DNA of 64,000 nt, from the NCBI RefSeq assembly GCF_012295525.1, contig NZ_CP051167.1, forward strand, positions 124,001 through 188,000. Reading direction: 5' to 3'. The notes beneath the pieces were generated by a model that was not told where the DNA came from, made no database searches, and was given only the letters and a program-made list of their open reading frames with translations. The DNA is from Oxynema aestuarii AP17 (GTDB taxonomy: Bacteria; Cyanobacteriota; Cyanobacteriia; Cyanobacteriales; Laspinemataceae). Position 1 is the first letter of the stretch. Each line of letters starts with the position of its first letter. The translations under genes were made by a program, and so were the position numbers. Below are positions 1 to 64,000 of this stretch, one piece after another.

Positions 1-894
1 AATTTACTCTCTTTGGCGGGAGTGCGTGCTTTGGGAAAACCGCGACCGTCCGAAGATGGAGGGGCAATTATTCTCAATACCAAAAGTGGTAAACTCTGCG
101 TCGGCGCGCTGCCGTTTGCTTCGGAACGGCGAATGCTAGATGCATCCAGTTTGTGGATGGAAGATGAAGAAGTCCAAAATGCGAGTTATCGCTCGGCGAT
201 CGCCGCTCTTTTTAAAGATTTAACGAGTTGGTTTGCGCCCGATCGCGTTAATATTCTCATGGGACACTTGGCGATAGAAGGAGCAAAACTGGCCGAATCC
301 GAAGTGATGTATTACAGTCAAGATAAATACGCCCTCGGCGAGCAAACATTGCCCGAGCAAGCGCAATATATCGCCCTCGGACATATTCATATTCACCAAC
401 AAGTTCGCGCCAGTGCGCCGACTTATTACTCCGGATCTTTGATTCAAATTGATTTCGGCGAGGCGGAACAAGAAAAAGGCTTTTGTTTGATTGAAGTCGA
501 ACCGGGAGGGGAGGCAAAAGTTGAATTCAAACCCGTTTTATGTCAAAGACCGTTAAAACAATTGTTTTGTGATTTAGACAATTTAGAGGAAACCTTAGAA
601 GCGAATCGCTACCATCCCGGTTTTCTCAAAGTTATTGTCAATTTAGACAGTCCGGTGATGGGATTGGGCGATCGCGTGCGCCAGATTTGCCCGCAAACCC
701 TGCAAATCGTACCGAATTATCCCGAAAAACGCTATTTCCGACGGTCTAGACCGCGCGATCGCGATCGCTTCGATCCGATCGCCGAATTCGAGAACTATTA
801 CCGCGACACCCACGGGAGAACTGCCCCGGCGGCGGTGGTGGGAGAGTTCGAGAACCTCTATCGCAATTTACGGGAAAAGGGGGTCGGCAATTAG
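1..894 (+). CDS. sbcD: Exonuclease SbcD-like metallophosphoesterase, C-terminal part (5' end outside window)
   Basis: The reading frame is open from base 1, so the N-terminus lies upstream of the window. The visible 297 codons carry the late calcineurin-type metallophosphoesterase motifs: GHLAIEG (bases 261-281), GHIHIHQ (about 379-400) and YSGSLIQIDFGE shortly after. These contribute metal ligands. The order GH...GHxH followed by YSGS is that of the nuclease subunit of SbcCD, which with the SbcC ATPase cleaves hairpins and double-strand ends in the cytoplasm. The C-terminal part, rich in Arg and acidic residues, fits the capping region. No sbcC follows on the same strand. A different DNA-repair phosphoesterase of the same fold is the main alternative. 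Confidence 0.85.
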   Translation, partial: NLLSLAGVRALGKPRPSEDGGAIILNTKSGKLCVGALPFASERRMLDASSLWMEDEEVQNASYRSAIAALFKDLTSWFAPDRVNILMGHLAIEGAKLAESEVMYYSQDKYALGEQTLPEQAQYIALGHIHIHQQVRASAPTYYSGSLIQIDFGEAEQEKGFCLIEVEPGGEAKVEFKPVLCQRPLKQLFCDLDNLEETLEANRYHPGFLKVIVNLDSPVMGLGDRVRQICPQTLQIVPNYPEKRYFRRSRPRDRDRFDPIAEFENYYRDTHGRTAPAAVVGEFENLYRNLREKGVGN

Positions 895-1027
895 TTCGGG
901 GCGATCGCCACTCGCCAAATCACCTGACTCAAGGGCAATCCTGGGGTATAGTCTACTACGGGATCGGCAGTTTGCCACCATTGGCGCGACCGTCCGATGT
1001 TCAATCATTGTGGTGTGAGGTTTTAGC

Positions 1028-1813
1028 GTGAGAGTAAACCTGATAGCGACGGCGGCGATCGTTGCCATCTTGTCGTTTCCCCATCCATTAATTGCTGGAA
1101 ACCCGCAAGATTTTAGAACTTTAATCGAAACGAGTTCCTGTCCGGGTTGCGATCTGAGTGGGGCGACCCTCAACGATCTAAATTTACAATCCATTAATTT
1201 AGAACGGGCGAATTTACGCCGGGCGAATTTCAGCCGTTCTAAACTGGGGGCGGCGAATTTAAAAGATGCGATGTTAGAAAGTGCTTCGTTTAATTCTGCG
1301 GATCTCAATCAAGCGAATTTAAGCGGGGCAATTCTCAATAGTGCTTTTTTGGATAATGCGATTTTATCCAATGCGAATTTAAGAGGAACGGAATTAAGAA
1401 GTGCTTCTTTACAGCGAGTCTTTTTAGATGATGCGGATTTATCCGGCGCTAAATTAACGCGAGCTACCCTGACGAGTGCATTGATGACTAATGCGATTTT
1501 ACAAAATGCAACGTTGGGAAATGCAAATTTAAGTAATGCGAATTTACGTAATGCCAACTTAAGTGGCGCGACCCTCGCTCATGCCAATCTTAGAGATACA
1601 GATTTAAGGGGAGCTAATTTAAGTCACGCAGATTTTACGAATACCATTTTAACGGGCGCCGATTTAAGCGGAGCCAATTTAACGGGAGCTAATATTTTTT
1701 CGACGTATTTAGGAGATGTTAATTTGTGCGGGGCGACGATGCCGAATGGGATCGTTTGGGAGCGCGGTTGTCCGGTGGAAGAGAATCCGGTAGAAGAGAA
1801 TACAGGTGAATAA
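1028..1813 (+). CDS. Secreted pentapeptide-repeat protein
   Basis: A GTG start gives 261 residues. Residues 1-23 form a signal peptide-like segment (basic start, hydrophobic core, end near PLIAG). From about residue 38 to 245 the protein is almost entirely pentapeptide repeats of the A(D/N)LXX type (ANLRR, ANFSR, ANLSG, ADLSG, ANLTG), predicted to fold as a right-handed quadrilateral beta-helix. Two short Cys-containing stretches (SCPGC near residue 37, CGA and CPV near the end) bracket the helix. Cyanobacteria export many such proteins, and their molecular role is mostly unknown. It stands alone, with about 130 bp before and 176 bp after it. The repeat type is certain; the function is not. 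Confidence 0.9.
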   Translation: MRVNLIATAAIVAILSFPHPLIAGNPQDFRTLIETSSCPGCDLSGATLNDLNLQSINLERANLRRANFSRSKLGAANLKDAMLESASFNSADLNQANLSGAILNSAFLDNAILSNANLRGTELRSASLQRVFLDDADLSGAKLTRATLTSALMTNAILQNATLGNANLSNANLRNANLSGATLAHANLRDTDLRGANLSHADFTNTILTGADLSGANLTGANIFSTYLGDVNLCGATMPNGIVWERGCPVEENPVEENTGE

Positions 1814-1989
1814 AATCATACAGAATAACGGGGAGATAACGGGGACGATCGCCTGTGGAATGCAAGGAGGTTCGGTAGGATGGGGAAAAAAAGGAGCGAA
1901 CGATGAAATTTATGGAAACTTCATTGATAAAAGACATCGATCGTATAGTATTAAAACCGAGCCAAACAAGCGAAAAGTCTGTCTAATCT

Positions 1990-2799
1990 ATGAGCGCACC
2001 TTTTCCTAAACTATCTTCATGGTTCCGCATGAATGCTGCCGTCGAATTTCTGGCAGTTTTATTGTGGGGCGTTCTGCTTGTCAAGTATTGGGTAACGGGG
2101 GAATTGAATATTTTAATTCACCCGAATTATTTCGCCCTGACCGTCATCGGTGGGGTGGTGTTGCTGGTGTTGGCGGGTTGGAAAGTTTGGGAATGGATCG
2201 CCTGGGGGCGATCGCGCTGGGGACGCACCAGTGGGAATAACGGAGCGGCGGCGTCTGGAAATGAGCAGCTCCAACATATCAGCTTGTTTCCGCCGGGGTG
2301 GAGTGCGGCGATTTTGCTGACGGCGGCGATTATGGGGTTGATCTTCGAGCCGCGTGTTTTCAGCAGCGACAAAGCGCTCAATCGAGGGATCGAAGATTTC
2401 ATGCCGATTACGCAAGTGAAGGCGCAGGCATTTGGCAAAGCGACTTCGCCGGAAGATCGATCGCTGGTGGATTGGGTGCGAACCTTGAGCGTGTATCCGG
2501 AACCGGACGCTTATAGCGGTCAACCCGTGAAAGTGACGGGTTTTGTGATTCACCCGCCGGAATTAGGGGAAGAATATTTGTTATTGGCGCGTTATATCAT
2601 CACCTGTTGTGCGGCGGATGCCTATCCGATCGGACTTCCGGTAAAGTTGCCGAAAAACCGCTCGGCGTATCCGTCGGATAGCTGGCTGGAGGTTCGAGGG
2701 AAGATGATCACGGAAACCTTTGACGATCGCCGCCAGTTGACCATTGAAGCCGAGGCGATCGCGCAGATCGAACAGCCAAAAAATCCTTACGAATATTAG
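1990..2799 (+). CDS. TIGR03943-family membrane protein (putative permease partner subunit)
   Basis: 269 residues. Three hydrophobic segments are visible at about 14-34, 47-67 and 97-117. A soluble C-terminal domain follows, containing TGFVIHPPELGEEYLLLARY and then ITCCAADAYPIGLPV, a Cys-Cys pair in a conserved context. This layout matches the TIGR03943/DUF1980 proteins, which are normally encoded next to a YraQ/UPF0718-type permease and are thought to be its partner. No permease is adjacent here, which is unusual: the upstream gene is the pentapeptide protein and the downstream gene a kinase. The ATG at 1990 was chosen because it gives the expected N-terminus (SSWFRMNAAVEFLAVLLWG). A metal or sulfur-compound transport role would be inference only. 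Confidence 0.75.
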   Translation: MSAPFPKLSSWFRMNAAVEFLAVLLWGVLLVKYWVTGELNILIHPNYFALTVIGGVVLLVLAGWKVWEWIAWGRSRWGRTSGNNGAAASGNEQLQHISLFPPGWSAAILLTAAIMGLIFEPRVFSSDKALNRGIEDFMPITQVKAQAFGKATSPEDRSLVDWVRTLSVYPEPDAYSGQPVKVTGFVIHPPELGEEYLLLARYIITCCAADAYPIGLPVKLPKNRSAYPSDSWLEVRGKMITETFDDRRQLTIEAEAIAQIEQPKNPYEY

Positions 2800-2953
2800 T
2801 AGAACAGCGAGGCGATCGCCTCCAGGGATTCGACCGTTGGCTCGGAGATTGCGACCGATTGGTTCGGTTCTACGAATCTATAAAATTTCCAGATTCCGAT
2901 AGGCTGGTACTAACTTTAAAGGCATTCATTTTGGGGAACACTCTCAATTAAGG

Positions 2954-3055
2954 GTGCAGACCGAACCTGTATTGCTCGTCAAAGAGTTGACCGTCGCCAA
3001 AGCCTTGGAGGAGATGGATTTTGATGTACAACTGGCCATTACCGACCCTCAGTGA
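2954..3055 (+). CDS. Possible 33-residue small ORF overlapping the start of the sensor kinase gene
   Basis: A GTG at 2954, preceded by AAGG, opens a 33-codon frame ending in TGA at 3053-3055. The peptide has balanced protein-like composition (contains ELTVAKALEEMDFDVQLAI). It overlaps the first 32 bases of the downstream kinase in a different frame, and the kinase's GGAGGAG ribosome site lies inside it, an arrangement compatible with translational coupling. The same pattern could arise by chance. No family is recognised. Confidence 0.25.
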   Translation: MQTEPVLLVKELTVAKALEEMDFDVQLAITDPQ

Positions 3056-4805
3056 AATATTAGGGATGAGTGAAGCCGAGCGCGACCGTCTACGATCGCC
3101 GTCGGATCCATTTGCCCGGGAGAGGGAAGGCTGGGGCGAGGATGACAGCGTATGGGTAGCAAGGGACTCTGAAGAGAATCGCCCCGAGGGAGTTAAAGCG
3201 GAGGGACAATGGCGGGCGGCGATCGCGGCCCTGAGCGAATTACTGGGGCGCAAAGCCGACCGCGAAGGGGATCGATCCGAGGGGCGATCGCCTCGGGGAA
3301 TCGTTTTATGCGGTCCGCTTCCAGTCCTCGAAGATCGGCGCGTGTTGGCGGATTACGAAACCTGGACATTTTCCGGGGAACCGTTCCCAGGGGTGGCGTG
3401 GTTACCGTCCCAACTGTTACCGACGGGGAGCGGCGAAGCCAATGGTACGGGCGTCGGTCGGTCTGCACGATCCGTACTGCCGTTATTGGCGGGGGATCCG
3501 TTAGCCCGAGAGCAGTTTTGTTTGGTGTTGACCTCGCGCTGGAGTGCGATCGTGGTCGAGGGAGCGGGAGGGAGCGAACGCCCGTTTCAATTTTCCTTCG
3601 ATCCCGAGGCGATCGCCCTGGGATGGCAGGTCTTGCGATCGCGGGTTCTCCTGAGCGGGCGCCCGGAAATCGCCCGGGAACTCGATCGCGCCTTCGCCCG
3701 CTTTACCCCGGTGGCTCCCGATTACAAACTGGTGACGACCTTCAGCCAACTCCTCCTCGATAACTTGTACGATCGGCCTTCGGAGCAGATCGAGACCGTG
3801 GCAGTTTACGAGGGCGAACGTCCTTCTAAGACCATTCGGCACCCGGGCGGCGCGAAATTGGTTCCGGTAGGCTCGCGGATGTTGGCATCGGCGATGCTCC
3901 AAAGGAGCCGCTACGCGATCGCCCAGTGGTCCGACGGGACGAACGCCCGCAGCGACGGGGGCGCGGAGTTCGAGGGCAACGCGATCTCCCGTCCGACGCA
4001 CAAATCGAATCGCAATGGAACGGCGGCGAAAGTGGCGACCCCGGCGAGTGCAGACGACAGCGAACGCCCGGGGAGTGGGACTGAGACTGAGGCCGCCGAT
4101 CTCGAATTACTCCAGGCGATCGCCCACGAAGTGCGCACCCCCTTAGCGACGATCCGCACCTTGACCCGCTTGCTGCTCAAACGCAGTGAGAATTTCGACG
4201 ACCGGGCGATCGCGCGCTTGCAGGCGATCGATCGCGAATGCACCGAACAAATCGATCGCTTTGAGTTCATTTTCCGGGCCGTCGAACTGGAAACCTCCAA
4301 TAGCGGGCGCTCTCCGGTTCACCTGACTTCCACTTCCCTCGATCTCGTACTCGACAGTTGCATTCCGCGCTGGCAAAAACAAGCGAGCCGTCGCAACCTC
4401 ACCCTCGATGTCGTCGTCCCGCAAAAAATGCCCCCGGTCGTCAGCGACCCCAACCTGTTAGAACGAGTGTTAACTGGGGCGATCGAAAACTTTACCTGTA
4501 CCCTGCCTGCCGGGAACCACGTGAGAGTTGAAGTCACCCTCGCCGGACATCAACTCAAAGTACAGTTGGAGTGCGAGCCGAACCCGGACGCCCAGACTCA
4601 ACCGTGGTCGATGCCCTTTAGCTCGCGACCGACCCTAAAATCGATCGGCCAGTTGCTGATGTTTCAACCGGAAACAGGCAACCTCAGCCTCAATCTCAAC
4701 GTGACGAAAAATCTGTTTCAAGTCCTCGGCGGCAAGCTGATCGTGCGTCACCGTCCCCAACAAGGGGAGGTGATCGCCATGTTCTTACCCTTGGAACTGG
4801 GGTAA
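3024..4805 (+). CDS. Sensor histidine kinase-like protein with degenerate ATPase domain
   Basis: Start ATG 3024 follows GGAGGAG with a 10-base gap; a TTG lies directly before it. About 593 residues. The N-terminal ~340 residues are soluble, partly low in complexity, with no membrane segment; they resemble cyanobacterial sensory regions, but no named domain can be assigned. The dimerisation/phosphoacceptor motif AHEVRTPLATIRTL places the phosphorylated His near residue 368. The following ATPase region is abnormal. The N-box is reduced to AIENFT, there is no DxGxG motif, and the expected GLGL lid motif reads NLSLNLN. The protein may be phosphorylated by a partner or act as a scaffold. It converges with the complete kinase at 4870-6528, which makes a functional pair plausible, but this is inferred from position. 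Confidence 0.75.
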   Translation: MYNWPLPTLSEILGMSEAERDRLRSPSDPFAREREGWGEDDSVWVARDSEENRPEGVKAEGQWRAAIAALSELLGRKADREGDRSEGRSPRGIVLCGPLPVLEDRRVLADYETWTFSGEPFPGVAWLPSQLLPTGSGEANGTGVGRSARSVLPLLAGDPLAREQFCLVLTSRWSAIVVEGAGGSERPFQFSFDPEAIALGWQVLRSRVLLSGRPEIARELDRAFARFTPVAPDYKLVTTFSQLLLDNLYDRPSEQIETVAVYEGERPSKTIRHPGGAKLVPVGSRMLASAMLQRSRYAIAQWSDGTNARSDGGAEFEGNAISRPTHKSNRNGTAAKVATPASADDSERPGSGTETEAADLELLQAIAHEVRTPLATIRTLTRLLLKRSENFDDRAIARLQAIDRECTEQIDRFEFIFRAVELETSNSGRSPVHLTSTSLDLVLDSCIPRWQKQASRRNLTLDVVVPQKMPPVVSDPNLLERVLTGAIENFTCTLPAGNHVRVEVTLAGHQLKVQLECEPNPDAQTQPWSMPFSSRPTLKSIGQLLMFQPETGNLSLNLNVTKNLFQVLGGKLIVRHRPQQGEVIAMFLPLELG

Positions 4806-4869
4806 AGTATACAAAAAGTACAAAAAGTTGTATAAAACATCGCGCCGGGAGGTTGGCGGCATCGGCAAT

Positions 4870-6528
4870 TTACGGGGAGGGCGAACGCCCGGGGTTGTGC
4901 GCCACAGGCAACAGCACCTTGAAACTCGACCCTTTCCCCACTTGAGCGCGCACGGAAATCGAACCGCCGAAGTGCAGTAATAACTGTTCGACTAACGTTA
5001 ATCCCAATCCAGCACTGTTGGGATATTCCTCGATCGCCTGACGGCCCCGGTAAAACGGCTCGAAAATTTTCTGAACCTCTTGCGGGGGAATCCCGATTCC
5101 GGTATCGCGGACTTCCAGTTGGATGTAATCCCCTTGTTGTTTGGCGATCGCCCACACCTCGCCCCCACTGGGCGTAAATTTAATACTGTTGTGCAGTAAC
5201 TCGATCGCGATCCGTTTGAGCCACTCGCCGACACAAGCCACCGGAGGCAGTCCGTTCGGAATCGTGTAGGCGACCATCACCCCTTTTTCTTGGGCTAAGG
5301 GTTGGTAGGTACTGACAATCGGCGGAATCCAATCGGCGAGACGCAACGGTTCGCGCTTCGGATGCACGTGACTTTCGAGCTGCACCCATTCTAAAAGACC
5401 GTCGATCAGCGACGTTTGGCGATCGCACGATTCTTGCAGCAACAGGCGATAACGCTGACTTTGGGCGACCTTTAACTTGCGCGAATTGAGCAAGGTCAGC
5501 GCCGTTTTCATATTCGTCAACGGCGTTCGCAACTCCTGACCCAAATTGTGCAGGAGTTCGTTTTTTAATTGAAGACTTTGGTGCAGTTCTTGATTTTCCT
5601 GTTGCAACGCCTGCACGGAAATCGTATTAAAACATTCCTGACGCCAGAGTTCCTCTTGACATTGAATCTGTTTGCTGGTCAGTTGTCCCAACAAGGTTAA
5701 ATCGGGAATCGGCGTTACCAGTTCCCCAAAGCGCTTATCCCATTTCTCTTTCAAGGCATTGCACGCCATTTGAGCCGAATTCACCTCCTGTCCCTCGCTG
5801 CTGGATGACTCATTTTCTGAGGGGTCGGACTCTCGGTCTGAAAGCGGAATGCACTGCATCTCAGTTAGGGCGTCTTTCAAACCGTCGAGAACCCGTTGAA
5901 TCGTTTCGCCATCGAAACAATGGATGCCTAACAGAGGTAATTGGGGATCTAAAGGCGGGGATTCTCGGTCTCGCAACCGCGAATACGCTAACGAGGGATG
6001 CTGGTAGGCCAAAATGAGTACGTGCAGTTTCGGCGACAGCACGATTAAAAAAAATTCTCGACTGAGCGCACTCCCGACGGGTAACTCGATTTGACACAGA
6101 GGCGAGAGGTGTTTTTCGGGAATGAGGATGGTTCCTTCGTCGCCAATGAGGGAGGTTTCGTTAAGTTGGTCTTGAATGTGGCGGTGATGCCACTGGACGA
6201 GGGGGTCTTCAGACCCAGGGGCGCCAGCTCCCGGGCGATCGCCTAGCCTCTGTGCAGGAGGATCGCCGATCGCCTCGTTTTGGCACAGATAAATCGGTTC
6301 GCAACTATCGACCCATTCTCGATAGCGGGCGATCGCCGTTTGCCACTCGCACCACGACGGCAGTTTGACCCACAAGGTCGCCGCAATTTTCTGCTCGACG
6401 AGTAAATCGAGGGTGGCACTCACTAGGGCTTTGAAGGTGAGCGGGCTGATTTGTAGCGGTTGAGGAGGAGCGATCGCACCCAAAGCGCAATCGTACAGGG
6501 AAACCTCCCGAGGATCTGATGGATTCAT
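4870..6528 (-). CDS. Cytoplasmic sensor histidine kinase
   Basis: 552 residues when started at the ATG that gives MNPSDPREVSLYD; a further in-frame ATG 12 codons upstream (6564) is possible, and neither has a clear ribosome site. The N-terminal ~230 residues form a soluble sensory region of DICT-like character (SLYDCALGAI, WVKLPSWCEW, YLCQNEAI); that assignment is tentative. A helical stretch precedes the H-box GQELRTPLTNMKTAL. All ATP-binding boxes are intact: N-box ELLHNSIKFTPSGG, G1 DTGIGIPP, F-box FEPFYRG and G2 SAGLGLTLVEQLL. It should therefore be an active autokinase. No response regulator gene adjoins it. It converges with the degenerate kinase gene, with 64 bp between the stops. Confidence 0.85.
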   Translation of the reverse strand: MNPSDPREVSLYDCALGAIAPPQPLQISPLTFKALVSATLDLLVEQKIAATLWVKLPSWCEWQTAIARYREWVDSCEPIYLCQNEAIGDPPAQRLGDRPGAGAPGSEDPLVQWHHRHIQDQLNETSLIGDEGTILIPEKHLSPLCQIELPVGSALSREFFLIVLSPKLHVLILAYQHPSLAYSRLRDRESPPLDPQLPLLGIHCFDGETIQRVLDGLKDALTEMQCIPLSDRESDPSENESSSSEGQEVNSAQMACNALKEKWDKRFGELVTPIPDLTLLGQLTSKQIQCQEELWRQECFNTISVQALQQENQELHQSLQLKNELLHNLGQELRTPLTNMKTALTLLNSRKLKVAQSQRYRLLLQESCDRQTSLIDGLLEWVQLESHVHPKREPLRLADWIPPIVSTYQPLAQEKGVMVAYTIPNGLPPVACVGEWLKRIAIELLHNSIKFTPSGGEVWAIAKQQGDYIQLEVRDTGIGIPPQEVQKIFEPFYRGRQAIEEYPNSAGLGLTLVEQLLLHFGGSISVRAQVGKGSSFKVLLPVAHNPGRSPSP

Positions 6529-6890
6529 AAATGAGGAGCTAAGGAAAACAGAAGATGCCGCCATGAACGCCCCACGACGTTGACCGGAACCGATCGCGCC
6601 ATGCCTGACAATCGTGCGATCGAGAATTTGGCGAATTCATCCTGAAGGGGGATGGCAAATCGAAATCGGTTCTCTACTTGTTTGGGGTGAATCCAGTGTA
6701 ACAAGATCGTGAAAGGATCGAATTTTCCCAGGGAGGAACGGCAATCGGTTTGAGCGACGGTCCGATCTTTAGCCAGTGGACAACCCACGCCGAACCCGAC
6801 GGGTCCGGCGTGGGAAAAGATAACTGAAAGTTTTCAGATTTTCAGATTTTCAGAAATTTTCACAATTGCATTTGGCAGAAGCGATCGCTA
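6529..6890. other. Intergenic region with a strong hairpin and a short tandem repeat
   Basis: No convincing gene is present. A long hairpin has a 9-bp outer stem (CCCACGCCG 6784-6792 with CGGCGTGGG 6806-6814) and an inner ACCC/GGGT stem. It lies just past the 3' end of the leftward DUF928 gene and could stop its transcript, but no U-tract follows on that strand. Three perfect tandem copies of TTTTCAGA lie at 6831-6854. Confidence 0.6.
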
Positions 6891-7670
6891 CTAGTCAGCC
6901 GGGGTCGAGGATGTGGAAATCGCTGCTTCCGCCACTTGATTCAAACCGACTTGTTCGAGCAAGGATTGGCGTCGGGCGGCGATCGCCTGATTCTCGGGAT
7001 CGGCTCGGTACGCTTCGGAAATCGCGGCGAGGGCATCATACCACAAGCCCGCTTTCGCATACACTTCGGCGCGATCGCCCGCGCTCATCTGTGGGGTGAC
7101 CTCTGTTTCCACCGCCTCGGTACGGTCCGCCCGTTGGATCCATGCTTGAGCGAAAATATCGCTCGATCTACGATTTTCGTTGCAAATTACCGTAACGGAC
7201 CACCGATATTTTTTACCCGCTTCTAATTGAGGTAACTCTTCCGGTAAGGTCACGCTGCCGACCCCTGCTTTCACGTCGTCTAAGGTTTTCGTCAACAGAG
7301 GTTGAGCCACTCCCGGCTCGACCAAACTAAATTCTACCGCCACTTCCGGCGCTTCGGACAGGTGCCAGGAAAAGGTCGGATGTCCCGAAGCCGTCAGTCC
7401 GGTGTGGTCGTCGGGAACCAGCAAGGTGAGCGACAGGGGTGCCGCCTCGGTCACCGCTTCGTTGCAGCCTCTCGAACCCGTACCCCGCGAGGCTTTCGGC
7501 GCATCTAAATCTTGGGGCGGCGAATAGCTCAGGTTCGTTTCCAGGGCGATCGCTGCTGGAGTCAATCCCCCCAGGTTGGACCCATTCCAATGGGCACCCG
7601 TCATTTGCAGCAGAACGACCGAAGCCGTTCCGGAGAGAAGTGTTGCGAGTTTGCGGGACTTGAGGATCAT
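6891..7670 (-). CDS. DUF928 domain exported protein
   Basis: 260 residues from the ATG giving MILKSRKLATLLSG; a TTG five codons upstream is rejected because GGAG in that region serves the ATG. The N-terminus has a basic stretch and a hydrophobic segment (TLLSGTASVVLLQMTG), so export is likely. The core matches the cyanobacterial DUF928 pattern: an early RGTGSRGC box, SLTLLVPDDHTGLTASGHPTFSWHL, then PxLEAGKKYRWSVTVICN and GLWYDALAAISE near the C-terminus. The last segment resembles a TPR-like helix pair. DUF928 genes in cyanobacteria often accompany CHAT, CHASE2 or haemagglutinin-type genes; here the nearest CHAT gene is about 10 kb away. The function is unknown. Confidence 0.8.
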   Translation of the reverse strand: MILKSRKLATLLSGTASVVLLQMTGAHWNGSNLGGLTPAAIALETNLSYSPPQDLDAPKASRGTGSRGCNEAVTEAAPLSLTLLVPDDHTGLTASGHPTFSWHLSEAPEVAVEFSLVEPGVAQPLLTKTLDDVKAGVGSVTLPEELPQLEAGKKYRWSVTVICNENRRSSDIFAQAWIQRADRTEAVETEVTPQMSAGDRAEVYAKAGLWYDALAAISEAYRADPENQAIAARRQSLLEQVGLNQVAEAAISTSSTPAD

Positions 7671-8143
7671 AAAACCAGGCTCCAAATCTTGATTCTCTTA
7701 ATCGTGGCTAACTATCCGATATTGTTTTTTCAATGCACCAGTATCTTAGCGGCGATCTTTCCTGTAATAGACGGGGGCGGACAGTTTTTCTATTTTCGCG
7801 AACTGTCTACTACTCGATCTGTATTTCCGTTTTTACAATTATACCGATCGCTGCTGCAATCATCCGACAAGAAAGGACTAATTTTACTGACTTTTTTGTA
7901 AAGTTTTCTTGAATTTTTATCGCCTTCGTCAAAAATGCTCGGACTCAGGACTCACTTGAGTGCGAGAGTATCGACCAATAAAAGCTCAAAACTCAAAGTA
8001 AACCAATACGCCAAAAACCAAATCATGGCCACGACCAAAGTCATCTGCGATCGTGACCTTTGACCCTAGGCAAAACCCAAGGGTTCTAACTACAGTAAAT
8101 ATATACTGCTTTCCAGACACACTTATCCCGCGAGGTAATCGGC
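7671..8143. promoter_or_regulatory. Divergent intergenic region with candidate operator near the hydrolase start
   Basis: 473 bp between the divergent DUF928 and serine hydrolase genes, AT-rich around 7700-7920. An inverted repeat CAGTA-N6-TACTG (8093-8108) lies 36 bp before the hydrolase start and contains a -10-like TATACT (8102-8107). No good -35 sits 17 bp upstream. A promoter with an overlapping operator is possible but unproven. No gene is seen. Confidence 0.3.
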
Positions 8144-9265
8144 GTGACTTCAACTGCAACCGATCTCAAAACTCTACTCGAACCCCTAATTACCCCTTGG
8201 ATAACCCGTAAAAACGATCTTAACTTAGCGATCGGTGTGGTTCGAGGCGAACGGCGTCAAATCGCCGCTTGGGGTACCTTACAGCCGTCTGGAAAAACAA
8301 CCGATGACAAAACCTTGTTTGAAATTGGCTCAGTGACCAAAGTTTTTACAACAACTCTGTTAGCGATGTTGGTCGAACAAGGAAAGTTAGCTTTAGAAAC
8401 CCCCGTGAATCAATTGGGTACGGCTTATCAAAAATTACCGGATACAGTCACTTTAGAAAGCTTAGCAACCCATACGTCCGGGTTGCCCCGATTGCCCTCA
8501 AACTTAGCTAAATCCGTCCGTCAAGATCCCAATAATCCTTATAACGCTTACAGCATTGAGGATTTGTACGAATACTTGCAAACCTGGGACAATCAACCGG
8601 GGAAAACTACAGGAAAAATCAGTTATTCTAACTTGGGGGTGGGACTGTTAGGACATATTCTCAGCGAACAACTGGGACAATCTTATGAAGAGGCGATCGC
8701 GCAGTATATTTGTAATCCTTTGAACTTATCGGATACTTGCATTACTTTAAATGCGGAACGACAACAGCGATTTGCCCTCGGCTACAACGAAGATGGAAAA
8801 CCCGTCAAACCTTGGGATTTACCCACTTTAGCAGGAGCCGGAGCCTTGCGTTCCACCGCGACGGATTTACTAACCTTTGTCGCCGCAAATTGGCAATCCC
8901 CATCCTTCGCAACCCTCAAAACTCGTGAATTACGTTATCGAGAATTTGCCCCCAATTCCGGTTTATACGGCGTTATCGAAAAAGTGGGAAATTGGGTACA
9001 AAAATGGCGGGGTCAACCTTTAGTCCAGCGAGAAACCAGGGGAATTGGCTTGGGATGGATGGTGGAATATTTACCCATGCGCGATCGCGAGGTTTGTACT
9101 CATACAGGCGGAACTGCCGGACATCGGGCATTTTGCGGATTTATCGCGGAAACTCAGACGGGGGTCGTCGTTCTGTCAAATTATGGGGATGATTTCGCCA
9201 GCCTATTCGGACGATATGCCATTGATAAAGTGGGGTTAAAAATCTTAGAAATGCTGGAAATCTAA
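8144..9265 (+). CDS. Serine hydrolase of the class C beta-lactamase / penicillin-binding fold
   Basis: GTG start with GAGGTAAT 6-13 bases upstream; 373 residues. All three active-site motifs of the family are present: SxxK as S63-V-T-K66 (FEIGSVTKVF), YxN as Y161-S-N163, and the KTG-equivalent as H320-T-G-G (THTGGTAGHRAF). The HTGG form is usual for esterase- or peptidase-type members (AmpH, EstB-like) rather than true antibiotic lactamases. No signal peptide or membrane segment is seen, so the protein appears cytoplasmic, which argues against a wall-remodelling role unless it is exported by another route. It is a single gene. The substrate cannot be read from the sequence. Confidence 0.9.
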   Translation: MTSTATDLKTLLEPLITPWITRKNDLNLAIGVVRGERRQIAAWGTLQPSGKTTDDKTLFEIGSVTKVFTTTLLAMLVEQGKLALETPVNQLGTAYQKLPDTVTLESLATHTSGLPRLPSNLAKSVRQDPNNPYNAYSIEDLYEYLQTWDNQPGKTTGKISYSNLGVGLLGHILSEQLGQSYEEAIAQYICNPLNLSDTCITLNAERQQRFALGYNEDGKPVKPWDLPTLAGAGALRSTATDLLTFVAANWQSPSFATLKTRELRYREFAPNSGLYGVIEKVGNWVQKWRGQPLVQRETRGIGLGWMVEYLPMRDREVCTHTGGTAGHRAFCGFIAETQTGVVVLSNYGDDFASLFGRYAIDKVGLKILEMLEI

Positions 9266-9635
9266 AAGTATTTCTCTCCTTGTCAAGAAAGATCGAACAA
9301 TGTTTTATAAGTCCATAAATTGAGGTGATTAATCCTCATAATTTTAGCATATTGCTCTTTTATGAAACAGGATTTACCCCCTGTTTTACAAAAGTCTTAG
9401 CCAATCGAAATGAAATTTAGAAACATCGCCAAGCAGAAAAGAAATAAACCGCAAAAATAAAAATCTCCTCTTTTCGTTTACCGCTTGCGATCGCCGAATC
9501 GATCTCGAATTGGGCTTGACATTTCCCCATGAAAAAGAGGGTTGTCGTTGGCGAGATAAAATAAAAAAAGCCGTCGTCAACCTGAAAATTTTTCAAAAAC
9601 GACGCATTTTAACCGATCGCGACTGAGAGAAAGTT
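9266..9635. other. AT-rich intergenic region, no gene seen
   Basis: 370 bp with a weak hairpin AAACAGG...CCTGTTT (about 9365-9386) that could end the hydrolase transcript. No conserved open frame longer than about 60 codons is convincing. A TTGACA (9516-9521) lacks a matching -10 at normal spacing. Confidence 0.4.
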
Positions 9636-11510
9636 ATGCAAACAGGGTATCGTTCTCCCCGCCGCCCGATCCGCCGTATCGTCCGTGGGATTGGGGTGGG
9701 ATTGTGCGGGGTGATGCTGACTTGTGTAGGGATAGCGGAGGGCGAACCCGGGCGGAGTGCGGAGCCGATCCCGGCAGCACCAACGCAATTATACCGGGCG
9801 ATCGCGCCGTGGAGCGGACGGTTAATTTTGCCGGAACCCTCCGTGAGAAGGGACGATGGGGGAGTCTATCTCGAAGTCGAAAATGCTCCCGAGACCTACC
9901 GCCACTTAATCGGCGAGCGGGTGTGGCTCACTTGGCATCCCGAATCGATCCACCAGGGGTGGTTAGAACGGGCGACCGTCGATCTTGAATTCGACCAAAC
10001 GACCCGTGAAAGTATGGAAAAAGGGAACGTACACCCGACCCGTTTAAATGGACGATCGCGGGTCAGTCCCTTAGAATCCTTGGCGGGAGGGCGATCGCGA
10101 GATAACGTCCGGGTCGAACTCGACGTGAGAAATGTAGAACGGCAAGGGGAAGAATGGGTCTTGCAAATTGGGGACGAACCGATCCAAATTGCGGGAATCG
10201 ATCGAGCCCTGATTCAGTTTATCGAACCCGTGGGCGATCGCCGCTATCGGGTGCGACATTACGATCCGAGTGACGGACGCTTCGACGCCGCCCTCGAAAC
10301 GATCGCCCTTCCCGACGCCGGAACCGTGATTCCCGGACAGGGAGTCGAGCAAAGTTCCATCGAGCAGATCGAGCGATCGCCCCTCAACGCCGAAGGGTGG
10401 TATATTTACGGACGCCGGGACGATTCCGGGACCTTTAACGTCGAAGCGCTGCAACCTGCAGCCCTATACGAACTCGATCCGAGTCAAATGGCGATCGGAC
10501 GCGCCGCCACCCGGGAGCATATTCTCGATCTTAAATGGGAGACGATTCCGATTCACGCGATCGAAACCACCTTATTAGACAACAACGGCGCCGCGTTCGC
10601 CGGATCGGTTCCGACGCCGAGTTCGATCGAACGGCGCACCCGAGAACTCTGGTCTTTGGGGGATGTCGCCCTCGTGTTGCATACCTTCGGGTGGCGCGGC
10701 GGCGAACGGGGAGACCCGCCGATTTTGGGCTTAGTCACCGGACATTTTGCCTTTGGATTCGCGGAAGTCGTGCGGGACGAATTCACCGGAAAGCTACGGT
10801 TTGACGTCGTTTACCGCCAAGTGTACGCCCACAATCGGGAAGGAATCGTCGCCGGGGCGATGGGTTCCGAACTCTATCTCGGCAGTTTGGAACGGGGGTG
10901 GATGTATACCCTGCCGATTTCCGACGTCATGGTGCGCCTTCCAGAGTTAACCGTCCCTTACCAAATGGGCGATCGCCGCTTCGACCCCCTCACCTTTATC
11001 AAACAAGAATTAGCGCTGATGGAAGCGCGCTATCGCACCGGACCGGGAAATGGTGCGTCCGTGGTCACTCCGGCAGTTTCTTGCGTCAAAGATGCCAATC
11101 AAGCCTTATATGGGGCGATCGTCCGCTTGCGCCGCGAAGTGTTGGAGGATCCCGAAGTACGAGAGTGGCTGCGATCGCATCCCGACCGTTACCACACCCG
11201 GCGCTTCCGACGACTGGAACGGTTACTCGCCGATTTAGAGCATTCGGTGTTGCTTCCCTTGGGATATATCCCCAAAAATTGGCAGCGCGACGAACGCGCG
11301 ATCGCCGTTTATCGGGACGGTCCGGGGGTCGGCGATCCGGGATTACTCGAAGCGCTCAAATCCTGGAAAACCATGCTTCCACGGCGCGCAGAACGGGAAT
11401 TATTGCAAGTTTTTGCCCGACATGGAGCGACGATGGTGGACGTTCAGTTTGCCGAGCTCGGGGGAGAGATTCCCGGAATCGAACCCCAACCCCCAACCAC
11501 GATTTTTTAA
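9636..11510 (+). CDS. Large exported protein of unknown function
   Basis: 624 residues beginning with a basic segment (Arg-rich, residues 6-17) and a hydrophobic stretch GIGVGLCGVMLTCVG, a signal peptide or anchor. The rest is soluble, rich in Arg, Glu and Trp, with regions such as RHLIGERVWLTWH, EGWYIYGRRDD and GVVxGHFAFGFAEVV-like text. The C-terminal 120 residues contain a helical block (EVREWLRSHPDRYHTRRFRRLERLL) and an NWQRDERAIAVYRDGPG segment. This looks like a conserved cyanobacterial protein sometimes listed as a predicted Abi/CAAX-type protease, but I see no multi-spanning protease core with EExxxR, so I do not use that name. It is monocistronic. Codon use matches its neighbours. 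Confidence 0.6.
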   Translation: MQTGYRSPRRPIRRIVRGIGVGLCGVMLTCVGIAEGEPGRSAEPIPAAPTQLYRAIAPWSGRLILPEPSVRRDDGGVYLEVENAPETYRHLIGERVWLTWHPESIHQGWLERATVDLEFDQTTRESMEKGNVHPTRLNGRSRVSPLESLAGGRSRDNVRVELDVRNVERQGEEWVLQIGDEPIQIAGIDRALIQFIEPVGDRRYRVRHYDPSDGRFDAALETIALPDAGTVIPGQGVEQSSIEQIERSPLNAEGWYIYGRRDDSGTFNVEALQPAALYELDPSQMAIGRAATREHILDLKWETIPIHAIETTLLDNNGAAFAGSVPTPSSIERRTRELWSLGDVALVLHTFGWRGGERGDPPILGLVTGHFAFGFAEVVRDEFTGKLRFDVVYRQVYAHNREGIVAGAMGSELYLGSLERGWMYTLPISDVMVRLPELTVPYQMGDRRFDPLTFIKQELALMEARYRTGPGNGASVVTPAVSCVKDANQALYGAIVRLRREVLEDPEVREWLRSHPDRYHTRRFRRLERLLADLEHSVLLPLGYIPKNWQRDERAIAVYRDGPGVGDPGLLEALKSWKTMLPRRAERELLQVFARHGATMVDVQFAELGGEIPGIEPQPPTTIF

Positions 11511-11941
11511 GGTTATCTTTAAAAAAGATTGAAATCCTTCTCGGTAAAATGAGGCTTCGATCGCACCGATCGCGGGCGCGCAGTTCTTCAGTTGTCCGCC
11601 GCGATCGGGGGTGAAAACGGGGACGTTCTTAGCCTCGACGAGTAACAAATTACCTCGGACGATCGCCGGAGAAAAGGCTCAGTTAAAATAGCAGTTAGAT
11701 TGGGGAAGTAGGCCGACCGTTCCCTTTAAATTTGTAACGGTTTTCCTCCAAAATGGCGATCGACCGAGAGCCTCAGAAATTTTACGGAGATTTTCGGCGA
11801 CCGAGACTCACAAATCGAGTCATTCGATCGCCATCCGCCGTTCGTTTAGCGACGCCTCCGGCGTATCGCCCCTTAACCTCGGGTTGTCGGTTTAACTTCG
11901 ATCGAAGAATATTTTTAGATTCAAAATAACCGAAAACGTAA
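11511..11941. other. Intergenic region with fragment of a dispersed repeat
   Basis: 431 bp, no convincing gene. Around 11845-11875 the sequence GCGACGCCTCCGGCGTATCG resembles the dispersed cyanobacterial element also seen at about 20620-20650. The last 60 bp are AT-rich and probably hold the promoter of the REC-kinase gene. Confidence 0.4.
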
Positions 11942-13348
11942 ATGAGTATTGAACCCCCAGAAAAAGCGCTCATCTTAATTGTCGATGACAGTGCGGCGAA
12001 TTTAGGAATTCTCTCGGAATTTTTAGCCAATGATGGTTATCGCGTCCGTCTGGAGAAAGATGGTAAAAGTGCGATCGAGGCGATCGAAGTGCAAAAACCC
12101 GACCTCATTTTACTCGATGCGATCATGCCGGGAATGGATGGGTTTGAAACTTGCAAGTGGTTGCAAGCTTCTGCTGACTTTAAAGATATCCCGATTTTGT
12201 TTATGACGGCCCTTTCCGACCCGGCAGATAAAGTGAAAGCCTTCGATCTCGGGGCGGTCGATTATTTAACTAAACCGTTTCAGCAAGAAGAAGTGCTGGC
12301 GAGAATTCGGCTACATTTACGACTGCGATCGCTCACCCAGACCTTAAAAGAGCAAAATCAACAACTGCAAAAAGAAGTTGAAGACCGCATCGAAGCCGAA
12401 GCCGCCTTACAAGAACTCGCCCGTACCTTAGAACAACGAGTGCGCGATCGAACTCTGGAATTATCAAATTCTTTTGAAGAATTACAAAACGCCCAAACCC
12501 AACTGATTCAAACGGAAAAAATGGCGAGTATCGGCGAAATCGTGGCAGGAGTTGCCCACGAAATCAACAATCCGATTGGGTTTATTGCCGGAAATTTAAA
12601 GCATTTAGAAGAGGCGATCGGTGAAATTCTCGACCATTTACAACTTTATCAAAACCATTGCCCGCCCTCGAACGCAGAAATTAAAGAACACGAAGAACAA
12701 ATCGACCTCAATTATTTAATTGAAGATATTCCCCACATGTTACACGCGATGAAATTGGGGGTCGATCGGATCGGCAATATTAGCATATCTTTACGAAATT
12801 TTTCCCGCGCCGACACTTCAAGTAAAGTGTTGGGAGATTTACTCGAAGGGATTGAAAGTACCTTGTTAATTCTCCAACATCGGTTGAAAGGCAATTCAAA
12901 TCGCCCGTCGATTAAAATTATAAAAGAGTATAACGAATTACCGCCCATTCCCTGTTATCCAGCCCAACTCAATCAAGTATTTATGAATCTGTTAGCCAAC
13001 GCGATCGATGCGTTGGAAGAAAAATATCAAACAGAGGACAAACAATTAAAGCTAAAAAGAGATAAAACACTAGAACCGCCGACCATTTGGATTGGGACCG
13101 AATCGATCGACGATCGCGGCGTGATTATTCGGATTGCGGATAACGGAGCGGGAATCGAACCGGAGATTTGCGATCGCCTTTTCGATCCGATGTTCACGAC
13201 CAAACCGAGAGGAAAAGGAACCGGGTTGGGGCTGTCGATTTCGCGACAAATTGTCGAAGAACGGCACGGGGGTTCGCTCACCTGTCACAGTATTCCCGGG
13301 GAAGGCAGCGAATTCGCGATCGCCATCCCGATAGAGGATCTCGAATGA
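11942..13348 (+). CDS. Response regulator-histidine kinase hybrid
   Basis: 468 residues, soluble. Residues 9-125 are a receiver domain: acidic pair D15-D16, phosphoacceptor D59 (LILLDAIMPGMDG), conserved T89 (FMTAL) and K111 (YLTKPF). A coiled coil (about 130-190, NQQLQKEVEDRIEAEAALQ) links it to a HisKA_3-like/HisKA region with H206 in GVAHEINNPIGFIAGNL. The ATPase carries NLLANAIDAL, DNGAGIEP, TTKPRGKGTGLGLSI and a C-terminal HGGSLTCHS. The order receiver-coiled coil-kinase means that phosphorylation of D59 by another kinase probably controls this kinase's output. No input or output gene is adjacent. The following wecB gene starts about 100 bp downstream on the same strand. Confidence 0.9.
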   Translation: MSIEPPEKALILIVDDSAANLGILSEFLANDGYRVRLEKDGKSAIEAIEVQKPDLILLDAIMPGMDGFETCKWLQASADFKDIPILFMTALSDPADKVKAFDLGAVDYLTKPFQQEEVLARIRLHLRLRSLTQTLKEQNQQLQKEVEDRIEAEAALQELARTLEQRVRDRTLELSNSFEELQNAQTQLIQTEKMASIGEIVAGVAHEINNPIGFIAGNLKHLEEAIGEILDHLQLYQNHCPPSNAEIKEHEEQIDLNYLIEDIPHMLHAMKLGVDRIGNISISLRNFSRADTSSKVLGDLLEGIESTLLILQHRLKGNSNRPSIKIIKEYNELPPIPCYPAQLNQVFMNLLANAIDALEEKYQTEDKQLKLKRDKTLEPPTIWIGTESIDDRGVIIRIADNGAGIEPEICDRLFDPMFTTKPRGKGTGLGLSISRQIVEERHGGSLTCHSIPGEGSEFAIAIPIEDLE

Positions 13349-13444
13349 GGAAAATTCCCAACGGGCGATCGCGTGCTCTTTCCAAATGGTGAGGGTTCGT
13401 GTCACGATGTTGCCCGTGTCCTTTGCTGTCTGCGGTCGAATCCG

Positions 13445-14596
13445 ATGGTCAATCCCGCTACCCGTGTCTGTATTGTTTTGGGAACTCGTCCCGAAGCGAT
13501 TAAATTAGCTCCGGTCATTCAAGCGTTCCGGCGATCGCCCACCTTTGACGTTCGGGTGGTGTTAACGGGTCAGCATCGGGAAATGGTCGCCCAAGTGATG
13601 GACCTGTTCGACCTCAGCGCCGAGTGCGACTTGGCGATCATGCAACCCCGACAGACCCTGACCGACATTACCTGTCGCAGCTTGCAAGGGTTAGAGCGCT
13701 TTTTCGAGGCAGATCCCCCGGATCTCGTCATCGTCCAAGGGGATACCACCACCGCCTTCGCCGCCGCCTTAGCCGCCTTTTACCGTCAAATTCCCGTCGG
13801 TCACGTCGAGGCGGGATTGAGAACCAACCACCTGTTCGATCCCTATCCGGAAGAAGCCAATCGGCGCCTGATTTCCCAACTCGCTCAACTCCATTTTGCA
13901 CCGACCGCGCGGGCCGTGGAAAACTTGCAAAGGTCCGGGGTGACTGGAACCATCCACCAGACTGGAAATACGGTGATCGATGCGTTGCTCTCCGTCGCCG
14001 ATCGCCAGCCCCCGTGCGAGGTTCCGGGATTGGACTGGTCCGCCCATCGGGTGTTGTTGGCGACAGTCCACCGCCGCGAAAATTGGGGGGACCCGTTACG
14101 AGAAATCGCCCGAGGGTTTTTACAAATTTTAGAGCGCTTCCCGGATACGGCCCTGTTGCTGCCCCTCCACCGCAATCCGACGGTACGCGAACCGCTACAA
14201 GGGTTATTGGGCGAGCATCCGAGGGCGTTTCTGGTCGAACCGTTAGATTATGCCGAGTTAGTCGGGGCGATCGCGCGCTGTTACTTGTTATTGACCGATT
14301 CGGGCGGCTTGCAAGAAGAAGCCCCCGCCTTGGGAAAACCCGTTTTAGTGTTGCGCGAGACGACGGAACGACCGGAGGCGATCGAAGCGGGAACGGCGAA
14401 GCTGGTGGGAACGAACGGCGATCGCGTCGCCACCGAAGCCGCCACCTTGCTCGACCGCCGCGACGCTTACGAAACGATGGCGATGGCGGTCAATCCCTTC
14501 GGCGACGGTCGCGCCTCCGAACGGATTTTAAAGATTGTCGGCGATTATTTTCGGAGTGCGTCGGATGTGATCGGCGGAACCGACGCGGATAAATAG
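13445..14596 (+). CDS. wecB: UDP-N-acetylglucosamine 2-epimerase (non-hydrolysing)
   Basis: 383 residues from the ATG giving MVNPATRVCIVLG; the frame is open 24 codons further upstream, but that extension overlaps non-coding-like sequence and is not family-like. The enzyme interconverts UDP-GlcNAc and UDP-ManNAc in the cytoplasm for surface polysaccharides. Family signatures in order: GTRPEAIKLAPVI, TGQHREM, VQGDTTTAFAAALAAFY, GHVEAGLRT, YPEEANRRL, TVHRRENWG, LHRNP, TDSGGLQEEAPALGKPVLVLR and TERPEAIEAGTAKLVG. Length and motifs are complete. It lies 42 bp before ddl on the same strand, so the two may be co-transcribed; both feed envelope synthesis. Confidence 0.95.
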   Translation: MVNPATRVCIVLGTRPEAIKLAPVIQAFRRSPTFDVRVVLTGQHREMVAQVMDLFDLSAECDLAIMQPRQTLTDITCRSLQGLERFFEADPPDLVIVQGDTTTAFAAALAAFYRQIPVGHVEAGLRTNHLFDPYPEEANRRLISQLAQLHFAPTARAVENLQRSGVTGTIHQTGNTVIDALLSVADRQPPCEVPGLDWSAHRVLLATVHRRENWGDPLREIARGFLQILERFPDTALLLPLHRNPTVREPLQGLLGEHPRAFLVEPLDYAELVGAIARCYLLLTDSGGLQEEAPALGKPVLVLRETTERPEAIEAGTAKLVGTNGDRVATEAATLLDRRDAYETMAMAVNPFGDGRASERILKIVGDYFRSASDVIGGTDADK

Positions 14597-14638
14597 ACCG
14601 ATCCAGTGTAGGAATAAAATTGAGAGTGAGAGGTTTGA

Positions 14639-15769
14639 ATGATGGCAAAATTGCGAGTCGGTCTGCTGTTTGGCGGGCGTTCTGGAGAACACGAGGTTTC
14701 GATCGTCTCGGGACGGGCGATCGCCCGAGCCCTGGCGGAGGAGTCGAACGCGACCCAGTACGAGACGATTCCTTTTTATATCGATAAAGAGGGATGTTGG
14801 CATTCCCCCGAGGTCTCCCGTCAAGTCCTCGACTCCGGGGAAGCCCTGGCGGTGCAAGGGATCTCGGCGGCAGCTTTGTGGCAGTTTCCCCCGGAAACCG
14901 CTTCGATCGACGTTTGGTTTCCGATCCTCCACGGTCCCAATGGCGAAGACGGCACGATTCAAGGGCTGTTGAGCTTGATGCGGGTGCCGTTTGTGGGCAG
15001 TGGCGTCTTGGGATCTGCGGTGGGGATGGATAAGTTGATGATGAAGACCGCCTTCGCCGAGGCGGGATTGGCTCAGGTGAACTATGTCGGCGTGACGCGA
15101 TCGCAAATCTGGTCCAATCCTTGCGTGTTTCCGACATTGTGCGATGACATCGAAGCGCAGTTAGGGGATTATCCTTATTTTGTCAAACCTGCCAATTTGG
15201 GATCGTCGGTGGGGATTTCTAAGGCGCGATCGCGCGCCGAACTCGAAACCGCCCTGGACAATGCCGCCAGTTACGACCGTCGCATCATCGTCGAGGCGGG
15301 GGTGACGGCCCGAGAGGTCGAATGTGCGGTGTTGGGCAACGATCGAGCGCAAGCCTCCGTCGTCGGCGAGATTAGTTTTAACAGCGATTTCTACGATTAC
15401 GAGACCAAATACACCGACGGACGGGCAAATTTGGCAATTCCGGCAGAACTTCCGGCAGAGGTGGCCGAACGGCTGCGGGAGATGGCAATCCGGGCGTTTT
15501 TGGCCGTGGATGCGGCGGGACTGTCCCGGGTGGATTTTTTCTACGTGGAAGCGACGGGAGAGGTGTTGATTAACGAGATCAATACGTTGCCCGGGTTTAC
15601 GGCGTTGAGTATGTATCCGCAACTGTGGGGGGCGTCCGGGGTGAGTTTTCCCCAGTTGGTCGATCGCCTGATCCGATTGGCACTGGAACGGCACGGGGAA
15701 GGGCTGCCCGAGTCGGCGTCATCGGGCGATCGCGCAACGTCTGCCGAGGAGAATCGCTCCCTCAAATAA
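14639..15769 (+). CDS. ddl: D-alanine--D-alanine ligase
   Basis: 376 residues; two ATGs in tandem (14639, 14642) follow GAGAGG. The enzyme joins two D-Ala using ATP to make the peptidoglycan precursor dipeptide in the cytoplasm. N-terminal [22 protein letters not shown] is diagnostic. It is followed by [34 protein letters not shown], the ATP-grasp [17 protein letters not shown], the EVECAVLGN segment, and metal/ATP residues in LSRVDFFY and [20 protein letters not shown]. It is complete. The last ~20 residues are a charged tail containing a HIP1 site. It is probably linked to wecB. An AT-rich inverted repeat (15810-15821 with 15845-15856) lies downstream, at the edge of a tnpB remnant. Confidence 0.97.
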
Positions 15770-15809
15770 GGGGTTAAAAACAGGGTTTAAATTTCTCCCT
15801 AAATTCTCT

Positions 15810-15856
15810 TAAACTTACTCACTTTTTATGCTAAAATAAGAATTTGAGTAAGTTTA
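15810..15856 (+). repeat. Inverted repeat at left edge of the tnpB remnant; matches a direct copy at its right edge
   Basis: TAAACTTACTCA (15810-15821) pairs with TGAGTAAGTTTA (15845-15856) across a 23-nt loop. The right arm, as TTTGAGTAAGTTT (15843-15855), recurs in direct orientation after the tnpB remnant at 17176-17188. Such subterminal palindromes and matching ends suit an IS200/IS605-type element, and the pair gives the best guess at its limits (about 15.81-17.19 kb). The left hairpin could also stop ddl transcription. Confidence 0.5.
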
Positions 15857-15970
15857 GAAGGACTGAAGTCGCAAAAATCGCGGATTTCACCATCTCCATT
15901 GTTTTCTGCTCGTCTTTATGGTAGCTGAAGTTAGCCGAACAAAAAGATTGTTGAGAAGTTAAAAAAGTCA

Positions 15971-17113
15971 GTGAAAGGCTTTAAGACCAAGCTAGACTTA
16001 AATAACCGACAACGAACGCTGATGGCGAAACACGCAGGAGTTGCTCGACACGCTTGGAATTGGGGACTCGCTACCTGTAAGGAAACATTAGAAGCCGGAG
16101 GTAAACTGCCAACCGCCATAGACTTACACAAAAGATGAGTCGCCGAGGTGAAAAGTCAGAATCCTTGGTACTATGAAGTCTCTAAATGTAGCCCTCAAGA
16201 AGCGTTGCGAAACCTAAATAAAGCGTTTAAGCGAGTTGGGCAAGTCAACGGAACAGGTTTTCCCAAGTTTAAGAAAAAGAAGGTCAAAGATAGTTTTTAC
16301 CTGGAAGGAAGCATTAAAGTTTCCGGTGATTGGGTGAAGCTACCTCGGATCGCTTGGGTAAAAAGCCACGAACAGTTACCGCCAGTCCATCCTAAAAACG
16401 TCACCATAAGTAAACGAGCAGGGGACTGGTATATTGCCTTCAAAATTGATTTTGAACCATCCCCCCAACCCCCCTTTGAAAGGGGGGCGAAGGGGGGATA
16501 GAGAGCGGATTGGGGTAGATGTAGGAATTAAAACTCTCGCCACTCTGAGCGATAGTAAAACCTATCCCAATCCGAAAGCTTATCGTCAGGCTCAGAAAAA
16601 ACTAGCCAAACTCCAGAAAGAACTAAGTTGCCGTCAAAAAGGAGGTAAAAACCGAGAAAAAACGCAACTCAAGTTAGCTAAGACCCACCGACGCATCGCC
16701 GATATTAGAGCCGACCATCTACACAAGTTAACAACTTACTTAGCCAAGAACCACGGCGAAGTAAAAAGTGAAAAGTGAAAAGTGAAAAGGGGAAAGGGGA
16801 AATTGAAGACTTAAATGTGTCAGGGATGCTCAAAAATCACAAGCTGGCTGGTGCGATTGCGGATGGTGGGTTTTATCAATTCCGGTTTTATCAATTCCGT
16901 CGTCAGCTTGAGTATAAATGCGAGTGGTACGGGAGCAAATTAACGCTGATTGACCCGTGGTATCCCAGTTCGCAGATCTGTTCCAACTGCGGACACCAAC
17001 AAAAAATGCCCCTGGACAAAAGACAGTATGATTGTCCGAGCTGTCACGTCTCCATAGATCGTGACTTAAATGCGGCAATTAATTTGGAAAACGCGGAGAG
17101 TTCAGCCGTGTAA
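15971..17113 (+). pseudogene. tnpB: Decayed tnpB (IS200/IS605-type RNA-guided nuclease)
   Basis: Three consecutive frames together spell a TnpB: helical N-terminus (from GTG 15971, VKGFKTKLDLNN, GVARHAWNWGLATC), FPKFKKKKVKDSFYL, RuvC-I GVDVGIKTLATLSD, RuvC-II IEDLNVSGM, zinc finger CSNCGHQQ...CPSC and RuvC-III DRDLNAAINLENA. The catalytic Asp, Glu and Asp are still present. Damage: an in-frame TGA at 16136-16138; a 41-bp palindromic element at 16459-16499 that shifts frame just before RuvC-I; a purine tract with three AAAAGTG units (16764-16784) before RuvC-II that shifts frame again; and a 15-bp tandem duplication (16869-16898, FYQFRFYQFR). No tnpA is present. It cannot make full-length protein. 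The segment after the stop (17114-17190) is where a guide-RNA end would lie. Confidence 0.9.
16459..16499 (+). repeat. 41-bp C/G-run palindromic element, copy 1 (inside tnpB remnant)
   Basis: Imperfect palindrome: ATCCCCCC, AA, CCCCCCTTT, centre G, AAAGGGGGG, CGAA, GGGGGGAT. It reads as Pro/Gly-rich text in the tnpB frame and ends in a stop. The exact reverse complement occurs at 42147-42187 in the second tnpB, and a 40-bp form at 47994-48033. Confidence 0.95.
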
Positions 17114-17233
17114 GCAAGCGTGATGGAAAGGTCTCGGAAGATCCAAGCTAGGAACTAAACATCATACACTTAAGTTTGAGTAAGTTTTAGAGAGCGGTTT
17201 TTGATAAGATTGGCAAGACCCCAGCAAAATTTC

Positions 17234-17377
17234 CGCTCGGTAGGGGCGCTTCGCCAATCGCCTCGATCGGCGGGGGCGATCGTGCCGCGAATCGAATAAG
17301 GAGAGGAAGAGCGTGTATTCGAGATCGGTTAAGCCCTTGAAAACAAGCGTTCGCTCGGTAGGGGCGATTCGCCAATC
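17234..17377 (+). repeat. Direct repeat pair (26 bp each) spanning the start of the next gene
   Basis: Units at 17234-17259 and 17352-17377 begin CGCTCGGTAGGGGCG, differ at one base, and end TTCGCCAATC. The first is upstream of the gene at 17313; the second lies inside its first 25 codons. They resemble the GTAGGGGCG...TTCGCCAATC elements dispersed in many cyanobacterial genomes. Confidence 0.85.
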
Positions 17378-17867
17378 TCACCTACCTGGAGCCAAAGATC
17401 GCCGCCAACTGGAACGATTGCGCCGTTTTGTTCCCCCCGAGTCTTCGCCCCGAACCCCCCCGGCGATCGCCACCCAGTTGACGCCGATGCAAGAGCGGCA
17501 AGTGCAGCGCCTGCGCTCGTTCGTCCCACCGAGGCGATACGGCTTCCCCGTCGCCGAGCGATCGCCGCGACCGCGCCCCCGTCGTTCCCGTCCGTCGGTG
17601 ATGTTGCACCTGTTGGTCCACCACGGTTGGGTGTACTGGACCGGGTTGTGGGTGGCGTGCGTGCTGAGTGCGGCGGTGGCGGCGGCGATGTTGATTAATC
17701 CCCGTTTTACCGAACCGACGGCTGGGGCGATCGCTCCGAGTCCGGTGGAAACCCAGCAGGATTTACCGCCGTGGCTGTTCGGGGCGATCGCCGTCGGTTG
17801 TGCGGGCGGTTCCTTGGTCGTCTCCCGATGGTTGCAGGGAAACGACCCGTCGCGATCGGGTTCTTAA
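17313..17867 (+). CDS. Small membrane protein, basic N-terminus, two membrane segments
   Basis: GTG start with AAGGAGAGG about 7 bases upstream, a good ribosome site. 184 residues. The first ~95 residues are very basic and Pro/Arg-rich and contain an internal repeat: RRQLERLRRFVPPE (about 31-44) and ERQVQRLRSFVPPR (about 61-74). Two hydrophobic segments follow, VYWTGLWVACVLSAAVAAAML (about 110-130) and WLFGAIAVGCAGGSLVVS (about 155-172). This suggests a cytoplasmic basic tail on an inner-membrane protein. No family is recognised. Its stop overlaps that of the convergent CHAT gene (TTAA, 17864-17867). A dispersed repeat element has contributed residues near position 15-22. Confidence 0.65.
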   Translation: MYSRSVKPLKTSVRSVGAIRQSHLPGAKDRRQLERLRRFVPPESSPRTPPAIATQLTPMQERQVQRLRSFVPPRRYGFPVAERSPRPRPRRSRPSVMLHLLVHHGWVYWTGLWVACVLSAAVAAAMLINPRFTEPTAGAIAPSPVETQQDLPPWLFGAIAVGCAGGSLVVSRWLQGNDPSRSGS

Positions 17868-20428
17868 TTCCCCGGGTTGGCTGCCGCTTTCTGTTGCAAT
17901 TGCAACAGCGATCGCCAATCTTGCACCGCTTGTTCCGGCCACATCCAATTTTTCCCGAGAGCGTCCGGCTGGAAGGCCGTAGGCTGTGTAGACAGGATAT
18001 ATTGACGCTGTTCTATAGCCTGACTCAACCGCTTCTCTTGGTGGGGTAGCGATTGAGTTCGGGCTAATTTCATCTCTACTAACGCCAACCCGGCATAAGC
18101 GGTGAGGGCTTCGGGACTTTCTAAGGGAGCGGTTATCGCCCCGGTTGCCGTCAAAGCGACGGTCGGCTGACCCCCTTGGTTAACCGGGGTGGTGTCCACG
18201 GGTGAGCTTTTAAGGGACTTGAGCGCTTCAAACCAATTGCTCTGCGCCTGTTGGAGTTGGCCGTCGGCATAGTACGCAAAGGCTAAAGCATTACGATAAA
18301 CCGGGGATTGAGGTTGTTGTTCCACGGCCCGTTGCCAATAACGGCGCACGTCGTCCAAGCTGTATTTGGAATCGCCCACGTGCAACGACTGCCACGCCAG
18401 ACGACCGCGCAGGAAGTTGATCCCCGGTTGGTCTTGTTGCTCGGACGGTACCCCGGCTAAGACGGCGCTGGCATGAACGAGGGCGCTGCGTTCGGGTTTG
18501 AGCAGTTCCTCGATCGCCGCTTGAGCCTCCAACACTTGACCCCGATTGAACTGCTCGATCGCCAATCCGGCGATGTCCCCACTCGGTGCAGTAGAGAGGT
18601 TGGCTTGCACCAATTCCGGGGAGAAGTGTTGGGGTAAGTCGAGCTGTTCGTAGGGGAGGAACTCGCCCGGTTGCGGTTCGCTGCCATTCCCCTGTTTGTA
18701 GGCAGTCCAGCCCCCGACCAGGGCGATCGCCAGCACCCCCAACGAGGCGATCGTGGCAACCCCTTTCGACTTCCAAAACGAAGGCTGGCACCCGCGCCAA
18801 GAGAGTGCGGGACGCGGGCGCTTTGGCTCCGGTTCCTTCGGCGTTGGCGCCGGAGCGACTGCGGCAGCTTTCCCCTCACTACCGGAAACGACGGCAATTT
18901 CCCGAAATAAATTCTGGATGTCGGCGGCGGATTCGTCGTCCTCTTTGGCCAGATCCCGATACACCGCTTCTAAATCTTCCTCTTCTTCCAGTTCGAGATC
19001 GGCGTCGTCGTATTCTGGGGGCGCCAGCTCGTCGCGATCGTCCTCGTCTTTCAAGACCAGCCCGGACATCGGTGGTGAGGTTACCTCCTCGGGGGTCTTT
19101 CTTGCCGCCGTTGGTCGTTTTTTGAGAGGCTCATCGCTTCCCGTGGTCTCGCTGCCGTTCTGGGAGACCAGATAGCCGTCAAACTCGGGATGCAGGTACA
19201 GCACGGGCAAGGCCCAATACAGTTGGCCGGAACCGTAGGTCGAGATCAACCCCTGTCGCGCCCGATTCAGACTCAAATCGACGGGATAACCTTGTTTGAT
19301 ATTGCGATAGAACAAGCGGGTCAAAATCAGGGCAACGTTATCGGGAATCCGTTCCGCCATCGCCAAGACGCCGGGAATGCCGCGCCGGACGAGGACTTCG
19401 GCGAGGGTGCGCCCTTCGCTGCCGTTGCCGAGTTCTAAGTCGGTGGCACTGTGGGATCCCCGACAGGAGTTGAAGACGGCCATGCGAATGCCGTTGTTGA
19501 CCAGCAATCCGGCTAAGTCGTCCCCGCTTAAAAATTCGGTCAAGCCTGTTTTATCGTTGACGAGGTAAAGTTGTCCCCCACCTGCGGCGACGGTGCTATG
19601 TCCGGAGTAGTGAAAGACTTGATATTGGTTTTGTTCTAAAGCTTGGGTGAGTTTTTCCCGATTCGGTTGTTCTAATAGGGTCAGCTCGATTTTTGGCGGT
19701 TTGCCCCGTCCGGGGGTGCCGCCGCGCCACTGTTTTTGCAATTCCTCGCGCAGGTGCATGGCTTCTTGTTTGAGCGCGAGGTTGTCGCGGTCGGTCGGCG
19801 CCGAGAGTACCATTAAGATTCTCAAGGGTTCTCCCGTGGGATGGGGGAGATTGAGAGAGGCGCAGTTGGGTTGATAGCGCGAAAAGACGATATCTTTCCC
19901 GGTGGCGATCGGTCGGAGGTCTTCGTGGAGGACTTCCCACGGCAGACGCGGCAGTTTGTCCCCTTTGACGCCCAAGCGCAATCGCAACAGGTTGCCTCGG
20001 TTGTGAGCGATCGCCTGGGCGTTACTGAGGCGATCGCGCAAGCTACCTTGAAACAATTGCTCGTACAATTGCTGCCCGAAATCGACGAGGTTGGGCGATA
20101 CTCCTGGGGAGTCGCTACGCGATTCTCCTGGGGAGACGCTTCGCGATCGCCCCATCCCGGAGATCGAGGGGTATCCCTCTGATTGTCCCCCTCGGACGTT
20201 TCGCGTCGATCGCTTTTCCCTCACCGGACCGACGACCCCGCGCCGCAGCAAGCCGACGAGGGGATCGTCCATCAGGTAGGCGGCTTCTTGCAACCATTGT
20301 TCTACAGGCCAGATCACTTGTTCTTCAGCCGGAAGCACGCCTTTGGGCGAGTGTTCCGTGCGGACTAAAAATCGATCCTCCCCGAACGGGGTTACGGAAA
20401 TATGTAATTCCTCAAATTGATGGGTCAC
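17864..20428 (-). CDS. Membrane-anchored CHAT (caspase-like) protease with C-terminal TPR region
   Basis: 854 residues from GTG 20428 (VTHQFEELHISVTPFGEDRF), chosen because AGGAG lies about 11 bases upstream and CHAT proteins of this type begin this way; the frame is open 23 codons further. The CHAT domain spans about residues 110-440. The catalytic His is in FHYSGHST (about H277) and the Cys in VFNSCRGSHS (about C322), the dyad of caspase/separase-like peptidases. An acidic, low-complexity stretch (DDADLELEEEEDLEAVYRDL) follows, then one membrane segment VATIASLGVLAIALVGGW (about 590-607), then about 240 residues with TPR-like helices. The CHAT domain is therefore predicted cytoplasmic with the TPR part outside. 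A 24-bp repeat is inserted in frame in the linker before the CHAT domain. The substrate is unknown. Confidence 0.85.
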   Translation of the reverse strand: MTHQFEELHISVTPFGEDRFLVRTEHSPKGVLPAEEQVIWPVEQWLQEAAYLMDDPLVGLLRRGVVGPVREKRSTRNVRGGQSEGYPSISGMGRSRSVSPGESRSDSPGVSPNLVDFGQQLYEQLFQGSLRDRLSNAQAIAHNRGNLLRLRLGVKGDKLPRLPWEVLHEDLRPIATGKDIVFSRYQPNCASLNLPHPTGEPLRILMVLSAPTDRDNLALKQEAMHLREELQKQWRGGTPGRGKPPKIELTLLEQPNREKLTQALEQNQYQVFHYSGHSTVAAGGGQLYLVNDKTGLTEFLSGDDLAGLLVNNGIRMAVFNSCRGSHSATDLELGNGSEGRTLAEVLVRRGIPGVLAMAERIPDNVALILTRLFYRNIKQGYPVDLSLNRARQGLISTYGSGQLYWALPVLYLHPEFDGYLVSQNGSETTGSDEPLKKRPTAARKTPEEVTSPPMSGLVLKDEDDRDELAPPEYDDADLELEEEEDLEAVYRDLAKEDDESAADIQNLFREIAVVSGSEGKAAAVAPAPTPKEPEPKRPRPALSWRGCQPSFWKSKGVATIASLGVLAIALVGGWTAYKQGNGSEPQPGEFLPYEQLDLPQHFSPELVQANLSTAPSGDIAGLAIEQFNRGQVLEAQAAIEELLKPERSALVHASAVLAGVPSEQQDQPGINFLRGRLAWQSLHVGDSKYSLDDVRRYWQRAVEQQPQSPVYRNALAFAYYADGQLQQAQSNWFEALKSLKSSPVDTTPVNQGGQPTVALTATGAITAPLESPEALTAYAGLALVEMKLARTQSLPHQEKRLSQAIEQRQYILSTQPTAFQPDALGKNWMWPEQAVQDWRSLLQLQQKAAANPGN
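20102..20149. repeat. Two tandem 24-bp repeats inside the CHAT gene
   Basis: Units 20102-20125 and 20126-20149 both start TCCTGGGGAG and run to CGCGAT, the second ending in HIP1. They resemble a dispersed element and encode the Ser/Arg/Pro-rich text RSRSVSPGESRSDSPGVS on the minus strand. Because 48 is a multiple of 3 the frame is kept. Confidence 0.8.
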
Positions 20429-21210
20429 AGCTTTACTGCACTCCTGCTCGCTCCTCAAATGGTCTTGGGTTCGTTCGCACCCCGAATCGATATTCACTCC
20501 GAAATCTGTTGCTCGACGTCGATCGTGACCTGTCCGATCTGTGTATTAATTATTGTCTACACCCCGAACGTGAGAATTTTCTGAGTCGGCCAGTTCTCAA
20601 ACAGACCTCTGGTGCCTTCGCACGGCGACGCCGGAGGCGCATCGCGGTACCGTCGCTCCAGTTCTGTCGTTTTCGATTCGTAGATGTTTTTTTGGCAAGG
20701 GGTTCGACTGAGCCGTCGATCGCCCGGGTTTGAAGTTTTAAATCGTCATATCCCCGACGACAATTTTACCCTCGTCTCCCTGAATTTCTCTTCTCGAAGG
20801 ACGGCCATTCGATGACTTGGTATTTAAGAGGCTGATTTCCTCCTTTTCTCCCTCCAAAAGTTGGGAAGTTCGCGGGTTTACCTTTTCTTTCTTTGTAAGA
20901 AGATCGGGTTACTGTTCGTTCCCTTCGGAGGAGTTAGGTTGGCAAGGTGCTGGGTTTTTGAGAACCTCGATTGCACCTTCTCGATCTTCAGACGCATTCG
21001 TGCTGAAAAAGTTACCGGAAAAGGAAAATTTTTTCACCATAACCTTATTCACGAACGGCTTGCCTGACGATCCGGATGGCAACAGATCTCGATTGAATTG
21101 TCTGATTTCTTGAAGTTTTTGCGATCGCCCCTTTCGGGTCATGGTTTCGGGAAATAGCAAATCAGTTGGCGAACTTTCCGGATTGAGCGATGAGTTATCG
21201 AAAGGTGAAA

Positions 21211-21265
21211 TGGTAGATGCACCCTGATTGACGTTCCCCGGCTCCTCTGAGTCGGGTTTTTTTTT
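21211..21265 (+). ncRNA. Candidate small RNA, module 1, with intrinsic terminator
   Basis: The core TGGTAGATGCACC is followed by CTGATTGACGTT, then a terminator hairpin CCCGGCTC (21237-21244), 4-nt loop, GAGTCGGG (21249-21256) and nine T. The core and the bases after the T-tract (TTTTGCC) are shared with modules 2 and 3, while the hairpin sequence differs but keeps pairing. No reading frame is conserved. It is not recognised as Yfr1, 6S or another named cyanobacterial RNA. Confidence 0.6.
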
Positions 21266-21399
21266 GCCCTCTCGGATGCGGTTCGGGTGCGATCGCCGTT
21301 CGTTTTCCTCTCTATCTTGGAAAATATCGACGATCGCTAACGGACTTAAAAAAGTTTCCGATACTCCGGATCGAGTTCTCTTTTAAAAGAACTCTGTAG

Positions 21400-21454
21400 T
21401 GGTAGATGCACCTTGATTCATCTTCCCGGCTCCTGGGGTGCCGGGTTTTTTTTT
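21400..21454 (+). ncRNA. Candidate small RNA, module 2, with intrinsic terminator
   Basis: Core TGGTAGATGCACC followed by TTGATTCATCTT, then hairpin CCCGGC (21425-21430), 9-nt loop, GCCGGG (21440-21445) and nine T. Directly upstream, GAGTTCT-N8-AGAACTC forms a second hairpin that might be an operator or part of a longer transcript. It sits 189 bp downstream of module 1 in the same orientation. Confidence 0.6.
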
Positions 21455-21506
21455 GCCATATCAAAAGCCCGATGTCAGGCTGTGTTCCTCCGCGAGGGCG
21501 CATTCA

Positions 21507-21530
21507 CCCTAACTGACGTTTCCCAGATTC
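21507..21530 (+). repeat. Decayed fourth copy of the small-RNA core
   Basis: TTCACCCTAACTGACGTTTC matches the module core GCACCCTGATTGACGTTTTC at most positions, but the TGGTAGAT start is missing and no terminator hairpin or T-tract follows. It is probably a dead copy. Confidence 0.4.
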
Positions 21531-21807
21531 CATGCACCCATGATTTGTTCGAGTTTTAACACACCCTGGGCAGACGCTCCTAGCACCCTTGTATCCACCC
21601 CTAGGATTCGATGAGGAATGTTGTGATTCCTCGGTAGACGGCTAGATTCAACTCGGTTCTTTCTTCTCTTGCGGCGCCGACGAGGATCGCTTGCACCCCG
21701 CTCTATACCCTTGCTGACGCCTTACAGAACTGCTTCGAGGGATCTAGCTAGCCGCTATTCTAGCAGCAAATTTTCCGGATCGGGTAGTCCAGTTGAGTAG
21801 ATTACAG

Positions 21808-21861
21808 TGGTAGATGCACCCTGATTGACGTTTTCCGGCTCGCGAGAGCCGGATTTTTTTT
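21808..21861 (+). ncRNA. Candidate small RNA, module 3, with intrinsic terminator
   Basis: Core TGGTAGATGCACC followed by CTGATTGACGTTTT, then a perfect hairpin CCGGCTC (21835-21841), loop GCGA, GAGCCGG (21846-21852), one A and eight T. A TAGATT at 21798-21803 is placed as a -10 would be for a transcript starting near 21810. It has the strongest terminator of the three. Confidence 0.6.
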
Positions 21862-22382
21862 GCCCGAAATTCTTCGTTTTTACTGGGGCTAAAAAGATGG
21901 AAAGGATCGTGGCGATCGCGCCTATTTACTCGCTTTCTTTCCGCGCGATCGCCCGGCTCTAAGATGAGGGATTTAAAACGGTCTCAAGCCGATTGAAACT
22001 CGCTCGAATTTGGCAAACATTTAAACCTGTTTCGCTGTCGCGATCGCCGCCCTTACTGCCGCTCTTTCTAACGGCATGTTAGGGCGTCCTGACGAGATGA
22101 AAAGACTTCCCCCACGCCGGATCGCGTTTCTCGTTGTCGTAGCTAACTCTGCCCCTTTACAGAGATTTTTAAGCTGGTCGATCGGAACAATTTTGACGGA
22201 AATAAACTCGGGCGATCGCGTGCCACTCTCCCATTTGGCTACCTTCTTTCGCAACGCGATCGCTCCCGTCGCGGTCAACTCACAAACTGAACGATTTCTG
22301 GGTTTTTTGTTTGCCCCACGAATGAGGGGTCTAACCCCTCAGCGAACGCCGATCTAAAATGGCTGGAAAATGAGGAAAGGCG

Positions 22383-22508
22383 ATGAAACTTTGGATGTCC
22401 CAAAATTTAACAAAACTACTACGCTGGTTCCTCACGATCCTCGCCGTCGGACTGCTGGCGTGGCTGTGGATTTTACTGGGCGCCACTCCGGCGATCGCCT
22501 GCGGTTGA
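22383..22508 (+). CDS. Possible 41-residue secreted or membrane peptide
   Basis: ATG 22383 follows GAGGAAAGG (22372-22380), a strong ribosome site. The peptide is a textbook signal sequence and almost nothing else: basic start (KLLRW), long hydrophobic core (FLTILAVGLLAWLWILLG), a cleavage-like ATPAIA and then CG before TGA. It may be a single-pass small membrane protein, or the remaining N-terminus of a lost secreted protein. Its last 36 bases overlap, antisense, the 3' end of the GDSL hydrolase gene. Confidence 0.45.
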   Translation: MKLWMSQNLTKLLRWFLTILAVGLLAWLWILLGATPAIACG

Positions 22509-23189
22509 ACGGTGGAAAGCGTCCCAATCAAGGACCTCTGCGAGCAAATCTTGATAACCGCAAACGTTGGGATGCAGTCCGTCCTCGCCGATGCGGGAGC
22601 TGTACCAGTCCGAACCGCGATCGTACCAGCGTTCAAAAATATCTAAATAGGGAATTTGACGCGCCGCACACGCCTGACGGGTTCGTTCTTTGTAGCGATA
22701 TTGATCGTCGTGATTGAAGAACAAGCAGTCGGAAAAGGGCATTTTTCCTTCGTCTACGGGAACCATGCCGACGACTAATACCGGGCAGAGACTGGAGGCG
22801 CGATCGAGTAAGCGCTCGATATCGTGACTGAATCGGTCAAAATCGGTGAAGTTTCGCCCGTTGAGATGACCCAGACGGGCAGAATCGTTGACGCCGACGG
22901 ATAGTACGATTAAATCCGGGACTTGATTGCGCAGTTCGCCGCGATGGCGAAATTCTTGTTCGAGGCGTTGGGCGACTTGGGCGGCGCGATCGCCGCGAAC
23001 CCCCAAGTTGTAAAGCACGTGACCCGCACTCCCCGGTTCCATCCAATGACGGCGCAACCGTTCGACCCAACCCCCGCCGACCGGATCGCCAAAGCCGTAG
23101 ATAATACTATCTCCAAGTGCGACGATTTTAAGTGGCTGACAGAGTTTGGCGGCAATGACCTGTTTCTCAGAGCGTTCTAAAACCTGCAT
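22473..23189 (-). CDS. SGNH/GDSL-family hydrolase
   Basis: 238 residues. Block I IVALGDSIIYGFGD holds the nucleophile Ser (about S28). Block II-like NLGVRGDRAAQVAQRL and block III LSVGVNDSARL (Gly and Asn of the oxyanion hole) follow. The C-terminal block V is GEDGLHPNVCGYQDL, with catalytic Asp and His. It is a complete SGNH esterase/lipase-type enzyme acting on an unknown ester. No signal peptide is seen, so it is probably cytoplasmic. The last residues (DRRSGAQ) come from sequence overlapping the small plus-strand ORF. It is transcribed divergently from rpoZ with about 230 bp between them. Confidence 0.9.
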   Translation of the reverse strand: MQVLERSEKQVIAAKLCQPLKIVALGDSIIYGFGDPVGGGWVERLRRHWMEPGSAGHVLYNLGVRGDRAAQVAQRLEQEFRHRGELRNQVPDLIVLSVGVNDSARLGHLNGRNFTDFDRFSHDIERLLDRASSLCPVLVVGMVPVDEGKMPFSDCLFFNHDDQYRYKERTRQACAARQIPYLDIFERWYDRGSDWYSSRIGEDGLHPNVCGYQDLLAEVLDWDAFHRSTAGDRRSGAQ

Positions 23190-23417
23190 AGTTGAGTCTT
23201 TCTCGGCTCGGATGAATGTAAAGAGTTTTTACATAACTATAACAATCGAAATAAAAACTAACAAATCTTTTTGAAATATATAAGCAGTTACGTGTATTAT
23301 GGCGGTGCAACTGGAGAAACCGCCACGAAATTGTTAGGGGGCGATCGCAGTGCCGCCAATGGGGGATACTGGCTTGCTTTGGTAAACTAGACAGTACCTT
23401 GCAAATGGCAAATACTT

Positions 23418-23642
23418 ATGCACAAACGTCCTACAGTTGATACGACTCCGTTGATGCGTCGGGCTGAAGACCTGATCGATGCTGCATCTAATCGCTACCG
23501 GATTACGGTGCAAGTGGCCAATCGCGCGAAGCGTCGGCGTTATGAAGATTTTGATATGGACGATCCGACGGTCAAACCCGTGATGCGGGCGATTTTAGAG
23601 ATGTCGGAAGAGTTAACCCAACCGGAAATTATCGGCGATTGA
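23418..23642 (+). CDS. rpoZ: RNA polymerase omega subunit
   Basis: 74 residues, the usual cyanobacterial length. The N-terminus has the omega signature [20 protein letters not shown], followed by [13 protein letters not shown] and a short acidic C-terminus ([16 protein letters not shown]). Omega helps assemble the beta' subunit and, in cyanobacteria, affects recruitment of the primary sigma factor. It is a single gene, with about 150 bp to the next. Confidence 0.95.
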
Positions 23643-23791
23643 AGGATGAATAAATTGGGGGGTTAACTCCGGCGGCGGGGCGCTCGGTCCGGGATCTCGC
23701 CGGATCCCAAGAGCGTCCCACCGTGCAGTTTTAAGCGAAAATCGGCGATCGCCACCCCCGCGATCGCAGCAATCGTTTGGGAAGGATCGCA

Positions 23792-24457
23792 ATGAACCAA
23801 GAAAGATCGAATATCCCTGAGATGTACTCCAATCGGGATCGAACGGCGATCGCCTGGCGCCGACGGACGAGGTGGGCGATCGCGATCGGATTGTTTCTCG
23901 GCTTGGGCTCAAGCGTTTTACCCGGATCGATCCCGGTCGCCGTGGGGCAAGAGCCAGAGGCGGACTGGCGCCGCCAGATCAATCCGCGCATCGTGTGGCC
24001 GCGCGTTTACGAGCAATTGCCGGAATTTCCCCAGGGGAACGACTATATCGATCGCGAAACCGGGGAAGTCGATGACAAAAATACCCTAGTGGGTCGGTTG
24101 ATTTCCTATCACGTGTTTGTCAAAAATCGGCTGCCGATGTTTCGCCTGGATTGGAAGTTGACCTTAGCGGACTATCTCGGCGCCAACGAGGCGATCGATC
24201 CGGAGAACTACCCGGGTCATCTCGATTTAGAGGAAAACCCGTTGGCAGGCGATCGCGCCATTCTCAGCCAACTCAACCGCCAAGAACGGGAGCAGTTGAT
24301 CTCGGTGTTGGTCAATATCTTTAATCCGAATTACAACAAACTGGTGGAAGCCAATTCGCGATCGACTCCCTCTAGGGAGGCGACCTCCACCCCGACTCGT
24401 CCTTCCGGTCCGCCACCGCTTCCCAAACCCGGCGATGCAGATTTGCTCAAACTCTAG
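23792..24457 (+). CDS. Exported or membrane-anchored conserved protein of unknown function
   Basis: 221 residues from the ATG giving MNQERSNIPEMY; GGAAGGAT upstream supports this start over one five codons earlier. After an Arg-rich stretch there is a hydrophobic segment WAIAIGLFLGLGSSVLPGSI (about 27-47), a signal or anchor. The outer part has QINPRIVWPRVYEQLPEFPQGNDYIDRETGEV and LVGRLISYHVFVKNRLPMFRLDWKLTLADYLG, then a Pro/Ser/Thr-rich tail. This resembles a cyanobacteria-restricted family, but I cannot name it or its role. It follows rpoZ on the same strand. Confidence 0.65.
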   Translation: MNQERSNIPEMYSNRDRTAIAWRRRTRWAIAIGLFLGLGSSVLPGSIPVAVGQEPEADWRRQINPRIVWPRVYEQLPEFPQGNDYIDRETGEVDDKNTLVGRLISYHVFVKNRLPMFRLDWKLTLADYLGANEAIDPENYPGHLDLEENPLAGDRAILSQLNRQEREQLISVLVNIFNPNYNKLVEANSRSTPSREATSTPTRPSGPPPLPKPGDADLLKL

Positions 24458-24791
24458 GGTGGGGCGAACTCCTTTGCTGGCGTGGGTTTGACGGTTCAAA
24501 AATCATGAGAGAGATCGAGTTTGTATAAAAATAGTATAAAGCTTACAATGCTGGCTCCCCTTTTTTCTCCCTAGGCGCCTCAATCCTCTTGTCGCAACAC
24601 CTTTAGCCCCTCCCACTCAACTTTTGTCAGTCGATCGGGTTTTTAATTCAGGCTTTACGTAGTCAGTCTCCTTCTCTCCTGCCAGTACCCTCTGAATAGT
24701 TACGAATTATCGTCTTGAATCTTGGGCGATCGCAGAATAGACGTTCTCACGGTTGTAGCTGGCAAAACTATCAATTACTAAAAACGCAATA
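24458..24791. other. Intergenic region with a dispersed repeat copy
   Basis: 334 bp without a convincing gene. At 24494-24540 it contains TTCAAAAATCATGAGAGAG, then ATCGAG, and TATAAAAATAGTATAA. This is one of three copies of a repeat also present at 50571-50622 and, inverted, at about 47843-47890. Confidence 0.5.
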
Positions 24792-25580
24792 ATGAACTGG
24801 AAACAAGTCTGTAGCGGTATTTTACTGGGAAGTCTGGCGAGTTTGATGGGCTTACCCAGTCAAGCCCAGGATAGTACTGACCAACTGAATCAGGCTATTT
24901 GTAGCGAAGATTGGGACGGCGCGATCGCGATTCTTGATAATGCAATGCTAGATTATCCGAACAGTCAGAATACATTGGCAGAATATCGCGATCGCCTCCA
25001 ACAACTTTCTACTACAGGTTTGAGTGAGAAACAAAAAGCCCAATACTGTTCCTTAAACCCAGACCCATCAGATTTCCCGCTTCTCACTGCTGATGAAGAA
25101 ACTTCGCTCAGCGCCCATGTTTCAGAGTATTACCAACAACTCGATCCTGATATGACATACGATGATATTGCTACCCTCATCGGTCGTCCGGGAAAACTAG
25201 ATTATCTATCTTCTTCATACACTTGGATAGCTGAGAATACTTCTACGTTAAGCGCCACATTTTCAAATAACGAGTTGGAGGATTTGACCATTGGCGAATC
25301 CATAGATTGTAGAGAAAATGACGGGTGTGACGGTATTATAGCCGCTCCGACTGAGTTTAAGCAGCTACAAGAACGCTTAGAACTAGGAATGAACGCTCAA
25401 GCGGCTTTACAATACATTAGACGGGAATTAGGAGAACCGACATGGCCAGTTGAAACGCTGATGTACGATTGGCAATTTCGAGAAGAAGGTATCTATTGCC
25501 GGATTTTTGCGTATTTTGCTAGCACGACGGACGGACAAGTAACGACCTACGGAAAACTCTGTGTCAAGGAAGATGAATAA
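24792..25580 (+). CDS. Secreted protein with two BLIP/SmpA-like modules
   Basis: 262 residues with a clear signal peptide: MNWKQVCSGILLGSLASLMG with likely cleavage after SQAQ. Residues 28-75 look like a TPR-type helix pair (DWDGAIAILDNAMLDYP). Next is a module DMTYDDIATLIGRPGKLDYL...YTWIAENTSTLSATFSNNEL, the shape of BLIP/SmpA/OmlA-like small alpha-beta domains. A second, weaker copy follows (LGMNAQAALQYIRRELGEPTWPVETLMYDWQF). Four Cys in the mature part may form disulfides. Such modules bind proteins or stabilise envelope complexes in other bacteria; the partner is unknown here. Confidence 0.65.
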   Translation: MNWKQVCSGILLGSLASLMGLPSQAQDSTDQLNQAICSEDWDGAIAILDNAMLDYPNSQNTLAEYRDRLQQLSTTGLSEKQKAQYCSLNPDPSDFPLLTADEETSLSAHVSEYYQQLDPDMTYDDIATLIGRPGKLDYLSSSYTWIAENTSTLSATFSNNELEDLTIGESIDCRENDGCDGIIAAPTEFKQLQERLELGMNAQAALQYIRRELGEPTWPVETLMYDWQFREEGIYCRIFAYFASTTDGQVTTYGKLCVKEDE

Positions 25581-26237
25581 CCGTATAACTTTAGGAGCAT
25601 TACGGTAAAGTAGTAAAGCTTTAGAACCCCAGTTTCTGACCTGCTGAGACAGCAAAGTTAAAATTTGCAGCCAGAAACCGGGGTTCTTAAATATAGCAAC
25701 TTCGCGCAATCTAAACTAAAATTAGTAAAGAATAAAAGTCACTGTATCTCCTTCATTTAAAATGTTAAGTATTGGAACACAAAAAAGCGATCGCATTACC
25801 ACCATTACTAACATGACTTGGGCTAAATATATTAGTTTAGATTTGCCAAGTAAACGAGTCTCTTTTCGCAACGGAGTCATTAGAATTGTGTCCCCATGAC
25901 GAGTCTTCCCTAGCAGCAAACGGCTGAAAAAACTGTTTCATAATCGGGTTAACTTTGCCTTCGGGCAGGATATTGCGAACAAAAGGATTGCCACTGTGCA
26001 GTAAACTTTCAACGGCCCGGTCTTTGGCCACCGCCACCGTCAATCTGGTAGTTTCTCTGGTGATGCTGTTTTCGAGAGGCTATAGCAAGATCGAGGTCAC
26101 GAGTCTGGACGACTCGCTCGTTGTTGAGGATGGGGTTTTATAGCCCCCTCAATCTCCCTGGTTCCGATGATTTCTACAATTTTGCCAAATGGGGGTTGTT
26201 CGATCCTCGACCTTATGCTACGATTAGCAATGGCTGA
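25581..26237. other. Intergenic region before tRNA-Pro, with one palindromic repeat
   Basis: 657 bp. The only clear structure is the inverted repeat at 25623-25687. A minus-strand frame at 25837-26043 (68 codons, with LHSGNPFVRNILPEG) has the look of the last part of a nucleotidyltransferase-type protein and may be a gene remnant; the evidence is too thin to call it a gene. Confidence 0.4.
25623..25687. repeat. Dispersed-type inverted repeat
   Basis: AGAACCCC-A-GTTTCTG (25623-25638) pairs with CAGAAAC-C-GGGGTTCT (25672-25687) with one internal mismatch and a 33-nt loop. The AGAACCCCGGTTTCT palindrome is common in cyanobacterial intergenic DNA. It could also fold after the stop of the gene at 24792-25580. 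Confidence 0.8.
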
Positions 26238-26311
<74 letters not shown>

Positions 26312-26454
26312 CTTTCAGCACTAAAAAGAAGGGAAGCAGACTTTTATGGTTTGCTTCCCTTCTTCGATCGCGGGGTAATGAGAGTCCGAGGATGGAAGTA
26401 AAATCGAACTATGGCGCGATCGTGATGCTGTAGGTGAGGCGCTAGGTCATTCAA

Positions 26455-27021
26455 ATGTCGAGTTCAACACAAGCACGAACCTGGACCGTAGACGAATATC
26501 ATCAGATGTTACAAGCGGGCATTTTGACATCTGACGAGCGGGTTGAGTTGCTGTCTGGATCTATTTTACAAATGAGTCCTCAAGAACCTCCCCATGCAGC
26601 AACCACCCGTCGAGCCTCCCGATATCTCGATCGCCTTTTAGACAATCTGGCCGATGTCCGCACCCAACTGCCGATTACGCTTTTACCCAACTCGGAACCC
26701 GAGCCAGATATTGCGATCGTTCGCCTCGATGCCAATGCATATGGCGATCGCCATCCCGGAGTTGAGGATATCTTTTGGGCGATCGAAATTGCCGACACCA
26801 CATTACGTAAAGATCGCGAGATTAAGGCATTGGTGTACGCTCGGGCTAGAATCCGCGAATATTGGATTTTAGATGTAAACCGCCAACAAGCCTATATTTT
26901 ACGAAACCCCAACGATCGCGGCTACAGTTCTGAGGCAATTTTAACTGCTAGCGATTCGGTTTGTTCTCTGGCGTTCCCATGGCTCGATATTTCACTGTCA
27001 GAACTGTTTTTACCGCAATAG
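26455..27021 (+). CDS. Uma2 family endonuclease-like protein
   Basis: 188 residues. Uma2/DUF820 hallmarks are all present: N-terminal WTVDEYHQMLQAGILTSDERVELLSG, the PD-(D/E)xK-like core EPEPDIAIV, WAIEIADTTLRKDREIKALVYARARIREYWILD, and a C-terminal LDISLSELF. This fold is related to restriction-like nucleases. The family is greatly expanded in cyanobacteria, often near mobile DNA, and no member's cellular role is settled. It is a single gene that converges on the giant CHAT gene, 15 bp apart. Confidence 0.92.
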   Translation: MSSSTQARTWTVDEYHQMLQAGILTSDERVELLSGSILQMSPQEPPHAATTRRASRYLDRLLDNLADVRTQLPITLLPNSEPEPDIAIVRLDANAYGDRHPGVEDIFWAIEIADTTLRKDREIKALVYARARIREYWILDVNRQQAYILRNPNDRGYSSEAILTASDSVCSLAFPWLDISLSELFLPQ

Positions 27022-27036
27022 GCGGCGAGATCGCGC

Positions 27037-30000
27037 CTACCAGGGATTGCCAATGGTCGTGAACGCCGACCAATAATAAGGATGGGACAGGAGGCGATCG
27101 CCGCGATCGGCAATTTCCTCGGGTAACGGTAACTGACCCAATTCGCCAGTCCCGACTAACTGACCGTTTTCGATGCGAACCTCGCCGCGAATCATCGCCA
27201 ATTGGGCGCGCCGCAGGGCTTCCGCTTTAATCGGCGCCAAGTCTAACTGACGGTAAAACTCCGTCATCAATCCTAACGTGCCTTCATCGCTGACGTACCA
27301 GAGGGATGCCACGGCGGTTTTAACCCCGGCTTGGAATGCCAACCCCGCAAAACCCAATTCTGCCCGTTCGTCGCCGAGAGCGGTGCGACAGGCACTGAGG
27401 ACGAGCAGTTCGACTGGGGGATCGTTCCATCCCAATTCGCGTAATTGGTCTAAGCCTAATTTTGTATCCCACAACTGGATATAAGAATCCCCCGGTTCCC
27501 CGGCAGAAAATTGACCGTGGGTGGACAGGTGAATGGCGCCGAAACGTCCTTGTTGTCGTTTGTTCTTGAGATTTTCCAGGGTAAATTGTTCGTTGAGGTA
27601 ATAGTGACCGGACCATAACTCGGTGGCGATCGCCCGTAACTCGGTCGGAACTGCAGGTAGGGCGTTTTGATCGGCGAAAATAGATGCCCCCATTGCCAAA
27701 ACTTGCGTCCCTTTGACCGTTCCGTAGCGGGTATCGGTCAAGCTCAAACTGGGCATCAGGGCGACGCTGTAGCGTTCGAGGATAAAGTTATTGCCGTCGT
27801 GTAAAGCGGCGAGTGGGAGCGATCGCAAACCGGAATCCATAATAAAAACTAAGTTATCGATCGCCCTTGCGTCTAATTCCGCCGTTAACGGATCGATAAT
27901 CCAGTTGTAAAGTTGTCGCGAGGGTTCTAAATAACTGTTACTCTGACGCTTGCGGACGTTGGTAATTTCTGCTTGCAAGCGTTCAGTTGTCGCCAGAACT
28001 TGCGATCGCGTCACGCCAACGCGCGATCGCACGGCTTTTCCGTCGGTGGTGACTAAAACCAAATCTAACTCGTCCGTCCCCGGATCGGCACCGACGTAGG
28101 ACGGGACGAAGTTAACGTAAATTAACGCAGGTTTAACCCCGGTGGCGTCTTCGATGCGGTGCAGGATATTACGCGCTTGCGGCAAACTGACCGTGGGAGT
28201 TTGGGGACTGCTGGCTTGAGGATAGCCGAAATATTGCATCACTTCTGCACTAAAGGCGCGATCGATTTCGGCCATTCCCGGATCGACTTCAACCTCTGAC
28301 GATGCTTGTGGAATAAGCAGTTCGGAAGGTTCCTCGTCTGAGGATTGCTGGTTCGGGGTTTCGCCTTGCAACCCTAGGGTCACTTCGCTAGCTTGGGGAA
28401 AGGCGATCGGCGATGAGTTGTTCCTGACCCCAGTGAGGATTTGATTGACGAGTTCGGGGGTTGGATCCTGTGGCGGATCTTCGATGGTCGTTGGGGAAAT
28501 TGCGGGGGGACTGACTGATGGGGCGATCGTTGCTTGAGGAATATCCGGACCGTTGGTATGGTCTGGTGGGACCGTGGGGGGGATCGGTGAATCTGGATCG
28601 GTGGGACTGAGATTATCCGTTGGGAACTCAAGAAACGCTGTAGGTTGGAAAATTGCCCCAGTTGGCGCGATCGCGATCGGTTCTAAGGTTTTCGGTGCTT
28701 CTGGTTTGACGTCTTGCGCTTCTACAGGAGAACTTGGGGGAACGATTTCCCCAGTTGGCGCGATCGCGATCGGTTGAATTTCGGGTTGCGGTTGCGGTTG
28801 CGGTTGTGGTTGTGGTTCCGGTTCCGGTTGCGGTTGGGGTTGCGGTTGCGGTTGCGGTTGCGGTTGGGGTTGCGGTTGCGGTTGCGGTTGCGGTTCCGGT
28901 TGTGGTTCGGGTTCGGGTTCCGGTTCGGGTTCCGGTTCCGGTTCCGGAGGAAGTAGCGCCGAACTGGTTATCCCAATTTGACCGCGTGTAAAGTTGGCGG
29001 GCGGGAAAGGAATCGAGAACGGCGGTAAAATGCGATCGCCCGGGTCAGATCCGGCTAAAATGGCTCCGGCTGTTCCATTTTGGCTGGCATCGCCGATAAT
29101 AAACGGTCCGTTGGCGTCGCCGCCGTGAGCGATCGCGATCGCGCCACTCGCCGCCCCCCCTTGAGAGGACAGACTGGCGATCGTCCCGTCAATGGCGGTA
29201 AAGGTTCCGGTCACTTGCAACGAATCGGACGCCACAATTTCAATATTGCCACCGCGTCCGGTCTGACTTTCCGCCCGAATCGATTCGACTCTCACATTCT
29301 CCGGATCGATCGCCACCGATCCCGCATCGCCGGACACGGAATGGGTATCGATCGCCCCGCTTGCAGTCTCGATTTGAGCCGTGAGAGCAACATCGCCGCC
29401 ATCGCCACTATCCGCACTTGCCGTTAAATCTCCGGTAGCTATCCTGCTACTTTCTCCCGTCGCCGTCAGGGTTATCCCCCCGGCGTTTCCAGGCGATCCG
29501 CTTAAGGCGCGGGTGTCGATCTCCCCGGTCGAAATGCTCTCGGAAGCGGTCATCGTGACGTTGCCGCCGTCGCCCTCGCTACTGGATGTTATCACCTCAC
29601 GAGCGATAATTTCGGAACCTGCGGCGATCGCCACGGCCCCGCCGCCACTTGGATTGCGGGTATCGATCGCCCCGGAGAGGGACACCGCATCGCTTCGACT
29701 GTTTAAACTGACCGAACCCCCATCGGTGACAATTTCGGCGATCGCGATCGCGCCGTCGGTGTCGATGGCGAGGCGATCGGCGGTGGCGATCGCATTGAAT
29801 TGACTGTTGCCCGTTCCGGCTTGTTGTATAAACGTGTCGGCGGCGATCGTCTCAAACGCCGTCAGATCGGCGACGCTGGCGACGGTCACCTTGCCCAAAG
29901 GTGTACTCGCGCCCACCCGACCTGTAAAGGTAATATTACCGACTCCCGCATCTAGAGTGAGATCGGCGTGACCGTCGAGATTGCGCGCAAAGCGCAGGTC

Positions 30001-33000
30001 GCCCCCAGAGGTTTGTAAGATCGTATTTCCGGTTAAGTCCACGCGATCGTTATAGGTTTGTCCGGCGGTTCCGGTCGTGGCGATCGTTGCGGCGAGTTCG
30101 GTTTGTCCCGGACTGTCCGTACTGAGTTCGGCGGCGCGAATCTCGCCGTTTAAGCGGGTGGTTCCGCTACTGTAGGCGCGCAACATGCCTAATGGCGAAT
30201 TGCCGGGAGTGATGGCGAGGGAAAGATCCCCCGTTCCCGCTTGTAAGGTCAAATTGTGAGACCCCTGCAAGGCTCCCGTTAGCTCGATGTCGGCGTTTCC
30301 GCTTCCGGTGGCGATCGTGATATTATTTTGTAAGGTTATTGTCGCATCGGATCGTCCGAGGGTGATATTTTGGTCTTCCGTGCGAAGGTTGCTATTGAGG
30401 GTAATTTCAGCCGCGTTTAAGGTCAAGCTGGCGTCGTCGATTCCTGCGAGAAATCCATCGATCGAAATGGTTCCCGAGGGAGATTGCAAGCGAGTCGGAT
30501 CGGCGAACGTCACGCCATTGAGGGCGATCGCGATCGCGCCGCTTCCGTCGCTGCGTCCCACGGTCAGATTGGCAAAACCATCGGCGATCGCCTCTAAATC
30601 TGCGGTCGTCAACGTGAGAGCATCGGGAAGGTTGGCAGTAGGGTTGATGTGGATGGCGCGATCGCCGTCGTGGGGTTGAATTAACAGGGTTCCACCCGCA
30701 CTTTGTATGGAAGCGATGCCGCCGTTGAGGTCGATTTCGTTGCCCGTCAGGGTCAGATTGGCGTTATTGTTAGCGGCGATCGGGCCGTTAATGGTTAAGG
30801 TATTGGCTGCATCTAGGGCGATCGCCCCTCCGGTTCCTGAAGACCAGGAAGAGGTATCAATTTCGCCTGTTGTCAGATTGCCCCGATCGCTGGTTATTGT
30901 AATCGAACCACTGCCGATTTCTCCAGAAGTAGAAAGATAATCGGTTTGTAAATTGTTGGCAGAATTAATAATGAGATTGCCGCCCGTTCCTGCCACTGAA
31001 AATGTTTCAATCCATCCAGTATTTACCGTGCCATTATCGCTAGTCATTTCGACATTGCCACCGCTTGTTTCTCCATAGGCGGCAATGTTTTCAGTTGCCA
31101 TATCTCCATAGGCGCTTAAGGCGATCGCCCCTCCGGTTCCCGAGTTAGAAAACGATTCGATTAAAAGGGTTGTTAGCGTGCCATTATCGCTATCAATTTC
31201 GACAGTCCCACCGCTTATTTCGCCGTAACTTGCGATTTGTTCGGTTAAAATATCTCCATAGGCGTTCAAGGCGATCGCGCCTCCGGTTCCCGACTCGGAA
31301 AAAGCATCGATCCAAGTCGTGGTAATCCCGCCATTATTGCTAGTAATTTTAACATCTCCCGCTTCTGCTGGGCTGTAGGTTAACAGTTCTTGGGTTGAAA
31401 TATCTGCGTTAGCGCTTAAAGCGATCGTCCCTCCGGTTCCGGTCGTTGAAGAACTATCGATCTTTTCGATATTTATTGCTCCCGCGATCGCCTCTAAATT
31501 AATACTTCCTCCCGAACCTGTCGTACTATCCGTACTCACTGCCGAACTATTTAAACTTCCATCAATCGTAATTCCATCGGTTGCCGTAATGTCGATATTT
31601 CCCCCATTATTCGCTATTCCTAAAAAGCTTTCTGCATGACTGTCAATCCCTCCGAGACGGACAACTCCATTCGTGGCAGAAATTGTAATATTTCCGCCGT
31701 CGAACGCATCGCCTTCAGCAAAAACTGAGGAATCTAATTGTTTGTCTGGAGGAAACTCCGACAGGTTGATAATACTGCTATTAGTTGCAGTTAACGCGAT
31801 CGCACCCCCACTTCCCGCCATTCCTTCCGAGTCGGAAGTCGATCGAATCGATGACCAAAGATTAATATCACCGTCAACCGTAGTTAACGTTATATCTCCT
31901 CCATTTCCTGCTTCGAGTTGTCCGTGAGAAAAAGATTCGACATCAGCCATAAGATTCAAGCCATTGGTAGCACTGATGCGAATTTCTCCCCCATTTCCAG
32001 CATTTTGATAAGCTTCGGAACTAGAATCGAGATCCATCACCGCGATCGCCCCATTCGTAGCCGTCAGCTCGATCTTGCCACCATTTCCTGAATTCACACC
32101 CCCATAAGAAGATGCATTCAGATTTCCTAGGCTAGTTGTAATATCGCCATTCTCGGCAGTTAAGGTAATATTTCCAGCATTATTGGCATCTCCTTCCGAC
32201 TCAGACATCGAGGTAATATTTATCGTGTCAATATTGCCAGCGATCGCCGTTAAAACGATGTCACCACCGTTTCCCGCTTCTTCATATTGATTACTAGAAC
32301 TGGAATCGAGATCGCCAACGTTTAAATTGCCATGAGTTGCCGTAATTTTGATATTTCCCCCATCAGTTAGGAACGATAACGTAGAAGTATCGATCGCCCC
32401 AGTGGTGACATTCGCACCAGAAATATCAATATCGACGGCTTCAGCTTGAATGTCATCTCCTTGAGTGGAAAAATCACCCACTCCGTCACCATCGCTGTCG
32501 GCATTTACAGATAGCAACCCTTCCGGAACTCCACCATCTGGGGTGACAATTTGTAAGGCAAGATCTTCAGAACCATCGAGGGTAATTCCGTCTGTCGCTT
32601 CGAGACGAACTTCTCCATTCAGATCTAATGGTCCAGTTTCAATTAAACCGCTAGAAATGTTGCCATTATTTGCACTCACATTAATCGAACCACCCAGACC
32701 ATCTGAGGTAGTTGTATTGAAGCTACCCAAGGAAATATCCCCATTATTACTGGTAATTTCAATATTTCCCGCCCCAGTTGAACCGGAAGTATCTAGATAG
32801 TCGGTTGCCGTAATATTACCATTTGTGGTCAGGGCGATCGCGCCACCCGTTCCCGACATGGATGATGCATCAATCGAGGTTATCGTAACAGTTCCATCAC
32901 TGGTAATTTCAATCGTTCCACCACTATTTTTTCCTACAGTAAAAAGCTGTTCTATAACAATATCCTGAGTAGCATATAGGGAAATTGCCCCACCATTTCC

Positions 33001-35037
33001 CACCGATCCAGAAGATGCATCAATTGTAGCTGTTGTGATTTTGCCGTTATTACTAATAACTGTAAGATTTCCACCCCCAGTTTCACTAGAACTATCAAGA
33101 TTACCCGTTACTGTAATATTCGCCGTTTGATTCAACAAACGAATATCGCCCCCAATTCCGATGGTTGCAGGTGTTTGAATTCCCGCAGGATCTGCGATGG
33201 AACCGATCGCAATTCCATTGCGCCCGTCCAAAGTTACCCCACCTTGACCCGCCGTAATTTGTCCGGTCGAAATTGACCCGCCGGGAAGGGAAAGATCGGG
33301 AAAATATTGATTAGTTAAAAAAGCTTGTCCACCATTGTTAATCGTAATATCTCCGATCGCGATATTCGCACTCGTTCCCGTTCCCCCGGTTCCCGGAGGT
33401 CCCGGCGTAAACCCGGGTGGAGTGGCGGGGGTCAGACCCGGGGTTCCATAAGCGGTGGTTCCGGCGCGAATGTCGAGGGTCGCTTGCGTACTCCCATCGA
33501 TGGCGACGACGGTGGTTCCGTCGGAGAGAGTGACGTTTTCCTGAAGGGAGTTGGCGGCGGTATCGGTTCCGTTAATCGTGACGCCTCCGGTAATGGTCAC
33601 GCTTCCCCCGGCCAAAATATGTAAAGATGCACCCGTATAACTCTCGAAACTCACATCGCCACTCGCACGAACGATCGGGTCTTGAGGACTGAATAAGCTG
33701 CCTAAATTGCCGTCGGGGCGTTCGATGCGGAAATTGCCGCCTGTGGAGTAATGGGCGTCCCCTCCCACGGGATTGGGCGATCGCACGATCGAATCGCCGC
33801 CGGAAAATAAGCCACTGTCGGGATGGTTCAAAATCGCCAGGTCGATCGCGCGATCGCCTTGCAGTAAAAGCACTCCGCCACTTTGCACGATCGCCGGATC
33901 CGTAGCGCGATCGCGCATTCGCAAGGTATCCCCCGCCCTCAAGCTCAGATCGCCCGTACTTTGTAGGTTCGCACTCTCTAAAATCAAGTGATGACGGGCA
34001 TCGAAACGGCTATTGTGAGATAAAATAGCAACCGACTCGGGATTCGGCGAAGGGGGAGCGATCGCCAGATCGCCGCGATCGATCGTGATTCCCGATCCGG
34101 TTAAGGCGATCGTTCCGTCGGGATTGACCGTCATTTGACTGGCGTGACTTCCACCCCCACTCAACAATTTCGGGACATCCGTCGCCCCCAACTCGCCTAA
34201 CCCATTTCCATCTATTTCTAAACTGAGTAAATGTCCCGGTTGAGTCAGTCGAATCGTACTTTCTCCGGGAACGGCGACTAGGGTAATTTCTCCCCCGGGC
34301 GCCGACAAAATCCCTGCGTTGACAATTGCGCCCGCCAATAAACCGAGTTGGTGACCTTCTGGAACACTCAACTGTCCAAAATTGGCGATCGCCCGAGGGA
34401 ATGGGTCGAAAAAAAACGCTGTCGGCGTACCGACTAAATCCGCGTAATTATTGGCGCCCCAAACGTCAAACCAACCCGTTTCAAAACCAATTTTGCTCGC
34501 CGTCGTCGCCGTAAAGTCTCCGGGAACGTTTAAACGGGCATCGGGTCCGAAAACGATCCCGGCGGGATTGGTTAAAAACAGGTTAGACGACCCCCCAGAA
34601 ACTTGGATTAAACCGTCAATGAAAGAGACTTGTCCTCCGGTCACTCGTCCTAAAATGTTTTCAATTTCTGGTAAGGTTTGAAAGTTGGCTATTTCCCCCG
34701 TATCGAGTCCGAAGTCTTGGAAGGAGTGAAATAAGTTAGTTCCATCCTCCGATCGCCGTCCTCCCGTAATTTCATAGCGGTTTCCCTCTGGCGTTACGGC
34801 GGTTCCCGTACCATCCGCCGCCGGGACGATCGACTGGGCGATCGCTGGCGAATTCGCTATCAAAATGGTAAGGCTGGGATACAATAAGCTAAAAAGAATT
34901 AAAAAGCGTAAAAAAGTGTTGTTTTTTGTTTTTTTTATTCTTTTTTCAGTTAAGGTGCGATCGCCGATCGTTTTAAATGAGGTCAATGACTCGTCTAAAT
35001 CCCCACAAGCCATTGATGGAAAACTCCGAGCGTTCAT
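27037..35037 (-). CDS. Giant haemagglutinin-type (TPS) protein fused to a CHAT protease domain
   Basis: 2666 residues. ATG 35037 has AGGGGGG 7 bases upstream. A long basic N-region precedes a signal segment [20 protein letters not shown], cleaved near AIAQ. Residues ~70-330 match the filamentous-haemagglutinin/TPS secretion domain ([39 protein letters not shown]). Residues ~480-1950 are beta-helix-type repeats with recurring GTGGAIAL and ITSNNG motifs. A Pro-Glu/Pro-Gln tract covers about 2027-2082. The C-terminal CHAT domain (about 2350-2666) has H2507 in HLSTHGQF and C2550 in LSACRTALG. The TPS domain implies export through a TpsB pore, but no tpsB gene is in the window. The combination suggests a surface-displayed or released protease; this is inference from the domains. 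Confidence 0.9.
28790..28955. repeat. Low-complexity Pro-Glu/Pro-Gln coding tract
   Basis: Short tandem hexamers such as GGTTGC and GGTTCC (plus strand) encode about 55 residues of alternating Pro with Glu or Gln on the minus strand. It forms a rigid linker between the repeat region and the CHAT part of the giant protein. Length variation by slippage is likely. Confidence 0.95.
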
Positions 35038-35471
35038 TGCCGTTCCCCCCTACTGGCATGGCTTCATTCGCTCCGATCGAAAAATGTTAAAGTTATTCAA
35101 TTTTTATCTTTCTTTTCCAGTATCTCATCGAGGGTCTTATATTTCGGGCGATCGCAATGTTTTTTTACAGGTCAATGCCGTCTTACTCTTGCTCGAATTA
35201 GGGCGATCGAAATCAAGGACGACCCCGACCATTTGAGCGGAGATCTGTTGGCGATCGCGCCATCGGCGATCGGGGAGGTCTCCCCTCCCTAGAACTTTCT
35301 CAAAAATATGAAGTTTTTTAAACACAAAGCAATAATTTATGACTAAAAAAGACAGCAAATTTTACGCATTGTAAATTTAGCAAAAATCCAGATCGCAATT
35401 CGTTTAAACTGTCCGGAAAGTTGGTGACTTATTCTGAAAATAAACAAATAATCAATCACTTCTATTGAAAG
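35038..35471. promoter_or_regulatory. Divergent AT-rich promoter region
   Basis: 434 bp between the giant CHAT gene (left) and the amidase gene (right). It is AT-rich, especially 35295-35400, as expected for two promoters. I see no well-spaced consensus promoter pair or clear operator. Confidence 0.4.
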
Positions 35472-36749
35472 ATGGATCCAAAAACCTATCAATTCGACTT
35501 ACCGGGCGATCGCCGTCCGCAAAACGCGACAGTTCCCGAACGCTGGTATCCGGGAATTCGGGACTACTGGAGTCAATGTACCTCACAACGAGACTACCAC
35601 CCAATCGAAGGGATCCGGGCGATCGTCATTCACGCCACGGCGGGATCGAGTTCGGAAGGCGCCGTCTCGGTCATGCGCGACGGACGGGCCAGTTTTCACT
35701 GGTTAGTACCCGACGAAGACGAAGCGCAACACGGTAAAATCGTGTGGGCGTGTGCGCCAGAAACCCTTGCTGCGTGGCACGTTCGCAATGCTTGCTCCCA
35801 TCCCGACGTTTGGGACGGCCATCCAAAAGTCAACCACTGGTCCCTGGGGATCGAAGTGGTCAACACCCAACGCAGCAGCGATCGCTTTTCCGATTGGCAG
35901 GTGGAAGCCACGGCACAGATCGTGCGCTATTGCTGGGCGAAATATCCCAACCTCAAGCACGTTGTTTCTCACGCTAAGCTCGACCCCGATCGCCGCCACG
36001 ATCCCGGCGAACTCTTCCCCTGGGATCGGTTTAAAGAATTGGTTTTGAACGGGAAAGAAGAAGCGGTCGATGCGATAGTCGGGGAAGCGACCCCCGCCGA
36101 TCGCATCGAAAATCCGACCACGGCGGGCTGTTGTACCGTCGAAAGCGGCGATCGCGGGGCGAAAGCGATCGCTAACGTGCCGTACTTCTCCCAACTCGAC
36201 AACGAACTCGAACCTTATGCATCGTGTAATGTCACTTCGTTGGCGATGTGCTTGGCGGCGTTCGGAGTGCGATCGCCCGTAGCTCACCAACAGCTCGAAG
36301 ATTGGCTGTTTCGGCGGGCTCAAACCCTCGGGTGCAGCCGCTTCTCGACCGCCGGACTCAAACAACTCGCCGAGGACCGTCCCGGGATTCGCGACGATTT
36401 CACCAGCGAAGGGAGTCTCGCCGATATCCGACGGGCGATCGACGAGGGTAAACTCTGTATCGTCCACGGCTATTTTACCGCGCCGGGACATATTATCGTC
36501 ATCAAGGGATACGACCAAAAAGGGTTTATCGTCAACGACCCTTACGGGCAGTGGTTCCCCTGGTATTACAAAACGAACGATGCTTCAAGTCCGAACGAAG
36601 GCGAAAACCAGCATTATTCCTGCAAGGCGATCGCCTCGTGTTGCGACAGTTGGAGCTTTGGCGAAGCGCAAGTATGCTACCGTAGCATGACGCCGGAAGA
36701 GGCGGAAAGCAGCCGCACGATTTGGTTGCACCGCATCTACAAAGTGTAA
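35472..36749 (+). CDS. N-acetylmuramoyl-L-alanine amidase fused to a C39-like peptidase domain
   Basis: 425 residues. The first half is an Amidase_2-type zinc amidase: AIVIHATAGSSSEG (H54), SFHWLVPDE, HSWGIEVVN-like NHWSLGIEVVN, and HVVSHAKLDPDRRHDPG, with the metal His and Asp. It cleaves the bond between muramic acid and L-Ala. The second half (about 237-425) is a C39_2-type papain-like domain: VPYFSQLDNELEPYASCNVTS with a Cys, then GHIIVIKGYDQKGFIVNDPYG with His and Asp. Two wall- or peptide-cutting domains in one chain are unusual, and no signal peptide is visible. It faces, tail to tail, a muramidase-like gene 1 bp away, so the locus carries glycan, amide and peptide cutting activities. 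Confidence 0.85.
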   Translation: MDPKTYQFDLPGDRRPQNATVPERWYPGIRDYWSQCTSQRDYHPIEGIRAIVIHATAGSSSEGAVSVMRDGRASFHWLVPDEDEAQHGKIVWACAPETLAAWHVRNACSHPDVWDGHPKVNHWSLGIEVVNTQRSSDRFSDWQVEATAQIVRYCWAKYPNLKHVVSHAKLDPDRRHDPGELFPWDRFKELVLNGKEEAVDAIVGEATPADRIENPTTAGCCTVESGDRGAKAIANVPYFSQLDNELEPYASCNVTSLAMCLAAFGVRSPVAHQQLEDWLFRRAQTLGCSRFSTAGLKQLAEDRPGIRDDFTSEGSLADIRRAIDEGKLCIVHGYFTAPGHIIVIKGYDQKGFIVNDPYGQWFPWYYKTNDASSPNEGENQHYSCKAIASCCDSWSFGEAQVCYRSMTPEEAESSRTIWLHRIYKV

Positions 36750-36750
36750 A

Positions 36751-37443
36751 TTAAGTCTGCGATCGAGAACTGCGAGCCGTTCCTAACTCCTCGTCTAACA
36801 TTTCCCAGTAAATTTCAAAGAGGTAGGGAGTCATCGAATTGCGCTCGATCCCGTAACTGAGACTCGTCCAGGTTCCCGAGAGCAACCAAAACACCTCGTC
36901 TAAGTTCCCTTGGCGCAACAGGGCCGGAATATCCGCCCCCCACGCGGCGCGATCGCTCAACCAGCGATGAACCACCCGGTCTTGATATTCCGGTTCAAAA
37001 CTGTAGGAGATCCAGAACAAAAAGTGGGACGGATCCGGGTGATAGCGATCGGCCACCTCTAGCCACGTCGTGGTAATGAACTGATAGCGTCCGGCGGCGG
37101 TAGTACAGTCCCCCCAGTTCGGGCCGGAGACGATCGGAATACATCGATCCGGATGCTCGCTGAGGTCGTCGATGTACTCGCCGCCGTAGAGTACCGCGTA
37201 GGGGCGCCTGACATTCGATTCGCTGGCGGAAATCGTCCGCATGAGGGCGCGCACGTAAGGATCGCCCCCCTCCATGACTAGGGGGGCGATTTCGCCGTCA
37301 AAGGGTTCGAGGCGATCGCGACGATCGCCCTGGCAGTATTGCAAAGCTAAGAGTAAGGCGCTGGCGGCTATGCCTAACAGCGCCATTTGCTTGAATTTTT
37401 GCCAATTGAGGGTTTTTTCCACCCGTGGGACTTCCTCCGTCAA
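36751..37443 (-). CDS. Membrane-anchored muramidase-like protein (lambda endolysin/GH104-type)
   Basis: 230 residues from TTG 37443, which is 2 bp after the SDR stop; a GTG 7 codons later, preceded by GGAGG, is an alternative start. A membrane segment MALLGIAASALLLALQYC (about 18-35) anchors the protein. The outer domain has RTISASESNVRRPYAVLYGGEYIDDLSEHPDR, AAGRYQFITTTWLEVA and LLSGTWTSLSYGI, the arrangement of lambda-R-type transglycosylases (Glu in the SES region, GG...HP, AGRYQ). It should cut the glycan strand of peptidoglycan. Phage origin is possible, but no other phage gene is nearby. It is co-oriented with, and directly follows, the SDR gene. Confidence 0.75.
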   Translation of the reverse strand: MTEEVPRVEKTLNWQKFKQMALLGIAASALLLALQYCQGDRRDRLEPFDGEIAPLVMEGGDPYVRALMRTISASESNVRRPYAVLYGGEYIDDLSEHPDRCIPIVSGPNWGDCTTAAGRYQFITTTWLEVADRYHPDPSHFLFWISYSFEPEYQDRVVHRWLSDRAAWGADIPALLRQGNLDEVFWLLSGTWTSLSYGIERNSMTPYLFEIYWEMLDEELGTARSSRSQT

Positions 37444-37445
37444 GA

Positions 37446-38114
37446 TTACTCAGAAGCGGCTACCCCAGCAAATAACTCGGCCAACGGGCGATCGGGCGCC
37501 TCCAAACGAGTGACAATTTCCACGATCTTATTGTACGATTCCACCTGAAACAGCGCTTCAACACAAGTTTCGGCGACTTTTTGGCGCGGGATGCTCCCTT
37601 CAAACAAAGTATCCGCCGACGACATGACGATCGCCTCGGGGGTTTCGTCGTTACGCAAGCCTCCCGGACGGACGATCGTGTAGGTCAGACCGCTTTGCTG
37701 TAGGTACTGCTCCGCTTGTTTTTTCCAGACGAGAATCAACCAGAAAAGGTTCAACGGGTGAAAGAGGCGCGACACGCACAAGGAAGAAACGAGGACGAAA
37801 TGCTCGATCCCTTGGGTTTTGGCGACATCGACGAGGTTTTTCGTCCCTTCGTAATCGACCAGATACGGTTCGGTAAAATTCAAGCTGGGTTTGGCCCCCG
37901 TAGCGCACAACAGTACGGTAGAATCGGCGATCGCCTCGGCTAACTTATCCCGATTTAAAACATCGCCGACGACCAACTCCGCTTGGGGGGGTAACAGTTG
38001 GCGACCGAGTTCGAGATTGCGGACTAAAGCGCGCACGGGGATGTCGCGATCGACCAATTGTTGGACGATCCGACGTCCGGTTTCTCCGGTGGCTCCGGCT
38101 ACAAATGCTTTCAC
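37446..38114 (-). CDS. Atypical SDR / NmrA-like NAD(P)-binding protein
   Basis: GTG start; 222 residues. The N-terminal Rossmann motif AGATGETGRRIVQQL is the GxxGxxG form of atypical SDRs. VRALVRN gives an NADP-preferring basic residue; DVLNRDKL, LLCATGAKPS, FVLVSSLCVSR and TIVRPGGLRND follow in family order. No classical YxxxK is seen; FWLILVWKKQAEQYL takes its place, so a dehydrogenase activity is uncertain. In cyanobacteria and plastids relatives act in photosystem assembly or pigment metabolism. It is the first gene of a likely two-gene operon with the muramidase-like gene. Confidence 0.85.
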   Translation of the reverse strand: MKAFVAGATGETGRRIVQQLVDRDIPVRALVRNLELGRQLLPPQAELVVGDVLNRDKLAEAIADSTVLLCATGAKPSLNFTEPYLVDYEGTKNLVDVAKTQGIEHFVLVSSLCVSRLFHPLNLFWLILVWKKQAEQYLQQSGLTYTIVRPGGLRNDETPEAIVMSSADTLFEGSIPRQKVAETCVEALFQVESYNKIVEIVTRLEAPDRPLAELFAGVAASE

Positions 38115-38481
38115 GGATTTATGGTTCCTGACCGATTGAGTGGGTTACTATCCAAAATACGGTGTCAAGCCGGAGCGATCGACCCCTGACTCGATCTTAA
38201 TCAAGTTCGATACCCTCATTTCGCCGTTGCTACGTTGATCTCGATCGCCAAACTCGGGATAGCTCGAACACAGTGGGGTTGCCGATTTCGGTTTACGATC
38301 GCAGTTAAATCCATCTTGTCGGATTTTACCAAACGCGCGATCGTCAAGTTTTTGCCACAAATTATCGCGAAATTACGGAGATCCGAGCCGATGGCAACAC
38401 GTTAAGGTAGAAACAAGTAGGGTTAGGTGAAATCTGTCGAGCGGGTTTGCCACGATTCATTTAAGGTAGGGAATAGGGTTT
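38115..38481. promoter_or_regulatory. Divergent intergenic region
   Basis: 367 bp between the leftward SDR gene and the rightward DUF1997 gene. It must contain both promoters. I see no clear inverted repeat or consensus promoter pair and no gene. Confidence 0.35.
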
Positions 38482-39252
38482 ATGCAGTCGAATTTTGCCA
38501 ATGCAATGCCAAATGCCATCGACGCCGATCGCAGCGAGGCAGCGACTGAAATAGCGAGCGAACCGACTTGGTTTCAAGTTCATTTTGTCGGTTGTATGGA
38601 AATGTATGCCGATACGTCGGTGGTCGCGGACTATTTCGACGCCCATCAACAGTGGTTTCCACGCTGCGCCAAACCGATGAGTGCCGATCGCATTGGAGAA
38701 AACGGTTACGCACTGACGATCGGGCGTTTTGGCTCGTTTGGCTACGAAGTCGAGCCGAAAGTCGGTCTGCACCTGTTACCGCAACAAGAAGGACTCTACC
38801 TGATCGAAACGATCCCCGTTCCGGACTACACCCCGCCGGGTTACGACGTCGATTTTAAAGCGGCCCAACGGTTGATCGCAGCGATGCCGGACTATAGTGA
38901 CTACAAGCTCGATGGCGTTGACTCTTTGCCGGATCGCATGACCCGGGTGGAATGGCATTTAGACCTGAAAGTGGCCGTCTTTTTCCCGAAATTCATCCAA
39001 GCTTTACCCCAATCGCTGATTCAGAAAACGGGCGATCGCCTCCTCGCTCAAATTGTCAAGCAAGTGTCGCGACGCTTGACTTATAAAGTGCAAGAAGATT
39101 TCCATCAATCCCAAGGAGAGGCGACGTTCGAGTTATTTAAAAAGATCTGGTCGAAAAACCGCCGTCGGGAGGTCTGTCACGAATGCACCCCCACGGACGA
39201 AAGTAACGGCGCGATCGCTCCAGAGGCGATCGAGTCGGTCAATGAGGCTTGA
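38482..39252 (+). CDS. DUF1997 family protein
   Basis: 256 residues. The core has WFQVHFVGCMEMYADTSVVADYFDAHQQWFPRCAKPM, then NGYALTIGRFGSFGYEVEPKVGLHL and RVEWHLDLKVAVFFPKF, ending with RRLTYKVQEDFHQ. This is the pattern of DUF1997, found in cyanobacteria and plants (START-like lipid-binding shape is suspected, not shown). There are no membrane segments. A hairpin terminator follows at 39285-39306. The family's function is unknown. Confidence 0.85.
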   Translation: MQSNFANAMPNAIDADRSEAATEIASEPTWFQVHFVGCMEMYADTSVVADYFDAHQQWFPRCAKPMSADRIGENGYALTIGRFGSFGYEVEPKVGLHLLPQQEGLYLIETIPVPDYTPPGYDVDFKAAQRLIAAMPDYSDYKLDGVDSLPDRMTRVEWHLDLKVAVFFPKFIQALPQSLIQKTGDRLLAQIVKQVSRRLTYKVQEDFHQSQGEATFELFKKIWSKNRRREVCHECTPTDESNGAIAPEAIESVNEA

Positions 39253-39284
39253 GCTCGCGATCGATTCTGTTCTCACCCCCCTCA

Positions 39285-39306
39285 GAAGCCTCCACAAGGA
39301 GGCTTC
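39285..39306 (+). terminator. Hairpin terminator after the DUF1997 gene
   Basis: GAAGCCTCC-ACAA-GGAGGCTTC, a perfect 9-bp stem with 4-nt loop. The T-tract after it is poor. It lies between two convergent genes. Confidence 0.65.
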
Positions 39307-39394
39307 GTCAGTTCGGGCGCTATTTTCATTCCCCCTAGTTCGAGCCACGTTTAAGCGAACGAACCGCTCGTGCGCCACCACGCGGCTCTAGCGA

Positions 39395-39865
39395 CTACAT
39401 ATTGCTGAGAATCTTTTGAACGATTTGCATTCCGGTGACCGCCTGCCAGCCAAACAGGAGTAACAAACTCATATTGAGGCCGATGTGACCGAAGCGCGCC
39501 CAGTCTTTGCCTTGTTGCATCAGAGGTGCGAGGGCGGCAGAAGCGGCAATTAAACCCGTCATTCCCAGTCCGACTAGCAAATGAGGGCCGACGAACAGTT
39601 TGCCATTGGTAATATAGGTGACGGCCATCCCGCCAATGGTGCCGAAGACCATAAAGGCTAAGAGCACGGAACCGACTTGGTAATGTTTGATGTTGTATTT
39701 GCCCTTAATCAGTTCTTTTTTGGCGTCCCCCGTGGCTTGGCGGGTCCGCTTGACTTTGATCCCGAGAAACAGGGCATATACTGAGGTGGCGAACAGCACC
39801 CACATGATCAGGGGGTGAAAGAACGGTAAGACTGTTTGTAGGGGGGCAGGAAGTTCGATCGTCAT
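39395..39865 (-). CDS. DUF4079 family integral membrane protein
   Basis: 156 residues; AGGAGAACCC before ATG is a strong ribosome site. Four hydrophobic segments: LIMWVLFATSVYALFLGI, VGSVLLAFMVFGTIGGMAV, HLLVGLGMTGLIAASAAL and IGLNMSLLLLFGWQAVTG. His residues at the segment edges (FFHPLIM, IKHYQVG, GPHLLVG, FGHIGLN) recall di-haem cytochrome b561-like folds. This is the DUF4079 type found in cyanobacteria and chloroplasts, probably thylakoid-located; function unknown. Single gene. Confidence 0.85.
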   Translation of the reverse strand: MTIELPAPLQTVLPFFHPLIMWVLFATSVYALFLGIKVKRTRQATGDAKKELIKGKYNIKHYQVGSVLLAFMVFGTIGGMAVTYITNGKLFVGPHLLVGLGMTGLIAASAALAPLMQQGKDWARFGHIGLNMSLLLLFGWQAVTGMQIVQKILSNM

Positions 39866-39998
39866 GGGTTCTCCTAGGATCTCAAGGTTTCAGAATCTTA
39901 ATAAAACTTAGCACGATCGCGACCCAAGCTCGGTTTGCAAAGGTTTTATTTAGCGGTAAGTTGACAGTGCTATTTTTATGTGAAATGGGGCGTGGGTG

Positions 39999-41471
39999 AT
40001 GGCCTCGAACCAGGATATTTTACTGTTGCAGGCGGCTGAAAAGGGTCAAATTAACGAGGTGAGACGGGCGATCGCCGAGGGAGCGGATCCGAACGCGAGC
40101 GATCGCAACGGCACCACGGCGTTAATGGTCGCCGCACAACGGGGATTTGTAGAAATCGTCCGGGCGATCGTGGCGGCGGGGGGCGAGGTCAACCGAAGCC
40201 GTCACCAACACGGCACCACGGCGTTAATGTTTGCCAGTGCCAGCCATCAAGCGGATGTGGTGCGGATGCTGCTCGACAACGGAGCCGATGTCAATGCGAC
40301 CAATGACGACGGCAGCACGGCGTTGATGGTGGCGGCGTTGAGGGGCAATCCGTTTATCGTGCAACGGTTGCTCGACTGTGGGGCCGATCCCACGATTCAA
40401 GACCGGGATGGGGATACGGCGTTGCGACTGGCGATCGCCCAAGGTCATACCCCGATCGCGCGGATGTTATTGGAAGCAGGGGCGGCGGTAGAGGCGATCG
40501 CCGACTGCGATCGTTTGTTCGAGCAGGCGGTCGAACGGGGCAACAGTGCGATGGTCGAACTGTTGTTAACGCGCGGGATCGACTGCCAGCAGGTCGATTG
40601 CGGCGCCGCCGTACTCGCGGCTTGCGAAGCCGGACAAACGGCGATCGTGCGGGCGTTACTGGCGGCAGGAGCGGACCCCAATTACGGCGATCGCGACGGC
40701 GAAACTCCCGCGATCGTGGCGGCAGATCTCGGCTATCTCGATGTGGTCGCCGCCTTACTCGATGCAGGCGCCGATCCCAATACGGCGAACCCGGATGGGG
40801 TGACGCCGTTGATGGCGGCAGCCTCCGGGGGTCATCTGGAGATCGCGATCGCCTTACTCGATCGCGGCGCCGAGATCGATCGCCGCGATCGCGATGGGGA
40901 AACGGCGTTAAATTTGGCCGTGGTCGAAGGCTATACCGATATGGTGCAACTGTTGCTCGATCGCGGCGCCGAGTGCCGAACTCGCAACCACTTGGGCGAT
41001 ACCCCCTTGTTAGTGGCGGCGCTCCACAACCGGGCGGAGATCGTCGCCGCCTTGCTCGACCGACAAGCGGATCCGAATGTCAGTAACTTGGGACAAACGC
41101 CGTTATTGCTAGCAGTCGCCCAAGGCGGTCAGGAAACCGTGGCCCGACTGCTCGAAGCGGGGGCCGATCCGAACCGTCCCAGCGAGGAAGGGAAAACGGC
41201 GTTGATGATGGCGGGCGATCGCAATGCGATCGCGATCGTCGAACGGCTGATCGCGGCGGGGGCCGATGTCAACCAACGCGATCGCTCGGGGGCCACGGCC
41301 CTGATGTGGGCGGGACATCGCGGTCATCTGGCGATCGTCAAGCGGCTGATCGAAGCGGGGGCCGATGTCAATTTGAGGAATCAAGGGGGTTATACGGCTC
41401 TGGCGATCGCCGAATATAACGGGTTTAACAGTGTGGTTCGCGCGCTCCGAGACGCAGGCGCCTTGGAATGA
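39999..41471 (+). CDS. Ankyrin-repeat protein
   Basis: About 490 residues. GTG 39996 lies directly before the chosen ATG 39999. The whole chain is about 14 ankyrin repeats, 30-34 residues each, with the usual G-TAL--A---G---IV--LL--GADPN pattern (for example NGTTALMVAAQRGFVEIVRAI and GATALMWAGHRGHLAIVKRL). One repeat near residues 163-195 is degenerate (DCDRLFEQAVERGNSAMVELLL). There is no signal peptide, membrane segment or catalytic domain, so it is a cytoplasmic protein-binding scaffold with an unknown partner. HIP1 sites are dense inside it and encode Asp-Arg or Ala-Ile steps. Confidence 0.95.
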   Translation: MASNQDILLLQAAEKGQINEVRRAIAEGADPNASDRNGTTALMVAAQRGFVEIVRAIVAAGGEVNRSRHQHGTTALMFASASHQADVVRMLLDNGADVNATNDDGSTALMVAALRGNPFIVQRLLDCGADPTIQDRDGDTALRLAIAQGHTPIARMLLEAGAAVEAIADCDRLFEQAVERGNSAMVELLLTRGIDCQQVDCGAAVLAACEAGQTAIVRALLAAGADPNYGDRDGETPAIVAADLGYLDVVAALLDAGADPNTANPDGVTPLMAAASGGHLEIAIALLDRGAEIDRRDRDGETALNLAVVEGYTDMVQLLLDRGAECRTRNHLGDTPLLVAALHNRAEIVAALLDRQADPNVSNLGQTPLLLAVAQGGQETVARLLEAGADPNRPSEEGKTALMMAGDRNAIAIVERLIAAGADVNQRDRSGATALMWAGHRGHLAIVKRLIEAGADVNLRNQGGYTALAIAEYNGFNSVVRALRDAGALE

Positions 41472-41536
41472 GGCGATCGCGCGTCCTGCCAATCCGGCAA
41501 CATTGTAGTTTAACTTTTGAGGGGTTCGGGGAGCTA

Positions 41537-41646
41537 TAAGTCCCGCGCTGTACGAAGCATCAGCGTCGGGATCCATGGACTCCCCGAGCTGGTCTCATCC
41601 CCACCCTGCGGGAAGGGTCAAGCCCTACGATGGGGATGAGACCAGC
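41537..41646 (+). ncRNA. Guide-RNA-like hairpin remnant and 15-bp inverted repeat before tnpB 2
   Basis: TCCCGCGCTG (41541-41550) pairs with CAGCG-T-CGGGA (41561-41571). The same structure, with a different loop, follows tnpB 2 at 42948-42979, where an omega-RNA 3' end is expected. Next comes a perfect 15-bp inverted repeat, GCTGGTCTCATCCCC (41588-41602) with its complement at 41632-41646. The first hairpin looks like the right end of another, lost element of the same type. Confidence 0.45.
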
Positions 41647-41683
41647 ATTTATCAGCAGCTATAGTCTGTAGTAAATTATAGTC

Positions 41684-42959
41684 ATGCTGACCGTGAACTA
41701 CACCTACCGAATCTATCCAAATGTCGTACAGCAGACTGAACTGCGGTCGTGGCTTGAGACGTGCACAGGCGTATATAACTACGCTTTGCGCGAACTCAAA
41801 GACTGGATTGCTTCGCGTAAGTGTTCGGTAGACCGATGCTCGTTGGAAAAGGAATACATCATTCCCGCCGATGAGCCATTCCCGTCTTACCATCGTCAGC
41901 AGAATAACCTGCCCAAAGCGAAGAAGCAATTCCCGCATCTGGGTAAGGTGCATTCTCAGGTATTGCAGACCACGATTCGCAGACTGCACGATACCTGGGA
42001 AGTATTTCGGAAACGGGGATATGGATTCCCGCGTTTCAAAAAGTTCGGTCAGTTCAAATCCTTTGTGTTTCCCCAATTCAAGAACAATCCCATCAATGGC
42101 TTCACAATCAAGTTGCCAAAGATCGGGGAAGTACCCATCAACCTGCATCCCCCCTTCGCCCCCCTTTCAAAGGGGGGTTGGGGGGATACAGGTAAGGGTA
42201 CTGTCCAGGGTACGGGGTACACAATGGTATGTTGTCGTCACGATTGAATCGGATATCTCGGTTCCCGATGTCCCGGTTCACGGTCGGACGATCGGGATTG
42301 ACCTGGGATTGGAGCGATTCTTGACCGCTTCCGATCGCTCTTTCCAAGAGCGCCCTAAGTTTTTCAAGTCGATGCAACGCAAGCTGAAATTGCTGCAACG
42401 CAGAGCCGCACGAAAACAGAAGGGTTCTCAAAACTGGGAAAAGGCGCAAATCAAAGTGGCTAGAATGCATCACCGAATTGCGAACCGTCGTAAAGACTTC
42501 CATCTGAAAACGGCTCATCAGCTTTGCGACCGGGCGCCAACCATCTTTGCAGAAGATCTCAACGTCAAAGGCTTGACGCGAGGGATGTTGCGAACAGATT
42601 GTGTTGATGCTGCCTTCGGACAATTCCTGTCTCTGACAGAATGGGTGTGCTGGAAGCGAGGAGTCTACTTTGCTAAAGTCAATCCCAACGGCACCAGTCA
42701 AACCTGTCCCAACTGTTTTGCTACGGTGAGCAAAGGGTTGGAAGTCAGAGAGCATCATTGTCCTGAGTGTGGGTATCGGACTCATCGGGATCGTGCCGCC
42801 GCAGAGATGGTTTTGCATCGTGGACTAGAGAATGTAGTATCCCAGGGACTCTGGGGAACGGAAACCGCCTGTCAAGTCGGTCTGTCGGGGGTCTATGACC
42901 TAGATAAGTGGCGTGGGGCCCGAATACCCAATCGCGAGGTTGGGAAGCCCGCGCTGTAA
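41684..42959 (+). pseudogene. tnpB: Frameshifted tnpB, second copy (IS200/IS605-type RNA-guided nuclease)
   Basis: Two frames together give a full TnpB of about 420 residues. The N-terminal part from ATG 41684 (VNYTYRIYPNVVQQTELRSWL, GVYNYALRELKDW, RKRGYGFPRFKK) is open to 42247. The C-terminal part, in another frame, carries RGTQWYVVVTIE, RuvC-I GIDLGLERFLTASD, RuvC-II FAEDLNVKGL, zinc finger CPNC...CPEC and RuvC-III HRDRAAAEMVL. All catalytic acids are kept. The frames switch at a 41-bp palindromic element (42147-42187), the reverse complement of the one in the first tnpB. Outside it the gene looks intact, so the break is recent. No tnpA. This copy belongs to a different TnpB subgroup from the first. 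Confidence 0.9.
42147..42187 (-). repeat. 41-bp C/G-run palindromic element, copy 2 (inside tnpB 2)
   Basis: Exact reverse complement of the element at 16459-16499. It begins ATCCCCCCTTCG and ends GGTTGGGGGGAT on the plus strand and is the point where the tnpB reading frame shifts. Confidence 0.95.
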
Positions 42960-42990
42960 TCTTTGATTTAGCGTCGGGAGGATGTCACAA
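42945..42990 (+). ncRNA. Putative 3' end of the TnpB guide (omega) RNA
   Basis: It overlaps the tnpB stop. CCCGCGCT (42948-42955) pairs with AGCG-T-CGGG (42970-42978), and AGGATGTCAC follows. In this family the guide RNA is read from the tnpB 3' end into flanking DNA, so the guide would begin just after this point. The assignment rests on position, structure and the matching hairpin at 41541-41571. Confidence 0.4.
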
Positions 42991-43104
42991 ACCCGCTTTC
43001 TAGCAGAAAACGGGTTGCAAACGATCGATATTTGAACTCATTGAAGGATCCGAGCATTACAGTTAAACGGTGGGTCAACGAGACGACGGGTTAGGGAGAA
43101 TGCC

Positions 43105-43308
43105 TTACTCGGCGATCTTGAGCCAGCCGCGCCGCACTGCATAAATCATGCGATCGATCGCGGTGCGTTCTTCATAGGGCAATGTTTCTTGGAGGAGAAA
43201 CGTTTTTAGAAACTGACGTTGTTCTTTAGTAATTTGCCCGTAGCGATAGACCTGGAAAAATAGCTCGGCAATTTGGGATTGGGGGAGAAGGGCGGTATCT
43301 ATCATCAT
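43105..43308 (-). CDS. Small conserved-type protein of unknown function
   Basis: 67 residues starting with two Met codons. It is all helical in appearance: IAELFFQVYRYGQITKEQRQFLKTFLLQE and YEERTAIDRMIYAVRRGWLKI. No membrane segment, no Cys. Similar short proteins of this composition are widespread in cyanobacteria, but I cannot name the family. It is a single gene with an AT-rich upstream region. Confidence 0.7.
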   Translation of the reverse strand: MMIDTALLPQSQIAELFFQVYRYGQITKEQRQFLKTFLLQETLPYEERTAIDRMIYAVRRGWLKIAE

Positions 43309-44222
43309 TTTTTATAAATTCTTCTATTCTTAGTATGGAGGATAATTGACGATCGATCTGCGATCGATGCGGGAATTCATTTGTGAATTCGATCGGTCAA
43401 ATATGGCGATCGCGATCGCGTGCAAAGGCGATCGCGATCGCACCCCCGATTCGCCTCCCGACTTTCGACCCAGAGCCTTTAGGGATCCCGTCCGCCTCCG
43501 ATTTTAAAGGTTTTACAAGGGCGATCGACGGTTCCATTTGCGATCGAAATCACCGATAATCTTCGCTATAAAAACAGTAGATAATCCCTAAGAATGAAAA
43601 AACAAGTAATTAAAATACAGGGATTTATTGGTTTTTTAAAATTATAAAATTCTTGGCGATCGCGATCGCAATTTCCCCCTTAAAAAACGAGGTTTCAATA
43701 ACGATTGAGTTCCTGGGTGGGGATGGCGATCGCCAAAAAGAACATTGGCAGGATCGATAGATTTGCGGATAGCATAAGTATCGATCGCGGGATTCTCCGC
43801 GATCGCACCTGTAACCCCAACCCGATTTCCGGCTCGCTACCCCCTTCGATCGACGGTTCGCTCTCGATGTCAAAAGTGCTGCTTTTTGGCAGCATTGCCC
43901 TTATTTTCGGGCAAAATCAGGGGAAATCTAATGGGTAGGATCGGAGGCTTCTTGATATAGGTAAGCCTCATTGCTTGCAGAGACAGACAACAAAGCGACA
44001 TCTCACGAATCTCTCAATAACCGCCGTGTTTGCTCGATCCGTAACCCCAAGCAGAGTGGAGTGCGAACCGACGCTAACACGAAGGTTTTGAGAAAATATT
44101 CCTGACTACTCGGCTGAAAACTTTATGATGGGAAAGACGATATTGGGGGAGCGTTAGCGAACTAGAGAATCGCCTTTGTCTGTGCTCGTTGGAAACAGTC
44201 CATTTGTTCACGAAAGCAGGTT
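43309..44222. other. Long intergenic region with a HIP1 cluster
   Basis: 914 bp. At 43405-43444 a 22-bp unit with two overlapping HIP1 cores (GGCGATCGCGATCGCGTGCA) is followed by a partial second copy. A hairpin GAGGCTT/AAGCCTC lies at about 43941-43970. Short open frames here have no ribosome site and are dominated by HIP1-derived codons; I call none of them. The last 100 bp should hold the kinase promoter. Confidence 0.5.
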
Positions 44223-46697
44223 ATGATTGCAAGCCAGACACGGTACGGGCAATACTTGACCCGCATAGCAGCTCTCGCCGCTAGCTACTTTGGCAGCGCC
44301 ATTCTAGCCACTTGGATTCCCGGACTCGATCGCTACGTCTTACCCTTCGGCCCACCGACGGGGATAGCCCTAGCTGCTCTCGTCTTATTCGGAGAAAACT
44401 TGTGGCCCGGGATTGCGATCGCGGCGTTTGTGTTCGTTCAAAGTCAAACGATATCCCTGAGTTTGGCAATCGGTGCGGTATTTAGCAGCGTCGTGCAAGC
44501 ATTAATCGCCGTCAAACTGCTCAAACGCTGCAAATTCAATCCGGCCCTGGAAAACCTGCGCGATGTGGTTTTACTCTTAAGTCTGGGGGGATTGTTGTCC
44601 ACCGCGATCGGGTCCGGTTTGGGAGCGAGCTATCTTTACTGGGGCGGCGCGATCGCCCCCGAGGAACTCTCCAGTACGTGGCAGATTTGGTGGATCGAGG
44701 ACTTCATGGGGATTTTGCTAATTTCGCCCCTGTTGCTCTCCTGGCGAGAATTACCGCCGATCGCAACCCGCCACAACTGGAAAAAACTGGTTTTACGGAT
44801 TCTCGAAGCGACCACCTTAGTCACGGTTCTATTACCGATCAGTTGGATCGTCTTTTGTTCGCGTACCCGGGTTTACGTCGCCGAATATCCCCTCGAATAT
44901 CTACCCTTTCCCTTCATGGTGTGGGCGGCCCTGCGGTTCGGACAACGGGGTACCGCCGTGGTCAACTTGATGGTGGCTGGGATGGCGATTTGGGGAGTGG
45001 CGCGCGATAGCGGACCGTTTCTGAAACATGCGGACAATATTACCCAGGCGATCGTCTCCCTACAAGTTTTTATGGCGGTAGTGGCGGGAACCGCCTTAGT
45101 TTTGGGCGCCGTGGTCGAACAACGGCGACATTTCGAGCGCTTGTTGCAACAGCGAGAAGCGAGTTTGACGAACGCCCAACGGATAGCCAAAGTCGGCAAC
45201 TGGGATTTAGACCTCAAAGAACAACAACTGAAATGGTCTGACGAGCTCTATCGGATTCTCGGAGTAGAACCGCAGGCATTTGAACCGAGTTTGGAGAAGT
45301 TTTTAAAATACGTCCATGTCGAAGATCGCCCCTTAGTCGAGCGTTCCTTTGACAATGCGGTGCGAGGTTACCAACCTTACGCGATCGAATATCGGATCGT
45401 CCCGCCGTCGTGCGACGAGCAAATCGTTTACGAACAGTGCGAAATTAAAGGCTCGAACGTGACGGGAACGGTACAAAATATTACCGAACGCAAAAAATCG
45501 GAAGCGGCGTTGCGATCGAGTGAAGAGCGCTTTTCTAAAGCTTTTGATGCCAGTCCCCTCGGCATTGCCATCAGTACCTTAATCGACGGCAAGTTTGTCG
45601 ATGTTAACAATAGTTTTTTGCGCTTGTTCGGTTACCCACGCGACGAATTAATCGGTCAGACCTCTTTCTCGTTGGGAGTTTGGCTCGACGATAACGAGCA
45701 ACGGGCGAAACTGCTCGAAGTCCTCGAAACTTACGGTTCGGTGAGCAATTATGAAATTAAATTTTGTACCAAATCCGGGGAAGTGCGCGATGGGTTGCTG
45801 TCGATGGAGGCGATCGATCTCGGCTCGGAGCGCTGTATTCTAACGATGATTAGCGATATTACCGAACGCAAGCGGGCGGAGGAACTGCGGCAGGCGAAAG
45901 AAGCGGCGGAAGCGGCGAATTATGCTAAAAGTGCGTTTCTGGCGAATATGAGCCACGAATTACGCACGCCCCTGAATGCGATTATTGGTTACAGTGAAAT
46001 TTTACAGGAAGATGCGGAAGATTTGGGACAGGAAGAGTTCGTCCCGGATCTAAAAAAAATTCACGGTGCGGGGAGACAGTTGCTCGCCTTGATTAGCGAT
46101 ATTTTGGATTTATCTAAAATCGAAGCGGGTCGCATGAGTTTGGATTTAGAAAAGATCGAGATCGACAAGTTAGTGTGGGAAGTGGTCAATACGATCCAGC
46201 CCGCGATCGATAAAAATAGCAATCAGTTAATCATCGATACCGCCGATGACATTGGGGAGTTTTATGCGGATGTGGCTAAAATCCGGCAAGGATTGCTCAA
46301 TTTGCTCAGTAATGCGGCGAAGTTCACCGAAAATGGCGAGGTTAAATTGTCGATCCGCCGCGTCAAAGACGGCTATTGTTTGGGGGAGGAGTTCGCCGAC
46401 GAGTTGCCCCGCCTCGATTGCGAGTTGGTGGTGTTCGAGGTGAGCGATACGGGAATTGGCATGAGTCCGAAACATCTGGCACAGGTGTTTCAGCCGTTCA
46501 CTCAGGCGGATATTTCGACGACGCGCAAATATGGGGGAACGGGGTTGGGACTGACGATTACTCAAAAGTTTTGTCAGATGATGGGGGGGACGATTCAGGT
46601 CAGCAGCGAGTTGGGGAAAGGATCGACGTTTACGATCGCCCTTCCCGCTTCAGTGCAGCCCCTACCGACGTCACAGGTGCTGGTGGAGGAAAGCTGA
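44223..46697 (+). CDS. MASE1-PAS-PAS sensor histidine kinase
   Basis: 824 residues. Residues 1-300 are a MASE1-type membrane sensor of about eight hydrophobic segments ([27 protein letters not shown] is characteristic). Two PAS regions follow: about 318-420 ([22 protein letters not shown], ending NITERKKSE) and about 428-548 ([15 protein letters not shown], ending DITERKRAE). HisKA has [21 protein letters not shown] with phosphoacceptor H578. HATPase has [42 protein letters not shown] and [11 protein letters not shown]. There is no receiver domain. The ligand is unknown; MASE1 proteins sense small molecules or metabolic state. petN follows 82 bp downstream but is probably separately transcribed. 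Confidence 0.93.
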
Positions 46698-46779
46698 GCC
46701 GACGGATGGGCGAGGGTCGCGGATTGGATTATGATAAGAGGTTGAAATCATTAGCTATTTCGGGTCTCGACATAAGATT

Positions 46780-46869
46780 ATGGATATTTTGACATTGGGT
46801 TGGTCTTCGTTGTTGGTGGTGTTTACCTTTTCGATTTCCCTCGTGGTTTGGGGTCGTAACGGCTTCTAA
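46780..46869 (+). CDS. petN: Cytochrome b6f complex subunit VIII (PetN)
   Basis: 29 residues: begins [20 protein letters not shown] and ends with [10 protein letters not shown]. This is the highly conserved single-span PetN, needed for stable b6f dimers in thylakoid membranes, and it links this DNA firmly to an oxygenic phototroph. The length is exactly that of the family. Ribosome site weak. A strong terminator follows at 46933-46970. Confidence 0.97.
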
Positions 46870-46932
46870 ATCGCGATCGCGACGGGCGAATCCGTGAGGG
46901 TCGCGCCTCGCGCGATCGCCCTCCATTGTCTT

Positions 46933-46970
46933 GGGGCTAGCTTAATGCACAAAAGTTAGCCCCATTTTTT
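46933..46970 (+). terminator. Intrinsic terminator downstream of petN
   Basis: GGGGCTAGCTT (46933-46943) pairs with AAGTTAGCCCC (46953-46963), an 11-bp stem with one G-T, followed by A and six T. Confidence 0.9.
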
Positions 46971-47010
46971 GGATCGATTGCCCTGTAAATTTTCCCAGAG
47001 GACTCGCAAA

Positions 47011-47610
47011 ATGACAGGCAAACAAATTTTGATGCTCGTCGGCGATTTTGTCGAAGATTACGAAGTGATGGTGCCGTTTCAAGCCCTGCAAATGGTCGGT
47101 CATACGGTGCAGGCGGTTTGTCCGCACAAAAAAGCCGGAGAAACGGTACGAACTGCGGTTCACGATTTTGAGGGAGACCAGACCTATAGCGAAAAACCGG
47201 GACATAATTTTACGCTCAATGCCTCGTTTGAGGCGATCGACCCCTCGGCGTTCCATGCTTTGGTCGTTCCCGGCGGACGAGCGCCGGAATATATTCGGTT
47301 AGAAGATCGAGTGTTAGAGATCGTGCGACATTTCGCCACCCATGACAAGCCGATCGCCGCTATCTGCCACGGCTTGCAGGTGTTGACGGCTGCGGGAGCG
47401 ATCGAAGGCAAGCGCTGCACCGCCTATCCCGCCTGCGGTCCGGAAGTCGAGCGCGCTGGCGGAATTTATGTCAGCACTCCGGTCGATCGCGCCGTCGTCG
47501 ATGGCAATTTGGTCACGGCCCCCGCCTGGCCCGCCCATCCCGCCTGGTTGGCCGAGTTCCTCAAGGTCTTGGGAACCCGCATCGAACACGGCAAAATGGC
47601 TCGGGTGTGA
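47011..47610 (+). CDS. DJ-1/PfpI family protein
   Basis: 199 residues from the ATG giving [25 protein letters not shown] upstream fixes this start, and an ATG-less 14-codon extension is rejected. Core motifs: [36 protein letters not shown], and the nucleophile elbow [16 protein letters not shown] with the conserved Cys. Family members act as glyoxalases, deglycases or general stress proteins; the exact reaction cannot be chosen here. No signal peptide. Single gene with its own terminator. Confidence 0.92.
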
Positions 47611-47619
47611 GGGTTTTGG

Positions 47620-47652
47620 CCAAAAGTGAGGCAAGCTTTGCCTCACTTTTGG
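47620..47652. terminator. Bidirectional intrinsic terminator
   Basis: A 15-bp perfect stem, CCAAAAGTGAGGCAA and TTGCCTCACTTTTGG, with loop GCT. The A-run on one side and T-run on the other allow it to work in both directions. Confidence 0.85.
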
Positions 47653-47891
47653 GGTTAGGATGAGGTTAAGCATTAAGCTTGTGCAATTGTGGCGATCCAA
47701 TTTGAGTGAGGGGCGATCGACCCTGTTTGAGAGGAGGCAATCGCTGCAGAATCAAAGGACAAAGGGCTGCGATCGGGTTATCCTGAATCTCTCTACCTTT
47801 GTATTTTTGTATTGTACCCTTTAGGGCTTTGAATACAAAATTTTATACTATAGTTGTCAACCCTCGATCTCTCTCATTATTTTAGAAAAAT

Positions 47892-47947
47892 GGGATAAAA
47901 TCGTGCATTTGAAGTCTAAAAATACTTAAAATGTACGATTTTATCCC
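47892..47947. repeat. 19-bp inverted repeat with 18-nt loop
   Basis: GGGATAAAATCGTGCATTT (47892-47910) against AAATGTACGATTTTATCCC (47929-47947): one mismatch in 19 pairs. No gene lies nearby on either side for which it would be a terminator. It could be a miniature mobile element or an RNA hairpin. Confidence 0.85.
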
Positions 47948-47993
47948 TTATACAGCACTCGGGCGTCTGATGAGGTACAGTGCCGATCCCCCT

Positions 47994-48033
47994 ATCCCCC
48001 CTTCGCCCCCCTTTCAAGGGGGGTTGGGGGGAT
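47994..48033 (-). repeat. 40-bp C/G-run palindromic element, copy 3
   Basis: Same as copy 2 but with one A fewer at the centre. A shorter related palindrome (CCCCCTTTTTAAGGGGG at about 48054-48070, then ATTTAGGGGGATC) follows after about 20 bp. Confidence 0.95.
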
Positions 48034-48180
48034 TTCGGGGGGAACGAGGAAAGTCCCCCTTTTTAAGGGGGATTTAGGGGGATCTATAGCGTTTTTTAAG
48101 CCCGTGAGGTACATCAAACTCAACCCAATCCCGAAATCAAGAGATTCCGCCATACCTCAGCAGACTGAGAAATGCTGTAG

Positions 48181-48621
48181 CTAACGCGATTCTAACGTCA
48201 ATAATTGAGCTTTACCATCAATTGCAAAAAAGACAGTTTCTTGGCGCAATTCCTGCAAGATTTCAACTAAGAAATTTTCAAGAAATGATTCTGCTTGTTT
48301 CAATCCTAAATCATTAGTCCACGCTTCAATCTCAAAGATAACTTCTTTTACTAAACCGTAATTTTCACTTTCGTAAAAACCAAAGAAACGCTTGCAGATT
48401 GTTCCGCCAAACTGCTGAGAGAATAGTAAATTAGCGCGATCGAGAAAAGCCGATGTATCTGCTTTTCGATCGCCATCAACTGTTGTAGGAATGAGGACGC
48501 GCAGGTGATGATTATAATGTTGGCAAACCTGCAATTTTTGCGGTTCCAGAGAAACGGGAGCGATCGCCTCACCCAAGTTCAAAGAAGGGGCAAACAAATA
48601 AGATTGATTCGAGCTGTTCAT
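48181..48621 (-). CDS. Hypothetical protein
   Basis: 146 residues; GAGAGGTTGAA before ATG is a good ribosome site. It is soluble. The middle has LQVCQHYNHHLRVLIPTTVDGDRKADTSAFLDRANLLFSQQFGGT, and the C-terminal half has FFGFYESENYGLVKEVIFEIEAW followed by ESFLENFLVEILQELRQETVFFAID. The alternating pattern suggests an alpha-beta fold with a C-terminal sensory-like strand. No family is recognised. It lies about 220 bp from the DUF1822 gene on the same strand and might be a distal part of that cassette, but the gap is large. Confidence 0.6.
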   Translation of the reverse strand: MNSSNQSYLFAPSLNLGEAIAPVSLEPQKLQVCQHYNHHLRVLIPTTVDGDRKADTSAFLDRANLLFSQQFGGTICKRFFGFYESENYGLVKEVIFEIEAWTNDLGLKQAESFLENFLVEILQELRQETVFFAIDGKAQLLTLESR

Positions 48622-48840
48622 TTCAACCTCTCAGATCGATAAAGCCATTGACATCCGGGGGATTTCCGGTGTTATTTTATTTACCGTCAAATACAGTATT
48701 TTTTATGCAAACCGTATTCAATTCAGGTCATAGTTTGGCTTTCTCCGGCAACTGCACCCCTCCCTCAAGAGGTTTTCCGACGGCAAGGGTAGGGATTACC
48801 CAAACTGAGAGAACCTACCCCTAACGCCACCCCTAACATT

Positions 48841-49656
48841 TTAAATTATCTCATCCGTTCCTTCCCTCAAAGATCGAATAATTCGGCGCAAAATAGAGCG
48901 TAACTCCTCACGATCGCCTTGGGTTAATTCCTCCTCCTTTAATTGCAAATCAATTTTTCGACGACCACCTATAGAGTGAGCCATGAGTGATTCCAGTTCC
49001 TGGGCGGCACATTCCACTTGTAGGGGTTCCTTACTTTGTAATAATAAAGCACTTTCTAGTTGAGCGATCGCCGCCAAACGTTCCTGCTCAGACCAGTTGC
49101 CGTGACGTTGCCAATACCTTTCTAACTCACCGAGCCGATCGCTTCTTCCTAATCTTTCTGCATTTTCTAATAAATCGATCAGCCGCTCTCTTGAGAGTAA
49201 CTTATTCCGCTTAATTTTGAGCCTCGGAAAGTCTACATTCAACGCAGGAACAAAACCGACGATCGCCCCCCAGGTTTCCTCGGCGTTGACAGCCACGGCA
49301 AGATATGCAATGCGATCGCTCATCACCGCTTGTTCCGGAATTTCAAAAAACTCTGCATTCGGTGGCAGTTGCAAACATTCAACCGTTCCTAAAAACTGCT
49401 CTTCCTCAAAGATTTGCAAATCTGCCAAATCGCTCAAAACCTGTAAACAAGGATTCCAAGGACTACTTTTCTCGATCGCGCAATCATAACCTAAACGATT
49501 GAGATAGCGACTCACTACCCAAACCGCGATCGCCCGTTGACGAACCCCTTCAGCTTGCTGCGGACTCAGCCGAACGAGGGAGCGGTCTAACTGTGCGTAG
49601 AAACTCGGCGGAATCGCCACTCTTTGTCCAAATGTTTCATTCAGTTCGCCAATCAT
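48841..49656 (-). CDS. DUF1822 family protein
   Basis: 271 residues from the ATG giving MIGELNETFGQRV (AGGGG upstream); a TTG five codons earlier is less likely. DUF1822 features: an N-terminal RAIAVWVVSRYLNRLGYDC, then GTVECLQLPPNAEFFEIPEQAV, and RIAYLAVAVNAEETWGAIVGFVPAL. The C-terminus is helical and charged. In cyanobacteria these proteins are typically encoded with a sigma-like regulator and a CHAT protein, exactly the context here: last gene of a minus-strand cassette, about 98 bp after the sigma-like gene. Its role is unknown. Confidence 0.85.
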   Translation of the reverse strand: MIGELNETFGQRVAIPPSFYAQLDRSLVRLSPQQAEGVRQRAIAVWVVSRYLNRLGYDCAIEKSSPWNPCLQVLSDLADLQIFEEEQFLGTVECLQLPPNAEFFEIPEQAVMSDRIAYLAVAVNAEETWGAIVGFVPALNVDFPRLKIKRNKLLSRERLIDLLENAERLGRSDRLGELERYWQRHGNWSEQERLAAIAQLESALLLQSKEPLQVECAAQELESLMAHSIGGRRKIDLQLKEEELTQGDREELRSILRRIIRSLREGTDEII

Positions 49657-49754
49657 GATTCCCCTATTCAACTATTCAAACTCTCTAAATTCTGTTAAAA
49701 TGACTCCAGATCTTTCATTGAAATGAAGCGGCTACAGTAGTTAACCGATCTTGG

Positions 49755-50525
49755 CTAAAGTTGTCGCCGAAGCCGATCGCCCATCTCCTCCAAGAGTGGT
49801 TTTAGCTTTCTCTCCCAAATGGAATTCATCGAACCTGCGGGCATATCGAACGCTTTAGCCAACTTGCTCAAAGTCCACTTTTCCCCGCAAGAAGCAAAAT
49901 CGTACAACTTCAGCAACACCTGTTGAGCCGTAATTGGCGGCGGCGGCGTTTTACGAACCCAGGTCGTCTTCAAAACCCCCGTCGGATCGGTTTCTAACTC
50001 CTCACGCACCCGTTCTAACCGGGGTACGCTCTCTGGTTCAGCCTCCACCGCATTAATATCGAGAGCTTCCCCCGTTCTCGGATCTTTGGGATTTGGGTGA
50101 ATCGATTCTTTCTCTTGTTGGCGCAGATCTTTATAGATCCCTTTACAGCGTCGATTCCAAAGCGTAAGGGGACTGGCATCGCCTTTATCCGGGTCGTAGG
50201 CTTTTTCTTGGGCCGTACCTTTCCCGCGAATCCGGCCATTGATTTTGTGCTCTATATACTCCCACGCCTTGTCCGAAGCTTCTAGATAAAGTAGATCGTT
50301 GTCAAACAACGGAGCGTATCCGCGCCAAAAACACTTCTTTGGCGCCTGCATCATCAAGTGTAACCCCTTGCGGCGTAGGCGCTTGCGCTCCTTCGGTGAC
50401 GAGGTATGCAGCGCTTGCCGAAAAATCTCCTTTAACTGTTCGTGAATCGGATGGGATTCGTTCGGGGTCATCTCAATCTTCCTCAACGGACTGGACTGGA
50501 GATGATTATCTCTCACAAATCGCAT
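49755..50525 (-). CDS. Sigma-70-like regulator with C-terminal helix-turn-helix
   Basis: 256 residues from the ATG giving MRFVRDNHLQSS; GGAGGT sits 6 bases upstream, fixing the start, although the frame is open 58 codons further. The N-terminal part has a region-2-like pattern (ASDKAWEYIEHKI, AYDPDKGDASPLTLWNRRCKGIYKDLRQQ), comparable to the AYDP...SVxTWLN motif of cyanobacterial sigma-like proteins. The C-terminal WTLSKLAKAFDMPAGSMNSIWERKLKPLLEEM is a region-4-type helix-turn-helix. It probably directs transcription of its own cassette or another stress response. It lies between the TPR-CHAT and DUF1822 genes. Confidence 0.75.
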   Translation of the reverse strand: MRFVRDNHLQSSPLRKIEMTPNESHPIHEQLKEIFRQALHTSSPKERKRLRRKGLHLMMQAPKKCFWRGYAPLFDNDLLYLEASDKAWEYIEHKINGRIRGKGTAQEKAYDPDKGDASPLTLWNRRCKGIYKDLRQQEKESIHPNPKDPRTGEALDINAVEAEPESVPRLERVREELETDPTGVLKTTWVRKTPPPPITAQQVLLKLYDFASCGEKWTLSKLAKAFDMPAGSMNSIWERKLKPLLEEMGDRLRRQL

Positions 50526-50570
50526 AGTTGACCTCCAAATTACAGAAATCAAAAATCTACTGCGGGCCTT

Positions 50571-50622
50571 ATACCGGTTTTCAAAAATAAGGAGAGAGAT
50601 CGAGGGTTTTGAAAAACGGTAT
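50571..50622 (+). repeat. Dispersed inverted repeat between CHAT and sigma-like genes
   Basis: ATACCGGTTTTCAAAA (50571-50586) pairs with TTTTGAAAAACGGTAT (50607-50622), 15 of 16 bases, around a loop containing GGAGAGAGATCGAGGG. The loop core recurs at 24494-24540 and, inverted, at about 47843-47890. Confidence 0.8.
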
Positions 50623-50717
50623 GACCCGTCCCCAGCCCGCCGGGGAGGAGTTGGGTTCGGGTCGTTGCACGGGAGGGTTGACATCACACAACCGCTCAAT
50701 CCCCACTGGATGCCCTC

Positions 50718-53700
50718 TTAGCCCAATCCATAACAAGCCAATCCCGCCCAATGACAGGGATGCTCGAACGGACGCTCTTCTGCGCCAAACTTATCGATGA
50801 GTTTGGCCGCATTTCCGATCTCCATCAACTGTTTGGGGTCGTGATTCGGTAAATCAGCAATTCGGTTTTGTTCCGCCTCTAGAAACTCCCGCAACGGTTC
50901 GCCGTACTGCTCCTCAAAGGCTTGCCCACTCATTTCGCGCAGGTGGCGTTGGGCGCTTTGTAACGCCTGCAGACGATTGAGCCCCGCCTTACGTTGTTCG
51001 TGATACAAACTCGACAACAACGCCGATGAGAAATCGTAAATCGACCACTGACTGGCGATGACCCCCCGCGCCCCCGCACAGAGGAATCCGGTACTGAGCG
51101 CGACAGGCTCGTCAACGGCGCTATTCGGGACAAATAACCCGGTTTCACAACAGGAGAGATACACCTCCTCCAATTGCGGAAAACGCCAACCGGGCGCAAA
51201 CAGTTGACTGACCGTAATCGTGCCGTCGCTGAGGCGTAAACCCGACTCTAGGGGATTGTCCGTGCGACTTTGGGCGTGGTGAGAGCTGACCAGACGATGG
51301 GTTTGAGCCAATAACTGGCGGTAAGCCGTCACCGTGGCTTGGGAACCGATCAACCGCCGCGTCGGATCGACATCGAACAACTGGCAGACGGTCTCTCCCT
51401 CAAAAGAACTGAACAGCAAATCATCCGTCGTATTTTCGACCGTGCCGTACTGAGGCAAGGAGAGGGGTTCGCGACGGTGGCAGAAGTTCAGGACTTGTAA
51501 GCTGGGAGCATAACGCAGGCGGAATCGATCGCCGAGATAGCGCTCCTCCCCGGAAATGGGTACGGCAGCGAAGGGAATTTGATGCAGGAACAAGTGAGGA
51601 ACGACGACCAATTCTTCAATCCCTTGCAAGTATTCCTCGATCAGGCGATCGAGTTCCAGGCGTCGGGCCAGTTCGGCGAGGGTCTCTGGCATATGTCGCC
51701 GCCATCGGTTTTTTTTGTTGAGATAGGGAATCGCCCACGTTGTCCTCAACCACTGTTGTAAGTTCCGGTAACCCTGTCCTCGGCAGGTGAAGCACTCAGG
51801 CCGATCGCTTCCCGGACGCAAAATCAAGATGTGAGTATGGTCGTCGGTGGTATAGAAATTGAGTAAAGCAGTCTTTTCTGCCCGCAGACGTTCAAAATCC
51901 TGGAGTTGCGGCGGTTGGACTTGCTGTAGTTTGGCGACGACTTCGTCGATACGGCTCAGTTCGTCGAGGATGGCTTGTTTTTGTCGTTCCAGTTGCTCGA
52001 TTTCCGCAGTGGCGGCAGAGATGGCGGCACGCTGGCGAGACCGCAGTACGGAACCTTTGGGCTGCTTTGCCGTTGTCGCCCCTCCGGAGTTGGGGTGAGT
52101 TGGCTCCGTCGGGGAAGCCTCTACCGGATCCTCCGGGGACGAAGGGGAAGCCTTACCCTCTTGTTGTTGTTGCTGATGCTCTGCACGGCATTGGGCAATC
52201 TGCCGATCGAGGTTGTCGAGTTGTTGCAACCTGTCTCGAACTTGTGGGGGAATCTCACCGTCGGCATAGAGGTCCGCCGTGGCCATTAAGTCTACAAGGC
52301 GTTTGGCACGAACTCGCTCGACGATTTCGAGGGCAGTGGCAAAGTCGTTGAGGTTAATCGCAGCTTGGATCGCGTTTTCATAAACAGAGATCGACTCGGC
52401 CACGATCTGCTGGCGGCGCTCCTCGCTGACTGCCGAACGGCGCGAACCCTCAATCGCTGCGATCGCGCGTCCATACTGGGTTAAGGCTTGTTGCCAATCT
52501 CCCTCTTTGAAGGCTAAGTTTCCCCAGTTGCGAGCAGTCCGCAGACATTCTAAAGGGAACAGTTCCGCAGTCCAGACCGTGAGGGCTTGCTCGTAGCAGG
52601 CGATCGCCCGTTCCAGGTTCTCCCCGCGATCGCCTGTGGGTAGCTTGGAGTAGGCAGTACCGAGGTTGTTTTGGGTCATGGCCCAATCTAAGGGGGCGCG
52701 GTCCGCAGTCCTGACCGTGAGGGCTTGCTCGTAGCAGGCGATCGCCCGTTCCAGGTTCTCCCCGCGATCGCCTGTGGGTAGGTCCGAGTAGGCATTGCCG
52801 AGGTTGTTTTGGGTCGTGGCCCAATCTAAGGGGGCGCGGTCCGCAGTCCTGACCGTGAGGGCTTGCTCGTAGCAGGCGATCGCCCGTTCCAGGTTCTCCC
52901 CGCGATCGCCTGTGGGTAGCTTGGAGTAGGCATTGCCGAGGTTGTTTTGGGTCGTGGCCCAATCTAAGGGAGCGCGGTCCGCAGTCCAGACCGTGAGGGC
53001 TTGCTCGTAGCAGGCGATCGCCCGTTCCAGGTTCTCCCCGCGATCGCCTGTGGGTAGGTCCGAGTAGGCATTGCCGAGGTTGTTTTGGGTCGTGGCCCAA
53101 TCTAAGGGGGCGCGGTCCGCAGTCCTGACCGTGAGGGCTTGCTCGTAGCAGGCGATCGCCCGTTCCAGGTTCTCCCCGCGATCGCCTGTGGGTAGCTTGG
53201 AGTAGGCATTGCCGAGGTTGTTTTGGGTCGTGGCCCACTCTAAGGGGGCGCGGTCCGCAGTCCTGACCGTGAGGGCTTGCTCGTAGCAGGCGATCGCCCG
53301 TTCCAGGTTCTCCCCGCGATCGCCTGTGGGTAGGTCCGAGTAGGCAGTACCGAGGTTGTTTTGGGTCGTGGCCCAATCTAAGGGGGCGCGGTCCTCAGTC
53401 CAGACCGTGAGGGCTTGCTCGTAGCAGGCGATCGCCCGTTCCAGGTTCTCCCCGCGATCGCCTGTGGGTAGCTTGGAGTAGGCATTGCCGAGGTTGTTTT
53501 GGGTCGTGGCCCACTCTAAGGGGGCGCGATTGTGGGGGTAGGCTTCCAGAATCAAGTGATAGAGCCGAATCGCCATCCGTAGATTTTGTTCTCGACCTCC
53601 TCGGGGATAGTCTTGAAGACAAATAGCGATGTTTCCGATCGCTCCAGCCAGCCGCTCTTGCAACTCCCGGCCCTCCGATGCCGCAACGACCTCAAGCATG

Positions 53701-54269
53701 TGCCTGGCATCATCGGCGAGGTCCGGGTCGAGTTGTCCCCCTCGCCGATCCAGTTCTCGATTGACTGACTCCGCTCCCCCGCTCATTTGCGCTTGCAGCA
53801 ACAGTGACAATAACCCAGATCTTGCAGCTAATCGGATCTTTTCCCCGGCGTCCCTCGCTCCTGCTTCCCCAGTTGCCAATACTTGGCGCACTTGTTCCCG
53901 TCCCTGCTGCGCCAACGTCACGGTCCCGTGCAAGATCCGCCAAAACTGCCGCGCACTCAGTTCGCTATCTTCAATCGGCAGATCTACCTGTAAGCGCACT
54001 TCCCCGTCTGCCGGATCTCGTTGCCATCGCGCCAGTTTCGATCGCCAACCGAGATGCAGCAAGCTTTGTAATGCCGCTTGCCCATGGGGTTCGTCCCCAG
54101 CGATCCTCAAGAGTTCGGGAACCACAAACCGGATAAATTCTCCGTGTTCGTCAACGGCGATCGCGATCCTGAGCCCCTTCCGTTGCAACACGAGCCATTG
54201 TTCGTCCGCGTTCGGATCGTATTCCCAGTTTTCCCGGTCGAGAAATTCACAAATTTGGTTAAATCGCAT
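50718..54269 (-). CDS. TPR-CHAT protease with YbjN-like N-terminal domain
   Basis: 1183 residues; AGGA about 10 bases before ATG. Domain order: YbjN-like N-terminus (1-130, FNQICEFLDRENWEYDPNADEQW) homologous to the whole product of the next gene upstream; a helical region; seven tandem 46-residue TPR units (about 250-575, each with WATTQNNLGNAYS and ERAIACYEQALTV); further TPR helices; a coiled coil (DRQIAQCRAEHQQQQQ, then EIEQLERQKQAILDEL); and a C-terminal CHAT domain. The catalytic residues are H997/H998 in SSHHAQS and C1040/C1041 in YLSCCETGLF. It is soluble, so the protease is predicted cytoplasmic, with the TPR array as the sensor or substrate platform. It is followed by the sigma-like and DUF1822 genes in the same direction. 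Confidence 0.9.
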   Translation of the reverse strand: MRFNQICEFLDRENWEYDPNADEQWLVLQRKGLRIAIAVDEHGEFIRFVVPELLRIAGDEPHGQAALQSLLHLGWRSKLARWQRDPADGEVRLQVDLPIEDSELSARQFWRILHGTVTLAQQGREQVRQVLATGEAGARDAGEKIRLAARSGLLSLLLQAQMSGGAESVNRELDRRGGQLDPDLADDARHMLEVVAASEGRELQERLAGAIGNIAICLQDYPRGGREQNLRMAIRLYHLILEAYPHNRAPLEWATTQNNLGNAYSKLPTGDRGENLERAIACYEQALTVWTEDRAPLDWATTQNNLGTAYSDLPTGDRGENLERAIACYEQALTVRTADRAPLEWATTQNNLGNAYSKLPTGDRGENLERAIACYEQALTVRTADRAPLDWATTQNNLGNAYSDLPTGDRGENLERAIACYEQALTVWTADRAPLDWATTQNNLGNAYSKLPTGDRGENLERAIACYEQALTVRTADRAPLDWATTQNNLGNAYSDLPTGDRGENLERAIACYEQALTVRTADRAPLDWAMTQNNLGTAYSKLPTGDRGENLERAIACYEQALTVWTAELFPLECLRTARNWGNLAFKEGDWQQALTQYGRAIAAIEGSRRSAVSEERRQQIVAESISVYENAIQAAINLNDFATALEIVERVRAKRLVDLMATADLYADGEIPPQVRDRLQQLDNLDRQIAQCRAEHQQQQQEGKASPSSPEDPVEASPTEPTHPNSGGATTAKQPKGSVLRSRQRAAISAATAEIEQLERQKQAILDELSRIDEVVAKLQQVQPPQLQDFERLRAEKTALLNFYTTDDHTHILILRPGSDRPECFTCRGQGYRNLQQWLRTTWAIPYLNKKNRWRRHMPETLAELARRLELDRLIEEYLQGIEELVVVPHLFLHQIPFAAVPISGEERYLGDRFRLRYAPSLQVLNFCHRREPLSLPQYGTVENTTDDLLFSSFEGETVCQLFDVDPTRRLIGSQATVTAYRQLLAQTHRLVSSHHAQSRTDNPLESGLRLSDGTITVSQLFAPGWRFPQLEEVYLSCCETGLFVPNSAVDEPVALSTGFLCAGARGVIASQWSIYDFSSALLSSLYHEQRKAGLNRLQALQSAQRHLREMSGQAFEEQYGEPLREFLEAEQNRIADLPNHDPKQLMEIGNAAKLIDKFGAEERPFEHPCHWAGLACYGLG
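52536..53535. repeat. Seven tandem 138-bp repeats in the CHAT gene
   Basis: The marker ACCGTGAGGG recurs exactly every 138 bases (52576, 52714, 52852, 52990, 53128, 53266, 53404). Units are nearly identical at DNA level. They alternate between a Lys and an Asp version (YSKLP, YSDLP) along the chain, which points to a 276-bp double unit having been duplicated. Confidence 0.95.
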
Positions 54270-54415
54270 CTTTATTGTTCCTAGTTGTTTCTATGGTGAA
54301 ATCACGAATTTTTGCATCACACCCTCGCCGAAGAAGCCACCCCTAACCCCTGCCTGGAGGGGAGGGCGTGCGATCGCTTCTAGGCAGGGATCCCGTTAAG
54401 AACCGGGTGGGTCGG

Positions 54416-54523
54416 CTATTCCCCTTCCTGTAACTGTTCCAACTGCATCTGGAGTTCGGCTAGACTCTCGCCGGGCAAGATCTCTCGTAGGGCTGCTGCC
54501 ATTTGTGCGATCTGCGTACTCAT
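54416..54523 (-). pseudogene. 35-codon 3' fragment of the YbjN-like gene, now a separate overlapping ORF
   Basis: MSTQIAQMAAALREILPGES, then LAELQMQLEQLQEGE. Its ATG overlaps the stop of the preceding gene (ATGA). The upstream gene ends in the same residues (LSTQIA) because of a 17-bp tandem duplication (54506-54522 and 54523-54539, one mismatch). Removing one unit joins the two frames, so this is most simply the displaced C-terminus. Coupled translation as a separate peptide is possible. Confidence 0.6.
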
Positions 54524-54539
54524 GCGATCTGTGTACTCA
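54506..54539. repeat. 17-bp tandem duplication
   Basis: TGCGATCTGCGTACTCA followed at once by TGCGATCTGTGTACTCA. Because 17 is not a multiple of 3, it shifts the YbjN-like frame. Confidence 0.95.
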
Positions 54540-54981
54540 GGGGTTGAAAGCCCGGGTCTTCCCCAGTGACCAAGACAGTGTTTAACCGCTCGATCGCGCG
54601 ATCGGTCAGTTGAATCAAGGCACTCAACAGCCGATTGAATTGGTTTTCGCTCAAGGGTGCATCTTCCAACGCCAGGGCTACACTGGTTCGTACTTCGCCA
54701 TCGTCGGGGTCGTACTCCCAGCGCAGTAATTTCACCTCCCAGGCAATGGCTAACATGGTCTGGAAGGCGACCCCTTTACAGACGTGGTCTTTGAGAAATA
54801 GCAGTTGGGGTGCACAGAGTTCTAAATATTCCCCTCCCTCGTGTAACTGGATAACAATCATGAAGTTTTCCACTACCTCGGATTTCACTCCAGTAACAAT
54901 GCGGTTGCGTTCCGGTTCGAGGTGGTAGAACCAACTGCGACGATCTAGAAAATGGGCGATTTGTGTTAGGGTGGTTGCCAT
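54520..54981 (-). CDS. YbjN-like single-domain protein, probably truncated at the C-terminus
   Basis: 153 residues; AAGGAG 8-9 bases before ATG. The chain (LTQIAHFLDRRSWFYHLEPERN, VIQLHEGGEYLELCAPQLLFLKDHVCKG, KLLRWEYDPDDGEVRTSVALALEDAPLSENQFNRLL) parallels residues 1-130 of the TPR-CHAT protein encoded directly downstream, including the E(Y/F)DP/RDPADGEVR and L-EDSELS/EDAPLSENQF positions. YbjN domains resemble chaperone-type (type III secretion chaperone) folds. It may act as a free partner or regulator of the CHAT protein. A 17-bp duplication at its end has probably removed a ~29-residue tail. Confidence 0.75.
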   Translation of the reverse strand: MATTLTQIAHFLDRRSWFYHLEPERNRIVTGVKSEVVENFMIVIQLHEGGEYLELCAPQLLFLKDHVCKGVAFQTMLAIAWEVKLLRWEYDPDDGEVRTSVALALEDAPLSENQFNRLLSALIQLTDRAIERLNTVLVTGEDPGFQPLSTQIA

Positions 54982-55172
54982 AGGTTGAACTCCTTGAGGA
55001 GGGTTGCGCTCCTGCTGTGCGTGTTTCTACAGGTGTTAACTCTGGGAAGGCATTTTTTTATGCACCTGTAGCCTCTCTGGAAGCGGCGAGCGAGTTCTCA
55101 AACTGCACTCCTCCACAGCAAGATCGCGCTAGATTGAGATTTGTACCGACAAAGCGGGTTAAACCCGTTTGA

Positions 55173-55349
55173 ATGCTAATGGCTGTATTTTGGCTATTTC
55201 TCGTCTTCTTTGTCTTGCTGCTGATTTCGGCAACGCCGTTGCTGGGATCCTTTAACATCAAAGGATCCCTGGAATTCATGTTGATTCTGTTCGGGATCTT
55301 CTTCGTTGGCGGTTGGATTTTGTTTCTCTGTTTCCCCTTATTTTCATAA
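55173..55349 (+). CDS. Small 58-residue protein with two membrane segments
   Basis: ATG 55173 (or the second Met at 55179). Hydrophobic segments are VFWLFLVFFVLLLISATPLL and LEFMLILFGIFFVGGWILFL, joined by GSFNIKG. This is a typical two-span hairpin membrane miniprotein. No clear ribosome site; a CGGGTTAAACCCG palindrome lies just upstream. It is divergent from the YbjN/CHAT cassette and convergent with the GH15 gene. No family is recognised. The even hydrophobic design makes a real gene more likely than chance. Confidence 0.55.
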   Translation: MLMAVFWLFLVFFVLLLISATPLLGSFNIKGSLEFMLILFGIFFVGGWILFLCFPLFS

Positions 55350-55375
55350 AAAAAGGACACGGCAGCGCCGTATCC
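55347..55375 (-). terminator. Intrinsic terminator of the GH15-like gene
   Basis: On the minus strand: GGATACGGC, loop GCT, GCCGTGTCC, then seven or eight T. It overlaps the end of the small plus-strand gene. Confidence 0.85.
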
Positions 55376-55404
55376 CGAGAGTTTATATTTCAAATAGGGA
55401 TGGA

Positions 55405-58400
55405 TTAAGCGGCGGTGGTCGCGCCGAACTGGGTCAAGTAGCGGAAAGCTTTGACGATCGCCGTCGCACAAACGTAGGGGGACGTATCGTAAAAGGCGCG
55501 CCACGCGGCGGCTTTATCCTCGTCGTAGCGATCGCCGCGTTCGGGATGGCGGTCCAACCACGCCAAGCGTACCGCATGACCGATCAACACGTCGAGGACG
55601 ATATACTCTTCAATCTGCAAACTCGGGTTGCGTTCGCAAATCGCCGCCAACTCCATCAGCGTCTCGATATTCACTTGGCGGTAGGCGGGGGCCTGAATCT
55701 TGTTGAGCAGATGTTCCACCCGCAGGGCGAAATTTTTCTCACCCGGTGTCATCTCTGCCAAAATAAGCTCGCTGTCGATGCGGTTGCGCCGTTCTAACTT
55801 ATCCCCGACGACAATCCCCTTGCAGTGACGCAGCACTTCCCACACCCGGGGATAAAAATCCTTGGGAACGCGACAGGCGGCCCCGTCCAACTGGCGACGG
55901 CGGTGCCAACTTTCTAGGGTTTCGTCGGGGTCGTGAGGAGAGGGTAACACGACCCAATCGATTTCCTGTTCCGGCTGTCTCACGTGTAAAGATTCCTGTT
56001 GCTTCAACAGTTGATTCATCCCGGCGAAGCCTTCGAGTACTTGACGCAAGCGGGTTTTAATCTCGAACGGACTCAACTCCATCAGTCGTTCGTAGGCTTC
56101 GTCCTGGGTCAACTTCAACTCTTTGGCGAGTTCGCTGGTCAACAGTAAGATGAAATAACTGATCCGCAAGATCAAAAATCCTTTAAACAAATGGGGGTCG
56201 GATTTGATCAGCAAACCCATATAAATGAGGATTTCCTGGGTTAAAACCCGTTCGCGGATGTCTTCGCTGCAAAATTCGGCGATTTTCTCGACGACTTCGG
56301 TGTGAGACATGGGGCGATCGATCGCGGAATCTTCGCTAAACGCTTTACCGACCGCAATCAATTTCTGGCGCACGAGAATATCGGTGACCGCATCGGATAA
56401 GCCGATATCGACTTTTTTCAACAATCCGGCGGCGTGACGGACGACGGCCCAATGAATTTTCGGTTCGCCGGGACTGTCTTTTTCCGAGGGGAGGCGATCG
56501 CGTCCGGCGGTTCGTTCGGCGAGCAGTTCGGAACTCATCGGCCTGCCGTTACCTGCTTTATAATACACTTCCTCGATTAAATCGGCGACGGTGACCGGGC
56601 GATCGCCCCGACCCAATCCAGTATCGAACTCCAACCCTTTGAGGCGCGATAACGTTCGCAACCATTCGATTTGTTCGTACAAGTTTTCCGACTGGCGCAA
56701 ACTAGAAATCAACAGGTTCAAATCGGTTTCGCATTCGATTGCGAACTCTTGCGTATTGCTCAACGGCTGGTTTTTACCCGGATGATACGCCAGGAAATAA
56801 CAGGCGGGCTCGGCTTTTTGTACCGGAGCTTCGGGAAACTCGAAATCGTGCAGGTATTCGATCCGCTCGATACTACTCGTGAGCATCAGTTGATTGAGCC
56901 GCCCCAACCGCACCGGGGTTCCCTGACAGTTCCCGCTTCGCAGTTCTTTCATCAGTTCGAGCAACGCGGGTAAAATCCCTTCTCCGGCGCCACTGGTTTC
57001 GAGCATGGCGGGGGTCAGCAACAAGGTCACCGTGGGACGTCCGACCCCCTGACCGCCGATTTGTGGTTTGCGCCACCAATGGCGGTGAATGTAAGCCAGT
57101 TCGCTTTTAATTTGGGCGACCAGGAAATGATAATCGAGGGTGAGATAAAATTCCTGCTGGTCGAGGAAGGACGGTAAAAACACCATCGTTTCCCCGCGAA
57201 TGCGAAAAATATTAGAGGTGGTTAAACTCCGCAAGCGCCGCAGGGGACGTCCGCTCAGTCCGAGTTTGTCGTTACGTCCGATCTGAGTATAGGCGGCGGC
57301 GAGTTCTCGTGCTTGCCGAATTTGGATCGGTTCGACTTCGGCGGGGGTTTGGGTGGCGATTCCGTGATAGGCGAGTTCCGCTTGCAGGTCTTCGTCTTGG
57401 GCCAGTAAGGCGATTTGTACCACGGGTTTGCGGTGTCCGGTGGCGTGGCGATGGCGTCCGAGGGGGTCGAGGTCGCCGCGATTGATTAAGCCGTCGGCGA
57501 GCAGTTGACCGAGAAAATAGAGGCTTTGAGCCCAAACGAGGGGGATGTTGTCGTTGGGGAGTCGTTCTTGGGAGTGAGGGTTGGCGCGTTCGGCTTCGAC
57601 GCGATCGCCGCTCACATAGTACAGTTCCGGTAAGAGGCGATAACCGTCGCGTTCGACCAAGACGGATTCGAGGCGCTCTTGGTATTCGGAGATCGCCGCG
57701 CGATCGCCCCGGAACAGGGCGTCTAACAATAAATAAGCAAAAAATAACGGCCACTCACATTCGATATGCTCGAACTGTTGCAGTTCCCACGGCTCGTAAT
57801 GCAGCCGCTCCGTATCTTCTAAAACCGTTTGGTGACCGTCGCGCAAAAACCGCTTACAGCCGTATTTCCCTTGCAGTTTGTCGATGATTTTATTGCGAGT
57901 GCGATCGATTAACTCTGCATCTTCCACGGCAAACGCGGGAAAGCCGATCGTACTTAATAACGCCGCATCCACTTCTTTAGAACTCGACTCGCGCGGCAAT
58001 AGCGATTCTAAGGTCATCCGCGCCCGCGCGATCTCGTCGCCGAGGACGTGGATCGTCGATAAGTGAGAACCGCGCACCCCAAACAAGTCGATCCCGTTAA
58101 TCGCTTCTAACGCCGCCAGGGCTATCCCCACCGAGGAGGCGTTGAGTTCGGGATTGCCTTTATTAATTTTATTGCCCCGTTCCCAGATGCCGTAATCCGG
58201 GGTGCGATAGGTGCGTCCGATGTAGTAAACCAGATTTTGGATAAAGTTCACTTCATCGAGGGTATAGATGATGTTGAGCCCGGAGGCGGTCATCTGGGCT
58301 AACATCAGCAAGAATAAGGAGGTCGCGTCGAGTTGCAGGTGTCCCCACTCGTCATCGCCGACGACGGTGGTCCCGGTTCGGGTGTCGTATTTGGCGTGCA

Positions 58401-58746
58401 AGCAGTCGAGAGGGGAGTTGGTTTCTTTGAATTTTTCGACTTTGTCCGCTTGACTCATCATCGAGAAGAGTAAGCCGCGCATCAGTTTGACGACGCTATG
58501 TTCGAGTTCGTAGGTTCGCCCGTCTACATCTTTATTGTTGCGATACGCCAGGGCTAGCCCCCAAACGGCGAGGATACTGTAGACGTTATCTCGAACCCAA
58601 GCATCGGTGTAATCGCCGTGGGCGTTGACTGCGGTACTGGCGGGGAGTAAGCCCGTAATCGGATTTTGGCGGACGAGGATGATGTCGTGAATTTGACGGT
58701 AGTAATACTCTAGACGTGCTTGACGTTGTTCGGTCGGTAAGGCCAT
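55405..58746 (-). CDS. GH15-family protein related to phosphorylase kinase alpha/beta subunits
   Basis: 1113 residues, soluble. The N-terminal half is an (alpha/alpha)6-type glucoamylase-like domain: GLLPASTAVNAHGDYTDAWVRDNVYSILAVWGLALAY, DCLHAKYDTRTG, WGHLQLDATSLFLLML, GIWERGNKINKGNPELNASSVGIALAALEAI and PNDNIPLVWAQSLYFLGQLL. These words are characteristic of the regulatory alpha/beta subunits of eukaryotic phosphorylase kinase and their bacterial relatives. The C-terminal half (about 560-1113) includes the matching C-terminal region (LARQKLI..., EVVEKIAEFCSEDIRERVLTQEILIYMGLL, AYERLMELSPFEIKTRLRQVL). It probably hydrolyses or binds an alpha-glucan and may tune glycogen use; catalysis is not proven. 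It has its own terminator. Confidence 0.8.
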   Translation of the reverse strand: MALPTEQRQARLEYYYRQIHDIILVRQNPITGLLPASTAVNAHGDYTDAWVRDNVYSILAVWGLALAYRNNKDVDGRTYELEHSVVKLMRGLLFSMMSQADKVEKFKETNSPLDCLHAKYDTRTGTTVVGDDEWGHLQLDATSLFLLMLAQMTASGLNIIYTLDEVNFIQNLVYYIGRTYRTPDYGIWERGNKINKGNPELNASSVGIALAALEAINGIDLFGVRGSHLSTIHVLGDEIARARMTLESLLPRESSSKEVDAALLSTIGFPAFAVEDAELIDRTRNKIIDKLQGKYGCKRFLRDGHQTVLEDTERLHYEPWELQQFEHIECEWPLFFAYLLLDALFRGDRAAISEYQERLESVLVERDGYRLLPELYYVSGDRVEAERANPHSQERLPNDNIPLVWAQSLYFLGQLLADGLINRGDLDPLGRHRHATGHRKPVVQIALLAQDEDLQAELAYHGIATQTPAEVEPIQIRQARELAAAYTQIGRNDKLGLSGRPLRRLRSLTTSNIFRIRGETMVFLPSFLDQQEFYLTLDYHFLVAQIKSELAYIHRHWWRKPQIGGQGVGRPTVTLLLTPAMLETSGAGEGILPALLELMKELRSGNCQGTPVRLGRLNQLMLTSSIERIEYLHDFEFPEAPVQKAEPACYFLAYHPGKNQPLSNTQEFAIECETDLNLLISSLRQSENLYEQIEWLRTLSRLKGLEFDTGLGRGDRPVTVADLIEEVYYKAGNGRPMSSELLAERTAGRDRLPSEKDSPGEPKIHWAVVRHAAGLLKKVDIGLSDAVTDILVRQKLIAVGKAFSEDSAIDRPMSHTEVVEKIAEFCSEDIRERVLTQEILIYMGLLIKSDPHLFKGFLILRISYFILLLTSELAKELKLTQDEAYERLMELSPFEIKTRLRQVLEGFAGMNQLLKQQESLHVRQPEQEIDWVVLPSPHDPDETLESWHRRRQLDGAACRVPKDFYPRVWEVLRHCKGIVVGDKLERRNRIDSELILAEMTPGEKNFALRVEHLLNKIQAPAYRQVNIETLMELAAICERNPSLQIEEYIVLDVLIGHAVRLAWLDRHPERGDRYDEDKAAAWRAFYDTSPYVCATAIVKAFRYLTQFGATTAA

Positions 58747-59166
58747 GAGGTTTATTCGGTGGTTGCCGGAGGATCGGGTGTGGGAAGGGGAAAGATCGAA
58801 CAGAATTTAACAGTGAAGCTATCGAAGGCGGAACGGAATCGGCGCGATCGCCTGTCCGGCCTCAAGTGTATTATCCCATCCCTTAAACCTCGCGATCGCG
58901 CCGGGTTCCATGGCGGCGATCGCCTCCACCCCGGCCAGGCATCTATACCAAATCTTTATCAAAATTGCAACCATCTTTTCCTGACCTTTACCACAAAGGG
59001 GGGTAAATAGCAATATCTTTAGAAGATAGAGTTAAAGACAATCTTTTGTCACACTCTCCGGCTTGGATGCCCTCAGTCTACGAACGGAGAGGGAAATCAC
59101 GAGCCGTTTCTTCTTTTTATTGCCAAGGGCGATCTTGCCCAGCCTGTTAAATCTGAGGTGATAGCT
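58747..59166. promoter_or_regulatory. Divergent intergenic region
   Basis: 420 bp between the GH15-like gene and the 43-residue gene. Contains HIP1 sites and a short inverted repeat GACAA-TCTT-TTGTC (about 59037-59050). Minus-strand open frames here are not protein-like. No clear consensus promoter. Confidence 0.35.
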
Positions 59167-59298
59167 ATGTCTTCTCGCTATAACGAACACAATGCTCCTT
59201 TCGTCCGCATTGTCTATTCTAAAGTCCACATAAATGGCAAAATGCAACTCGTTCCGATGGAATTGTACGCCGATGGTTCTGTCAAACGCAGTGCTTGA
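59167..59298 (+). CDS. Conserved-looking 43-residue protein
   Basis: GAGGTGAT lies 5-12 bases before ATG, a strong ribosome site. MSSRYNEHNAPFVRIVYSKV is followed by HINGKMQLVPMELYADGSVKRSA. The pattern (basic, soluble, two beta strands, ending shortly after a DGSV turn) and clean start and stop suggest a genuine small gene. It has its own terminator 70 bp downstream (59368-59393). I cannot name a family or function. Confidence 0.75.
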   Translation: MSSRYNEHNAPFVRIVYSKVHINGKMQLVPMELYADGSVKRSA

Positions 59299-59367
59299 GG
59301 TTTTGACGGCGCGATCGCCCTTTTTCAAGTTTCAAAATTTATCGTATCCGAACTAACAAGGAATGGC

Positions 59368-59393
59368 AGGCACGCGATCGCGTGCCTTTTTTT
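59368..59393 (+). terminator. Intrinsic terminator built on a HIP1 palindrome
   Basis: AGGCACGCG/CGCGTGCCT around a central AT gives a perfect 20-base palindrome containing GCGATCGC, followed by seven T. Confidence 0.85.
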
Positions 59394-59456
59394 GTTCTTT
59401 TTCTCTCGATTTGACCCTTGCTCTCTCTGGGAATTGGGGCGATCGCCCCGATCGCT

Positions 59457-59984
59457 TTAGTTTTCTGTCGGTAATAATTCGATACGATATTGAGTGGCAA
59501 CGTAATAAAAAAAGCGATAGTAATCGTCAAAAACTTCGCTCGGCGATCGCCCTCGCCATTGATAGCGAATGTCATCGCGAACGATGGTGAGCGTCATCGA
59601 ACTTTCTCTGGTTCCCAACTCGACGGCGAGGGCGCCGTGTAAACCCTGTGCGGTGGTAAAGTTTTCCGGTTTGAGCGGCGCCGGATGGTCTTGGGTCGCA
59701 TTCAAACCTTGGATGTTGTATCCTCCCCAACCGCGAATTTCGACGGTGGGGTTTTTGGGGTCGAAAAACACTTGTCCGTCCCCATTACTGGGGATCGGCC
59801 CGACAATCCAATTGCTCGGATAGGGAAACTCGAAACCGTAGCGCTCGTTATGATAGGTCTTCCAATGAATCGCTTCCGATCTGTGTTGTGAAGGCGAACA
59901 GCCACTCAACAAGACGACCAGACCGAGCAAACAGCCGACCTCGGTCACCTTCTCTATCCATTTGGAGCTGGCAGAACCCTTCAT
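59457..59984 (-). CDS. Lipoprotein of unknown function, PsbP-like C-terminal region
   Basis: 175 residues. The signal segment GCLLGLVVLLSGC ends in a lipobox (LLSGC, Cys29), so the protein should be lipid-anchored. The mature part has WKTYHNERYGFEFPYPSNW, QVFFDPKNPTVEIRGWGGYNI and TIVRDDIRYQWRGRSPSEVFDDYYRFFYYV. The YGFEFPYPSNW...TVEI pattern is reminiscent of PsbP/LpqN-like lipoproteins, but similarity by eye is weak. Single gene. Location would be the thylakoid lumen or periplasm. Confidence 0.7.
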   Translation of the reverse strand: MKGSASSKWIEKVTEVGCLLGLVVLLSGCSPSQHRSEAIHWKTYHNERYGFEFPYPSNWIVGPIPSNGDGQVFFDPKNPTVEIRGWGGYNIQGLNATQDHPAPLKPENFTTAQGLHGALAVELGTRESSMTLTIVRDDIRYQWRGRSPSEVFDDYYRFFYYVATQYRIELLPTEN

Positions 59985-60152
59985 GACCCGTATAGTTGCT
60001 CCCGTCGATCTCTAGATCTCTAGGTCGATCTTGGCATTAGTTCGGTTTCGCGGCGATCGCGCGATCGCGCTGTAAGTCTATCGGGAGCGGCAATTTCGGC
60101 TAATTTTTCTCTTCCCACGGCGAGTCCCCCGCCCCGGCGATCGCCCGGTTAA

Positions 60153-60169
60153 TGTAACGAAATATTACA
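60153..60169. promoter_or_regulatory. Candidate operator upstream of the RHH-ycf46 cluster
   Basis: Inverted repeat TGTAA-N7-TTACA, 91 bp before the RHH gene. It is not the NtcA spacing (GTA-N8-TAC). The RHH protein itself is a natural candidate to bind it. No experiment supports this. Confidence 0.3.
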
Positions 60170-60260
60170 ATAATGACGTTAAAGCGTCTTGCCATCTTGA
60201 CAGCCACCGATCCCCCCGCTATGGTGTGATTCATACCCGGGTAAATCAATTCTGCGTCCT

Positions 60261-60614
60261 ATGCAAGATAAGCAAAAGGTTACATTGTATCTGCCTCCCG
60301 AACTGCATCGTCAGCTCAAGATACGAGCGGCAGTAGATTCCGAACCGATGTCGGCGATCGCCGAACGGGCGATCGAGTTTTACATGACTCATTCCGAAGC
60401 GATCGAAGAATTGGAATCTTCTTACTACGGGCGAACCCACCAGGTTTACAACTGCCCCGACTGTGCCAGCTCCGTAGTGATTCGCGATGGCGAACTGGTC
60501 TCCCTAGGGAACCGACCGAGCATCATCGCTGACGACGAGTTACCCGTAGATAAAGTGGAAACCGTCAAATCCAAAAACGACCAGCAAGGAGAAGAACAAC
60601 TCGTCCCTTGCTAA
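60261..60614 (+). CDS. Ribbon-helix-helix-type small protein with CxxC motif
   Basis: 117 residues. The N-terminal QKVTLYLPPELHRQLKIRAAVDSEPMSAIAERAIEFYM has the beta-strand plus two-helix layout of ribbon-helix-helix DNA-binding proteins (VTLYLPPELH). The middle YNCPDCASSVVIRDGELVSL has one CxxC, too few for a full zinc site unless the protein dimerises or uses the C-terminal Cys. The tail is charged. It precedes ycf46 by about 100 bp on the same strand; in Synechocystis the ycf46 homologue slr0374 lies in a stress-responsive operon, and this gene may be its local regulator. Confidence 0.75.
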   Translation: MQDKQKVTLYLPPELHRQLKIRAAVDSEPMSAIAERAIEFYMTHSEAIEELESSYYGRTHQVYNCPDCASSVVIRDGELVSLGNRPSIIADDELPVDKVETVKSKNDQQGEEQLVPC

Positions 60615-60715
60615 CGGCTCAATCTTCCAATCGAGGAGATGTTTGCTCCTGACTACCGAGAAGGGGCATTAGGATAAGCGCACTGTAGGCACCGTCTCTA
60701 ATTAGGTCGATCGTC

Positions 60716-62224
60716 ATGAAAGAAGAGCTCAGCATCTTAATCCAAGCTCAATATCCACTGATCTACCTCGTCACTTCCGAGGAAGAGCGGGCCGAGCAAG
60801 CTATCTCGACGATCGCTCAGGTCAAGCCCCAGCAACGGCTGTTCGTATGGACGGTCACCCACGGGATAGTTGAGTACGGTCAACCCTTGAACACGACCCA
60901 ACACAACACCGTATCGCCGGAAGCGGCGATCGAGTGGGTTATCCGTCAGAGAGAGCCAGGTCTTTACGTATTCAAAGACTTGCATCCCTTTATCGAGTCT
61001 CCGGCAACCACGCGCTGGCTCAGAGATGCGATCGCGAGCTTCAAAGGCACCCAAAAAGCGATTATCCTGATGTCGCCCATCCAGCAGGTTCCCATCGAAC
61101 TCGAAAAAGAAGTCATCGTCTTAGACTTTCCCCTTCCCAATCTTTCCGAGCTCAACGAAGTTCTCAGCCAAAGACTCGAAGGAAGTCGCAATCGGCGCAT
61201 CAGTACCGACACCCGCGAAAAGCTACTCAAAGCGGCATTAGGGCTGACCCGAGACGAAGCCGAGAAAGTCTATCGGAAAGCCCAAGTCACCAACGGACGA
61301 CTCACCGATTCCGAAGTCGAGATCGTGCTGTCCGAAAAGAAACAGCTCATCCGACGCAACGGCATCCTCGAATATATCGAAGAAGACGAAACCCTCGACT
61401 CCGTAGGCGGACTCGAAGAACTCAAACGGTGGCTGAGGCAACGTTCCAATGCCTTCACCGAACGGGCGCGAGAATACGGTTTACCCCAACCTAAAGGGAT
61501 GTTGATCCTCGGCGTCCCGGGATGTGGAAAGTCCCTGATCGCGAAAACCACTGCTCGCTTGTGGAGCTTGCCCTTACTGAGACTGGATATGGGCCGCGTC
61601 TACGACGGTTCGATGGTCGGTCGGTCCGAAGCGAACTTACGCAACGCTCTCAAAACCGCCGAATCGATTTCGCCAGCCATTCTGTTCATCGACGAACTCG
61701 ACAAAGCTTTTGCGGGAAGCACCGGGTCGGCAGACTCCGACGGAGGAACCTCCAGCCGCATTTTCGGCTCCTTCCTGACCTGGATGCAAGAAAAAACCTC
61801 TCCCGTCTTCGTGATGGCGACGGCGAACCGCGTCGAACGCCTCCCCGGCGAATTTCTCAGAAAAGGCCGCTTTGACGAGATCTTCTTCGTAGACCTTCCC
61901 AACAACGAAGAACGCCAAGATATTTTCAACATTCACCTGTGCAAACGCCGTCACGATATCTCTCGCTTCGATATCGAACAACTGGCCAAAGTCTCCGACG
62001 GATTTTCCGGCGCAGAAATCGAGCAAGCCGTCATTGCCGCGATGTACGAGGCATTTGCTCAAGATAGAGAATTCACGCAGTTGGACATCATCGCCGCGAT
62101 CAAATCGACGCTGCCATTGTCCAAGACCATGACCGAACAAGTCACGGCCTTGCGCGAATGGGCCCGGCAGCGCGCCCGTCCGGCTGCATCCTCCGTCGCC
62201 GAATACCAGCGATTGGAGTTCTAA
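60716..62224 (+). CDS. ycf46: Ycf46-type AAA+ ATPase
   Basis: 502 residues. The N-terminal MKEELSILIQAQYPLIYLVT is characteristic of Ycf46 proteins of cyanobacteria and algal plastids. A second region about 225-245 (ETLDSVGGLEELKRWL) leads into the AAA core: Walker A GVPGCGKS (about 265-272), pore-loop-like RVYDGSMVG, Walker B ILFIDELDKAF (about 322), sensor-1 MATANRVERLP, Arg finger FLRKGRFDEIFF, and a C-terminal lid with GFSGAEIEQAV. All ATPase residues are intact. The Synechocystis homologue Slr0374 has been linked to CO2 use and stress response. It is co-oriented with the DUF1257/ycf35 gene, with two hairpins between them. Confidence 0.95.
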   Translation: MKEELSILIQAQYPLIYLVTSEEERAEQAISTIAQVKPQQRLFVWTVTHGIVEYGQPLNTTQHNTVSPEAAIEWVIRQREPGLYVFKDLHPFIESPATTRWLRDAIASFKGTQKAIILMSPIQQVPIELEKEVIVLDFPLPNLSELNEVLSQRLEGSRNRRISTDTREKLLKAALGLTRDEAEKVYRKAQVTNGRLTDSEVEIVLSEKKQLIRRNGILEYIEEDETLDSVGGLEELKRWLRQRSNAFTERAREYGLPQPKGMLILGVPGCGKSLIAKTTARLWSLPLLRLDMGRVYDGSMVGRSEANLRNALKTAESISPAILFIDELDKAFAGSTGSADSDGGTSSRIFGSFLTWMQEKTSPVFVMATANRVERLPGEFLRKGRFDEIFFVDLPNNEERQDIFNIHLCKRRHDISRFDIEQLAKVSDGFSGAEIEQAVIAAMYEAFAQDREFTQLDIIAAIKSTLPLSKTMTEQVTALREWARQRARPAASSVAEYQRLEF

Positions 62225-62231
62225 AAGCTTT

Positions 62232-62281
62232 CTCCTGACTTCCCAATCAGGAGTAAAGGCTAGTAAGGATAACTTGCTAGC
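62232..62281 (+). other. Two hairpins in the ycf46-ycf35 spacer
   Basis: CTCCTGA/TCAGGAG (62232-62238, 62247-62253) and GCTAGTAAG/CTTGCTAGC (62259-62267, 62273-62281, one G-T). No T-tract follows, so they are more likely RNA processing or stabilising structures than a full stop. Confidence 0.45.
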
Positions 62282-62371
62282 AGTTCCCAAAAAACGCCGC
62301 CCTCAATAAGCGGCTCCCTTGATAATCAAAACGTTGTCGTTTCTCTCGAAATCCTACTGGAGGAAATCCCA

Positions 62372-62725
62372 ATGTCTCACTTTAGCACTCTTCGTACCAA
62401 AATCACCGATTCCGAAATCCTGAAAACCTCTCTGCGCGATTTAGGGATTGCCGTTAAGACGAATGCCGACGTCCGTGGATACAACGGTCAGCGCGTGCGT
62501 GCCGATTTGGTGGCCGTCCTCGAAGGCGAATACGATCTCGGCTGGTCTCGCAACAGCGACGGTTCTTTCGATCTGATTGCCGACCTCTGGGGTGTTGCGA
62601 AGAAGCACAACCAGACCGAATTGATCAATTCGATCAATCAGAAGTACGCCGTCAATAAGACCTTAGCCGAAGTGCGTCGTCCCGGCTTACAGAATGCCAA
62701 CGTCAAGCTCGTCGTCCAAAAGTAA
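62372..62725 (+). CDS. ycf35: DUF1257 / Ycf35 family protein
   Basis: 117 residues; GGAGGAAATCCC before ATG is a strong ribosome site. MSHFSTLRTKITDSEILKTS, then DLGIAVKTNADVRGYNGQRVRADLVAVLEGEYDLGW and FDLIADLWGVAKKHNQTELINSINQKYAVNKTLAE are typical Ycf35/DUF1257 text. The family occurs in cyanobacteria, plastids and bacteriophages of cyanobacteria. The function is not known; its position after ycf46 suggests a joint role. The terminator at 62753-62785 closes the unit. Confidence 0.93.
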   Translation: MSHFSTLRTKITDSEILKTSLRDLGIAVKTNADVRGYNGQRVRADLVAVLEGEYDLGWSRNSDGSFDLIADLWGVAKKHNQTELINSINQKYAVNKTLAEVRRPGLQNANVKLVVQK

Positions 62726-62752
62726 TCTGACAGAGCGCGTTCCCAAACTGAG

Positions 62753-62785
62753 CGGGTTAACCAAGCGGGTTAACCCGTTTTTTTT
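62753..62785 (+). terminator. Intrinsic terminator after ycf35
   Basis: GGGTTAACC and GGTTAACCC form a 9-bp stem around AAGCG, followed by G and about nine T. A shorter stem from the second CGGGTTAACCCG alone is also possible. Confidence 0.85.
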
Positions 62786-62908
62786 TGGGGAGTTAGAAGG
62801 CAAAAGGCATTCGTAACGATCGCTTCTTCAGACACAAGTCAGGGGTCAGGAGTTAGAATAAATCGGTCTAATCTCAACTCTAAAATCTCAAGTCTAAAAT
62901 CCATTTCT

Positions 62909-63772
62909 ATGCAATTTTTCAGCTCCGAGGTAGATCGACAAATCCGCCAACTGATTCGTCAGTGCGGTCGACAAGCGCGACAACTCGCTCAAGAAAATTA
63001 TCGGGTTTCGCAGAAAGGACCGGACGATTACGTGACGAGTGTCGATCGCGAGCTGGACCGACAGCTTTCGGCGGGATTTTCGCTGTTATTCCCCGAGGAC
63101 GGCACGATTACGGAGGAAAACGAACGATCGCGCGCTGCGTTTACCGCAGGATATCGCAATTTGTGGTGTATCGACCCTCTCGATGGTACCGAGGGCTTCA
63201 TTCACGGCGAACCCCATTACGCGGTGATGGTGGGGTTGCTGCACGAGTTGCAACCCGTGGCGGGATGGATTTACGCCCCCGCGACTGACGAGCTATTTTA
63301 CGGGGACGGCGATCGCGGGTTGTGGCAAACCCGAGGAGACGGCGATCCCCAAACCCTAGACCCCGTGGAACCTCTAGCCCCGGCTCGCACCGATCGCCGC
63401 ATGGTCATCGGGGATAAGGACGAGCGCAATTTCGGCGAGGCGATCGCCCGCCAGATTCCCGGAGGGGTCGAGTTTTACTCCCTCGGCAGTTTCGGACTCA
63501 AAGTCATGGAAGTGATCTGCGGTCGCGCGGGTCTTTACATCTATCTCAACGGTCGGGTCAAAGTGTGGGATACTGCCGGACCGGTGGCGTTGGCGCGCGC
63601 TGCAGGCTTGACCTGTTGCGATTTAGACGGCAATCCCCTCAGCTTCGACCCGGAGGCGATCGCCCCGGATACCCTGGCTCACTTGCAACCAATCCTGATC
63701 GGATGGCCCAGCTATATCGAGGCGTGGCGATCGCCGATCCGCGAAGCGGTGTTGGCGACCTCTCGACCCTAA
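62909..63772 (+). CDS. CysQ/inositol monophosphatase-family phosphatase
   Basis: 287 residues. The lithium-sensitive phosphatase motifs are complete: DYVTSVDRELDRQL (motif preceding metal site), ITEEN with metal Glu, CIDPLDGTEGFIHG (DPLDGT, metal Asp pair) and VKVWDTAGPVALARAAG (WDxxGP). Candidates are 3'(2'),5'-bisphosphate nucleotidase (CysQ, removing PAP in sulfate assimilation) or an inositol/fructose phosphatase. The EGFI after DPLDGT favours the CysQ side. Its stop codon overlaps that of the convergent permease (CTAA). Confidence 0.88.
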   Translation: MQFFSSEVDRQIRQLIRQCGRQARQLAQENYRVSQKGPDDYVTSVDRELDRQLSAGFSLLFPEDGTITEENERSRAAFTAGYRNLWCIDPLDGTEGFIHGEPHYAVMVGLLHELQPVAGWIYAPATDELFYGDGDRGLWQTRGDGDPQTLDPVEPLAPARTDRRMVIGDKDERNFGEAIARQIPGGVEFYSLGSFGLKVMEVICGRAGLYIYLNGRVKVWDTAGPVALARAAGLTCCDLDGNPLSFDPEAIAPDTLAHLQPILIGWPSYIEAWRSPIREAVLATSRP

Positions 63773-64000
63773 GACTTGCGAACGACCGCGACCCGCCCCT
63801 GAGTGGCAGGCGATCGCCCGCTTTCGGGCGCCCCCGTGGAACTGAAAGCGCCGCGATTCTGAAATAAAATAAATCCCGCCATCGCCAGCAAAAAATAACC
63901 GAACGCCTTTTGCAAATGCTTCGCCTGGACGAAGCGACTCAAATAAGCCCCGACGACCATTCCCGAACTGGCGGCGACTGTCAGAGAAAGGGTCAACCTC
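63769..64000 (-). CDS. TauE/SafE-type permease, C-terminal fragment (5' end outside window)
   Basis: The frame is open to the window edge. The visible 76 codons contain SSGMVVGAYLSRFVQAKHLQKAFGYFLLAMAGFILFQNRG, the last two membrane segments of TauE/SafE (DUF81) transporters, where Gxx-GaxLsrrvxxxxLrkaFgyfLl is conserved. A basic tail ending VVRKS follows. These proteins export or import sulfur or organic anions. Next to a CysQ-like phosphatase it hints at sulfur metabolism, but the genes are convergent, so this is only suggestive. Confidence 0.75.
   Translation of the reverse strand, partial: RLTLSLTVAASSGMVVGAYLSRFVQAKHLQKAFGYFLLAMAGFILFQNRGAFSSTGAPESGRSPATQGRVAVVRKS

Follow-up and report, generated by a model that had tools for sequence, protein, structure and literature searches.

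NsiR1 is described as a heterocyst-specific small RNA. In Nostoc (Anabaena) sp. PCC 7120, 12 NsiR1 copies lie upstream of hetF, point away from it and have DIF1 promoters (PMC9045159, PMC8406250). It has been reported that NsiR1 acts on hetF and alr3234 in Nostoc, NsiR1.1 being antisense to the hetF 5′ UTR and NsiR1.4 acting in trans on alr3234 (PMC9045159). Transcription of hetF in Nostoc begins at −256, within nsiR1.2, and an altered nsiR1.1 promoter led to little change in hetF reporter expression (PMC8406250). HetF takes part in cell division and also influences the levels of HetR (PMC8406250; PMC9045159). DIF1 promoters need hetZ (PMC7377430) and in Anabaena are dependent, by way of HetZ, on HetR, and GGGN5CCC is the base requirement in HetR–DNA crystal structures (PMC4192349, PMC4649674); a GGGN5CCC site upstream of hetR has been found dispensable for hetR upregulation. 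NsiR1 in a non-heterocystous species has already been published, for Limnospira indica (PMC8400943).

A short array of such RNAs is present in a 64-kb stretch of the genome of Oxynema aestuarii AP17; this whole stretch is called the window here, and its features are listed in window coordinates.

17864..20497, minus strand: HetF homologue (CHAT-domain protein); NF045509 CellDiv_HetF, E = 7.5e-226, 752 bits; CHAT PF12770
21177..21182, plus strand: copy 1, DIF1 box (TCCGGA), 34 nt 5′ of the core
21211..21265, plus strand: nsiR1 copy 1 (core, hairpin, T-tract); RF02399, 51.2 bits
21237..21265, plus strand: copy 1, terminator with a stem of 8 pairs and nine T
21365..21370, plus strand: copy 2, DIF1 box (TCCGGA), 35 nt 5′ of the core
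21400..21454, plus strand: nsiR1 copy 2; RF02399, 49.2 bits; terminator-like site
21774..21779, plus strand: copy 3, DIF1 box (TCCGGA), 34 nt 5′ of the core
21808..21861, plus strand: nsiR1 copy 3; RF02399, 47.4 bits; 8-pair terminator

The initial annotation placed three modules at 21211–21265, 21400–21454 and 21808–21861, and these limits are identical to the Rfam boundaries. It did not recognise their core as a named cyanobacterial RNA family, which was wrong: the Rfam search returned NsiR1 (RF02399) at 47–51 bits, against a cut-off of 39 bits, with the modules aligned end to end to positions 1–60 of the covariance model. Matches to two other Rfam families, GadY and anti-hemB, were far under their cut-offs and were rejected. 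The core TGGTAGATGCACCNTGATTNA occurs three times in the window (≤2 mismatches) and never in 100 dinucleotide shuffles, which upholds the shared core described earlier, and the copies form one 68-nt direct-repeat family with spacings of 189 and 408 nt, copies 2 and 3 being 74% identical to copy 1. TCCGGA stands 34–35 nt 5′ of the core in all three copies and in none of the shuffles, while a promoter scan found no GGGN5CCC 5′ of these copies. Each module has its own terminator, as annotated, with a hairpin followed by 8–9 T; the stem has 8 pairs in copy 1, 5 (scan) or 6+2 (fold) in copy 2, and 8 in copy 3. No ORF of at least 50 aa is common to the three modules, in agreement with the earlier remark that there is no conserved reading frame, and the description of multi-copy small RNAs with individual terminators is borne out at the sequence level; the TCCGGA boxes, the Rfam match, the adjacent HetF homologue and the further genomic copies are absent from that annotation. 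The annotation also suggested a constant unpaired segment that regulates mRNAs: the regulatory part agrees with NsiR1 of Nostoc (PMC9045159), but the core is predicted to be only mostly unpaired (unpaired fractions of 0.7, 0.6 and 0.67 in copies 1, 2 and 3), five core bases of copy 2 being drawn into a stem in its fold. The mostly unpaired 5′ part of the RNAs is predicted to be UAGAUGCACCCUGAU.

Judged by the covariance match, the modules are NsiR1 small RNAs (RF02399) of about 55 nt each in a short array upstream of hetF. They add to a family already known, although the host is unexpected. HetF is the only strong NCBIfam match of the gene at 17864–20497, at 752 bits, which is below the curated equivalog cut-off of 1200. 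The true start of hetF is likely the GTG at 20428, as suggested by the onset of the HetF profile match; upstream from this GTG, the distance to the first base of copy 1 is 783 nt, and the array is divergent and transcribed away from hetF. Among 60 other genomes with loci examined, 24 have a hetF homologue next to an NsiR1 locus, most of the loci having only about 1.5 kb of flank. The array shares with NsiR1 of PCC 7120 the core, the 3′ terminator, the length of about 55–60 nt, the DIF1 box at −35 and the tandem arrangement upstream of and opposite to hetF. It differs in having 3 copies in the window instead of 12, in the 783 nt to the likely hetF start, in a genome without nif genes, and in the presence of a second, five-copy array and dispersed copies.

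The AP17 genome is a single 6.36-Mb contig with 12 RF02399 copies, 11 of them over the cut-off; the exception, one of the nine copies outside the window, scores 38.0 bits, just under 39. Besides the three window copies, there are five in the second array at 4618900–4619499, three of them identical, and four singletons. TCCGGA is found at −32 to −36 in 8/8 array copies and in 0/4 singletons; three singletons carry GGGN5CCC, none of them near gatB, and the fourth, at genome position 1349506, carries neither promoter motif. In addition, a divergent NsiR1-like RNA lies between gatB and argJ (locus 3993315–3997409, core at 3995365 on the minus strand), in which the operator is present, the seed start is changed (AAAGATGCACCC) and the RF02399 score is only 26.8 bits. 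HetR is encoded in AP17 (NF009718, 603 bits against a cut-off of 489), whereas profile searches of the genome found neither nifH (best 219.6 bits, cut-off 394; this match is probably to the related chlL) nor nifD (best 47 bits against 654). Since both genes are absent, AP17 is expected to be unable to fix nitrogen and can have no need of heterocysts for that purpose; with HetR present and nitrogenase genes missing, the array cannot serve nitrogen-fixing heterocysts. NsiR1 in a non-heterocystous, non-fixing cyanobacterium has its closest parallel in Limnospira indica PCC 8005, whose NsiR1-like RNA162 differs in being one 57-nt RNA in radiation transcriptomes, with hetF context and promoter classes not discussed in the part of that article available (PMC8400943).

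A survey of 386 cyanobacterial genomes gave NsiR1 over the RF02399 cut-off in 80 and the HetR C-terminal domain in 80, with 78 genomes common to both, counts that ignore relatedness among genomes, so that Fisher values for the overlap do not stand for independent events. The mismatches are G229 and G308, which have NsiR1 without detected HetR, and G058 and G083, which have a divergent HetR and weak NsiR1. At E ≤ 0.001, RF02399 matches 95 genomes; the 15 with sub-cut-off matches only were left out of the count because an E. coli control also matches under the cut-off. nifH was found in 59/386 genomes, a figure too low for family f6, which we infer to be the heterocystous family: 13 NsiR1-bearing members of f6 gave no nifH match, yet nifD is present in 13/13 (11 over cut-off, 2 in pieces), so that the nifH run overlooked nif in each of them. 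As the nifH survey is unreliable for f6, nifD was relied on for nifH-less genomes outside it. Outside f6 there are 38 NsiR1-bearing genomes, 23 of which lack nifH; a nifD search of these 23 gave no credible match in 22 (at best 55.6 bits, or no match) and fragments of nif genes in G116. These 22 belong to several families and more than one order, and HetR is present in 20 of them. NsiR1 follows HetR, not nitrogen fixation, across the phylum. The association resembles the HetR–PatX pairing of filamentous cyanobacteria, in which the partner occurs wherever HetR does, heterocysts or not (Elhai and Khudyakov 2018, cited in PMC11298460), and differs in that the partner there is an RG(S/T)GR peptide and here an RNA (PMC11298460). 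Within the family of AP17, HetR is present in 13/14 members, AP17 included, the exception being G229. This genome has an NsiR1 array and operator-bearing copies (L129, L131, L132, L133, L224), from which HetR was predicted; the prediction failed, HetR being found neither by domain search nor by protein search (0/8 genomes, run without a positive control). G229 is a 320-contig draft, and HetR may possibly be missing through an assembly gap.

These counts bear on the possibility that a heterocyst-forming ancestor lost its heterocysts and left the NsiR1 array behind to decay. The nitrogenase genes are indeed absent from AP17, its copy at 1349506 has neither promoter motif, and the HetR-less G308 keeps one copy that also has neither; nevertheless, such a relic is very improbable, given that the core, terminator and DIF1 box are kept in 8/8 AP17 array copies and that 22/38 NsiR1 genomes outside f6 lack nifH and credible nifD, 20/22 of them with HetR. 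Spread over several families and more than one order, this pattern is wider and better preserved than many separate relics would lead one to expect.

The NsiR1 copies compared fall into two promoter classes. For this comparison, 97 distinct copies whose core is near-exact were drawn from 29 genomes, all but one of these lying outside f6. The copies came from chosen RF02399 hits, with isolated ones preferred and the three window copies excluded; the invariance of the core in this set is partly a product of that selection. TCCGGA is present in 49/97 copies and a close variant in 22/97 (15 TCCTGA, 4 TCCGGG, 3 TCCCGA), at about −35, while 20/97 carry GGGN5CCC in place of the DIF1 box and 0/97 carry both motifs, all 71 DIF1 or DIF1-like copies being without GGGN5CCC. 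Neither motif is found in 6/97, four of them in the HetR-less G095, G237, G308 and G312 and two in the HetR-bearing AP17 and G027. The background frequency of GGGN5CCC is 0.7% (156 of 21358 windows drawn from the same loci). The second class resembles the hetP HetR operator GAGGGGTCTAACCCCTC (PMC4192349) in having GGGN5CCC near −38, and differs in that its product would be a small RNA, for which the available text of that article names no such operator. On the simplest reading of the sequences, there would be two arms, a DIF1 class under HetZ and a GGGN5CCC class under HetR directly; the dispensable GGGN5CCC site upstream of hetR calls for caution here.

In predicted folds, the median share of core bases left unpaired is 0.72 for DIF1-type and 0.79 for operator-type copies. 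In none of the 20 operator copies are the first three bases xGG, which rules out the complete GGU/ACC hairpin of the Rfam model there, and most operator copies keep TAGATGCACCCTG. The predicted unpaired core favours a pairing seed over a structural role, short of proof. Hairpins at −6 kcal/mol or lower occur in 64/68 DIF1-type and 71/74 operator-type distinct copies, with mean energies of −14.0 and −12.9 compared with −5.3 and −4.7 in shuffles.

The operator class was followed across the survey with R1, a sequence model of 19 operator-class copies; because the operator is part of R1, matches that have it are favoured, and the RF02399-derived set of 97 copies is less biased. R1 matches 89/386 genomes, namely all 80 with HetR, G229 and eight without HetR, the best match in G064 being weak (E 1.1e-4). 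Among the 70 HetR-bearing genomes scored for the operator, GGGN5CCC is exact in 55 and has 5/6 bases in 15, all of them in f6. The other 10/80 fell outside the scripted scoring: by eye, the operator is exact in G030, G103, G153 and G286 and imperfect in G101, G199, G251 and G284, and G064 and G149 were left out altogether. In the HetR-negative G005, G095, G237, G253, G308 and G312, ≤3/6 operator bases are left and the RNA core is intact. The core is altered, by eye, in at least six R1 matches (the AP17 gatB–argJ copy, G030, G048, G153, G284, G286). gatB, argJ or both adjoin an operator-class copy in 24 genomes, AP17 included, many stretches being too short to tell; among 54 loci of this class or akin to it that span 1,000 nt or more, some places being counted twice, neither gene is found at 27, including the three AP17 operator singletons.

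As many copies lie just downstream of gatB and GGGN5CCC is an inverted repeat, the motif might be a gatB terminator or a chance GC repeat rather than a HetR operator, and G229, which has the sites and in which HetR was not found, would agree with this. We regard it as unlikely. A four-T run follows within 10 nt in only 1/75 distinct copies, and the operator starts at −38 in 48/75 and at −40 to −29 in the rest, including the three AP17 copies away from gatB. A chance origin is opposed by the 0.7% background, by the absence of the motif from all 71 DIF1 or DIF1-like copies and by its erosion to ≤3/6 bases in the six HetR-negative genomes examined, and GGGN5CCC is what HetR requires in the crystal structures (PMC4192349, PMC4649674).

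The initial annotation had named, as a case against itself, a core belonging to a mobile element with no RNA. Multiplicity, dispersal and the three identical copies of the second AP17 array are what a mobile or repetitive element without RNA function would give. It has next to no probability: the position beside hetF and gatB is kept across families (hetF in the 24 of 60 genomes above), every window copy has a promoter box, co-occurrence with HetR is close, and the hairpins vary in sequence yet stay stable.

Divergent position beside hetF, in AP17 and in many genomes, together with the antisense relation of NsiR1.1 to the hetF 5′ UTR in Nostoc (PMC9045159), raises the possibility that transcription opposing the hetF leader is the sole action of the array and that the core sequence is incidental. 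This has little probability, for the same core is found far from hetF, in the second array and singletons of AP17 and at gatB/argJ loci elsewhere, and NsiR1.4 acts in trans on alr3234 in Nostoc (PMC9045159). Furthermore, 783 nt separate copy 1 from the likely hetF start of AP17, compared with a Nostoc transcript start at −256; only a hetF leader of uncommon length could be overlapped in antisense, and such overlap is doubtful in AP17. For pairing in trans, the best predicted duplexes of copies 1, 2 and 3 with the hetF leader were equalled by 2, 0 and 4 of 60 mononucleotide shuffles, respectively, that of copy 2 lying about 500–580 nt upstream of the hetF start; the predicted duplexes are modestly better than shuffles, which is weak evidence. 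The hetR leader of AP17 also contains a site complementary to the seed at 12/14 bases and ending at −32 from the start codon. Across 42 hetR leaders, its own included, p is about 0.01 or below (200 mononucleotide shuffles per leader) only in AP17, G170 and G172, and hetR was rejected as a conserved target; the AP17 site is not conserved and is probably a chance match. Genome-wide, the 14-base complement of the seed with ≤2 mismatches gave 33 matches, 13 of which are NsiR1-family copies themselves; the remaining 20 sites are near chance, the reversed pattern giving 17. We claim no NsiR1 target in AP17.

Taken together, we favour, with a probability of about 0.8, the reading that the window array consists of copies each with its own DIF1 promoter and terminator, whose 5′ seed lowers the translation of mRNAs within an older HetR circuit tuning HetF. 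In this circuit, which in AP17 would probably act under nitrogen stress, nitrogen shortage would raise HetR, which would act via HetZ on the DIF1 promoters, and operator-class promoters would be switched on by HetR directly. Each window copy would be transcribed from its own DIF1 promoter and ended at its own terminator; both classes would yield RNAs of about 50–55 nt, the shared seed of which may pair with mRNAs and block their translation. By analogy with Nostoc, hetF would be the likeliest neighbouring target, the circuit tuning HetF and other genes, and since HetF affects HetR levels, the array would close a feedback loop. The small response of the Nostoc hetF reporter to an altered nsiR1.1 promoter (PMC8406250) speaks against this, as do, for the reading as a whole, the partly folded core of copy 2 and the sub-cut-off HetF score.

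In a wider reading, to which we lean only slightly, NsiR1 would belong as one arm to an ancestral RNA family under HetR control, older than heterocysts and independent of them, with a HetZ/DIF1 arm in arrays at hetF and a HetR-direct GGGN5CCC arm at gatB–argJ and dispersed loci that have the seed and mRNAs in common. The operator is lost where HetR is lost, G229 excepted, among the genomes examined. If true, this would provide, to our knowledge, the first RNA directly switched on by HetR and a conserved readout of HetR action in filaments without heterocysts. In species that form no heterocysts, the roles of hetR and patX have been said to 'remain a mystery'; deletions of both genes exist in Leptolyngbya sp. 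BL0902 (PMC11298460). The sharing of NsiR1 and HetR (78 genomes, 80 each) and the class with predicted HetR operators in 80/80 HetR-bearing genomes sampled, non-fixers included in both cases, would offer a simple readout for the role of HetR in non-heterocystous filaments, and this wider pattern of promoter class and HetR is the part worth following. It also raises the question of which mRNAs NsiR1 represses in a filament unable to make heterocysts. The HetR-operator class of NsiR1 is not described in the literature searched, whose scope, often partial text, lies outside the founding NsiR1 papers (Ionescu 2010, Muro-Pastor 2014, Brenes-Alvarez 2019 and 2020). Within that scope, the main text of the HetR ChIP-seq paper does not mention argJ, gatB or nsiR1, the only item on HetR with argJ is an antisense table mentioning argJ2, and the core letters of NsiR1 gave no match. 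The newness of the class is provisional, as the founding papers may describe the gatB–argJ copy or NsiR1 outside heterocystous species.

Several minor observations concern the surroundings of these RNAs. In L012, L014, L093 and L123, a similar TGTAAAG-TTTTGTTAA-like stretch lies further upstream of the operator; it resembles an RpaB box and is possibly the site of a second regulator. HetR-less genomes (genus g23 and G005; loci L072, L074, L075, L223 and L222) retain one RNA with an intact core and terminator and neither promoter motif. In the window, an exact 17-bp hetP-type HetR site, GAGGGGTCTAACCCCTC, is present at 22324–22340 on the plus strand, its 13-base inner pattern being expected 0.07 times per window. 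It is followed on the 3′ side by a 41-codon ORF at 22383–22508 (plus strand) with, by eye, a ribosome-site-like stretch and a signal-peptide-like sequence ending ATPAIACG; this ORF has no NCBIfam match and no relative among the loci of other genomes examined. A PatX-type frame with a C-terminal RG(S/T/N)GR was found neither in the window nor in the AP17 loci examined, the one match, L083, being in another genome. At 16775–17113 on the plus strand, the window also contains a fragment that, by eye, resembles the zinc-finger end of a TnpB-type transposon protein.
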